NCBI GenBank assembly: GCA_036001465.1
Contig: DASYUH010000087.1
Location: forward strand, 1-40,732
Direction of reading: 5' to 3'
Length of the DNA stretch: 40,732 nucleotides
Origin: Candidatus Polarisedimenticolia bacterium
GTDB taxonomy: Bacteria; Acidobacteriota; Polarisedimenticolia; Gp22-AA2
A program made the position numbers and the translations under genes. Position 1 is the stretch's first letter; every line of letters begins with the position of its first letter. The notes under the pieces are model-generated. The model was not told the DNA's origin. It saw only the letters and a list, made by a program, of their open reading frames with translations, and made no database searches. This document shows positions 1-40,732 of this stretch, one piece after another.

Positions 1-2
1 TC

Positions 3-788
3 AATGTGGGCGCCATCGTAGGTCTCTCACCGAACCTGAAGCCCGTGGCCGATCTCCTGGGAGTGGACGAGGCGACTGTCCAGACGGTCCTCGCGAGCTG
101 GGGGCCCGGCAAGTTCGACGCCGAGCTGTTTCTCGACGGCAAGGCGTTCCAGCCCGACGGCCGGAGCGCGGCAACGCTGATCCCACCGGCGTTCGGCCTC
201 GCCGGCGTCAATCTGCACACATGGACCGGCTATGGATCGGTCACGTACTGGAACACCTTCGTCGCCAACCTCGAGATGCACGGAAAGGGGACGTTCTACG
301 ACCCGCGCCTCGACGACGCGGTTCAGTTCCCCGTCGCGGCGCGGGCGGGATTCGGCAACGTGCGCAACGATCCCGATCTGATCACGCCAAAGCTCGCTCC
401 CCTGCACCTGTACCAACTCGCGATCCCCGCTCCTTCACCTCGCAAGGGCAGCTTTGACCGCGAGGCTGCCACGCGCGGCCGGGTCGTGTTCAACGGCCCG
501 GGTCGGTGCGCTTCGTGCCACGTTCCGCCGTTGTTCACCGAGCCTGGCTGGAACATGCACACCCCGGAAGAGATCGGCATCGATGCGTTCCAGGCCGAGC
601 GGGCGCCCGACCGGCGTTACCGCACCGCCCCGCTCAAGGGACTGTGGACGCATACGAAAGGTGGCTTCTTCCATGACGGCCGTTTCGCGACGCTCGGGGA
701 TGTCGTCAATCACTATGACGGATTTCTTCGGCTCGGACTGAGCGACGGGCAGAAGCACGACCTGATCGAATACCTGAAGTCCCTCTAG
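3..788 (+). CDS. c-type cytochrome, di-heme peroxidase/MauG-like, C-terminal part
   Basis: The reading frame is already open at the window edge, so the true start lies upstream; the GTG at position 6 is probably internal. About 262 codons are visible. A single haem-binding CASCH motif (CxxCH) is encoded at 507-521, preceded by the Arg/Gly context usual for class I c haems. Near the C-terminus, a run with RTAPLKGLW and FFHDGRFATL and then NHYD matches the conserved end of bacterial di-haem cytochrome c peroxidase/MauG-type proteins, where the second haem domain and an aromatic loop sit. The first haem would lie in the missing N-terminal part. Such proteins are periplasmic and reduce peroxide or oxidise partner proteins; which one applies here cannot be told. 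It is followed 44 bases later by a flavoprotein gene on the same strand. Confidence 0.75.
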   Translation, partial: NVGAIVGLSPNLKPVADLLGVDEATVQTVLASWGPGKFDAELFLDGKAFQPDGRSAATLIPPAFGLAGVNLHTWTGYGSVTYWNTFVANLEMHGKGTFYDPRLDDAVQFPVAARAGFGNVRNDPDLITPKLAPLHLYQLAIPAPSPRKGSFDREAATRGRVVFNGPGRCASCHVPPLFTEPGWNMHTPEEIGIDAFQAERAPDRRYRTAPLKGLWTHTKGGFFHDGRFATLGDVVNHYDGFLRLGLSDGQKHDLIEYLKSL

Positions 789-832
789 AGGGCTATGATC
801 TCGCGGTTTCCCGGTCGAGGAGGCAGAGGACC

Positions 833-2026
833 ATGCCGAACACCAAATACCTGATCGTCGGGGGCGGCATGGCCGCGGACGCCGCCCTCCACGGAATCCG
901 CGAGCGCGATCGCAGCGGCTCGATCGGTCTGATCGGCTCCGAGCCGCATCCTCCCTACAACCGCCCGCCGCTGTCCAAGGGTCTTTGGAAAGACAGGCCC
1001 CTGGAGAGCATCTGGCGCAAGAACGACGATCTGGGTGTGACGTTCCACCTGGGGCGGCGAGCCCGGCAGCTGGATGTCCAGACCAAGGGGGTCACCGATG
1101 ACCAGGGGACCGTCCATACCTTCGACAAGCTGCTGCTGGCCATGGGCGCCACACCGCGCCGTTTGTCGTTCGGTGCCGAGCAGGTCATCTACTTTCGCAC
1201 CCTGGACGATTACCGACGGCTGCGCGACCTGACGGAGCAGGGCCGACGGTTCGCGATCATTGGCGGCGGGTTCATCGGCTCCGAGGTGGCGGCCGCGCTG
1301 GCGATGAACGGCAAGGAAGTCGTGCTCGCCTTTCCCGGCGAGGGCATCGGCAGCCGTGTGTTTCCGTCCGATCTCGCCAGATTCTTGAACGACTACTACA
1401 GCCAGAAGGGGGTCGAGGTCCTGGCCGGGACGTCCGTGGTCGGCATGGAAGCGCGCCAGGAAAGGTCCATGCTGAGAATTCGCAACGCTCAGGACGGGAG
1501 CGAGCGGGAAGTCCGGGTCGAGGGCGTAGTGGCCGGGATCGGCGTCCAGCCTAACATCGAGCTCGCCCAGGCGGCCGGGCTGAAGGTTGAAAACGGCATT
1601 CGGGTGGATGCTTCCCTGCGCAGCAGCCATCCGGACATCTACGCGGCGGGAGACGTGGCCAGCTTTCATAATCCCGCGCTGGGCCAGTGGCTGCGCGTCG
1701 AGCACGAGGATAATGCCAATACGATGGGCGGAATGGCAGGCCGGGCCATGGCGGGCGAGACGGTCTCTTATGACCACCTCCCGTCGTTTTATTCGGATCT
1801 CTTCGAGCTCGGATACGAAGCCGTCGGTGAAGTTGACGCGCGTTTGGAGACGGTGGCGGACTGGAAAGAGCCCTACCGTGAGGGCGTGATCTACTATCTG
1901 AGAGCCGGCCGGGTGAGAGGCGTGCTCCTGTGGAACGTCTGGGAGCAAGTAGACGCGGCCCGGCGGCTCATCGCAGAGCCTGGCCCGTTCGTGGCCGCGG
2001 ACCTCAAGGGGCGGCTGCCGGCCTAA
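833..2026 (+). CDS. FAD/NAD(P)-dependent oxidoreductase (AIF / ferredoxin-reductase-like)
   Basis: A 397-residue two-dinucleotide-binding-domain flavoprotein. The FAD-binding glycine motif (IVGGG) is at residues 8-12, a second Rossmann motif for NAD(P)H (IIGGGFIGSE) at about 142-151, and the C-terminal FAD motif AAGDVA at about 271-276. PYNRPPLSKG near residue 42 is typical of the rubredoxin/ferredoxin reductase and apoptosis-inducing-factor group. The last 90 residues form the AIF-type C-terminal domain. The expected reaction is NAD(P)H-dependent electron transfer to a small iron-sulfur protein or quinone; the partner is not encoded alongside. The ATG at 833 is preceded by GAGGAGG at 817-823. 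The stop codon directly abuts the stop of the convergent antiporter gene, with no spacer. Confidence 0.85.
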   Translation: MPNTKYLIVGGGMAADAALHGIRERDRSGSIGLIGSEPHPPYNRPPLSKGLWKDRPLESIWRKNDDLGVTFHLGRRARQLDVQTKGVTDDQGTVHTFDKLLLAMGATPRRLSFGAEQVIYFRTLDDYRRLRDLTEQGRRFAIIGGGFIGSEVAAALAMNGKEVVLAFPGEGIGSRVFPSDLARFLNDYYSQKGVEVLAGTSVVGMEARQERSMLRIRNAQDGSEREVRVEGVVAGIGVQPNIELAQAAGLKVENGIRVDASLRSSHPDIYAAGDVASFHNPALGQWLRVEHEDNANTMGGMAGRAMAGETVSYDHLPSFYSDLFELGYEAVGEVDARLETVADWKEPYREGVIYYLRAGRVRGVLLWNVWEQVDAARRLIAEPGPFVAADLKGRLPA

Positions 2027-4084
2027 TCAGCCACCGGTACCCGGGGTCGATCGAGGCGGCGTGCTCGTTGCAAGAAGTTCCCGGGCGCTCTTCCGCTGGA
2101 AGGCGTCTCCCAGGAGGAAGACGTCGTCACCGGCCTGCAGCTCTTCGTCGGGAGAGGGGTTCACGACCCGCTGCCCTCCGCGCCCGATGGCGACGACGCT
2201 CGCCCCGGTGCGGCTGCGGATCTCGAGCTCGCGGATGCGCCGACCGAGCGCACGCGCCGCGGCCGGGATCGAGACTCTTTCGAGTTCCATCTCGTGTGGC
2301 AGGTCGTAAAGCGGTGCGGGCTGGTCTCCATGCTGAGCGGCGATGGAGTCGATGGGGGCATGGAACGCCAGGGCGGCCCGTTCGTAGAGTGCGGCGACGG
2401 GTCGCCACGCGAACACCGTGGCTCCCGTGAGCACCAGCAGCAGGGCCACCAGCGCGGGCCAAGGTGGGAGGATGGCGGAGCTGAGCAGCAGGACGACGAT
2501 CGTGATGCCGATGCTGCCGGCAAGAATCACCGTGGTAGAGATGATCGCCCGGCTCGTGTCGGCCTGCTCGTGGGGCTCGCGCCGGGGAACGCTCATTCCG
2601 GCCAGGACCGTGCCCAGGGCCCTCAGGTTGCGGAACGCCACCACCAGAACGGGCAGGCTCAGGACGAGCGCCGATCCCCAGAGGAACGTCCGCTCCCCTC
2701 CGAGCCAGTCTGGAAATCGCGCGAGCGAGACACTCATCTTCGGCCAGGCGGCCCGGGCCGAAAGGAACACGGCCATGATGATGCCCATGTTCATGAGCAG
2801 TCGCAGGGCGAGGCGGCGGAGCAGACGGGCGCCGGCGGGAGGTTCGGTCGACTCCCCCAGGCGCCGGACGTGTGTGCCATAGAGCTCGATGGCGGCGAGG
2901 ACGCTCCTCGGGGCGGTGCGTTGGAGCGCTCCGGCGAACGGGTCGGACCAGCGCATCATGTACGGCGTGAGAAACGTCGTGATCGCCGAGACGCAGACCA
3001 CGATCGGGTAGAGGAACTCTCCCGTCACGCGCAGCGAGATGCCCAGGGCGGCGATGATGAACGAGAACTCGCCGATCTGCGCCAGCCCCATCCCCACACG
3101 CAGAGACGTCCGGATGTCGCGCCCGCAGAGCAGGGCGCCCAGGGCGCACGTGAGGACCTTCCCCACCACGATCGCCAGGCTGATGGCCACGATGGGAACG
3201 GCGTGGGTGCCGATCAGGCGGGGATCGATCAGCAGCCCGATCGCCACGAAGAACACGGCGCTGAACATGTGACGGATCGGCTCGGTGAGGCCCTGCACCC
3301 GGCCGCTCTCCCGGGACTCCGCGATGAGCGCGCCGATGATGAAGGCGCCCAGAGCGACGCTGTAGCCGAGCTTGGCGGAGAGCAGCGACACGCCGAAACA
3401 GAGACCGAGCACCGAGATGAGGAGCATCTCATCGCGCCGAAGTCGGGCGATGGCGCTCAGCAGAAGCGGAACGATCAGCAAACCCGGAAGCACCAGGATC
3501 CCCACGAAGGCGGCCAGGCGGCCGATGGTCAGCAGGATCTCCGCCGGATCGACGCGCCCCGACGTGGCGAAGCCGGTCAGGAAGGCAATCATGGCGATCC
3601 CGACCAGGTCCTCGACGATCAGGATGCCGAAGATGAGCTGGGAGGCCTCTTCCTTCGTCCGGCCGAGCTCCTGAAGGGCCTTGACGATGATCGTCGTGGA
3701 GGAAATGGCGATCATGGCCCCCAGGAACATGCTGTCGATCTCGCTCCATCCGAAGGCCCGCCCTATCGCGTACCCGGCGCCCAGCATCATCACGATCTCG
3801 AGCAGGGCCGCGAGCAGGGAGGCGACGCCCACGCGCCGCAGGCGACGCAGGCTGAATTCGAGACCGAGGGAGAACATGAGGAAGATGATCCCCAGCTCCG
3901 CCAGAGTCTCGATCGCCTTCTGGTCGGTGATCAGCGGAAAGGGAGGCGTGTGGGGCCCGATGATGATGCCGGCGATCATGTAGCCGAGCACCACGGGCTG
4001 CCGCAGCTTCTGGAAGACGACCGTCACGACACCCGCGACGATCATGACGACGGCGAGATCTTCCAGGAAGGTCAGCGTGTGCAT
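2027..4084 (-). CDS. Kef/CPA2-type cation:proton antiporter with C-terminal TrkA-C domain
   Basis: A 685-residue inner-membrane protein. Residues 1 to about 385 form the hydrophobic Na+/H+ exchanger fold of the CPA2 family, with the N-terminal signature VVLGYMIAGIIIGPHTPP at about 30-47 and FLMFSLGLEFSLRRLRR shortly after, as in KefB/KefC/RosB-like proteins. About 12 membrane segments are expected there. Further hydrophobic segments follow at about 425-560, which is longer than the simplest Kef proteins. The last 90 residues resemble a TrkA-C (RCK_C) regulatory domain, with VVAIGRGGQRVVNPSPDE then LQAGDDVFLLG. No TrkA-N nucleotide-binding domain is visible, so gating by NAD(H) or glutathione adducts is not supported. 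The likely role is K+ or Na+ efflux in exchange for protons. Confidence 0.85.
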   Translation of the reverse strand: MHTLTFLEDLAVVMIVAGVVTVVFQKLRQPVVLGYMIAGIIIGPHTPPFPLITDQKAIETLAELGIIFLMFSLGLEFSLRRLRRVGVASLLAALLEIVMMLGAGYAIGRAFGWSEIDSMFLGAMIAISSTTIIVKALQELGRTKEEASQLIFGILIVEDLVGIAMIAFLTGFATSGRVDPAEILLTIGRLAAFVGILVLPGLLIVPLLLSAIARLRRDEMLLISVLGLCFGVSLLSAKLGYSVALGAFIIGALIAESRESGRVQGLTEPIRHMFSAVFFVAIGLLIDPRLIGTHAVPIVAISLAIVVGKVLTCALGALLCGRDIRTSLRVGMGLAQIGEFSFIIAALGISLRVTGEFLYPIVVCVSAITTFLTPYMMRWSDPFAGALQRTAPRSVLAAIELYGTHVRRLGESTEPPAGARLLRRLALRLLMNMGIIMAVFLSARAAWPKMSVSLARFPDWLGGERTFLWGSALVLSLPVLVVAFRNLRALGTVLAGMSVPRREPHEQADTSRAIISTTVILAGSIGITIVVLLLSSAILPPWPALVALLLVLTGATVFAWRPVAALYERAALAFHAPIDSIAAQHGDQPAPLYDLPHEMELERVSIPAAARALGRRIRELEIRSRTGASVVAIGRGGQRVVNPSPDEELQAGDDVFLLGDAFQRKSARELLATSTPPRSTPGTGG

Positions 4085-4324
4085 AGGTCGTGTGCCCCTG
4101 TGGCCAGTCAGGTTGGCTGCGAGTCCACTTTAGGGGGCGCCGGCAGGATCCGTCAACGGGCCCTGTCGCGAGCGCATGCGCCGTCAGGGGTCGGGCTTGG
4201 CGAGGATGTGGGGGTGCGAGGCTTCAGATGACCCGGGCAGTCTCGCGATTCCGGTTTCCAACCAGTCTCGAGTTCGAGGGATTCGATCACGTGCGGTCGG
4301 GACTCTCTCGGTCCCCGCGCCAGG

Positions 4325-7300
4325 TCAGGGCGGGGTCGGGCACGGCGCCCCGTTCGGGATCGCCACTCCGGACGACGCGAACCCGGGCGGGCTCTCGGCG
4401 CAGTCGGACTCTCCGCTGACCAGGTAGAAGAACGCTCTCCCCGGAGCGGGCGCCGCCGGGTCGGTGCTCGTCTGCGCCCCGTCCCCCGCCGCGTCGGCGC
4501 TCTCGAAGCAGATCGTGTCGTACACGGCGCCGGGCAACCGGCTGGCGAGCATCTGCGCCGGGATCGTCCCGCGGTAGGTGTTGGAATGGGTGGCGCCCGC
4601 ACCCCCGCTCCCCGACCACGACAGGACCGCCTGGCTCGTGAACAGGATCGGGTCGGGAGCGCCCGGCACCGGAACGGTGTGGGTGCACCCCAGGGCGCCG
4701 CAGAGATCGATCGTGCAGGCGTCGCCGTCGTCGCAGGTCACGGGTGGGAAGCGGCACTGGTGCGTCGCCTCGTCGCACACGTCTTCCGTGCACGGATCGC
4801 CGTCGTCGCACGCCCCCGGGCAGCCGCCGCCCGCGGCGGCGGCGAGGTTCCAAAGGCTCGCGCGCGAGGTCAGCACGGCGATGGCGACGTCGCCGGTGCC
4901 CCCGACGTAGCCGCGCGACGCGACGCACGGATCGGGCGAGGCGACGCCCGGGACGCCTGAGCAGTCGGGCACGAGCACCGGCGCGCCGCCGTCCTCCGAG
5001 CGGAAGACGGCGATCGACGCGGGCGTCAGCCCGGCAACCAGCGACGCGTCGATGGTGAAGGTGATCGCGAGCGGGTTGGCGGCGGTCGTTCCCGCCGTGG
5101 CGGTGATCTCCACTTGCTGGCCGAGGAACTGATATCCGGACGGCGCCGACGCCGACGCGGTGCTCTCGGCGATCGTCACCTCGCCGCCGCCCGCGCCGGG
5201 TGGCACCGCGACCGTGGTCTCGACGGGATCGGCGGCGGTGGGGCCGGCGGACGCCGGGTCGGTCGTCGCGGTGCCGCCGGCCGGACCCAGGGAGACCGAC
5301 GTCGCGTCGGGCGCGGCGGCGCCCCCCTGCGGGACGGCGACGTGCGAGGGATACGACCACAGGCCCGCGCCCAGTGCATTCCTCGCCCTCACGGTGAAGG
5401 TGTACGGCACCCCGTTGACCAGGCCGTCGAGCGGCACCGTCGTGAGCGACGCGCTGACCCCGATCTGGATGGCGCCGGGCTCCGCCTGGACGGTGTACTG
5501 GGTGACGGGGCTGCCGCCGTTCCATGCGGGCGGCGTCCACGACACGAGCGCCATCTGATCGCCGGCCGCGGCGACGACGTTGCGCGGCTGGCCCGGAGGC
5601 CCCGGCGGGAGCGTGAGGATCTCGGCGCCCTGCAGGCTGGCGCTCCCGCTGAACCCTCCGGCGACCAGCACCCGCGCGTCCAGTAACGTCGTCGCCGTGT
5701 GCCCGTCGCGCGTGACGCTCAGGTTGGCCGTCGGCGTCCAGGTGTACGCGATCGGGTCGAAGATTTCGGCGCTCGCCATCCGCCCGCTGCCGCTGTGCCC
5801 ACCGGCAAGCAGCACGCGGCCGTCGAGCAGGAGCGTCGCGGTATGCCGGACGCGCGGCCAAATCGTCGAGCCGGCGGAGGCGAACCCGTCGTTCGCCGGC
5901 TCGTAGACCTCGGCGGTCCTGAGAACGTCGGACTCTCCATACCCGCCGACGATCAGCACGTGGCCGTCGTACAGGAGCGTGGCGGTGTGCCCGGCGCGCG
6001 CGATGGCCATGGAGCCGGTCGGGCTCCACGCCCCGGTTTTCGGGTCGTAGATCTCGGCGCTGGCGAGCGGCTCGAAGGTCGTCTCGTCCCAGCCGCCGGT
6101 CACCAGGATCTTGCCGTCCAGGAGGAGCGTCGCGGTGTGGGAATCGCGGCCGGTGGCGAGGCTGCCGGTCGGCGCCCAGGCCCCGGCCGCCGGCGCATAC
6201 AGCTCCGACCCGGTGAGCGAGACGTACGGCCCCTGATCGAGCCCGGCGGCGACGAGGACGCGGCCGTCGTCGAGGAGGGTCGACGTGTGCGAGTCGCGCG
6301 CCTCGGACATCGGCCCGGCGGCCGACCAGTGCCCGGCGGCGGGGCTGAACAGGCGTGCGTCCGCGATCGAGGTCCCCGCCGCGTCGCTGTACCCGCCCGT
6401 GACCAGCACCCGCCCGTCGGCGAGCCGCGTCGCGGCGTGCGACATCCGCCCCTCGGTCATGTCCCCCGCCGCCGTCCAGCCGTTGCTCGAGGGCGTGTAC
6501 CTCTCGGCAGCGGCGGTGGTGCCGCCGAGGAGCGCGCTGTCGCCGCCTGCGACGAGGACGTCGCCCGTGCCGAGGAGCGTCGCGGTGTGGTACGAACGGT
6601 CGGCCGCCATGTTGGCGGCCGGCGACCACGACTCGGGAAACGCGCCATACAGGTCCGCGGTGGCCTCGAATCGGCCGCCGGCGGCCAGGACCGAGCCGTC
6701 GGCGAGGAGCGTCGCGGCGTGATCGGCCCGGCCGCCGCCCAGGCTGCCCGCCGGCGACCACGCGCCGGTCGCCGGGTCGTACAGCAGCGTCGTCGCCAGC
6801 GGCGGGCCGCTGATCGGCGCACCGCCGGCGGCGAGCACCCGGCCGTCCGGCCGCAGCGTCGCGGTCAGGCCGTAGCACGCCGTCCCCAACCCGCCGGTCG
6901 GGGACCACTGGTTCGTCGCCGGGTCGTAGATCTCGGCGGACTGCAGGGGCGCCCCCTGCCCGTAGCCCCCCGCGACCAGGACCCGCCCGTCGGCCAGGAG
7001 CGTCATGGCGTGGTGGTAGCGGCCGTTGGCCATCGTCCCCGCGGCGGACCATGTGCCGGTGGTTGGGTTGAACACCTCCGCCGAGGCCAGAGGGATTCCC
7101 GCCCCGGGGCCGCCGGAGACCAGGACCCGGCCGTCGTCGAGCAGGACGGCGCGGTGGTAGGTGCGCGCCGTCGCCATGTTCCCGACCGACTGCCACAGCC
7201 CGGTCGCCGGGTCGTACACCTCCGACGACGCGAGCTGACCGGTGTTGCCGTTGCCGCCGCACACCAGGACGCGCCCGTCGAGGAGCCGCACGGCGGCGTG

Positions 7301-7801
7301 CCCGTTGCGCGCCGCGACCATGCTCGCCCCCGGCGACCAGGAGCCGCTCGCCGGGTCGTACAGCTCGACGGTGGCGTAGCGACCAGGAAGCGCGCTGTTG
7401 AACCCGCCCGTGACCAGCACCCGCCCGTCGGCCAGGAGGGTCGCCGTGTGCTCGGACCGCGCCGACGCCAGGCTGCCGGTCGCCGCCCACGAGCGCGACG
7501 CCGGGTCGTACGCCTCGGCGGTCGCCGTCGTCGTCTGCGGGCCGTCCCTGCCGCCGGTCGCGAGCGCCCGTCCGTCGGCGAGGGTGGTCAGCGTGAAGTA
7601 CGCCCGGGCGGAGACCATCCTTTTGGTGCCGCCCCAGGCGTCGGCGGCGAGCGCGGGCGCCGCGGCGGCGGAGAGGGAGAGCACCGCGAGCGCGACGCGC
7701 GCGGCGGCCGCGGCAGGGGCGGCACGCCGGGAGGCGTGCGCGGGCGTGGGGCCGGAGCCGAGGGCAATGGACGGGGTGGCGGACTGCATGTTTGGCACCA
7801 T
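4325..7801 (-). CDS. secreted Kelch-repeat propeller protein with FN3 and Cys-rich C-terminal domains
   Basis: 1158 residues. After a basic N-terminus a hydrophobic run ends in PALAADA, giving a convincing signal peptide of about 53 residues. I count 14 Kelch-like units between residues about 65 and 700, each with a core like HTATLLxDGRVLVxGG followed by an aspartate/tryptophan strand such as YDPATGxWSPTG. That is enough for two propellers. A fibronectin type III module follows (PGPPGQPRNVVA... to ...YTFTVRARNALG). The C-terminus has a cysteine-rich repeat built on CDDGDPCTEDVC / CDDGDACTIDLC, seen in large surface proteins of soil bacteria. An outer surface or secreted adhesion/carbohydrate-binding role is plausible but not shown. 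The start at 7801 lacks a clear Shine-Dalgarno; ATG at 7789 is an alternative. It is divergent from the small-peptide operon. Confidence 0.8.
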   Translation of the reverse strand: MVPNMQSATPSIALGSGPTPAHASRRAAPAAAAARVALAVLSLSAAAAPALAADAWGGTKRMVSARAYFTLTTLADGRALATGGRDGPQTTTATAEAYDPASRSWAATGSLASARSEHTATLLADGRVLVTGGFNSALPGRYATVELYDPASGSWSPGASMVAARNGHAAVRLLDGRVLVCGGNGNTGQLASSEVYDPATGLWQSVGNMATARTYHRAVLLDDGRVLVSGGPGAGIPLASAEVFNPTTGTWSAAGTMANGRYHHAMTLLADGRVLVAGGYGQGAPLQSAEIYDPATNQWSPTGGLGTACYGLTATLRPDGRVLAAGGAPISGPPLATTLLYDPATGAWSPAGSLGGGRADHAATLLADGSVLAAGGRFEATADLYGAFPESWSPAANMAADRSYHTATLLGTGDVLVAGGDSALLGGTTAAAERYTPSSNGWTAAGDMTEGRMSHAATRLADGRVLVTGGYSDAAGTSIADARLFSPAAGHWSAAGPMSEARDSHTSTLLDDGRVLVAAGLDQGPYVSLTGSELYAPAAGAWAPTGSLATGRDSHTATLLLDGKILVTGGWDETTFEPLASAEIYDPKTGAWSPTGSMAIARAGHTATLLYDGHVLIVGGYGESDVLRTAEVYEPANDGFASAGSTIWPRVRHTATLLLDGRVLLAGGHSGSGRMASAEIFDPIAYTWTPTANLSVTRDGHTATTLLDARVLVAGGFSGSASLQGAEILTLPPGPPGQPRNVVAAAGDQMALVSWTPPAWNGGSPVTQYTVQAEPGAIQIGVSASLTTVPLDGLVNGVPYTFTVRARNALGAGLWSYPSHVAVPQGGAAAPDATSVSLGPAGGTATTDPASAGPTAADPVETTVAVPPGAGGGEVTIAESTASASAPSGYQFLGQQVEITATAGTTAANPLAITFTIDASLVAGLTPASIAVFRSEDGGAPVLVPDCSGVPGVASPDPCVASRGYVGGTGDVAIAVLTSRASLWNLAAAAGGGCPGACDDGDPCTEDVCDEATHQCRFPPVTCDDGDACTIDLCGALGCTHTVPVPGAPDPILFTSQAVLSWSGSGGAGATHSNTYRGTIPAQMLASRLPGAVYDTICFESADAAGDGAQTSTDPAAPAPGRAFFYLVSGESDCAESPPGFASSGVAIPNGAPCPTPP

Positions 7802-7821
7802 GCCGAATAGTACGCATTCGG

Positions 7822-7866
7822 GACCCCGGAGGGGTCAGGGCGGTTTCACTGGGTGGACCGCGGTCC
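7822..7866. promoter_or_regulatory. paired inverted repeats in the divergent spacer
   Basis: Between the Kelch gene and the peptide operon lie a short inverted repeat, GACCCC-GGA-GGGGTC (7822-7836), and a perfect 12-base palindrome, GGACCGCGGTCC (7855-7866). A further palindrome, GGAGATCTCC, is at 7963-7972. They could be operator sites for the divergent promoters. In DNA this GC-rich, short palindromes also occur by chance, so this is only a candidate. I could not identify a convincing -35/-10 pair in the spacer. Confidence 0.25.
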
Positions 7867-8031
7867 GGCCCGGTCCCGATCGCCCTCCGGCGGGTGGGGC
7901 GGTCACCAGCACCCGCGCGCTCCTATCGAGCCTCGTTCCGTGGTTCCCCTCGTCGCGATTCAGGAGATCTCCGGATAGGCGGCGCTTCCGGTCGGGTCTA
8001 GGCTGCCAGCAGGTGAAAGGAGGTGATTCGA

Positions 8032-8181
8032 ATGGCGAAGAAGATCCATCTCGAGATCGAGGTGCTCGAGGAGCGGATCGCGCCGAGCGGTCTCGGCAAC
8101 CCGGGCAACAACAACCCGCCGCTCAACAACACGAACAATCCGGGCAACGAGGGCACGGGCGGTCAGGTTTCGACTCCCTGA
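8032..8181 (+). CDS. LEERIAP-leader small peptide 1 (49 aa)
   Basis: A 49-codon gene with an almost ideal ribosome-binding site (AAAGGAGGTGA, 8015-8025) six bases before the ATG. Residues 1-19 are a charged, helix-prone leader ending in the motif IEVLEERIAPS (residues 9-19). The tail (20-49) has a completely different composition, dominated by Asn, Gly and Pro, with PGNE at 37-40 and no Cys. The next two small genes repeat the same leader and the PGN[EQ] element with otherwise unrelated tails, which is how families of precursor peptides behave. There is no signal peptide, so export must use a dedicated route; the PqqD-M50-HlyD gene downstream is the obvious candidate. The N-terminal motif also recalls the LExRxxP-type N-terminal motifs of planctomycete surface proteins. 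The function is unknown. Confidence 0.8.
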   Translation: MAKKIHLEIEVLEERIAPSGLGNPGNNNPPLNNTNNPGNEGTGGQVSTP

Positions 8182-8196
8182 AGCGCGCAACGCTTC
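8180..8196 (+). other. intercistronic hairpin after peptide 1
   Basis: GAAGCG-CGCAA-CGCTTC forms a perfect 6-bp stem that begins inside the stop codon of peptide 1. It is not followed by a T-run, so it looks more like an RNA-processing or stability element than an intrinsic terminator. Confidence 0.4.
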
Positions 8197-8242
8197 CAGC
8201 GAATTCTGACGAATGACCGTGGAGCAAGAAAGGAGAGACACG

Positions 8243-8404
8243 ATGGATCTTCACGATCTGAAAGTCGAAGAACTCGAGGAACGGATCGCGCCCGACAGCA
8301 TCAACGGTGTTCCCGGCGAGAGCAACGGAAATCCCGGGAACGAAGTATCCAACGGTTCCTCGCCGCAGCCGTCGAGCCACACGGCGGACTCGCACGGCAA
8401 CTGA
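8243..8404 (+). CDS. LEERIAP-leader small peptide 2 (53 aa)
   Basis: A 53-codon gene. I choose the ATG at 8243, eight bases after AAAGGAGA (8230-8237). A longer frame from 8213 exists, but it would run through this ribosome-binding site and add residues with no counterpart in the sister peptides. The leader reads VEELEERIAPD (residues 8-18), the same motif as in the genes on either side. The tail (19-53) is Gly/Asn/Ser/Pro-rich and contains PGNE at 31-34, then a His- and Ser-containing end; there is no Cys. It lies 61 bases after peptide 1. It is probably a substrate of the downstream PqqD-M50-HlyD protein; the mature form and activity are unknown. Confidence 0.8.
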   Translation: MDLHDLKVEELEERIAPDSINGVPGESNGNPGNEVSNGSSPQPSSHTADSHGN

Positions 8405-8436
8405 AGCAGAAGGGCGACGGCTCGTCGCGACGCGCG

Positions 8437-8482
8437 GCGGGCCGCCGCCCGCATCATGCCGCCCGGCCGTCGTGCCGGGTGG
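8437..8482 (+). other. two tandem hairpins between peptides 2 and 3
   Basis: GCGGGC-CGCC-GCCCGC occupies 8437-8452. A second, longer stem at 8459-8482 pairs CCGCCCGGC with GCCGGGTGG (one G-U pair). The second stem ends directly before the AAGGGAGGTGA ribosome-binding site of peptide 3, so it could influence its translation or mark an mRNA cleavage point. There is no T-tract. Confidence 0.4.
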
Positions 8483-8504
8483 TCGCCAAGGGAGGTGACG
8501 GAGA

Positions 8505-8669
8505 ATGGAATTGACGATCGAAGTCCTGGAGGAGCGGATCGCGCCGAGCGTCACGGGCACCGGAGGGTACGACGGCCAGCCCGGGAATCAGTGCAACGCC
8601 GGGCAGAATCCCTCGGGCAGCGCCAATCCCGAGGGAAGCGCGAACCCGGAAGGGAGCGCCAACCCGTAG
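8505..8669 (+). CDS. LEERIAP-leader small peptide 3 (54 aa) with GSANPE repeats
   Basis: A 54-codon gene whose ATG follows AAGGGAGGTGA (8488-8498) at ideal spacing. The leader IEVLEERIAPS (residues 5-15) is identical to that of peptide 1 over this stretch. The tail contains PGNQ at 26-29, the only cysteine of the three peptides (C30), and a short tandem repeat of the hexapeptide GSANPE (2.7 copies, residues 38-54). The repeat copies differ mostly at third codon positions (GGC/GGA/GGG for Gly, GCC/GCG for Ala, AAT/AAC for Asn, GAG/GAA for Glu), which points to selection on the peptide sequence. It lies about 100 bases after peptide 2 and 78 bases before the M50-HlyD start. The function is unknown; it is probably exported and/or trimmed by the downstream protein. 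Confidence 0.8.
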   Translation: MELTIEVLEERIAPSVTGTGGYDGQPGNQCNAGQNPSGSANPEGSANPEGSANP

Positions 8670-8685
8670 GAGCAGGCTTGGTAAT

Positions 8686-8729
8686 CCGGCCCCGTGGCCG
8701 GCCACCGGGCGGTTGAGGCGGTGGCCGGC
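8686..8729 (+). promoter_or_regulatory. mutually exclusive hairpins before the M50-HlyD gene
   Basis: A perfect 11-bp inverted repeat, GCCGGCCACCG (8697-8707) and CGGTGGCCGGC (8719-8729), separates the three peptide genes from the transporter-like gene. An alternative 6-bp stem, CCGGCC-CCGT-GGCCGG (8686-8701), shares bases with its left arm, so both cannot form together. This layout could partially terminate or process the transcript, giving more peptide than exporter. No T-run follows. The regulatory role is inference. Confidence 0.45.
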
Positions 8730-8747
8730 GCGGGACGCGAGGCGATC

Positions 8748-10967
8748 ATGGAGATGCAACCCGCGCGGCTCAGAGACGACCTCGTCTTCAGCACCCAGGA
8801 GACGCCCGAAGGGCTCTTCCACATCGTCAAGGATCCTTCGACGGGCCGGTTCTTCCGATTCCGCGAAGCCGAGTTTTTCATCCTCAAGCACCTCGAGAGC
8901 GCGGCCGACCCCGGGACCATCCGCGCGAAGCTGGAAACGGAGTGCGCCGCCGCGGTGCCTCCCGGCGCGGTCGAGCGGTTCATCGACAGGATCCGATCGC
9001 TCGGCCTCATCGCGGGGCTGGAGACGGGAACGGGCCGGCCCGCGGAAAGCCGCGGCAGGATCCGCGGCAATCCCCTCTATCTGAGGGTCAAGGTCTGCGA
9101 TCCGGATCGGCTCTTCGGCGCTCTCGCCCCGAGACTCGGGTTCTTCTTCACACCGGCCTTCCTGCTGAGCGCGACGGTCCTGATCCTCGCCACGATCGGG
9201 TGGAGCGTCGCGCACACTCAGGAGCTCGCCCAGGATCTCGGCCGGCTCCTGCAGCCGCCGGTCCTTCTGTTCGCCTGGTTGATGGTGTTCGCAGTCACAA
9301 TCCTGCACGAATCGGCTCACGGAATCACGTGCAAACGGTTCGGCGGCGGCGTGCACGAGGTGGGGGTCATGCTGATCTACCTGCAGCTCGCGTTCTACTG
9401 CAACGTCAGCGATGCCTGGCTCTTTCCGCAGAAGGCGAAGAGGCTCTGGGTCACTTTCTCCGGAGCGTTCTTCGAGCTGTTCCTGTGGGCCCTGGCGACG
9501 GTGACTTGGCGCATCACGGAGCCGGACACGTGGTTGCACCTGGCGGCCCTGGTCGTGATGGCGACCTCGGGAGTGAAGTGCCTGTTCAACCTCAATCCGT
9601 TGATCAAGCTGGACGGCTACTACCTCCTGAGCGATTTCCTGGACGTCCCGAACCTCAGGTCCAAGGCGTTCGCGTATCTCGGGAACTTCTTCGGGCGGCT
9701 GTGGGGCCGCCCGCCCTCGGGGACGGGCAACGCGACGCCGCGCGAGAAACGGATCTTCATCGTCTACGGTCTGCTGGCTTCCGTGTTCTCCTTCCTGATG
9801 CTCGGGCTGATCCTGCTGCACATCCAGGATCGCCTCGTGGCGCGTTACCAGGGTATCGGGTTCCTCATCTTCGCCGCGATCGTCGCGATCCTCTTTCGCA
9901 ACCCCCTTCGCCGGCTCCTGTCCCGGCCGGTCGCCGCGCTCGCGCCCACCGGCGCCGCGTCGATCTGGAAACGCCGTCCCGTGAGAGCGTCACTTCTCCT
10001 GGCGGCGGTTTTCGCGGCCGCCTGCTTCGGGCGCATGCCCCTCAAGGTCTCCGGTGAGTTCAAGATCATGCCTTCGCAGAACGCCGACATCGTCGCCCTG
10101 ACGGACGGCGTCATCGAGGAGGTGCCGGTGGAGGAAGGGGCTCGAGTCGGGCCGGGCGATCTGATCGCGCGCATCTCCGACCGTGACTGGCGGGCGGAGC
10201 TCGAGAAGACCGAGGCGGAAATCCAGGAAAGACGGGCCACGCTCCGGGTGCTCCAGGAAAGGAGGGTGAGCGCCGGGGCCGCCGTCGAGAAGGGTCAGGA
10301 ACGTCTCAAATACGGACGTGTCGCCTACCGCAGGCTGCAGACCCTGAGCAAACAGGGGCTGGTGTCGGCCAGGGAATTCGATGAAGCCGCGGAGCAGGTC
10401 GCGGTGAGGGGCAAGGAGCTGGACGAGTCCCGTTCCGCACTCAAGGGGGCCGGCGACGACGTCGAGGCGAACGAGGCGGCCGTGGCCCGCCTGGAGACGC
10501 AGCGCGAGTATATCGAAGGGCAGATTCGCCTCCTGGGGCTCGTGACGCCGCACGCCGGCGTGGTCGCCACCCCCCGGATGAAGGAAAAGATCGGCCAGTA
10601 CGTGAAGAAGGGAGATCTGGTCGCCAAGGTTCTCGAGCTCAGCACGGTCACGGCCGAGATCGAGATTCCCGAGAGGGAGATCGCCGACGTGCGCGTGGGT
10701 CAGAGCGTCCTTCTGAAGGCGCGCGCGCTGGCGGGGCGGACATTCTCGGGGACGGTGACCGCCATCGCTCCGGCCGTCGCGTCGGCGGAAGGGCAGCCGT
10801 GGCTCAAGGTCGTCCGCGTCACTACGGCCCTGGACAACGCCGACCAACTCCTCAAGGCGGAGATGACCGGGACCGCGAAGATCATCTGCGGCCGGAGGTC
10901 GGTCCTCGACCTCCTGACACGCCGGCTGGCGCGCTATTTCCGCGTCGAATTCTGGTCGTGGTGGTGA
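8748..10967 (+). CDS. PqqD-like / M50 zinc metalloprotease / HlyD adaptor fusion (peptide processing and export)
   Basis: 739 residues from ATG 8748; an upstream GTG at 8694 would place the coding region inside the hairpin arms. Residues about 10-92 resemble a PqqD-like winged helix, the fold used to bind leader peptides. A multi-pass membrane region follows, with the M50 site-2-protease signature HESAH at 187-191 and the second metal-ligand motif NPLIKLDGYY at 283-292 (D289). Residues about 430-739 form a HlyD/RND-type periplasmic adaptor: two lipoyl half-motifs (about 445-475 and 600-630) flank a long coiled coil (about 480-597). Related PqqD-M50-HlyD proteins are annotated as putative peptide zinc metalloproteases. 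No ABC ATPase or TolC gene is adjacent. Context suggests it recognises the LEERIAP leaders, cleaves them and passes the tails outward; this is inference. Confidence 0.85.
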   Translation: MEMQPARLRDDLVFSTQETPEGLFHIVKDPSTGRFFRFREAEFFILKHLESAADPGTIRAKLETECAAAVPPGAVERFIDRIRSLGLIAGLETGTGRPAESRGRIRGNPLYLRVKVCDPDRLFGALAPRLGFFFTPAFLLSATVLILATIGWSVAHTQELAQDLGRLLQPPVLLFAWLMVFAVTILHESAHGITCKRFGGGVHEVGVMLIYLQLAFYCNVSDAWLFPQKAKRLWVTFSGAFFELFLWALATVTWRITEPDTWLHLAALVVMATSGVKCLFNLNPLIKLDGYYLLSDFLDVPNLRSKAFAYLGNFFGRLWGRPPSGTGNATPREKRIFIVYGLLASVFSFLMLGLILLHIQDRLVARYQGIGFLIFAAIVAILFRNPLRRLLSRPVAALAPTGAASIWKRRPVRASLLLAAVFAAACFGRMPLKVSGEFKIMPSQNADIVALTDGVIEEVPVEEGARVGPGDLIARISDRDWRAELEKTEAEIQERRATLRVLQERRVSAGAAVEKGQERLKYGRVAYRRLQTLSKQGLVSAREFDEAAEQVAVRGKELDESRSALKGAGDDVEANEAAVARLETQREYIEGQIRLLGLVTPHAGVVATPRMKEKIGQYVKKGDLVAKVLELSTVTAEIEIPEREIADVRVGQSVLLKARALAGRTFSGTVTAIAPAVASAEGQPWLKVVRVTTALDNADQLLKAEMTGTAKIICGRRSVLDLLTRRLARYFRVEFWSWW

Positions 10968-11104
10968 ACCTCCGGGCTCCCGCGGTCCGATCTGGGGGGG
11001 GGAGACGGAATATCGTATTCTCGAGGTTGCATTTTGGCCGCCGGAGCGTACTCTTCGGGGAGTCGAGGAAACAGGCTGCCCGACCGGTACTTGGAGGCGT
11101 CGCC

Positions 11105-12313
11105 ATGCGAACCGCTCTCTCGTGTGCTTTGCTGTTCGTTCTCGCATCACGGATTCCCGCAGGCGCCCAGGATTGCTTGCCGCACTGGGACGCGAGCCAG
11201 CTGGTGGGGACCCCGGGGATGCCGGCTGAAGTCCGGAGTCTGGTGGAGTTCGACGACGGGTCCGGCGCGGGGCTGTACGCCGGCGGTTTCTTCCTCACGG
11301 CGGGCGGCCTCCCCGCCGCCCACATCGCCCGCTGGGACGGGCAATCCTGGTCCGAGGTGGGCGGCGGCACCGACGGGGCCGTCCTCGCCACGGCGGTCTT
11401 CGACGATGGCCGCGGTCCGGCGCTGTATGCCGCAGGGAACTTCCTCGAGGCGGGCGGGGTCCCGGCCAACCGCATCGCCCGGTGGGACGGACGGCAGTGG
11501 TCGCCGCTCGGGGATGGCCTCAACGGCGAAGTCCGGGCCCTCGCGACCTTCGACGGGCCGGATGGTCCGGCGTTATACGCCGGCGGACTGTTCACCGCGG
11601 CGGGAGGGACGGTCGCGCTGGGAGTCGCCAGATGGGACGGGACCTCCTGGTCCGCGCTCGATAACGGAGGCGTCAACGGATACGTCCTGGCGCTGAAGGT
11701 ATACCAGGAGCGCGGCCGTCCCGCCCTGTTCGTCGGCGGGAGCTTTCTCTTCGCAGGCCGCGTCTCGGCCAACAACATCGCCCGCTGGAACGGCCGCGTG
11801 TGGTCCGCGGTCGGCGGCGGATTGTTCGGCTACGGACCCGATCTTTCCGAGGTCCGCGCCCTGGAAGTGTTCGACGCCGGCGCCGGGCCGGAGCTGTACG
11901 CCGGTGGCATCCTGGCCACGGCCGGCAGGCCGAAGGGAATCAGCACCGTCACCATCGCCCGGTGGGACGGAAAAGCCTGGTCCGGCGTCGGAGGCGGCCT
12001 GTTCTATGGCGGCATTCCGGCGACGGCGCGGGCGATGGCGGTCTTCGACGACGGATCCGGAAAGGCGCTGTACGTCGGCGGCCAGTTCACCAGCGCGGGA
12101 GGCCTCGCCGTCGGGAGAATCGCCCGATGGGACGGGACCGCATGGTCGGGGCTGGACGGCGGTGTCAGCGGCGGCCCCGGCGGGATCCCGGCGGTCGACG
12201 CGCTGGCGGTCTTCAACGACGGCGTTCAGGAATCGCTGTTCGTCGGCGGCAGCTTCACCCAGGTCGGCGACGTCCTCGCAAACGATATCGCGACGTGGCG
12301 CGGCTGTCCGTGA
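11105..12313 (+). CDS. secreted seven-repeat propeller protein (IARWDG repeats)
   Basis: 402 residues from ATG 11105, which follows TTGGAGG at good spacing. A short signal peptide ends around RIPAGAQD. The rest is seven units of about 50 residues, each reading roughly ALxVFDDGxGxALYxGGxFxxAGGxxAxxIARWDGxxWSxLGGG. That number fits one closed seven-bladed propeller, with the last blade ending in RGCP. I do not recognise a named family; similar WDG repeats occur in large extracellular proteins of planctomycetes and acidobacteria. It lies 137 bases downstream of the M50-HlyD gene on the same strand, with no strong terminator between them. It may belong to the same system as a surface partner, or simply be a neighbour. 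Confidence 0.75.
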   Translation: MRTALSCALLFVLASRIPAGAQDCLPHWDASQLVGTPGMPAEVRSLVEFDDGSGAGLYAGGFFLTAGGLPAAHIARWDGQSWSEVGGGTDGAVLATAVFDDGRGPALYAAGNFLEAGGVPANRIARWDGRQWSPLGDGLNGEVRALATFDGPDGPALYAGGLFTAAGGTVALGVARWDGTSWSALDNGGVNGYVLALKVYQERGRPALFVGGSFLFAGRVSANNIARWNGRVWSAVGGGLFGYGPDLSEVRALEVFDAGAGPELYAGGILATAGRPKGISTVTIARWDGKAWSGVGGGLFYGGIPATARAMAVFDDGSGKALYVGGQFTSAGGLAVGRIARWDGTAWSGLDGGVSGGPGGIPAVDALAVFNDGVQESLFVGGSFTQVGDVLANDIATWRGCP

Positions 12314-12345
12314 CACGCAATCTCCCTGGGCCGCCCGAACTGGCT

Positions 12346-14046
12346 TCATGGCCCCTCTCCACCAGCCCGACGGAGGAGCTCGTAGACGTCGACGCCGGCC
12401 CGGTCGTCGCCCCCCAGCCAGCGCAGCCGCCCGCCGCCGGGGCCGGAGAGCACGCGCCCGCGCTCGAGGTGGCGCCGCGAGACGAGGACGACGCGGGCGC
12501 CCGCGGTCTCGAGCCCGTCCAGGCAAGCGGCCTCGGGGAACGCCAGGCAGCGCCGCCACAGATCGTAGTAACGCGTGGGGAAAAAGCCCGAGTAGCCGTT
12601 CAAGAGCGGCCGCCCATGGGCGCGCGCCAGCAGCATCTGCTCGGTGACCGCGACGTGATCGGCGAAGTCGAGGCTCGCGGGGAAGGGAATATAGACGGCG
12701 GGGCCGGCTGGAGCGATGCGAGCGACGATGTCCAGCCAGCCACGATGGTCCTCCGTTCGCGGGGGCGCCGCAAAGCCCTGGTCGCGCGGCCAGATCTCGA
12801 TCACGGACGCGCAGGCCAGCGCGGCCAGGAGCGCCGGCCGGTGCCACTTCGCTCTCCATCGCATGCCGCGCAGGCGCTCACCGAGCATCCACAGGCCGTC
12901 GGCCGCCAGCAACACGAGGGCCAGGTCCACGAAGAAGCCGGCCCGATGCAGGTTGCGAACCTCTCCGAAGCCGGGAACAACGGCGGACAGCAGTGCGTGA
13001 AGTGAGACGGGCCCGAGGTGAGCGCGCGGGCCGAAGCTGACGACCAGGGCGGCGCCCGCGAACATCAGGCAGAAGCGCGTCCACCGCCGATCGCGCGACC
13101 AGCGGATGGCTGCCAGGCCCAGCAGCAGCTTCAGCGTTCCGACGAAATACGCGCGATGTCCGTTGTCGGGCACGCGAACGCCGGGAAGCGGGACGAGCTG
13201 CGGCCACGCCACGCGCGCGTAGCGCTCGGCGCCGGCCGAGAGCCTTTCCAAATGGACGGCCGGGCGCGACAGCGCGTGCGCCTTTCGCGCGGCGATCTGA
13301 CCGGCGGCCAGCGGGGCGATGAGGACCGCGAACGCGAGCCCGCCCGCGGCGAGGCCTGCCACCGCCCGCCGGGACCACACCCGGCGATCGCACAGCGCCC
13401 AGCCGGCCAGGAGCAGCACGACGGCCACCAGGACACCGTACTGGCCGCACAGCACGTACGTCACGCCGAGCGCCACGCCGAGCGCGAGGCCGCGCCGCAG
13501 CCCGGGCTCGCCCCCGAAGCGCTCGACCGCCGCCAGCGTCGCGAGGACGCCGGCCAAAGTCACCAGCGGCAGCACGTCGAGGTTCGCGTGCACCGGCGGC
13601 AGCATCACCAGCATGGCGCCGCCCGCCAGCGCGACCGGCCAGGGCCTGCCCAGGCGCTGCAGCAGCCGGCTGCCCGCCAACCCTGTGGCCACGAGAGAGG
13701 CAAGGAGCACCACGTTGTAGGCCGTCACCAGCGAACCGCCCGCGAAGGTCACAGGCGCCGCGGCGATCCCTTGCAGAGGCATCGGCTCGGACAGCGCGAA
13801 CGTATAGGGCGCAGGGTAGAGGATCGGGGCGTTCCAATAGCCGGCGAAGAGATGGGGCAGCCGGTCGAGGTTCCAGCCCAGCTCCCACAAGCAGAAGAAC
13901 GCCACCGTCGGGGCGCGGTCGCCACCGAACGGCACCGTGTCCCCCAAGCGCAACACGAGCGGCCAGGTGGACGCGACCGCCAGCGCGCCGAACACGGCGG
14001 CCTCGACGAGCATCCGGCGCAGCATCGCGGCGGCCGGCGCGTTCAT
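12346..14046 (-). CDS. polytopic membrane protein, GT-C glycosyltransferase-like
   Basis: 566 residues from the ATG at 14046; the frame is open further upstream but that sequence is low-complexity and non-hydrophobic. The protein begins with a hydrophobic helix (AVFGALAVASTWPLVLRL) followed by an acidic periplasmic loop containing GGDRAPTVAFF, then about ten membrane segments and a soluble C-terminal domain of about 150 residues. The loop with WNAPILYPAPYTFALSEPM is characteristic of uncharacterised bacterial membrane proteins related to GT-C glycosyltransferases that use polyprenyl-linked sugars. A glycosyl-transfer role is inferred from this architecture only. It converges on the propeller gene and is divergent from the PQQ-like protein. 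Confidence 0.65.
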   Translation of the reverse strand: MNAPAAAMLRRMLVEAAVFGALAVASTWPLVLRLGDTVPFGGDRAPTVAFFCLWELGWNLDRLPHLFAGYWNAPILYPAPYTFALSEPMPLQGIAAAPVTFAGGSLVTAYNVVLLASLVATGLAGSRLLQRLGRPWPVALAGGAMLVMLPPVHANLDVLPLVTLAGVLATLAAVERFGGEPGLRRGLALGVALGVTYVLCGQYGVLVAVVLLLAGWALCDRRVWSRRAVAGLAAGGLAFAVLIAPLAAGQIAARKAHALSRPAVHLERLSAGAERYARVAWPQLVPLPGVRVPDNGHRAYFVGTLKLLLGLAAIRWSRDRRWTRFCLMFAGAALVVSFGPRAHLGPVSLHALLSAVVPGFGEVRNLHRAGFFVDLALVLLAADGLWMLGERLRGMRWRAKWHRPALLAALACASVIEIWPRDQGFAAPPRTEDHRGWLDIVARIAPAGPAVYIPFPASLDFADHVAVTEQMLLARAHGRPLLNGYSGFFPTRYYDLWRRCLAFPEAACLDGLETAGARVVLVSRRHLERGRVLSGPGGGRLRWLGGDDRAGVDVYELLRRAGGEGP

Positions 14047-14393
14047 TCGCCGACTTCGCCGCGATCGCCGCTCTTCACGAGGACCTTCGAGGGGGACGCG
14101 CTCTACGGACGCCCGGAGCCAGTGTGAACGAACCTGCACTGGTTGGAACTTCCGCTCGGAGCATTCGCGTTCTCTGTGGTGATCATACTCCGAGACGGAA
14201 CCGTTCTCACGCGCGCATTCTTCGGCGCCGCGATCCGCAGGCGGGATGGCGCCGCGCCCGACAGTCGCGCATGCGGCGTCACCATCTTGACGGTGAGTCG
14301 GGGGATGAACACCGAAGCTTGCACTTGCGCAGGCCGGCCACCAACTTGTTTGGGGTGGACCGATGTCACCACCAGGTCCACGGGAGGATCGCC
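14047..14393. promoter_or_regulatory. divergent intergenic region
   Basis: This 347-base spacer lies between the start of the GT-C-like gene (minus) and the PQQ-like propeller gene (plus), and must hold both promoters. A TATGAT box is readable on the minus strand at 14187-14182, suitably placed for the minus-strand gene, but with no good -35. On the plus strand TTGACG occurs near 14287 without a matching -10. I see no convincing RNA gene or conserved small gene here. Confidence 0.3.
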
Positions 14394-16424
14394 ATGGCCG
14401 CCGCATCCGTTCGTCGCACGCTCCTGTCGCTCTCGCTGGTCGCCGCGGTCTGCGCGGCGGCCCATGCCCAGGCCGTTGCGCCCGCTCCGTCCGGAGCGAC
14501 CCCGGCGTGGACGCTCAAGGTGAAGGGAGACATCCGCTGGCAGCAGGTCACGCCGGCGGGCGCGCTCCTCGTCTCGACCGACGCCGCGCTCGCGGCCGTC
14601 GATATCGAGCGCGGGCAGATCGCGTGGGAGAAGCCCGAGCTCGGCGGGCTGCCGGCCGACAGCGTCCGCACGATCGAGGGGTCGCTCCTCATCGAGGCGG
14701 AGCGTCCGGGATTGCTGCTCGTCTTCGACCCGGTGACCGGCGCGGTCGTCTTCGATTCCCGGCGCCTGAACGTGACCCAGGTCACCACCCGTCGTGTGCT
14801 GCCGCAGAGCGGCACCCTGCTCGTCCACGGTCGGCGCGCGGCGGGACCGCCGATCGTGGCGCTGTACGATCTCTCGGCCGGCACGCAGCGCTGGGCCAGT
14901 GAATCGCTCTTCCAGCAAGGCGAGCCCAGGCGAACCGGGTTGGCCGGGCTCATGCAGAACGTGGTTCGCGCGGCCTCGGGATCCACCGCGCTGGAGATCC
15001 TGCAGGCGGGGCCGGACATGATCGTCGTGCACACGCTGACGGGACTGCGGGCGCTCGACGCGCGCACCGGCACTGTGCGCTGGTCCGCCGTGCTGCCCAC
15101 CGCCCGCGCCGGCAACCCCGCGCGGCACGTGCGGCTCTACCCGTCGCGCAAGAAGCACGATCGCCTGTACGTGAGCTTCGACGACCGGCTCATGGCCTAC
15201 GCCCTCGCCGACGGCCGGGCGCTCTGGGCCAGGCCCGCGCTGGTGGAGGGCTGGGTGCACGACATCGTGCAGCACCCGGATGGCATCGTCATCCTCCCGG
15301 AATCACCCCCGGCAGGCGAGGCGACGGGCAGCGTGCGGATCGTGAACGGTATTGTGCAGACGGGGCTGAACGTCGCGCGCTACGAAGATGGGACAACGAT
15401 CGCCGCCAAGCCGCTGCGCATGCGCGGCACCGTGATGGACGCGATGATCGCCGGTGGCTCGGTCGTGCTCGCGGTGGACGCCGAGTCGCGCACGTTCGTG
15501 AACGTGCTGGACGTGGCGACGGCCACCGTGCGCCTGAAAAAGGATGTGAAGATCAAGGGCCGGCTCGACTACGCCGAGCTCACGCCTGCAGGGTTGCTCT
15601 ACATCTCGCGGCCCGACGCCGCGACCAATGCCGAGGTGAACATCATCGATCTCGCGAGCGGCGAGCCCCGCTTCAAGGACGCCATCGAGAGCGGCAGGCC
15701 GTTGAGCTCGGGCGACTACAACGCCGCGCGCTACTCCCTGCATCATGCCGTGGAAGGACGAACGCTCTATGTGTTCGCCAGCCGCGACCACCGGCTGTAC
15801 GCCGTCGATCGCGACAGCGGCACCTTCAAGGCGCTCGGCGGCGAGATCGAGATGCAGGGGGGCGAAGATCCGACCGACATGGAGATCCGGCCCTCGGGGC
15901 TCATCCTCATCGCGCCGCAGAACCTCGTGGTCGTGGCGCGGGATGGGCAGGTGAAGCATCAGACCTATTACCCGGCGCCGCGGCTTCCGGGGCTGCTGCG
16001 CGCGCTCTACGGGATCGAAGCCGTGCGGGCCGGACTGTACGGCGCCGCCGCCTCGGCTTACGGCGACGCCTTCGCCCAGGCATCGCGCACCGCCACGGAT
16101 TCCAACACGCAACGCGCCGCCGGGGAGCTGGCGACGGCATTCACGCAGGGCGGAGCAGAGCTCACCGGCTATTCGCGCCAGGCGGCGGCGCTCGCCTCAA
16201 AGCGCTTCCGGGCGTCGCTCACCGTCCCGGGATCGGTCTTCATGTTGACGCCGGCGCCCGAGGGGAAAGGCAACGTGCTGCTTCAGGTCGCCAAGGACAC
16301 CGCGCAGCCTCGGGCGCTAGTGGATCTGGGCAAGGAGCGCGAGCCGGTGTACGCCGTGGACGACGTCGCCGGCATGCTCTTCCTGCAGACTTCGCCGGGG
16401 ACGCTGGTTGGATACCGGCTGTAA
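14394..16424 (+). CDS. exported PQQ-like beta-propeller protein
   Basis: 676 residues; the ATG at 14394 follows GGGAGGATC seven bases upstream. The N-terminus is a classic signal peptide (RRTLLSLSLVAAVCAAAHAQA). The body consists of PQQ/quinoprotein-type strands such as VDIERGQIAWEKPEL, LDARTGTVRWSAVLP and YALADGRALWARPAL, the Asp-x-x-Ser/Thr-Gly-x-x-x-Trp pattern of PQQ-like repeats, arranged as one or two propellers. Residues about 530-620 form an Ala-rich helical segment before a final strand pair. There is no evidence that it binds PQQ or is an enzyme; many such proteins are structural or scaffold proteins like BamB. It is probably periplasmic or on the surface. Confidence 0.7.
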   Translation: MAAASVRRTLLSLSLVAAVCAAAHAQAVAPAPSGATPAWTLKVKGDIRWQQVTPAGALLVSTDAALAAVDIERGQIAWEKPELGGLPADSVRTIEGSLLIEAERPGLLLVFDPVTGAVVFDSRRLNVTQVTTRRVLPQSGTLLVHGRRAAGPPIVALYDLSAGTQRWASESLFQQGEPRRTGLAGLMQNVVRAASGSTALEILQAGPDMIVVHTLTGLRALDARTGTVRWSAVLPTARAGNPARHVRLYPSRKKHDRLYVSFDDRLMAYALADGRALWARPALVEGWVHDIVQHPDGIVILPESPPAGEATGSVRIVNGIVQTGLNVARYEDGTTIAAKPLRMRGTVMDAMIAGGSVVLAVDAESRTFVNVLDVATATVRLKKDVKIKGRLDYAELTPAGLLYISRPDAATNAEVNIIDLASGEPRFKDAIESGRPLSSGDYNAARYSLHHAVEGRTLYVFASRDHRLYAVDRDSGTFKALGGEIEMQGGEDPTDMEIRPSGLILIAPQNLVVVARDGQVKHQTYYPAPRLPGLLRALYGIEAVRAGLYGAAASAYGDAFAQASRTATDSNTQRAAGELATAFTQGGAELTGYSRQAAALASKRFRASLTVPGSVFMLTPAPEGKGNVLLQVAKDTAQPRALVDLGKEREPVYAVDDVAGMLFLQTSPGTLVGYRL

Positions 16425-16502
16425 CACGTGATGGTCTGTCCATAGGTCTCGCGCACGGGGTGCTCGCAGCACGCTCCTCCGCATTCCAGCTCCCTCGGGC
16501 GG

Positions 16503-16772
16503 TCAACAGGCCGTGGAGGTGCAGTGCCCGCCGCTCTTGGAACAGTTATAAGTCAGAGAAGTCGCGAGGCACGCTGCGGGCTTGCTTCCCTTGGGCTTAT
16601 CGCAAATCTGCATGGAGCATCCGGGCGCAGCGTGCGCCATGCTCGCACCGAAGATCGAGAGAGCCGACTTGTAGGGCGTGCTACCCGACTTCAAACCGGC
16701 CGCGGGAGACATCGCGGCGAGAATCAGTACAACGACGGCGAATCGTGCCATTGAGCGCCTCGATGGGAACAT
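16503..16772 (-). CDS. small secreted six-cysteine protein (89 aa)
   Basis: 89 residues. I choose the ATG at 16772 because AAGGAGG lies eight bases upstream. The N-terminus is basic and then hydrophobic (ARFAVVVLILAAMSPAAG). A second hydrophobic patch ends in SMAHAAPG, so the cleavage point is either near residue 24 or after AHA at about 49. The mature C-terminal 40 residues carry six cysteines spaced C-x4-C-x11-C-x8-C-x6-C-x5-C and would form a disulfide-stabilised microprotein. I recognise no family. It lies between convergent genes, on the minus strand ahead of nothing it obviously belongs with. A secreted effector, toxin-like or matrix protein is possible; nothing in the sequence decides it. 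Confidence 0.65.
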   Translation of the reverse strand: MFPSRRSMARFAVVVLILAAMSPAAGLKSGSTPYKSALSIFGASMAHAAPGCSMQICDKPKGSKPAACLATSLTYNCSKSGGHCTSTAC

Positions 16773-16976
16773 GGTCTTGTCCTCCTTGCCGTTTCCTGTA
16801 TCACGAACGCCGCATGGACGCAATGGGTGGAGGCGGGCGGCGTGATGCGGCGAAGATGCGGCCGGCGCTTGCCGTGAGGCCGGACAGCGTAACGGGAGGG
16901 ACGGTCGGCACCGAGGACATGAGTGCCGCCGCGTGGAAGGCGTGTCAACAGGAATCGGCGGGATGACGGCCGGCTC

Positions 16977-19052
16977 CTAGACCGACAGCTCCGGATCCCC
17001 CTCGACGATACGCTGCTCGAGCCGCGGGCGCTCGCCCCTGGTCCAGAGCGGCGCCCGATGCACGACTCGATACCGCAGCGGGCCGCCGTCGGCGCCTTCG
17101 GAACGTTCGAGCGGTCGCGGAATGCACACGAACTCGCTCTCGATGGCATCGCTCGCGACCCGGACCGTCGCGTAGCCGTGGCCGCCCATGTCGACGAAGG
17201 AAAGGTGCGGTGCGAGATCGGGATTCGAGAGCTTGCGCGCCTTCTCGGCGCCGCCGGTCCTTCCGTATTCGAGGCACGTCCGCACGCCGTGCCGCAGCAG
17301 CAGGTTGATGGCCGCCTGCGGCCTGGCCCCGCCCGGCTGGTCGGCCAGAAACAGCGGACGCAACGGATGGTCCTTCGGAAAGCGGTGCTCGAAGGCTTCG
17401 ACCAGGCCCGGCGCGGAGATCGAGCCGGTGATGAAGGCTACGCCCACCGGCTCGAATTGTGCCGGCGGCAGGGCTTTCGCCGCAAGCCCCGCCCAGAAGC
17501 TGTGACGATCCCCGGACACGGTCGCGAAGCCCGTGATGCCCGCGTCCCGGACGAAATCGTAGATCTCCGCGCGCTCCACGTAGGCGCCGCTGTGATCGCC
17601 GCCGCCGAAACCGGCGTAGCCGGCTCCGGGCCATGGCGTCGTGAGCCCGGCGGGAAGATTCTGCGGATCGGCGCGCCAGTCCAGAGTGCCGAGCGAGTTG
17701 GCCCATATCTTCCACGTCGCCTTCGAGGTGCGCAGGCGATTCAGGAACCAGGCCTTCTGTTCGGAGCCGAGAATGGTCTGCGGCGGGTCGTGCATGCGGA
17801 AGTTCGGCACGTCGGCCTCCCCGAAGCGGATCGTCGCCGGGGGGTGGCCGCCCGCGTACTCGCGGCCCGCGTCGAGGATCTCCTGAGCCTCCTGCGGAAT
17901 GAGGTTCGGGAAATCATCGCTCGACAGGCGTTCGGCCTCGGGACGGTCGGTCGGCTCCTCCGATCGGTAGCTGTGCTGATCGGTGATGACGAGGTCCATG
18001 TTGCGGCCCCAGCGCAGGGCGCGATAGCCCGTGAGGCTGGCGATCGCGGCGAGATTGTTGGGCTCCTGCCCGAGGCCATGCGCGTCGAAGCGCGCGATCG
18101 GCGTATCGACGACGTGCGGCGGATCGAAGCGTTCGAGTGTCGTACCGCCCGGCTTCTTGATGCGGGCCGGCTGGTATTCGAACCACGCCTGATTGGCCGC
18201 GACCTTGCGCGTCTGCGCCGGGCGCGTCTGGCCGCCGAGCTTCAGCAGCGATTGCCATCCGAGCCAGGAAAACTCGTGGTTGTCCCACATGGCGACGAAC
18301 GGCCAGCGGGCACGCGCGTCCTGCAGATCGGGATCGTGCAGGTAGGCCCGGTACACGGCGCGATAGTCGTCGACCGTCGTCGGGACGTGGAAGTCGGCGA
18401 CCTTCTCCCCGTTCGCGTAACGGACGACGTCGCGAAGACGACGATCGTACATGCCCTGCGGCCGGTCCTCCGGGTACCAGACAATCTCGTAGATGAAGTC
18501 ACCCAGATGGAGCACGAAGAAGAGGCGCTCCGCCTCCGGCGCACGTTGATCCTCGTCGATCATCCGGCGGTACGCGTTCTGCGCACCCTGATTGACGTTC
18601 TGACAGCTCACGAACGCGAAGCGCACCGGGCGCGTGTCATGGGCGCCGGGCGCGGTGATCGTGCGCCCGATACGGCTCCCCGATCCTGCCTCGTCGGTGA
18701 AGCGATACCAGTACGTGCGTGCGGGTTTCAATCCACCGGCGAGCACGCGGCACGTCCAGTCCGACGCGGCGCTGACCGTGGCGAGCGCCGTGGCGACGAT
18801 GCGCGTGAAGGCCTCGTCCTCGGAGACTTCAACCGTCAGGCGGGCCTGGGTCGATCCGTCGCTCCTGGGATAACGCGTCCAGAACAGCACGCTGTCGGAC
18901 TGCGGGTCCCCGGAGGCGACTCCTTCCGGAAAAAGGTCGCGCCGCTCACGCCATGGGACGCGCGATCGCCTGGCGTAGGCGCCGCCCCAGGCCAGCGACG
19001 CTCCGAGCGCCGCGGCGGCGGCGAAAAATTCTCTCCGGCTGAGCTTCACCAT
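16977..19052 (-). CDS. phoD: PhoD-family alkaline phosphatase/phosphodiesterase
   Basis: 691 residues. The N-terminus carries a Tat-type signal (SRREFFAAAAALGASLAWGG), as expected for PhoD enzymes, which are exported folded with Fe/Ca cofactors. A PhoD_N beta-domain follows (FPEGVASGDPQSDSVLFWTR), then the metallophosphatase core with FVSCQN, LHLGDFIYE, AMWDNHEFSW, ITDQHSYR and TVSGDRHSFWAG, which supply the metal and phosphate ligands in this family. WDNHE replaces the commoner WDDHE. The expected reaction is hydrolysis of phosphate mono- and diesters in the periplasm, typically for phosphorus scavenging; no Pho box was identified. It lies 120 bases downstream of the amidohydrolase gene on the same strand. 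Confidence 0.85.
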   Translation of the reverse strand: MVKLSRREFFAAAAALGASLAWGGAYARRSRVPWRERRDLFPEGVASGDPQSDSVLFWTRYPRSDGSTQARLTVEVSEDEAFTRIVATALATVSAASDWTCRVLAGGLKPARTYWYRFTDEAGSGSRIGRTITAPGAHDTRPVRFAFVSCQNVNQGAQNAYRRMIDEDQRAPEAERLFFVLHLGDFIYEIVWYPEDRPQGMYDRRLRDVVRYANGEKVADFHVPTTVDDYRAVYRAYLHDPDLQDARARWPFVAMWDNHEFSWLGWQSLLKLGGQTRPAQTRKVAANQAWFEYQPARIKKPGGTTLERFDPPHVVDTPIARFDAHGLGQEPNNLAAIASLTGYRALRWGRNMDLVITDQHSYRSEEPTDRPEAERLSSDDFPNLIPQEAQEILDAGREYAGGHPPATIRFGEADVPNFRMHDPPQTILGSEQKAWFLNRLRTSKATWKIWANSLGTLDWRADPQNLPAGLTTPWPGAGYAGFGGGDHSGAYVERAEIYDFVRDAGITGFATVSGDRHSFWAGLAAKALPPAQFEPVGVAFITGSISAPGLVEAFEHRFPKDHPLRPLFLADQPGGARPQAAINLLLRHGVRTCLEYGRTGGAEKARKLSNPDLAPHLSFVDMGGHGYATVRVASDAIESEFVCIPRPLERSEGADGGPLRYRVVHRAPLWTRGERPRLEQRIVEGDPELSV

Positions 19053-19172
19053 GGCCCGTCCTTCGGATCCCGCGCGGCAGCGCTCCAGGCTGGCCCGTCC
19101 CCCTCCGGCCCTCAGAACGAAGCATAGTATGCCCGCCCGGGTGGATGCCGCCAGCCCGGGGTGGCATTCCGG

Positions 19173-22100
19173 TCAGGGCCGGGGGTCCCAGAAGTCGTCG
19201 GGGCGGTCGTCCGACTGCAGGGCTTCCGGTCGCACCCAGTAATAGTCGCCGAATGGCTTGCGCTGCGGCCACACTTCGTCCAGCGTCGCGGCGTCATACA
19301 GGACGCCGTCCTGCATCACGTAGAGCGCGTCGGTGGTGTTGCGGATGTTGTCGAGCGGATTCGAGTTCAGCACCAGGAGGTCGGCCAGCTTGCCCGGCAG
19401 GAGCGAGCCGAGGTCCCGGTCGGCGCCGAGGAAGTGCGCCGGCTGGATGGTGGCCACCTCGAGCGCTCCCATCGGTCCCAGCCCCTCGGCGGCCATCCAG
19501 ATGTCGAAGTGCGTGTCCATGCCGATGAACTGGCCATGCCCCCCGACCGCGCCGTATCCCCCCTCGGTGATGATGTCGGCCAGCGCCTGGGCGTACATCG
19601 CCGAGCCGTAGTCGCTGGCGGGACGCAGCATACGGCGGCGCGTGCGCGCCATGAGATCCCACGAAGGCAGGAAGCGCCGCAGTTTTTCGTCCTTCCAGAG
19701 GTCGCGCTCTGCGTAGAAGTACTGGTCGTCCCAGGGGCCGGGGCCGCTGGCGCAGAAGGTCGCGGAGTAGGTGGCCCGGGCCTGTCCCACGAACCGTGCG
19801 GCGTCGCGGTAGAGGGGAAGGGCCAGGATCTCATGCTCCCACCCGGGCTGGCCGTCCATCAGCATGCCGAGCTCGTGCTCGAACGAGCCCGACTCCCCCG
19901 TCACCATCACGCCTTTCTTCCTCGCCGCCTCCACGATCCACTGCCTTTGATCGCGCCGTGGGTTCATGTACTGCTTGATGGAAGAGGCCCCCCACGCGAC
20001 CAGCCGGTTGACCTCGTGCTCGGCCGCATCGTAGCTCGCGATTTGCCTCGAGCGCTCCGACTCGAGCGACGCCGGGGTCACCTCGTCCGGATTCTCCCCG
20101 GCGATGGAGTCGCCAATCGCCTCGCCGGTGCTGAACATGCGCGGCCCGAGGGCGAGCCCTGCGCGGATCAGCTCGGCGTTGCTGAACACCGTGGTCGAGG
20201 TGGCGGACGGATCGAGGGCGGTGGTGACGCCGTAGGCGAGATAGATCACCGACTCGAAGTTATGGGGCGGGATGACGATCGCCTTCCGGTCGTTGAAATG
20301 CGCGTGCATGTCGATCAGCCCGGGGATGATCGTCTTGCCGGCCACGTCGATCACGCGGTCGGCCCCTGCGGTGTCGCACTCCCCGACGCAGAGGACCCGA
20401 TTGCGCCGGACCACCACGTCTCCTCGTTCGAGGACCTTGCGGCCATCCATCGTGAGGATGCGGGCGCCCTTGAGGGCGATCGTCCCCTGGGGGAGAGCGC
20501 GCGGCACCTTCAGGCGGATGGGGGTGACGGAGGTCTTCCCTGACGGGCGGTGATGCACCAGGTAGAGGTTGCCGCTCCCGAACTCGAGCGAGTCGTTGTC
20601 GCGCCAGCGCGGGAACAGGCCGCCTTCCTCGGAGATCGTCCGCACCGGGAGCGCCGGGTTTTTCCTGTCCAGGATCACCGGAGAGGCGCCGCTCCCCAGC
20701 CATGGCAGCGGCGCGAGGTGAACGTTCATGTCGGACTGAAACGCGACCCAGCGTCCGTCGGGCGAGACCACCGCCTCGGTTTCGTAGGGGAACCGCAGGT
20801 GGACGCGCCGGTCGCCGCCGTCGGCCCCGAGCGAGACGAGGTCGGTCATGGTCTTCGTCGGTCCCGCCTCCTCCACGATGCTCTGCTCGAAGTAGAAGAT
20901 CCTCCCATCCGGCCCGAAGCTCGCGCGCACGATCTGCACGGGATCGACGGGGGGCCGGACCCGGGTCACGACCGTGGCCGGGCCGCCCGCCGCCGGCAGC
21001 GACACCAGGTCGTACCATCGGTTCTCCGGCCAGGTGCGGCCGTGCGCGGTGGCGCCCGATCCGCGGGCGGCCACGATGCGCCTGCCGTCGGGGCTCCACT
21101 CCGGATTCAGGTACTCGCCGGTCTCGGTGGTGATCCTGCGCGGCGTCCCGCCCCGCGACGGGACCGTCCAGAGCTCGCCGCGGGCTTTTTCGTCCCAGGA
21201 GGCGAAGACGATCGACCGGCCATCACGAGACCAGGCCGGCGAGAGCTCGAACGGGGTGAAGCTCTCCGGCGTGAGGCGGCGCGGCGCTCCGTCCGGGAGA
21301 TCCACGATCCAGACCTTGCCGACGGCATGGAACGCCACCCGCCGACCGTCCGGCGAGGAGGTCGGCCAGCGCAGCATGCGCGCCTCGAACGGATCGTCGG
21401 CGATGCGGAACGGCGTGTGCGCCATCTGCGAGATCGTCCGGTGCACGCGCGCCGTGAACGGAATCGTGGCGACCTTGCCGGTGCCGACGTCGAGGCGGCG
21501 CAGCCGGCCGCCCTGGGACAGGACGATGGAGCTGCCATCTCCGGCCCAGGCGTACCGGGGGAGCGCCCGCACGGAGAAGCGCACGCCCTCGGCGTTGTCG
21601 GCGTCGATCGGGTCCATCACCCGGCGCTCGGCGCCGCTCTCGAGATCGCGCACCCAGAGCGCCGTCCGCGGCCCGAATCGCCTGCCGTTCCGGGAGAGCG
21701 TGCTGTCGGGGATGCGGCGCGCGAAGGCGAGCGTCCGGCCGTCCGGTGAGATGTCCGGCGCGAAACCGCCGTCTCCGGGCCCTCCCGTCAGGCTGTCGGT
21801 CCGCCCCGTCTGCAGATCCATGCGCTCGATCTGCAGGCACCCCTGCGTCGCCTCGCCGAAGTGGCCCGCGCAGGCGTTGGACTGGAAGTAGACGAACTTG
21901 CCGTCGGGTGAGAGGGACGGCCCGCTGACCCCGGTCTTTTCCATGAGTCGCACACCGTCGCCGCCGTCGCGGTGATACATCCACAGGGTGGAGTAGTAGA
22001 GCCCCCGATGGCAGACGAGCTGCCTGCGAACGATGATGTACTGCCCATCCGGAGTCCAGACCGGCTCCTCGGAGCAGGCATCGGGATCAGTGAACACGGG

Positions 22101-22499
22101 CCGCGGGTTCGAGCCGTCCGCCTCCATGATCCACACGTTGTTCTGGCCTTTACGATCGGAGATGAAGGCGATCGACTTCCCGTCCGGGGAGTAGCGCGGC
22201 CCGTAGTTCAGGGCGATGCCGCTGTCCTGGGTGAGGCACTCGGCCTTCCCGCCGTCCGCCGGGACCCGATAGATGTGCGCCAGCAGGTCGAACACGATCC
22301 AGCGGCCGTCCGGGGAGATGTCCACGGACATCTTGGTCCCCACGTCGATCGAGAAGTCGATCTCGCGGGTCGCCCCTCGCGGACGCGTCACGTCCCAGGC
22401 CTCCTCGGCCCGTGGCGCGACCGCCGACGCCGCGAGAAGCGATACAGCGAGCCATGCGGTCAGGAGACGCATGGATCGGATGAGGGGGGTGACCGGCAT
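19173..22499 (-). CDS. exported TolB-propeller/amidohydrolase fusion protein
   Basis: 1108 residues from the ATG at 22499; the frame is open upstream to 22874, but that part overlaps the FtsH-like remnant and lacks a signal sequence. ATG 22472 is an alternative. A signal peptide (LLTAWLAVSLLAASAVA) is followed by PD40/TolB-type repeats, e.g. VDISPDGRWIVFDL, YSPDGKSIAFISDR and WSPDGRRIVAARG, over about 650 residues. The last 400 residues are a metal-dependent amidohydrolase: the metal motif DMHAHF near the start of the domain, then YGVTTALDPS, HGQFIGMDTHFDIW, and the composite-domain end LLPGKLADLLVLNSNPL. Such fusions are common in Acidobacteria and Bacteroidetes and are thought to be secreted peptidases or cyclic-amide hydrolases; the substrate is unknown. 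Confidence 0.8.
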   Translation of the reverse strand: MPVTPLIRSMRLLTAWLAVSLLAASAVAPRAEEAWDVTRPRGATREIDFSIDVGTKMSVDISPDGRWIVFDLLAHIYRVPADGGKAECLTQDSGIALNYGPRYSPDGKSIAFISDRKGQNNVWIMEADGSNPRPVFTDPDACSEEPVWTPDGQYIIVRRQLVCHRGLYYSTLWMYHRDGGDGVRLMEKTGVSGPSLSPDGKFVYFQSNACAGHFGEATQGCLQIERMDLQTGRTDSLTGGPGDGGFAPDISPDGRTLAFARRIPDSTLSRNGRRFGPRTALWVRDLESGAERRVMDPIDADNAEGVRFSVRALPRYAWAGDGSSIVLSQGGRLRRLDVGTGKVATIPFTARVHRTISQMAHTPFRIADDPFEARMLRWPTSSPDGRRVAFHAVGKVWIVDLPDGAPRRLTPESFTPFELSPAWSRDGRSIVFASWDEKARGELWTVPSRGGTPRRITTETGEYLNPEWSPDGRRIVAARGSGATAHGRTWPENRWYDLVSLPAAGGPATVVTRVRPPVDPVQIVRASFGPDGRIFYFEQSIVEEAGPTKTMTDLVSLGADGGDRRVHLRFPYETEAVVSPDGRWVAFQSDMNVHLAPLPWLGSGASPVILDRKNPALPVRTISEEGGLFPRWRDNDSLEFGSGNLYLVHHRPSGKTSVTPIRLKVPRALPQGTIALKGARILTMDGRKVLERGDVVVRRNRVLCVGECDTAGADRVIDVAGKTIIPGLIDMHAHFNDRKAIVIPPHNFESVIYLAYGVTTALDPSATSTTVFSNAELIRAGLALGPRMFSTGEAIGDSIAGENPDEVTPASLESERSRQIASYDAAEHEVNRLVAWGASSIKQYMNPRRDQRQWIVEAARKKGVMVTGESGSFEHELGMLMDGQPGWEHEILALPLYRDAARFVGQARATYSATFCASGPGPWDDQYFYAERDLWKDEKLRRFLPSWDLMARTRRRMLRPASDYGSAMYAQALADIITEGGYGAVGGHGQFIGMDTHFDIWMAAEGLGPMGALEVATIQPAHFLGADRDLGSLLPGKLADLLVLNSNPLDNIRNTTDALYVMQDGVLYDAATLDEVWPQRKPFGDYYWVRPEALQSDDRPDDFWDPRP

Positions 22500-22659
22500 C
22501 GATTTCGTCCCGTGGGACCGACGAGTCCGCTCTCTGGGGTTGCGAGTATACCTGAGGCGGACCAGGGGGCGGGACATGGCGAGTCCCCAGCCAGGCACTC
22601 GGCACTCTGATAGAATCCCGCCCTCGTCGTCGTCAACTCTCACGTCGCGGAGCCTCCCG

Positions 22660-22868
22660 ATGGACCGACTTCTCAAGAACATCGCCTTCTGGACCCTGAT
22701 CGCGTCACCGTCGAGTTTCACTACCCCCGTGAGTCCTCGATACTGACGACGGTTCTCTCCTGGATACCGATGCTCGTCCTCATCGGGGTCTGGATCTATT
22801 TCATGCGTGCGATGCAGGCCGCGCGCCGGAGATCGGGGAGCCAGCCCGGAACTCCGATCGGACCCTAG
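22660..22868 (+). pseudogene. FtsH N-terminal remnant with internal deletion and frameshift
   Basis: The first frame (22660-22746) reads MDRLLKNIAFWTLIA, the start of the first membrane helix of FtsH-type AAA proteases, and then ends after 28 codons. A second frame, open from 22704 to 22868, reads ESSILTTVLSWIPMLVLIG and then VWIYFMRAMQ, which is the end of the FtsH periplasmic domain plus its second membrane helix. It stops where FtsH would normally continue into the AAA+ ATPase. So most of the periplasmic domain (about 70 codons in normal FtsH) is missing and the reading frame is broken, and the ATPase and Zn-protease domains are absent. I regard it as a decayed or truncated duplicate; an assembly error is the alternative. 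It is divergent from the amidohydrolase gene. Confidence 0.6.
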
Positions 22869-22969
22869 CACCATCGTTCCCAGCCAGTCGCCGCCCTCGG
22901 GATTCGGCGCGTCCGCGCGCTACCCGTCACGCAGGCCACATTGCGCGGGTAGACAAAAGGGCTAGAATC

Positions 22970-24346
22970 GTGGCGCGAAAGAGGGAATCTTTGAGCAAGG
23001 AGCGCTGGTTTGCAAACCTGGTCCTTCTGGCCGCTTCGGCAGCGAGCGCGGGGGCGGGCCTGCTGGCCTTTGGAACCGCCCGGAGCTTCCAGGTCGGGAT
23101 GGCTCGGCAGGCGCTTCTCGTCGGCGGACCGTTCTGCCTGAGCGTCGCGCTTCTAGCCTGCATTCGGCTGCCGCTCCCCCAACGAGTGGCGCTGGCCATG
23201 ACCCTTCTCTCGATTGCTGCGGCTGCCTACATCGCCGAGGCCTACCTCCGTGAGTTGCCGTTCCTGCGGGTCCGGCTGGCTGCCAGGCGGTTCGGTATTT
23301 CGTACGATGCTCGCAGTCAATTCGAGGTCGTGCGTGATTTCCGAGAACATGGCGACGACGCCTACCCGGCCGCCTTTCCCGCCTGGCAGGGATTGCCGTC
23401 CGAAGCGACGGCTCTTCTGCCTCTGGGTGGAATCGCGGGCGTGACGACCGTCCTGTGCAACGAAATGGGGCAGTACCTCGTGTACCGAAGCGACGAGCAT
23501 GGGTTTCATAATCCGGAGGGAGTCTGGTCGTCGAGCCGGTTCGACGTGGCCGCGCTGGGCGACTCCTTCACACAGGGAGCCTGCGTCCCGACGGAACAGA
23601 ATTTCGCGGAGCTGATTCGCCGAGAGCACCCCGCGACCCTCAACCTGGGCATGGTGGGGAACGGGCCGCTGCTGATGCTCGCCGGACTGAAAGAATTCCT
23701 CACGGAGGTCAAACCGCGAATCGTCCTCTGGGACTACATGGAAGGGAACGACGCAACGTTTGATCTGAACCGCGAGAAGCGCTTCGCCCGCCTGTCGGAC
23801 TATCTGGTTTCCGGCCATCGCCAAGGCTTGCTCGACCGACAGCCCGAGTGCGATGCCTTACTGCGAGAGTTGGTTGGCCGGGAGTACGCCTCGACGCAGG
23901 CCGGCACGATGCACATGTCGAGACCGGGCCGGTATTGGCGACTCTGGTCTCTGCGGCAGGCTCTGGGGCTCCAGGTCGGGGAGACCCTTATGGACCCCGC
24001 CCAGGTCGATTTCCCGCTCTTCCGGCGAATCCTCGAAGAAGCACGGGAGACCACCCGGGGATGGGGAGGAACGCTCTATTTCGTCTACCTACCCGCCGAA
24101 TCCCGGTATCACGAGGAAAAGTACCGCCGTGCGCATGATTCGATCCGCAGTCGGGTCCTCTCGATCGTCGAGGACTTGCAGCTCCCGCTGATCGATCTCC
24201 ACCCCCCCATGTCGCGGCAACCGGACATCGCGGAGATGTACGCCTATCCCGGCGCGCATTACAGCCCGGCCGGGAACCGCCTCGTGGCCGAGACGATTCT
24301 CGAAGCTCTCCATTCGTCCGCGAGCGCCCCGCGATCGCGAGAGTGA
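22970..24346 (+). CDS. membrane-anchored SGNH hydrolase-like protein
   Basis: 458 residues from GTG 22970 (TTG at 22991, behind GAGGG, is an equally good start). Three hydrophobic segments occupy residues about 15-90. A soluble domain follows with SGNH/GDSL landmarks: block I ALGDSFTQG at about 193-201 (catalytic Ser), a Gly in VGNGP near 226, an acidic-Asn block EGNDATF at about 263-269, and block V AYPGAHYSPAGN near the C-terminus with the catalytic His. This layout resembles esterases and acetyltransferase partners that act on surface polysaccharides (AlgX/AlgJ-like or OafA C-terminal domains). The substrate is unknown. It sits between two damaged genes but is itself intact. Confidence 0.7.
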   Translation: MARKRESLSKERWFANLVLLAASAASAGAGLLAFGTARSFQVGMARQALLVGGPFCLSVALLACIRLPLPQRVALAMTLLSIAAAAYIAEAYLRELPFLRVRLAARRFGISYDARSQFEVVRDFREHGDDAYPAAFPAWQGLPSEATALLPLGGIAGVTTVLCNEMGQYLVYRSDEHGFHNPEGVWSSSRFDVAALGDSFTQGACVPTEQNFAELIRREHPATLNLGMVGNGPLLMLAGLKEFLTEVKPRIVLWDYMEGNDATFDLNREKRFARLSDYLVSGHRQGLLDRQPECDALLRELVGREYASTQAGTMHMSRPGRYWRLWSLRQALGLQVGETLMDPAQVDFPLFRRILEEARETTRGWGGTLYFVYLPAESRYHEEKYRRAHDSIRSRVLSIVEDLQLPLIDLHPPMSRQPDIAEMYAYPGAHYSPAGNRLVAETILEALHSSASAPRSRE

Positions 24347-24455
24347 CCGGACCCCCGTCACCCCATTGACGGCGCTTCTTGACTACCCCCCTCGGGAAAT
24401 ATATTGCCTCCATACATCTGGTGCTCGGTCCTCTGTCCCGGCGTGGGGCCATGAA

Positions 24456-24689
24456 ATGATGATGGATTTCCTGAGAAAGCTCTTCGCCACCGACTTCATG
24501 CCTCACGGACACTGCTATTTCTGGCAGCCGGAGATCGTCTGGCTGCACGTCGTGTCGGACAGCCTGATCACGCTGGCCTACTATTCGATCCCCGTCGCGC
24601 TGGTCTGTTTTCTGCGCAAGCGAAAGGACAGGAGGTCCTGGAGCGCCGGCGCGCCGAGACGGAGCTCTCCCGCGCGGCAGCGGAGCTGA
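24456..24689 (+). pseudogene. N-terminal membrane fragment of the adjacent histidine kinase
   Basis: From the ATG triplet at 24456-24464 the product reads FATDFMPHGHCYFWQPEIVW and then SDSLITLAYYSIPVALVCF. That is the first part of the multi-helix N-terminal sensor found on many PAS histidine kinases (the H/C-containing, ethylene-receptor-like membrane domain). After LRKRKD the expected further helices are absent and the frame runs into an Arg/Ser-rich tail, stopping at 24689. The kinase coding sequence continues in a different frame from about 24615. An internal deletion plus frameshift explains this best. Confidence 0.55.
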
Positions 24690-24748
24690 CGCGCTCCGAG
24701 GCCCAGACTCGCTCCATCCTCGAGACGGCCTTCGAGGCGTTCATTTCG

Positions 24749-25768
24749 ATGGACTCACTGGGACGGATCACGGGCTGGAATGCCCAGGCCGTAACGAGCT
24801 TCGGCTGGAGCCGCGCCGAGGCGATCGGCCGGCCCCTCGCCGAGACCATCATTCCACCGCGCCACCGCGAGGCTCATCTCCGCGGACCGGCCCGCTTCCT
24901 TCACGCAGGAGAGGGCCCTGCCCTTAACAAGCGCATGGAGCTCACCGCGCTCCACCGGGACGGCCGCGAGATCCCGGTGGAAATCGTGATTTTCCCGCTG
25001 CGGCTGGGCGACACGCCGACCTTCAACGCGTTCCTCCACGACATCACCGAGCGCAAATCGGCCGAAGCGCAGCTCCTGCGCACGAAGGAGCAGGCGGAGT
25101 CGTCCAACCGGGAGCTCGAGGCCTTCAGCTACTCCGTGTCCCACGACCTGCGCGCCCCCCTCCGGACCATCGACGGTTTCAGCCAGGCGCTCATGGAGGA
25201 TTGCGCCGACGAGCTCAGCGAGCGCGGACGCCAGCACCTCGAGCGCGTCCGTTCCGCCACCCAGCGCATGGGCCAGCTCATCGACGACCTGCTGAGCCTG
25301 TCGCACATCGCGCGTGTCGAGATGCGACGCACGGCCTTCAATCTCAGCGACCTCGCACGGCGCGTCGCGGATGAGCTTCAGAAGGGCCAGCCGGAACGCC
25401 GCGTCGAGGTCGCCATCGCAGAGGGCGTGGTCGCCGACGGGGACGGCCGGCTCCTGAAGGTCGCCCTGGAGAACCTCCTCCGCAATGCCTGGAAGTTCAC
25501 GAGCAAGCGCCCCGTCGCGCACATCGAGTTCGGGGCCACGCAGGGGAACGGCGGCCGGTCCTTCTTCGTCCGCGACGACGGCGCCGGCTTCGACATGGAG
25601 TACGCCGGCAAGCTCTTCGGCGCCTTCCAGCGTCTGCATTCGGCCAAGGACTTCGAGGGAACGGGAATCGGCCTGGCCACGGTCGCGCGCATCGTCCAGC
25701 GCCACGGCGGCCGCGTCTGGGCCGAAGGCGCGGTGGACCAGGGCGCGACGTTCCATTTCACCCTCTGA
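24749..25768 (+). CDS. PAS-domain sensor histidine kinase (probably truncated at its N-terminus)
   Basis: From ATG 24749, 339 residues are encoded; the same frame stays open upstream to about 24615 and contains a coiled-coil linker (EVLERRRAETELSRAAAELT), so the true protein began further upstream. A PAS domain covers residues 1-105 (ITGWNAQAVTSFGWSRAEA to FLHDITERK). The HisKA dimerisation helix has the phospho-accepting His in YSVSHDLRAPLR (about 130-141). The ATPase domain shows the N box (ENLLRNAWKF), G1 (DDGAGFDM) and G2 (GTGIGLATV). The protein is therefore catalytically complete, but its membrane sensor part (24456-24689) is separated by a frameshift. No response regulator is adjacent. 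Either it is a recent pseudogene or it works as a soluble kinase. Confidence 0.75.
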   Translation: MDSLGRITGWNAQAVTSFGWSRAEAIGRPLAETIIPPRHREAHLRGPARFLHAGEGPALNKRMELTALHRDGREIPVEIVIFPLRLGDTPTFNAFLHDITERKSAEAQLLRTKEQAESSNRELEAFSYSVSHDLRAPLRTIDGFSQALMEDCADELSERGRQHLERVRSATQRMGQLIDDLLSLSHIARVEMRRTAFNLSDLARRVADELQKGQPERRVEVAIAEGVVADGDGRLLKVALENLLRNAWKFTSKRPVAHIEFGATQGNGGRSFFVRDDGAGFDMEYAGKLFGAFQRLHSAKDFEGTGIGLATVARIVQRHGGRVWAEGAVDQGATFHFTL

Positions 25769-25850
25769 GCCGTCACCCGGGGGGGTCCTCTCCCCGGGAT
25801 CGCCGGCCGGCCGCGCAGCCGCCGGGCCGACCTGGCGTAGGATTCTCCGC

Positions 25851-26516
25851 ATGGCCCCAAGGCGCATCTGGATCATGGATGGCCACAACATGATCTTCGC
25901 GATCCCACCGCTGCAGCGGCTGCAGGTCTCCGACCGTCGCGAGGAGGCGCGCGGGGCCCTGGCGGACAGCCTGGAGCGTTTCGCGCTCGCGCGCGGGGAG
26001 AAGGTCCTCATCGTCTTCGATGGCCGCGAGCTGCCGCCGAGCTCCTTCGCCATCCGCAAGCCGTTGCTCGAGATCATCTACGCGCGGGGCGGCGAAGGGG
26101 CGGCGGACGTCCGCATCCTCCACGAGGCGAGGCTGCTCCTGGAGCGGGGATCCCCGGTCACCGTCGTGACCGACGACGTGAGCACCCTGGCCAGGGAGCT
26201 GCCGCGAGGAGCGCTTCACATGGGCGTGCGGGCGTTCTGGCTGAAGCACATCCAGATCGAGCCCGGCGAGGAGGGCAAGCGTGTCGAAGGGGACTTCTCG
26301 GATGTGGAACGCGAGATGATCCGGACCGCCATGACCGAGCCGATCCCCGGGCCCCGCCGCCTAGTCCCCGTGCACCAGGCCGGCGTGCCGCCGGGCCAGC
26401 TTGCCCGTGCTCCCGAGGAGACGAATCCCGAGCGGATTCGCCGGAAACGGGAGAAGGGGCGCCTTCGCCAGGAGCGCCGGCTCAAGCGGCGCGCGAAGCC
26501 CGGGCCGCGCCGCTGA
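25851..26516 (+). CDS. YacP/Rae1-like NYN-domain RNase
   Basis: 221 residues from ATG 25851. The N-terminus reads IWIMDGHNMIFAIPPLQRL, the NYN/PIN-like fold signature with the first catalytic Asp (DGHN), followed by LIVFDGRELPP and by VVTDDVSTLARE, the acidic positions that bind metal. This matches YacP (NYN_YacP), whose Bacillus homologue Rae1 is a ribosome-associated endoribonuclease. The C-terminal 60 residues are very basic (RKREKGRLRQERRLKRRAK), suitable for RNA or ribosome binding. The gene is convergent with the desaturase, with a 23-base gap. Confidence 0.7.
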   Translation: MAPRRIWIMDGHNMIFAIPPLQRLQVSDRREEARGALADSLERFALARGEKVLIVFDGRELPPSSFAIRKPLLEIIYARGGEGAADVRILHEARLLLERGSPVTVVTDDVSTLARELPRGALHMGVRAFWLKHIQIEPGEEGKRVEGDFSDVEREMIRTAMTEPIPGPRRLVPVHQAGVPPGQLARAPEETNPERIRRKREKGRLRQERRLKRRAKPGPRR

Positions 26517-26539
26517 CCGTCGGGGCGCTGAACAGCGAC

Positions 26540-27592
26540 TTAAGGAAGATGACGAGGCGCCGGTCGCTGCTGCCGGAGAAGCTCGCGCAGCCGGCGGTAG
26601 CCGACGAGCCGGCCGCGCTGCTCATCCCACAACCGGTAGGTGAACGACTTCATGCTGCCGAGCAGGGTGATCGGCCGCACGGTCTGAAAGAGCGGATCGG
26701 CCCGGTGGCATCGCTCGAGGTTGTAGTTCGGGATGCGCGGGCTCAGGTGGTGGATGTGGTGGAAGCCGATGTTTCCCGAGAACCACTGCAGGACCCTGGG
26801 CAGCTTGTAGAAGGAGCTTCCGTTGAGGGCCGCTTCCGCGAAGCCCCAGTTCTTGCGCCTCTGCCAGTACACTCCCTCGAACTGATGCTGCACGTAGAAC
26901 AGCCAGAGGCCCACCGTCCCGGTGATCATCATCAAGGGAAGCTGGATCATCATGTACGCCTTGATCCCGATGGTCAGGCTCATCACGACCGCGATGGCCA
27001 GAAGCGCTCCGTTCGTCCAGTGCACCCCCAGCCGCTCCCGCCTGCCGACCGTGGGCGAGGGGAACCTCTGGTGGATCAGGAACAGGTACAAAGGGGCCAC
27101 CACGAACAGCACGAAGGGATTGCGGAAGACCCGGTATCCGAAGCGCTTCCAGCGGGGCGCATCGACGTACTCCTGAACCGTGAGCGTCCAGATGTCACCG
27201 GTGCCGCGTCCGTCCAGATCTCCGGAGGTGGCGTGGTGCAGGGCGTGCTTCTGCCGCCACTGGTGATACGGCGTGAACGTCAGCACCCCCGTGACGAACC
27301 CCAGGACGTGATTGGCTCGCTGCGACCTGAAGAACGAGCCGTGCCCGCAATCGTGAAAGATGATGAAGATGCGAATCATGAAACCGGCTGCGGCGACGGC
27401 GACCGCGAGGGTCAGCCAGTAGGAAAGACCGAGCGTCCAGATCGCCAGGCCGTAGAGAGCCAGGAATGGGACGAGGCTGTTGACGATCTGCCAGATGCTC
27501 TTGGCGAGCCTCGGATCCTGATGCTTGGTGATGGCTTGTTTCCAGGACAGCATGTGCGCCGGCGCTCCTTGGTCTGCCCCTGTGAAACTCAT
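26540..27592 (-). CDS. membrane fatty acid desaturase
   Basis: 350 residues with the three histidine boxes of membrane di-iron desaturases: HDCGHGSF at about 80-87, HQWRQKHALHHA at about 110-121 (HxxHH), and FHHIHHLSP at about 278-286. Four hydrophobic helices are arranged around them (IVNSLVPFLALYGLAIWTL and others). The pattern fits the acyl-lipid omega-6/delta-12 type desaturase group, which introduces double bonds into membrane lipids using ferredoxin or cytochrome b5-type electrons. The exact regiospecificity cannot be read. The gene is isolated, with its own upstream spacer of 117 bases. Confidence 0.85.
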   Translation of the reverse strand: MSFTGADQGAPAHMLSWKQAITKHQDPRLAKSIWQIVNSLVPFLALYGLAIWTLGLSYWLTLAVAVAAAGFMIRIFIIFHDCGHGSFFRSQRANHVLGFVTGVLTFTPYHQWRQKHALHHATSGDLDGRGTGDIWTLTVQEYVDAPRWKRFGYRVFRNPFVLFVVAPLYLFLIHQRFPSPTVGRRERLGVHWTNGALLAIAVVMSLTIGIKAYMMIQLPLMMITGTVGLWLFYVQHQFEGVYWQRRKNWGFAEAALNGSSFYKLPRVLQWFSGNIGFHHIHHLSPRIPNYNLERCHRADPLFQTVRPITLLGSMKSFTYRLWDEQRGRLVGYRRLRELLRQQRPAPRHLP

Positions 27593-27709
27593 GATGGAGG
27601 AGGGGTTTCGCCTGCTCCCATACTAGCATGGTTCCGGCCTTGAATCGGGTCAAGCCGAGCACCATATTGAAACTCCGGAAACATCGATGGCCCCAAGGAG
27701 GGACATGTG

Positions 27710-28138
27710 ATGCTGAAGCAGGTCGCCCGAGTCGGAATCCCGCTCCTCGTCCTCCTGATGCTGGCCACACCCGCGCTGGCCAAGAAGAGGAAGGGCCCCC
27801 TCGAGTACGGCACGTGGAAGGTCCGGATCACCCCGGATGCCGAGGCCGCCAAGCGCGGGGAGAAGGCGTCCGAGGACACCCTGGTGCTGCTGCAGGGGAT
27901 CTTCCGGTCGGATGGCTGGTCTCTCTACGGCTTCGCCCCGGTCGGCTACACCATCAAGGACAACGCGTTCGTCGCCGACGTCGAGAGCGGCAAGAGCGGC
28001 CGTCTGCGCTGGACCGGAATCATCAACGGCGACGCGATCGCCGGACGGCTGGACTGGACCATGAAGGACGGCACCTTGCTGACCTACACCTATTCGGGGT
28101 CGCGGGCCGAATCCGAAGCCGCCAAGAAGAAGCGTTAG
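27710..28138 (+). CDS. small exported protein, unknown function
   Basis: 142 residues. ATG 27710 (codon 2 of a frame that could also begin at GTG 27707) follows AAGGAGGGA. A signal peptide (VGIPLLVLLMLATPALA) precedes a Lys-rich start and a beta-rich domain with WSLYGFAPVGYTIKDN and GIINGDAIAGRLDWTMKDGT. It looks like a single lipocalin/beta-barrel-like fold in which a substance-by-treatment comparison cannot be made by eye. I do not recognise a family. It is probably periplasmic. A small inverted repeat CCCGG-CTA-CCGGG just after the stop (28142-28154) overlaps the end of the convergent gene and may end both transcripts. Confidence 0.65.
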   Translation: MLKQVARVGIPLLVLLMLATPALAKKRKGPLEYGTWKVRITPDAEAAKRGEKASEDTLVLLQGIFRSDGWSLYGFAPVGYTIKDNAFVADVESGKSGRLRWTGIINGDAIAGRLDWTMKDGTLLTYTYSGSRAESEAAKKKR

Positions 28139-28146
28139 GAGCCCGG

Positions 28147-28743
28147 CTACCGGGAGCCCCCCGCCTGCGAGGCCCGTCGCTCCAGGATGGCGCGCCCCAG
28201 CAGGTAGGCGCCCAAAATCATCGGGGCGAGCGGCCACCAGTCCTCCACCCAGTCCAGGGAGACTCCGAAGCGGGTGTGCAGGAGCATGATGAACCCGACG
28301 GTGACGAGGGTGGCGCCCCCGAAGATGGAGCCGCGGATCCCCGGCGCCTTGAAATCCTCCGGCAGGTCGATGGAGGGGTTTCCGGCGAGGGCATCGTTGT
28401 AGAGGGACGCGCGGCGCGCCGCGTCGATGATGTTGTAGAGCCAGAAGAACGCCATGAAGAGCGCCAGGAGCGGGACGAGCTTTTCGACCGCCCCCGAGGA
28501 GATGATGGTGATCAGGCTGGCGACCACCCCCGCGTGCACGAACCCTCGCTGGTAGTAGCCGACGTACACCTGTCCCAGCCCGGGCATCGCCGAGAGGATT
28601 GCGGCGAAGGCCGGCGACTTGCTCCGCGCGTCCCGCATCCGGAACGGCGCCGCGACCAGCGGCGGCGCCTGGGGATAGCCGGGCGCCTGTCCGGTCTCTG
28701 GCTGGCGCGAGTAGGGCGTTGGCGATTCCTGCGTGGCGTTCAT
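28147..28743 (-). CDS. TM2-like small membrane protein of the sigma-factor operon
   Basis: 198 residues from ATG 28743. A Pro/Gln-rich cytosolic N-terminus is followed by AILSAMPGLGQVYVGYYQRG, the turn-containing signature seen in TM2-type and related membrane proteins, and then four hydrophobic helices, the last pair (GSIFGGATLVTVGFIMLL and WWPLAPMILGAYLLG) resembling LiaI/LiaF-like transmembrane regions. The start overlaps the stop of the anti-sigma gene by one base (TGATG), which indicates translational coupling. It is the last gene of an ECF sigma / anti-sigma / membrane-protein operon and probably helps sense envelope state; this is inference from context. Confidence 0.65.
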   Translation of the reverse strand: MNATQESPTPYSRQPETGQAPGYPQAPPLVAAPFRMRDARSKSPAFAAILSAMPGLGQVYVGYYQRGFVHAGVVASLITIISSGAVEKLVPLLALFMAFFWLYNIIDAARRASLYNDALAGNPSIDLPEDFKAPGIRGSIFGGATLVTVGFIMLLHTRFGVSLDWVEDWWPLAPMILGAYLLGRAILERRASQAGGSR

Positions 28744-29612
28744 CAGCGTTCTCCTTCGTCGTCTTGGGCGTCCACCGTTCCGTTCGTGTCCTTCGTCGCT
28801 TCCTGAGACGCAACCCGGTCCCACACGGTTCCAAGATCCTGCATGAGCCGGTCCCAGGTCCTCGACGAGCGCCGCTGCACCTCGGCCACCAGGTCGCGCG
28901 TTCTGCCCTTCACCCCCGTCCTGGTCTCCTCCCAGCGCGAGCGCACCGCCGTGCGGATCCGGGGGACCTCGTCCCCGAGGGCCGCGGCCGGCGCCGACTC
29001 CTGCACCGTCCGGACGAGATCGAGCGCCTTGCCCGGCACGCCCGCGAACGGGGCATTGGGTGTGCCGAACAGGATGAGGAGGGCGATCGATCCCGCGTAG
29101 GCCCCCTCCCAGGCGATTCTCGGGCGCCGGGCGAGCCGCCGGCAGGCGTCGCGAAGGCGGGCCCCGAGGCGTGCCGGGAGCGTCTCCCGCCGCGAGGTCC
29201 GGGCGAGGACGTCGGCGACGAAGCGGGCGCCCGGCTCGATCTCGGCGAGGGGCGGGAGATCGGTCGCCAGCCGCACGAGGGCCGCCGCCAGCCCGGCGCA
29301 CTCCCCGCACCCTTCGAGGTGCATTCGGACCAGGTCGTCATCCACCGGCGCGAGAAGCCGGTCGGCGTGGTCGCACAGCCGGCCCTGGGCGCGGCCGCAG
29401 GCCGGTCCGCTGGTGCGCGCCAGGACCGCCCCGAGGAGATCCGCGGGGGGCGCGATCGGGGCCCCCTCGTCCCCGGCGAGGTCCCGCAGCGCGCGGCAGT
29501 CGCGGCAGGAGAGCAGGTGCTCCTCGGCCTCGTTGCGCGAGGCGGAGTCCAGCCGCCCTTCCAGCAGGTCGTCAAGGCGGTCCATGAATCTCCGGCAGCG
29601 GTCGTCGGTCAC
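28743..29612 (-). CDS. zinc-finger anti-sigma factor
   Basis: 289 residues from GTG 29612, with GGAG embedded in the end of the upstream sigma gene. The N-terminus has the ZAS motif HLLSCRDC (H-x3-C-x2-C) and a second similar site HLEGCGEC further on (about residues 98-105), a duplicated zinc-binding domain. A single hydrophobic helix (AGSIALLILFG, about 172-182) anchors it in the membrane, and a Arg/Glu-rich extracytoplasmic tail follows. Its job would be to bind and inhibit the ECF sigma factor encoded immediately before it (three-base gap), releasing it upon an envelope or redox signal. Confidence 0.8.
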   Translation of the reverse strand: MTDDRCRRFMDRLDDLLEGRLDSASRNEAEEHLLSCRDCRALRDLAGDEGAPIAPPADLLGAVLARTSGPACGRAQGRLCDHADRLLAPVDDDLVRMHLEGCGECAGLAAALVRLATDLPPLAEIEPGARFVADVLARTSRRETLPARLGARLRDACRRLARRPRIAWEGAYAGSIALLILFGTPNAPFAGVPGKALDLVRTVQESAPAAALGDEVPRIRTAVRSRWEETRTGVKGRTRDLVAEVQRRSSRTWDRLMQDLGTVWDRVASQEATKDTNGTVDAQDDEGER

Positions 29613-29615
29613 GCG

Positions 29616-30224
29616 TCACGCTCCGTAGGAGGGATCGAGCCGCCGCACCCGCGCGGCAAGGTCGAGCCGCGCCCGGTTGCAGCGCGACTTGACCGTCCCG
29701 GTCGGAATGTCCAGCAGGGTCGCGATCTCCTCCACTTTCAAGCCCTGGATCTCCTTCAGCATGAGGATCTCCCGGTCGGAATCGCTCATCCGGTCCATGG
29801 CGCGGTAGAGCAGGTCGCGCGCCGAGCGGGCCACGGAAGCCTCCTCCGGCGTGGGGGCGGTCGAGGCAACCTGCACCGTCTCCTCGATGACCACGTCGGC
29901 CGCGGGGGGACGCGCCTTCCGGCGCCTCAGGGCGTCGATGCAGGCGTTGCGGGACAGGCGCAGCATCCAGGGGAGGAACGCCTCGTCCCCGTGGAAGGTG
30001 TCCAGGCGTTCGTAGATGCGGACGAAGATCTCCTGCGCCACATCCCGCGCCTCCTCGGCATTGCGCATGTAGTGACAGGCGATGGCGAACGCCCGCCCCT
30101 GGAAGCGGCGCACGAGCGCCTCCCAGGCGAGCTCGTCGCCCTGCCGGCACCGTTCGAGGAGCGTCGCGACGTCCAGCAATCCTGTCTCCCGCCGTGTCCC
30201 GAGGCTCCCGGCGGCCTCCGCCAC
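29616..30224 (-). CDS. ECF-type RNA polymerase sigma factor
   Basis: 202 residues from GTG 30224; TTG at 30179 behind GGGAGACAGGA is an alternative and would remove a weak N-terminal extension. Region 2 is clear (ARDVAQEIFVRIYERLDTF, then WMLRLSRNACIDALRRRKA), and region 4 has the helix-turn-helix SDSDREILMLKEIQGLKVEE with IPTGTVKSRCNRARLDLA. It is of the RpoE-like group. It is cotranscribed with its anti-sigma partner and lies 104 bases downstream of the selenoprotein gene on the same strand, so the thioredoxin-like protein may be part of its operon. Confidence 0.85.
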   Translation of the reverse strand: MAEAAGSLGTRRETGLLDVATLLERCRQGDELAWEALVRRFQGRAFAIACHYMRNAEEARDVAQEIFVRIYERLDTFHGDEAFLPWMLRLSRNACIDALRRRKARPPAADVVIEETVQVASTAPTPEEASVARSARDLLYRAMDRMSDSDREILMLKEIQGLKVEEIATLLDIPTGTVKSRCNRARLDLAARVRRLDPSYGA

Positions 30225-30328
30225 CCCGCCCGCCCGGCCCTCGTGACAAAGAAGACGGATGGTGGCGTCGCCTGGTTCGAAGATTATCCGGCTACCCGGC
30301 CCGTTCCGGCCCTCTCACGGGGCCCCGG

Positions 30329-30898
30329 TCACCGGAGCCAGACCGACGCCTTGCGGGTCCATTCGCTCCCCGGGTACCTGTCCTGGAGCGCCCTGGCCGT
30401 GGTGCCGAGGCGCCCGGCGTCCTGGCTCGCCTTGTAGGCGGACACTCCCGCCCAGTAACAGGCCTCGGGGGCGGCCCCGGCGCCGGGAAAGCGCTCGCAC
30501 GCCGCACGCAGGCGCCTCTCCGCTTCGACGTAGTCCTGCTTCTGAAAGTGGAGTTTCCCCAGGCCGAGCTCGAGCTGGGCCAGGAAGTCGCCGACCGGGA
30601 GAAAGCCCTCGATCCGATGCCTCTCGACTCCGTCAGGGTCGAGAATGAGCTGCGTCGGGGTCCACTGGGCGTTGAATCGCTGGAACGTCGGCTTCTGCTC
30701 TTTGATGTGCGCCCGGACCGGAACGAACTGATCGGTCACCGTCTTGACGACGCGGGGATCCGGATAGACCTCGGCTTCCAGCCGAGCGCATCCCCCTCAC
30801 ATGGGGGCCGCGGTGAAGTCGAGTAGAACCGGCTTCCCGGCGGCCCTGGACTCGTTGAGGGCGGCGTCAACGTCCTTCAGCCAGCTGATTTCCGGCAT
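30329..30898 (-). CDS. thioredoxin-like selenoprotein with UGGC motif and TPR-like tail
   Basis: 189 residues if the in-frame TGA at 30799-30797 is read as selenocysteine (U34). The ATG at 30898 follows GGAGG. The sequence before the TGA ends LLDFTAAPM, the beta-strand that normally precedes a thioredoxin CxxC. Directly after it, in the same frame, comes GGCARLEAEVYPDPRVV, giving U-G-G-C (U34/C37) in place of C-x-x-C. The frame then continues without interruption: FVPVRAHIKEQ, the cis-Pro loop WTPTQLILDPDG (about 83-94), and a helical TPR-like tail (GKLHFQKQDYVEAERRL to PGSEWTRKA). A stem-loop suited to bacterial Sec insertion begins immediately after the TGA. Conventional gene callers would split this gene. 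A nonsense mutation is the alternative, but the position and hairpin argue against it. It is probably a cytosolic thiol/peroxide reductant. Confidence 0.8.
30754..30799 (-). promoter_or_regulatory. bSECIS-like stem-loop after the UGA codon
   Basis: Immediately 3' of the TGA (30799-30797) the minus strand can fold into a two-tier hairpin. The upper stem is seven perfect pairs, CTCGGCT (30786-30780) with AGCCGAG (30776-30770), around the loop GGA. The lower stem is six pairs, GGGGAT (30795-30790) with ATCCCC (30759-30754). The apical loop starts 17 bases after the UGA and begins with G. Both agree with the general rules for bacterial SECIS elements (loop 16-37 bases downstream, G in its first two positions). 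Confidence 0.65.
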
Positions 30899-30983
30899 GC
30901 GAGCCTCCATCGGAATGTGGTCCTGCCTGCTATACACCCGGGCCGAAGCACGTGTCAACGCGCGACCCTGGGGCGCCACCCCG

Positions 30984-31014
30984 TTGTGCCGCCCGGGGCA
31001 ACTCGGGTTATGAT
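30984..31014 (+). promoter_or_regulatory. candidate sigma-70-type promoter for the peroxiredoxin
   Basis: TTGTGC (30984-30989) and TATGAT (31009-31014) are separated by 19 bases, 30 bases before the GTG start of the peroxiredoxin gene. The -10 is good and the spacing is slightly long. It lies in the spacer shared with the divergent selenoprotein gene. Confidence 0.3.
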
Positions 31015-31044
31015 GACGGCTCAAACCCAAGCAGGAGGTGGACC

Positions 31045-31704
31045 GTGGCACTACGAATCGGGGACGAAGCACCCAATTTCACGGCTCAGACAACCCAGGG
31101 CACCATCAAGTTCCACGAGTGGATCGGGAACGGATGGGCGATCCTGTTCTCGCATCCGAAAGACTTCACGCCGGTGTGCACGACCGAGCTCGGTTACCTG
31201 GCCGGCCTGCAGCCGCAGTTCGAGTCGCGCAGCTGCAAGATCATGGGACTGAGCATCGACTCGGTCGAAGACCATGGACGCTGGTCCAAGGACATCGAGG
31301 AGACCCAGGGACATCCCGTCAAGTATCCGGTGATCGGCGACTCCGATCTGAACGTCGCGAAGCTCTACGACATGATCCATCCGGAGGCCAGCGGAGAGGC
31401 CAAGGGGCGGACCGCCCAGGACAACGCGACCATCCGATCGGTGTTCATCATCGGCCCGGACAAGAAGGTCAAGGCGATGCTGACCTATCCGATGAGCACC
31501 GGCCGCAACTTCGACGAGGTGCTGCGACTGCTGGACTCGATCCAGCTCACCGCGAAGCACAAGGTGGCGACGCCGGTCAACTGGAAGCAGGGGCAGGACG
31601 TGATCATCGTTCCGGCGGTCAGCGACGACGAAGCCAGGCAGCGTTTCCCGGGCGGCTGGAAGTCGCCGAAGCCGTACCTCCGAATCGTCCCGCAGCCGAA
31701 GTGA
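31045..31704 (+). CDS. 1-Cys peroxiredoxin (Prx6-type)
   Basis: 219 residues from GTG 31045, behind GCAGGAGGTGG. The peroxidatic cysteine lies in DFTPVCTTELGYLAGL (PVCTTE, about residue 46-51), the Prx6 form of the motif, and IGDSDLNVAKLYDMI plus the C-terminal extension VNWKQGQDVIIVP and PKPYLRIVPQP also belong to the Prx6 group. A resolving Cys in the C-terminal arm is not apparent, so it should be a 1-Cys enzyme that needs an external thiol reductant. The divergent selenocysteine thioredoxin-like gene and the following TlpA-like gene are candidates. It would reduce H2O2 and organic peroxides in the cytosol. A strong hairpin follows the stop. Confidence 0.88.
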   Translation: MALRIGDEAPNFTAQTTQGTIKFHEWIGNGWAILFSHPKDFTPVCTTELGYLAGLQPQFESRSCKIMGLSIDSVEDHGRWSKDIEETQGHPVKYPVIGDSDLNVAKLYDMIHPEASGEAKGRTAQDNATIRSVFIIGPDKKVKAMLTYPMSTGRNFDEVLRLLDSIQLTAKHKVATPVNWKQGQDVIIVPAVSDDEARQRFPGGWKSPKPYLRIVPQPK

Positions 31705-31720
31705 CCGCGTCGCACCCTAT

Positions 31721-31755
31721 CGGGGCGGGCCGCCCTTCACCGGCGGCCCGCCTCG
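31721..31755 (+). terminator. GC-rich terminator-like hairpin after the peroxiredoxin gene
   Basis: An 11-bp perfect stem, GGCGGGCCGCC (31724-31734) with GGCGGCCCGCC (31742-31752), is extended to 14 pairs by flanking bases with one G-U pair, around a 7-base loop. It is followed by a pyrimidine-rich stretch (GACTCCCCCCTT), not by a clean T-run. It most likely ends or attenuates the peroxiredoxin transcript. Confidence 0.55.
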
Positions 31756-31797
31756 ACTCCCCCCTTCCGAATCCCGGGCCCGGTGACTGAATCCCGC

Positions 31798-32436
31798 ATG
31801 TCGCGCGTCGCCGCCATCCTCGCCTTGGCGGCCCTCCCCTGGGGCGGAACCGCCGCGGGAACTCCCACTCCCGTCCCTGAAGACGCGCGAGGCGGCTTCG
31901 TCGATCGGGAAGGACGCCCGCACGATCTCTCGGAATTCCGCGGCTCCATCGTGGTCGTCAACTTCTGGGCCACCTGGTGCATCCCCTGCCGGCACGAGAT
32001 GCCCCTGTTCGTCGACCTGGCGGCGCGCCGTGCCCGGGACGGCGTCGTGGTCGTCGGCGCCGCCGCGGACGACCGCGCGAACTTGCCGGAGGTGGAGCGG
32101 CTCGCGGGCGATCTCGGAATCCGCTTTCCAATCTGGCTGGGTGCGACGACGGTGGACATGGCACGGCTCGGGCTGGGAAGCGCGCTCCCCGCGACGGCGG
32201 TCCTCGACCGCGACGGCGCCGTCGTCCTGCGGGTCGACGGTGTGGTCGACGCGCCGGGGCTCGAGTCCTGGATCGAGTGGCTGCTCGGCGACCGCGCGGC
32301 GCCGGCACCGCCCGTGCCGATCGACACCGGCGCAGGGACGCCGGCCCCCGGCCATCACGAGCACGGGCACGACGGCCACGATCATGCTCACGGACCCGCG
32401 GTCGGGCTCGACGGCCCGTCCCTGGTCCCCAGCTGA
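31798..32436 (+). CDS. TlpA-like thioredoxin-fold protein with His-rich tail
   Basis: 212 residues from ATG 31798 (GTG 31783 is an alternative). A signal sequence (VAAILALAALPWGGTAAG) precedes a TlpA/ResA domain with the redox motif VNFWATWCIPCRHEMPLFV (WCIPC) and the cis-Pro site ALPATAVLDRDG. It should be a periplasmic thiol-disulfide reductase, possibly for cytochrome c maturation or metal-site thiols. The C-terminal 40 residues are unusual: GHHEHGHDGHDHAHG is a His/Asp-rich segment that could bind Ni, Zn or Cu. It follows the peroxiredoxin gene and its terminator-like hairpin. Another hairpin (GGCGGTCC-GGG-GGACCGCC, 32460-32478) lies just after its stop. Confidence 0.8.
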   Translation: MSRVAAILALAALPWGGTAAGTPTPVPEDARGGFVDREGRPHDLSEFRGSIVVVNFWATWCIPCRHEMPLFVDLAARRARDGVVVVGAAADDRANLPEVERLAGDLGIRFPIWLGATTVDMARLGLGSALPATAVLDRDGAVVLRVDGVVDAPGLESWIEWLLGDRAAPAPPVPIDTGAGTPAPGHHEHGHDGHDHAHGPAVGLDGPSLVPS

Positions 32437-32592
32437 CCCCTCTGACCCGGCGAGGGCCGGGCGGTCCGGGGGACCGCCGAAGAGACGAAGCACCGCTGGA
32501 TTTTCAGCGCGCGCTACATCCACATCGACGTCCCGCGGGCGAGCCGGCGCCTGACGCTGACCTACCGGGTCCTCCCCCGCCTGACGGCGGGC

Positions 32593-32991
32593 GTGGAGTA
32601 CAACCCGCGCGCGGACGAGGTGGCGCCGCTTCTGAACTGGCTGGCCGTCCCCGAGACGGCCAGGCAGCCGGCGTTGATGTTCGGCGCCAGCACCGACCGG
32701 CTCGGGACCCCCTCGGGCCGCGCCTATTACGCCACCCTGAGCAAGAGCCTGGAGCGCTGGCTCCGGGTGCCCATCGCGCCCTACGCCGGAGCGGCTTACG
32801 GCACCTGCGACGACCGCCTGCGCGCCATCGGCGGCGTGAACGTTTCGGTCACCGAGCGACTCTACGCCATGGTGACCTACAACGGGGAGGACATCCATTC
32901 GATCGTCAGCCTGTCGCAGGGCCGGCAGACGTTCTCGCTCCTGTATCTGAACGGCGGGGATCTCGGCGCCGCCTGGAACGTGACCTTCTAG
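32593..32991 (+). CDS. hypothetical beta-rich protein with damaged or unclear 5' end
   Basis: The first acceptable start in this frame is GTG 32593 (132 residues), but clear coding sequence in the same frame reaches back to about 32479 (KHRWIFSARYIHIDVPRASR) with no start codon before the nearest stop at 32443. Another frame starting at ATG 32383, inside the end of the TlpA-like gene, reads into this region and would join it if one G were added to the GGGGG run at 32468-32472. So the gene probably begins near 32383 and carries a one-base deletion, real or from sequencing. The product has alternating polar/aromatic strands (YYATLSKSLERWL, ERLYAMVTYNGED, FSLLYLNGGDLG) like an outer-membrane or secreted beta protein. 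I recognise no family. Confidence 0.5.
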   Translation: MEYNPRADEVAPLLNWLAVPETARQPALMFGASTDRLGTPSGRAYYATLSKSLERWLRVPIAPYAGAAYGTCDDRLRAIGGVNVSVTERLYAMVTYNGEDIHSIVSLSQGRQTFSLLYLNGGDLGAAWNVTF

Positions 32992-33094
32992 AGGACCGCC
33001 GCTCCCCTACGCACTTTCCCCCTCCCGGAATACGGTGATCACCTGATGGAGATCGCCGGGCCGATCGTCTATGTGGAGGGTCCAAGGAGGACAC

Positions 33095-33436
33095 ATGAGC
33101 ACACAGCGAGTCCGTCGGGACGGGGCTGTGCCGGTCGCCAGGATCGCCGGGACGCCTCCCGACGAGCTGTCCCTTCTGCTCGACGAAATCGTCGCGAGAA
33201 AACTGTCCGACCTTCTGACGGCAGCGCGCGCGCTGTCGACCCGCATGGCGAACGTGGCTTACAGTACGCCGCAACATTCCCGAAGATGGGGACAAGGAGG
33301 CTCGCATGACGCTACGAGGCAGGACGCTCACGGGCGTGGTTTGCGTGTCGGCTCTCATGGCATTCCTCCTTCTGGCACTGGGCGCGCCGGCGTCCGGCGT
33401 GACCGGTCCGCTCGACAAGGGCGCTCCGCGGCCTGA
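33095..33436 (+). CDS. possible small protein overlapping the next gene
   Basis: The ATG at 33095 follows an excellent AAGGAGG (33084-33090). The first 55 residues look protein-like, with a helix (DELSLLLDEIVARKLSDLLTA), but the second half is Arg/Gly/Ser-rich and lies in a different frame over the well-supported gene starting at 33306. Either translation ends functionally early, or this is the remains of a small gene whose 3' part has been overwritten, or the Shine-Dalgarno match is fortuitous. There is no recognisable family. Confidence 0.3.
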   Translation: MSTQRVRRDGAVPVARIAGTPPDELSLLLDEIVARKLSDLLTAARALSTRMANVAYSTPQHSRRWGQGGSHDATRQDAHGRGLRVGSHGIPPSGTGRAGVRRDRSARQGRSAA

Positions 33437-33653
33437 GCCTGCTGCCTCCGTGTCCGGCCCCGCCGGCTGCGGGCAGGGTGCGACGGTCCCGGACATCGTG
33501 ATGCTCGAGGGATCCGGAGCCGCCCTGTCGAGCCCGGGCGGAATCGATCTCGGCGGACGGACCTGTCGCTGCAGCTGCGGATACCCCTGCAAGACCGACG
33601 CCGATTGCGGCGGCGCGATCGGGTCGTGCCGGGGCGGCATCAGCTGCTGCTGA
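33306..33653 (+). CDS. secreted Cys-rich small protein (115 aa)
   Basis: 115 residues from ATG 33306, which follows AAGGAGG at five bases. The signal peptide (VVCVSALMAFLLLALGAPASG) is followed by a Gly/Pro/Ala-rich linker. The last 30 residues are densely cysteine-bearing: TCRCSCGYPCKTDADCGG and then GSCRGGISCC, eight cysteines, with a ninth (AGCGQG) further back. The pattern C-x-C-x-C-x3-C-x5-C-x6-C-x5-CC would give a knotted, disulfide-rich domain like animal-type or bacteriocin-like microproteins. I know no bacterial family with it. It is located seven bases before the flavin monooxygenase gene and may be cotranscribed with it. Confidence 0.75.
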   Translation: MTLRGRTLTGVVCVSALMAFLLLALGAPASGVTGPLDKGAPRPEPAASVSGPAGCGQGATVPDIVMLEGSGAALSSPGGIDLGGRTCRCSCGYPCKTDADCGGAIGSCRGGISCC

Positions 33654-33660
33654 CGGGGCG

Positions 33661-34896
33661 GTGAACGACCGGACGAAACGGCGCACGGGCGCGTGCATCG
33701 TCGGCGGCGGTCCGGCCGGCCTGCTCCTGGGACTGCTCCTCGCCAGGCGCGGGGCCGAGGTCATCGTCCTCGAGGGTCACGAGACCTTCGACCGCGAATT
33801 CCGCGGCGAGGTCCTGCAGCCGAGCACGGCGCGCCTGCTCGACCAGCTGGGGCTTCTCCCGTACATCCTGGAGCAGGGGCACCTGAGGCTGACCGAGGGG
33901 CGGCTTCTCGTCCACGGCAAGCCGGCCGCCGGATTCCACTTCAAGAGGATCGCCCCGGACTATCCCTACGCCATCTGGATGCCCCAACCGGTGTTCCTCG
34001 AGGCCCTCGCCAGGAAGGCGCGCCCCTGCGCCGGCTTCCAGTGCTGGATGGGGGCGCACGTCAACGAGATCGTCGAGGAAGGGGGCGCGGTCGTCGGAGT
34101 GCGGGGCGTGCGGCACGGCAAGGAGCCGTTCGAGATCCGCGCCGACGTGGTGGTCGGCGCCGACGGGCGGCACTCCGTCCTCAGGCGGCTGGGCGGCTTC
34201 GCGACCGAGTACGAGCACCACGACTTCGACGTGATCTGGTTCGTCGTCGAGCCCCCGCCCGACTGGTCGAAGACGATCTACTTTTCGCTCGGCGGGACGC
34301 CGCTCCTCCTGCTGCCGAAGTATCCCGACCTGGTGCAGGCCGGGCTGCTCCTCCGCCCGGACGAGTGGCGCCACTGGCGCCAGGAGGGGGTCGCGGCGGT
34401 GGCCGAACGCATCGGCCGCCTGAGCCCGCTGTTCGCGAAGTTCGCCTCCTCCCTGCACGACTTCACGCCGTTCTTCCCCCTGCCGGGGGTCATTCTCCTG
34501 GTCCGGGAGTGGGCCCGGGACGGGCTCCTGCTGATCGGCGACGCGGCCCACACCATGAGCCCGGCGGGGGCGATCGGGGTCAACGTGGCGCTCTCCACGG
34601 CGGCGATCGCCGCCCAGGAGATTTATCCGCGGCTCGGCCGCGGTCCCCTTCCGAAGAGCGCCCTCGCCCGCGTCCAGGACCTGCGCGTCGGGGACGTGAA
34701 GACCCTGCACCGGCTGCAGCGCACCGCCGGCCGTGGCCTGATCGGCTCGGGAAGCGGCAACCCTGTCCTGCGCTGGCTGATCCAGCGCGCGCTGCCTCTC
34801 GCTGCCCGCTCGTGGGTCTTCCCGATCGTGCAGCGGCGCCTGTTCTTCGGCGCCCCGCTGCCGCCGCTCGACCCCGCGTTCCGCTTCGAGACTTGA
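33661..34896 (+). CDS. group A flavin monooxygenase (FAD-dependent, UbiH/PHBH-like)
   Basis: 411 residues from GTG 33661. FAD binding is shown by the N-terminal VGGGPAGLLLGLLLARRG (about 15-32) followed by an acidic strand end, by the DG motif VVGADGRHSVLRR (about 165-177), and by the GD motif LIGDAAHTMSPAGAIGVN (about 290-307). These are the three fingerprints of class A flavoprotein monooxygenases that hydroxylate aromatic or quinone substrates with NADPH and O2. In sequence style it is like tetracycline-resistance/geranylgeranyl-reductase relatives, and the substrate is open. There is a seven-base gap to the Cys-rich peptide gene upstream, and it is convergent with the dienelactone hydrolase gene. 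Confidence 0.85.
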   Translation: MNDRTKRRTGACIVGGGPAGLLLGLLLARRGAEVIVLEGHETFDREFRGEVLQPSTARLLDQLGLLPYILEQGHLRLTEGRLLVHGKPAAGFHFKRIAPDYPYAIWMPQPVFLEALARKARPCAGFQCWMGAHVNEIVEEGGAVVGVRGVRHGKEPFEIRADVVVGADGRHSVLRRLGGFATEYEHHDFDVIWFVVEPPPDWSKTIYFSLGGTPLLLLPKYPDLVQAGLLLRPDEWRHWRQEGVAAVAERIGRLSPLFAKFASSLHDFTPFFPLPGVILLVREWARDGLLLIGDAAHTMSPAGAIGVNVALSTAAIAAQEIYPRLGRGPLPKSALARVQDLRVGDVKTLHRLQRTAGRGLIGSGSGNPVLRWLIQRALPLAARSWVFPIVQRRLFFGAPLPPLDPAFRFET

Positions 34897-34902
34897 CCCG
34901 GG

Positions 34903-35688
34903 TCAGCGAAAGACCTCCTGGAACATCTCGAGCATCTTCGCCCAGGACTTCTGATCGGCGTCCGCGTTGTACGCCAGGGCGGGCATGCCGGCCGCGTCCG
35001 CATGGGGGTTGGTGAAGCTGTGCCTGGCGCCCGGGTAGCTGATCACCTCGAACTTCGCGCCGGCGGCCATCATCTCGTTCTTGAAGGCCTCCACCTGGGC
35101 CGGCGGGATCATCGGATCGTCCTCGCCCGTGAGCACCAGGATCCGCGCCCTGACCTTCCCCGGCTCCGCGGGGGTCTGGGTGGCGAGCAGCCCGTGGAAG
35201 CTCGCGACGGCGGCCAGATCCAGGCCCGATCGCGCCATGCCGAGGACCACGGCGCCGCCGAAGCAGTAGCCGATGGCGGCGATCTTCGCGGGGTCGACCT
35301 TGGGGTTCCGTTTGAGCTGGTCGAGGGCCGCGTTGAACCGCGCCGTCAGGACGGAGGCGTCCTTCGTGGCCTCGTTCATGAACGCCTCGGCGTCCTTCGG
35401 ATGGGTGGTCACCTTTCCCTTGCCGTACAGGTCGAGAGCGAACCCCACGTAACCGGCCGCCGCGAGCCTCTTGGCCTGGTTCCGGGCATGCTCGTTGTGT
35501 CCCCACCATTCGTGGACGACGATGACGCCGGGCCGCCTGCCCTTGACCGCATCGTCCCAGGCGAAGAATCCCTGCAGCCTGGTCTCCCCCTGCCGGTATT
35601 CGACCTCCCTGGTCCTGATCGCGGCGGAGGCCGCAGTCCCCAACGCCAGCGAGGCGAACGCCACTGCCAAGGCCCGTCCGGTGCGCAT
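34903..35688 (-). CDS. exported dienelactone hydrolase family protein
   Basis: 261 residues. A signal peptide (LAVAFASLALGTAASAA) precedes an alpha/beta hydrolase of the dienelactone hydrolase type: oxyanion-region strand GVIVVHEWWG, nucleophile elbow IGYCFGGAVVL (catalytic Cys), acid LTGEDDPMIPP and His in PGARHSFTNP. Classical DLH hydrolyses dienelactone in chlorocatechol breakdown in the cytosol, but exported paralogues like this one are common and their substrates unknown. It is divergent from the AhpD-like gene (135-base spacer). Confidence 0.85.
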   Translation of the reverse strand: MRTGRALAVAFASLALGTAASAAIRTREVEYRQGETRLQGFFAWDDAVKGRRPGVIVVHEWWGHNEHARNQAKRLAAAGYVGFALDLYGKGKVTTHPKDAEAFMNEATKDASVLTARFNAALDQLKRNPKVDPAKIAAIGYCFGGAVVLGMARSGLDLAAVASFHGLLATQTPAEPGKVRARILVLTGEDDPMIPPAQVEAFKNEMMAAGAKFEVISYPGARHSFTNPHADAAGMPALAYNADADQKSWAKMLEMFQEVFR

Positions 35689-35823
35689 GTGTCATCCTCC
35701 ATTCGGTGCTCCCTGTTTACAACAAAGGCGAGCCCCAAGACAAGAACGGGGAAGGACGCGGGTAAGATGGCTGCGCGAGCAAACCCCGGCCGTTCCGCCG
35801 CCACGTTCGAGAGGAGACGACCC

Positions 35824-36156
35824 ATGGACACCTACTACCACCCGAAAGACCTCGCCCATTTCGCCGACCTGGGGAAGGGGAACCCGGCCCTGTGGGAGAA
35901 GTTCCAGGCCTACTACGGGGCCGTCTTCGCCCCGGGGGCCCTGACCGAGAGGGAGAAATCGCTCATCGCCCTCGCCGTGGCGCACGCCGTCCAGTGCCCC
36001 TACTGCATCGACGCCTACACGCAGGCCAGCCTCGAGAAGGGATCGAACATCGAGGAGATGACCGAGGCGGTGCACGTCGCCTGCGCCATCCGGGGCGGCG
36101 CCTCGCTCGTCCACGGCGTCCAGATGCGCAACGCCGCCACGAAGATCTCGATGTAG
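35824..36156 (+). CDS. AhpD/carboxymuconolactone decarboxylase-like protein next to arsS
   Basis: 110 residues from ATG 35824 with GAGGAG upstream. It has the AhpD/CMD all-helical fold with the redox motif QCPYCIDAYTQ (C-P-Y-C, about 59-69). Proteins of exactly this kind accompany ArsS-type radical SAM enzymes and are usually called arsenosugar-biosynthesis-associated peroxidase-like proteins. The ArsS-like gene follows ten bases later on the same strand. The role may be reductive protection or handling of a thiol intermediate; no direct arsenic-binding Cys set is visible beyond CPYC. Confidence 0.8.
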   Translation: MDTYYHPKDLAHFADLGKGNPALWEKFQAYYGAVFAPGALTEREKSLIALAVAHAVQCPYCIDAYTQASLEKGSNIEEMTEAVHVACAIRGGASLVHGVQMRNAATKISM

Positions 36157-36165
36157 GATTCCACC

Positions 36166-37212
36166 ATGCCGGTCCAGACCCGAAGCCTCAAGGCCCGCGG
36201 CGAGGCACTCTCGTCGGCGGCCGAGCAGGTGCGCCTCCTGCAATCCGGCGGCGGATTCCCGCGCTTCGAGGAGACCCTGGCGCGGGCGTCGCTCGATCCG
36301 CTCGGGGCGACCGGCATCGCGGTCTTCCAGATCAACGTCGGGAAGCTCTGCAACCAGACGTGCCGCCACTGCCACGTGGACGCGGGCCCGGACCGCACCG
36401 AATCGATGTCGCGCGAGACGGCGGAGATGTGCATGGCCGCCCTGGCGCGGTCCGACATCCCGACCGTCGACATCACCGGCGGGGCGCCCGAGCTGAACCC
36501 GAGCTTCCGGTACCTGGTCGTCGAGTCGAGGAGGCTCGGGCGGCACGTGATGGACCGGTGCAACCTGAGCGTGCTGCTCCTTCCTGCCCAGGCGGATCTC
36601 GCGGCGTTCCTGGCGGGGCACGCCGTCGAGATCGTGGCGTCTCTTCCGTCGGTGGCCCCTTCGCAGACGGACGCGCAGCGGGGCGCGGGGGTGTTCGGGA
36701 AATCGATCGCGGCGCTCCGCGTCCTGAACGATCTGGGGTATGGCCGGGAAGGGAGCGGCCTGGTCCTGAACCTGGTCACGAACCCGGTCGGCGCCTTCCT
36801 GCCGCCCTCGCAAGAGTCCCAGGAGGAGCACTTCCGGAGTCGCCTCGCCCGCGACCACGGCGTCGTGTTCAACCGCCTCTACACCATCACCAACATGCCG
36901 ATCAGCCGCTTCCTCGAGTTCCTGCTCGAATCCGGCAACTACGAGGGCTACATGCGGCGTCTGGTGGACGCCTTCAATCCCGCCGCCGCCCGGTCGGTCA
37001 TGTGCCGGTCCATGCTGTCGGTCGGCTGGGACGGGCGGCTCTACGATTGCGACTTCAACCAGATGCTCGAGCTGGCCCTCGGGCCCGGCGTGCCGGCCCA
37101 CGTCCGCGACTTCGATCCGGCCTCCCTGGGAGCGCGGCGCATCGTCACGGGGAACCATTGCTACGGCTGCACCGCCGGCGCAGGCTCCTCCTGCGGCGGG
37201 ACCACGACCTGA
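36166..37212 (+). CDS. arsS: ArsS-type radical SAM protein (arsenosugar biosynthesis)
   Basis: 348 residues. The radical SAM cluster motif is GKLCNQTCRHCHVDAGP (C-x3-C-x2-C, about 61-69), followed by the GGAPELNP SAM-contact region (about 105-112). The C-terminus has the auxiliary cysteines MCRSML, YDCDFNQML and NHCYGCTAGAGSSCGG, the DUF3641/SPASM-like end that defines ArsS-like proteins. ArsS is proposed to attach the adenosyl/ribosyl group to dimethylated arsenic during arsenosugar synthesis. Normally ArsM (arsenite methyltransferase) is nearby; here only the AhpD-like partner is, so the pair may rely on an ArsM elsewhere or act on another substrate. Confidence 0.88.
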   Translation: MPVQTRSLKARGEALSSAAEQVRLLQSGGGFPRFEETLARASLDPLGATGIAVFQINVGKLCNQTCRHCHVDAGPDRTESMSRETAEMCMAALARSDIPTVDITGGAPELNPSFRYLVVESRRLGRHVMDRCNLSVLLLPAQADLAAFLAGHAVEIVASLPSVAPSQTDAQRGAGVFGKSIAALRVLNDLGYGREGSGLVLNLVTNPVGAFLPPSQESQEEHFRSRLARDHGVVFNRLYTITNMPISRFLEFLLESGNYEGYMRRLVDAFNPAAARSVMCRSMLSVGWDGRLYDCDFNQMLELALGPGVPAHVRDFDPASLGARRIVTGNHCYGCTAGAGSSCGGTTT

Positions 37213-37275
37213 CCGGTCCTGGGAGGGAGCCCCCCGCCCTTGCAACCACACCGGCCCGGCCCCATATTGACCCGC

Positions 37276-37782
37276 GTGAAAACGACTGGAGTCGCCTTCG
37301 CCCTGCTCCTCGTCGCCGTGCCCGCCGCCGCCATCGACGTGCCCCAGTCGCGCCAGGAGTTCGTCAAGGCCGTGACCAAGGGCGCCCGTGGCGCCAGCAT
37401 GGAGACGTTCACGGCCGGGCGCGACTTCGAGACCATCTACCGGCTCGTCGAGAAGAAGGCCGCCGCCTGCCTCGACGTGGAGGTGAAGCGCTCGGCGAAC
37501 GTCGGCTATTGGGAGAGGAGCTCCTCGGACTACAACCCGACCGTTCGAAGGGCCGGAAACGGCAAAGGGGAATTCGCGCTTCAGGTCATTCACCGGCCTC
37601 GCGCCATCGGGGAGAAGACATCAGCGGGGGGTCTCTACATCATGGCGGCCGATATGCAGTCCCTGGGTGGCGGGCGAACGAAGATCGTGTTCTACCAGCC
37701 GACGATCGGCCACAAGAAGATCACGAAGAGCGTGAAGTCGTGGCTCTCGGGCGAGGACGCCCCCTGCCCGAAGATGAAATAG
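37276..37782 (+). CDS. small exported protein, unknown function
   Basis: 168 residues from GTG 37276; the frame is open back to 37240, but the signal peptide (MKTTGVAFALLLVAVPAAA) begins at the GTG. The mature part has two cysteines (AACLDVEV and APCPKMK), a strand-rich centre (KIVFYQPTIGHKKITKSV), and no motif I recognise. It resembles DUF-type periplasmic proteins with a START-like or lipocalin fold, but I am not able to place it. It is 63 bases downstream of arsS and may be cotranscribed with it. It is convergent with the haloperoxidase-like gene, with a four-base gap. Confidence 0.6.
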   Translation: MKTTGVAFALLLVAVPAAAIDVPQSRQEFVKAVTKGARGASMETFTAGRDFETIYRLVEKKAAACLDVEVKRSANVGYWERSSSDYNPTVRRAGNGKGEFALQVIHRPRAIGEKTSAGGLYIMAADMQSLGGGRTKIVFYQPTIGHKKITKSVKSWLSGEDAPCPKMK

Positions 37783-37786
37783 GCCT

Positions 37787-39802
37787 CTACCGGCTGCCCG
37801 CACAGGGGCCGGGATGGTCGCCGTGGGCCAGATGCGCGGGGACCGCCGCCGCACCGACCTCGATCGTCTCCGCTCTCGATGCGGACCCCGGGGCATGGCA
37901 CAGTGTCACCGTTCCCGGACCGTAGAGCTCCCGGGCCCTCGTCCAGGCCTTGGAGCCGATGCGGGAGCCGGCGATGCGCGAAGGATAGTCGTCGTAGTAC
38001 GGATGGATCCCGCCGAAGCGCCGCGAGATGCCCGCCAGATCGGCCGCGTCATAATAGGTCGCCCACTGCAACTCGACCGTCTGGCTGGGACCCCGCTCGA
38101 TGGCGAGGTACTGGTTTGCGGCCGCCACGAAGCTCCCGATCCCCCCCGGTAGAAACGGCGTGCCGGTGATCGCCGCCAGCACCTCAGCCGCCGACCGGCT
38201 GAAGGTGCTGTGCCCCGATGTGTAGCCGGGGAACGGCGGCGTCACGAAGTTCCTCGGCATGTACGGCAGCCACAGCACGCCGCGCCTCCAGCCGGCGCCG
38301 CTCGCCTTAACGGTCGGATCGCCCGGGGGCCCGGCCCAGGCGCGGATGGCGATCTCGCCGCGGTAGGCCGCGAGGCTCTCGTGCCGGCCGCCGGGCTGCG
38401 AGGACTCCGCCGTGATGACCTCGATGAGATCCGGAACGAGCGGCAGCCCGGAGGGATGGTACGACGAGAGCGACGGATCGCTCGATTGTCCGAGCCCGGC
38501 CATGTAGCGGATGAGGGTGATCGGCCGGGACGAGTCGTAGACGTTCTTGTTCCCCCAGGCCCAGATCGCGGCGTCGTGGACGGCGCCATTGAGCGCCAGG
38601 TACACCTTCACGTCCCACTCGAGGTCGTTGACCGCCCTCCCCTTCCCGCCGATGCGCTTGTTGCCGCGCATCAGAGGAAGGTCGGACATGGAGTTGGCGA
38701 TCACGTTCCAATGCCCCGGCGGCGTCTCCGATCGTGGGCCGTCCGCCCAGAATTCCGTGACCACCCGCTGGAAATCGGCGCGGTTGACGACGTTCGGCGC
38801 ATACCCCGTGCCGGTGAACGGGTTCTCCGGATGGCCCGTGCCGTCGTCCCTGCCCAGCGAATTGTTGAGAATCGCCCCGGGCGAGATGTCGACCGTCGCT
38901 CCCTGCGCCGTATCAATGCGGCTGCTCAGCCTGATCAGCTCCACCATCGCATCCTTCACAATGTCATCCCCGGCGTTCCCCAGGCGGGGCTGAGGACCCG
39001 GATCCAGCGGGAGACCGGTCGCCGGGTCCCTGTCCCCGGGCAGCAACGCGAACGGTCGCACGTCGGCCCAGCCGACGCCGACGAAGCCCTGGATGGACCG
39101 GCCGATCGGGATGCCGTTCTGCGTGACGAAGAAGTCGAACGCCAGCGGCTGCCAGCGGTTCGGATCGACGATGGGCCCGACGCCCGGGAGCTTGAAGATC
39201 AGCTCCGGATTCACGGGGACGTAGCCGGTGTCGTCGGGATGGCAGAGCCCGACCCCCTCGTTCGAGCCGTCGGTCTGGCCGTAGGCGATCACGGCGGCGG
39301 CGATCCGGTTCCCGAGAGCCGCCGGCGCCCCCCCCTCGAGCGACGTGAACGCCCGGTCGTAGCCCAGCGCGTCCATCTGGGCGTCGAACGCCGCCTGCGA
39401 GGTCGCGGCTTTGGGATGGCACGGCCTGCCCTCGAGATCCAGGTAGCCGGCCGGGAAACGGTACTTCAGGATCCTGTAGGCGGCGTAGCTGATCGCCTCC
39501 GCGCGCGCGGCCTCGACATCCGGGGCGCGCTGCTTCTCCCGGACCAGGTAGCCGACCGCCGCGGGGGCGTAGGCCGCCCACGCGTCCCACATCCCCACCG
39601 ACAGGTGGAACAGGTTGCGGGCATGCACCGGGGGCTTGGGGATGTCGATGCGGATGGCATCGAGCAGCCGCTCGTTCCACAGGCGCGCCACGCTGGGTCC
39701 GGAGTCGGCGGAAACCGGCGCCTGGGCGGAGCGGATCGGGGAGGCCGCCGCGGCGAGCACCACGAGCAAGACAGAAAGCGTCCATGACGGCCTGTAGCCC
39801 AA
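37787..39802 (-). CDS. vanadium-dependent haloperoxidase-like protein
   Basis: 671 residues with a signal peptide (LSVLLVVLAAAASPIRSAQA). The C-terminal half has the vanadate/phosphate pocket of the VHPO/PAP2 superfamily in full: K and R seven residues apart in NKNVYDSSRPI, the SGH motif in PGYTSGHSTFSRSAAEV, and the second Arg and His six residues apart in SRRFGGIHPYYDD, including the Asp four residues after the His. These spacings equal those of Curvularia chloroperoxidase. The N-terminal 350 residues are all-helical, as in bacterial homologues. Expected chemistry is H2O2-dependent halide oxidation or phosphatase-like hydrolysis; which one cannot be told from sequence. It stands alone, convergent with the small exported protein and divergent from the MFS gene. 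Confidence 0.8.
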   Translation of the reverse strand: MGYRPSWTLSVLLVVLAAAASPIRSAQAPVSADSGPSVARLWNERLLDAIRIDIPKPPVHARNLFHLSVGMWDAWAAYAPAAVGYLVREKQRAPDVEAARAEAISYAAYRILKYRFPAGYLDLEGRPCHPKAATSQAAFDAQMDALGYDRAFTSLEGGAPAALGNRIAAAVIAYGQTDGSNEGVGLCHPDDTGYVPVNPELIFKLPGVGPIVDPNRWQPLAFDFFVTQNGIPIGRSIQGFVGVGWADVRPFALLPGDRDPATGLPLDPGPQPRLGNAGDDIVKDAMVELIRLSSRIDTAQGATVDISPGAILNNSLGRDDGTGHPENPFTGTGYAPNVVNRADFQRVVTEFWADGPRSETPPGHWNVIANSMSDLPLMRGNKRIGGKGRAVNDLEWDVKVYLALNGAVHDAAIWAWGNKNVYDSSRPITLIRYMAGLGQSSDPSLSSYHPSGLPLVPDLIEVITAESSQPGGRHESLAAYRGEIAIRAWAGPPGDPTVKASGAGWRRGVLWLPYMPRNFVTPPFPGYTSGHSTFSRSAAEVLAAITGTPFLPGGIGSFVAAANQYLAIERGPSQTVELQWATYYDAADLAGISRRFGGIHPYYDDYPSRIAGSRIGSKAWTRARELYGPGTVTLCHAPGSASRAETIEVGAAAVPAHLAHGDHPGPCAGSR

Positions 39803-39920
39803 GCCGGGGCCCCCCTCGAAGGTTGAGCCTTTTCAGTACGCCGCGCCCGAGGCAAATGCAAGGGAAAAGGGGATCTGTCCGGCTTGCTCCCGAATGCCTG
39901 TTCGCGTAGGCTGGCCCGCC

Positions 39921-40732
39921 ATGACCCGCACCCCGGCCGGCAGGAGCGCTGTTCTCTTCATTTTCATGACGGTGCTCGTCGATACCATCGGGTTCGGAAT
40001 CATCCTTCCCGTCCTGCCCGCCCTGATCGTCCAGCTGACCGGTGAGGGCCTGAGCAAGGCCTCGACGTACGGAGGCTGGCTGTGGTTCGTGTATGCCGTC
40101 ATGCAGTTCTTCTGCGCCCCCGTGCTCGGGAACCTGAGCGACCACTTCGGGCGCCGGCCGGTGATCCTCTTCGCGGTCTTCGCGCTCGGCGTCGATTACC
40201 TCATCATGGGGCTCGCCCCGGGTTTGGCCTGGCTGTTCGTCGGCCGGACGATTGCCGGGATGGCGGGCGCGTCCTTCACGCCTGCGTACGCCTATCTCGC
40301 CGATGTCAGCCCCCCTCACCGGCGCGCGCAGAATTTCGGGCTGGTCGGCGCGGCGTTCGGCATGGGGTTCATCATCGGACCGGCGGTCGGCGGCCTGCTC
40401 GGAACGTTCGGTCCCAGGGCCCCCTTCTTCGCGGCAGCCGGCCTGTTGCTCCTGAACGTCCTCTTCGGCCTGTTCGCGTTGCCGGAATCGCTGGCGCCGG
40501 AATCGCGGCGCCCTTTCGACCTGAAGCGCGCCAACCCGCTGGGCACGCTGATGCACCTGCGCAGGTACCCCACGGTGCTCGGATTGGCGGGAGCCCTGTT
40601 CCTCTGGCAGCTCGGCCACCAGGTGCTCCCCAGCACCTGGGCGTTCTACACCATGCTCAAGTTCCACTGGTCGGAGGCGCAGGTCGGGGCCTCGCTGGCT
40701 TTCGTCGGGGTCATCATGGCGATCAGCACCGG
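39921..40732 (+). CDS. MFS drug-efflux transporter (Tet/TCR-like), 3' end beyond the window
   Basis: ATG 39921; 270 codons are present and the frame is still open at the window edge. The first helix reads LFIFMTVLVDTIGFGIILPV, and the loop between helices 2 and 3 carries the family motif A (GNLSDHFGRRPVI), followed by motif C-like AFGMGFIIGPAVGGLLG in helix 5. This is the TetA-type/DHA1 class of proton-coupled efflux pumps. The central loop (PESLAPESRRPFDLKRA) and helices 7 and 8 follow. The substrate is not predictable. It is divergent from the haloperoxidase-like gene with a 118-base spacer. Confidence 0.85.
   Translation, partial: MTRTPAGRSAVLFIFMTVLVDTIGFGIILPVLPALIVQLTGEGLSKASTYGGWLWFVYAVMQFFCAPVLGNLSDHFGRRPVILFAVFALGVDYLIMGLAPGLAWLFVGRTIAGMAGASFTPAYAYLADVSPPHRRAQNFGLVGAAFGMGFIIGPAVGGLLGTFGPRAPFFAAAGLLLLNVLFGLFALPESLAPESRRPFDLKRANPLGTLMHLRRYPTVLGLAGALFLWQLGHQVLPSTWAFYTMLKFHWSEAQVGASLAFVGVIMAIST

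Follow-up and report, generated by a model that had tools for sequence, protein, structure and literature searches.

Short LEERIAP peptides paired with an RRE-site-2 protease-HlyD fusion: a probable two-part leader-peptidase and export cassette

Three short peptide genes and a fusion protein

We wondered what three short genes with a common N-terminal block might do ahead of a gene for a large protease-adaptor fusion. The locus lies in a Candidatus Polarisedimenticolia genome (contig DASYUH010000087.1); the whole stretch of 40,732 nucleotides that was analysed is called the window here. A first-pass annotation, made from the letters alone, had described three LEERIAP genes with Shine-Dalgarno sequences ahead of a PqqD-M50-HlyD fusion, and the ORF coordinates confirm this layout, with all genes on the forward strand. 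Gene 1 (8032..8181) encodes 49 aa, divided into a leader of 18 aa (MAKKIHLEIEVLEERIAP) and a tail of 31 aa (SGLGNPGNNNPPLNNTNNPGNEGTGGQVSTP). Gene 2 (8243..8404) encodes 53 aa with a leader of 17 aa (MDLHDLKVEELEERIAP) and the tail DSINGVPGESNGNPGNEVSNGSSPQPSSHTADSHGN, and gene 3 (8505..8669) encodes 54 aa with a leader of 14 aa (MELTIEVLEERIAP) and the tail SVTGTGGYDGQPGNQCNAGQNPSGSANPEGSANPEGSANP. A strong Shine-Dalgarno sequence stands ahead of each ORF (aaaggaggtgatt, agaaaggagagac and agggaggtgacgg for genes 1, 2 and 3, respectively). The block [IV]E-x-LEERIAP is common to all three peptides. LEERIAP itself occupies residues 12-18 of peptide 1 (8065..8085), where the predicted cut lies C-terminal to the Pro, residues 11-17 of peptide 2 (8273..8293) and residues 8-14 of peptide 3 (8526..8546). 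The tails are hydrophilic (72-87% G/P/N/S/T/Q) and end in P, N and P. The peptides had no match in NCBIfam and none above cut-off in Pfam. A relationship to the N-terminal motif LEPR-XLL was weighed and rejected, as no peptide had any NCBIfam match even at E 10.

The fusion gene follows downstream (8748..10967, + strand, 739 aa). Between it and the peptide genes lies a GC-rich hairpin (8691..8735, + strand), a possible attenuator that is without a T run in the window. Strong hairpins are also found between peptides and fusion in homologous loci, and in six loci they are terminator-like with a T run. Such a hairpin before the fusion gene might keep the precursor peptides in excess over the fusion.

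Structure alignment places an RRE (PqqD-like) domain at residues 4-91 (8757..9020) and a site-2 (M50) protease domain at residues 168-359 (9249..9824). The latter contains the zinc-binding/catalytic motif HESAH (residues 187-191, 9306..9320) and the second site-2 protease motif NLNPLIKLDG with the metal-binding Asp (residues 281-290, 9588..9617). Foldseek and Pfam identify residues 429-718 (10032..10901) as a HlyD/MacA-like periplasmic adaptor with a long helical hairpin. Because the adaptor half filled the Foldseek list of the full model, residues 1-415 were modelled separately, and this predicted structure reached a pLDDT of 87.6 and a pTM of 0.84. Its RRE part has the fold b-b-b-a-a-a, and in VIA-align this predicted model matched the lasso B1-leader complex 6jx3 (Z 11.4, 83 aligned, 2.5 A), followed by 5v1v (Z 11.2) and PqqD 5sxy (Z 8.1). 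The membrane domain model matched RseP, SpoIVFB and archaeal mjS2P (Z 9.5-10.6). For the adaptor half, Foldseek returned MacA 3fpp (E 1.8e-18) with EmrA 4tko next, and Pfam HlyD_D23 was significant (1.2e-19).

H187, E188, H191, N281, P284 and D289 are invariant in the aligned fusion homologues, and the HlyD/MacA-type half is kept in 42/42 of them. Pfam detected PqqD in 10 of the 42 and M50 in 40, and DUF3267 matched 19, weakly. By structure prediction the protein divides into a putative RRE domain, an M50 site-2 protease whose HExxH and LDG motifs are both intact, and an adaptor resembling MacA and EmrA. These fold matches and motifs bear out the architecture proposed in the first-pass annotation.

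Linkage and conservation of the peptides

Does the pairing recur elsewhere? Genomes of the same phylum and named genome contigs supplied the fusion homologues, and short ORFs carrying [EQD]xLEx[RK]xxP were then sought nearby with one fixed set of criteria throughout. Motif ORFs adjoin 35 of the 56 homologues, on either side of the fusion gene; as the collection was built via the fusion, this count speaks for linkage and not for natural frequency. Within 1.5 kb of the fusions (154 kb) 48 motif ORFs were found, whereas the more distant flanks (429 kb) contained none; with the same detector the reversed motif gave 0 ORFs. Motif and detector were fixed after part of the loci had been inspected, and these far-flank and reversed-motif counts serve as the control. 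Across 396 same-phylum genomes a degenerate codon pattern for [EQ]xLExRIAP gave 62 matches versus 8 for its reversed control, and in the genomes of L038, L039, L042 and L046 the strict codon pattern occurs at the fusion locus only. The pairing of such peptides with the fusion recurs in several phyla; the outcome that the first-pass annotation had named as refuting, fusion homologues never lying near LEERIAP peptides, was not what we found.

The linkage follows the fusion tree. In the window clade (13 members, support 99), which includes a Chthoniobacterales homologue, peptides were found in 12/13, and the sole member without one (L160) begins at a contig edge. Most homologues are metagenome-assembled and contig ends hide some flanks. 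LExRIAP peptides lie upstream of the fusion in the window clade, downstream in a class-level clade (8/10), and convergent to it in two genomes. A third clade has peptides in 9/12, and its three misses have <0.8 kb of downstream sequence. The third-clade peptides, found by motif-free clustering, are 19-23 aa long, lie downstream, carry MQTEIEILE[ST]RETP, are often in tandem and share L-E-x-R-x-x-P. Zixibacteria homologues (28-31% identity) are accompanied by 25-aa peptides such as MEFYELLIEELEEKVAPISISQGGQ, present at 2/7 homologues in the tree and at the partial locus L048. No such peptide was found at 5/8 Zixibacteria homologues, at two members of the class-level clade or in outlying M50-HlyD clades. 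A catalytically dead paralogue pair in which PRALVH replaces HExxH (own genome C53, G004) has no peptides beside either member, and a search of 20 distant Verrucomicrobiota M50-HlyD loci found none. The paralogues lacking HExxH and these 20 loci represent natural negative controls for the linkage.

We aligned 36 peptides and obtained the leader xLEx[RK][IVLE][ATN]P, in which L(-7), E(-6) and P(-1) never vary and every peptide has R or K at -4; in most cases P1' is Gly or Ser. Under this common leader the tails are very different and range from 5 to 81 aa. Whole peptides had dN/dS values of 0.03-0.32, and the tails alone had pN/pS values of 0.03-0.35 in twelve comparisons. Window tail 1 is 87% identical to the L038/L049 tails with synonymous sites differing by 59-68% (pN/pS 0.15-0.18), and window tail 2 is 61-65% identical to the L038/L049 peptides (pN/pS 0.34-0.35). 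Modules recur among the tails: GNPGNNNPPLNNTNNPGNEGTGGQVST, NGNPGN[EQ]VSNG..PQPS, GY[DE]GQPGNQ, which peptide 3 has in common with L052-L055, and NPEG repeats, which it has in common with L038/L049. The first-pass annotation had named a lack of purifying selection on the small frames as an outcome that would refute its reading; as both ratios reveal such selection, the small frames are real.

Relation to known peptide systems

The closest precedent is found in the daptides (Mpa/Dap). Their precursors carry the leader ELExMEAP, which is recognised by RREs and cut C-terminal to Pro, and leader removal was assigned to MpaP, an RRE-fused site-2 protease (PMC10036551). Later daptide work places the cut after ELExxxxx (PMC12338566). 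The best NCBIfam match of the fusion is the daptide intramembrane metalloprotease NF041824 (daptide_HExxH), covering residues 13-383 at 223-225 bits, below the equivalog cut-off of 300. This model matched 42/42 aligned homologues, and its cut-off was exceeded in 0/16 genomes. Judged by sequence, the RRE and site-2 protease half of the fusion is homologous to daptide leader peptidases. Both systems have several short precursors per locus (PMC10036551, PMC12338566) and an RRE fused N-terminally to a site-2 protease, with a near full-length match to the daptide protease model. The ELEERIAP of the cassette fits the 8-residue register of ELExMEAP, and a cut is therefore predicted after LEERIAP. In contrast to daptides, the cassette leader has R-I where daptides have M-E at -4/-3 (in the 36 peptides -4 always differs and -3 mostly does), its protease is fused to a HlyD adaptor, and the window peptides have hydrophilic tails without the invariant C-terminal Thr.

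The surroundings differ too. Among nine scanned neighbours in the window there was no DapB (DUF-RRE), oxidoreductase, aminotransferase, methyltransferase or ABC transporter; they are ordinary genes including an antiporter, a ferredoxin reductase, kelch repeats and PhoD. The ORF lists of 12 further loci, most of them read as lists only, contain unrelated, non-recurring neighbours. A daptide assignment was rejected because the scanned neighbours include no DapBCDM and no ABC transporter, the peptides have no C-terminal Thr, and the score is below cut-off. The first-pass annotation knew of no described family with this motif. This holds only in part: daptide ELExMEAP together with its RRE-site-2 protease is a precedent for the leader and for the first half of the fusion.

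Other systems resemble the cassette in part. An M50 protease also matures the short precursor of epipeptides (YydF/EpeX with YydH/EpeP/LiaK), and the M50 enzyme EpeP is thought to both cut and export (PMC10885120). The fusion scored 36.3 bits against the epipeptide protease (YydH/LiaK) model, whose curated cut-off is 225, and unlike in epipeptides no radical SAM epimerase lies near the cassette. From its length of 246 positions we take the LiaK model to have no HlyD or RRE fusion. In TMcin (TmcA/TmcP) the leader is likewise removed at the membrane by an S2P-clan protease, and the weak DUF3267 matches of 19 fusion homologues belong to this resemblance, but the TMcin precursor contains a disulfide as well as a transmembrane helix, has its own escort, and comes with another gene set (PMC13252029). 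M50 and HlyD domains also occur together in a module of M50-HlyD, GAF-HlyD and secondary SecA_DEAD proteins from PVC bacteria and others, in which the M50 part was proposed to be an inner-membrane pore (PMC4452313). No SecA_DEAD or GAF-HlyD protein was recognised among the scanned window neighbours, and the M50-HlyD loci that do resemble this module group into distantly related clades (23-29% identity), where LExRxxP peptides are absent. PCAT exporters (C39 peptidase-ABC) combine recognition, removal of the leader and export in one protein. The cassette differs from them in having a zinc intramembrane protease and an adaptor, with no C39 domain and no ATPase. Scans with a defence-system library and Rfam were empty.

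Among open-licence papers we found no relevant one with 'LEERIAP' (fungal names and pollen only), none with PqqD, M50 and HlyD and none with daptide and M50. The pairing of peptide and fusion, which recurs in several bacterial phyla, appears to be undescribed.

A proposed route and its alternatives

We think that the locus probably encodes a two-part cassette of precursor peptides and a leader peptidase/exporter. In each precursor a tail would follow the N-terminal leader L-x-[IV]-E-x-L-E-x-R-I-A-P. The cytoplasmic RRE domain of the fusion may bind the leader, whose alternating L-x-[IV]-E-x-L would suit strand addition to an RRE. The site-2 protease is predicted to cut directly C-terminal to the Pro of LEERIAP, and the freed tail would then pass through the fused MacA/EmrA-like adaptor across the periplasm, as the adaptor fold suggests. 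The outer exit is probably an unlinked TolC-type channel. EpeP offers an analogous case of an M50 enzyme that may cut as well as export (PMC10885120). The neighbours at the window locus include no recognisable ATPase, ABC transporter or TolC, so that the model does not explain where the energy comes from or how the tails cross the outer membrane. Further points speak against it: the daptide leader-RRE contact tested by mutation belongs to MpaB and not to MpaP, the protease; site-2 proteases usually cut membrane-embedded helices, whereas the window tails are hydrophilic; and some homologues, among them those Zixibacteria and class-level clade members and the outlying M50-HlyD clades, have no such peptide.

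A less likely alternative is a true RiPP pathway, in which enzymes from elsewhere in the genome would modify the tails chemically before the leader is cut off by the fusion. RRE domains almost always belong to RiPP pathways, the closest relatives (daptides and epipeptides) are modified, and N, P and G are strongly conserved in the tails. However, the window flanks contain no RiPP modification enzyme, the neighbours in the ORF lists of the 12 further loci share nothing that recurs, and one leader in front of such dissimilar tails argues against a single conserved chemistry. The first-pass annotation had held that no separate modification enzyme is needed; none lies beside the window locus, but unlinked enzymes could still act on the tails.

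Site-2 proteases are best known from signalling (the RseP and SpoIVFB folds) and no transporter lies beside the window locus, so cutting might instead free a membrane-associated or intracellular regulator by regulated intramembrane proteolysis, with the HlyD part as sensor or scaffold. This is rather unlikely, as the adaptor half is retained in every aligned homologue and the tails have no DNA-binding or transmembrane character. We consider a bacteriocin-like toxin cassette less likely still. Multiple precursors next to a single peptidase/exporter and the hydrophobic mini-tails of one clade (e.g. SVLWI) would fit it, but, in contrast to fast-evolving toxins, the window peptides have hydrophilic, acidic tails that distant genomes conserve, no immunity-like gene was noticed adjoining, and the defence library gave no match. 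GC-rich DNA commonly has short frames, but spurious ORFs are refuted by the empty 429 kb control, the strong Shine-Dalgarno sequences and purifying selection.

The precursor and leader-peptidase/export cassette thus remains our preferred reading. A bolder version of it is conceivable, although we hold it only tentatively: a dedicated, widespread secretion route whose single protein would recognise the leader, cut it within the membrane and send unmodified peptides out of the cell with no ABC transporter involved. The site-2 protease cavity and the adaptor would then form the conduit, and the tails would be new secreted signalling or surface peptides of mostly uncultured lineages.

The daptide-type logic of RRE and site-2 protease was described from Actinomycetota and Bacillota. 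Our data extend it to Acidobacteria, Zixibacteria, Verrucomicrobia and other lineages, in the form of a stripped-down two-gene cassette with an export-adaptor fusion. The leader motif provides a means of finding many unannotated short genes, and in the peptides one branch of the M50-HlyD fusions, which had no known role, gains a likely class of substrate. If export holds true, the cassette would represent a peptide secretion system that works without a dedicated ABC transporter.

Additional LEERIAP peptides and short precursors

The genome of the window (G000) encodes a fourth LEERIAP peptide (G000:C109:36553-36578; plus strand of locus L109, 9530-9712), with no fusion gene beside it. Its tail combines modules from the other peptides (GYEGQPGNQ, SGSANPE and PQPNP).

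Precursors of 19-23 aa, with tails of just 5-9 residues such as SVLWI, VIVWT or GVLWTIGQP, are located 3' of the fusion gene in up to three tandem copies (L166-L168, L171-L173, L184 and L185). In L166-L168 and L185, short frames approximately 0.5 kb downstream of the fusion end in a conserved MASAILWL and possibly represent a separate very short peptide. Near-identical copies of a 31-aa peptide (MAKKSTKKVVKLNVERLEKRIAPTRAAIAMG), three in L163 and four in L164, are encoded convergently to the fusion gene.

A strong hairpin or terminator separates the peptide genes from the fusion gene in the window (8691-8735) as well as in L040, L046, L052, L053, L055 and L156.

Variant fusion genes and a distant relative

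Two fusion paralogues, L056 (G000:C53:6605-8938) and L110 (G004:C185), carry PRALVH in place of HExxH and MDG in place of LDG and are probably inactive proteases. Neither has a peptide nearby. In L042 and L055 the fusion gene is split over two frames, through either assembly error or decay, and the peptides are intact.

A distant M50-HlyD fusion is adjoined by a GAF-HlyD protein (L067:8763-11135), a pairing that resembles the module described in PMC4452313.
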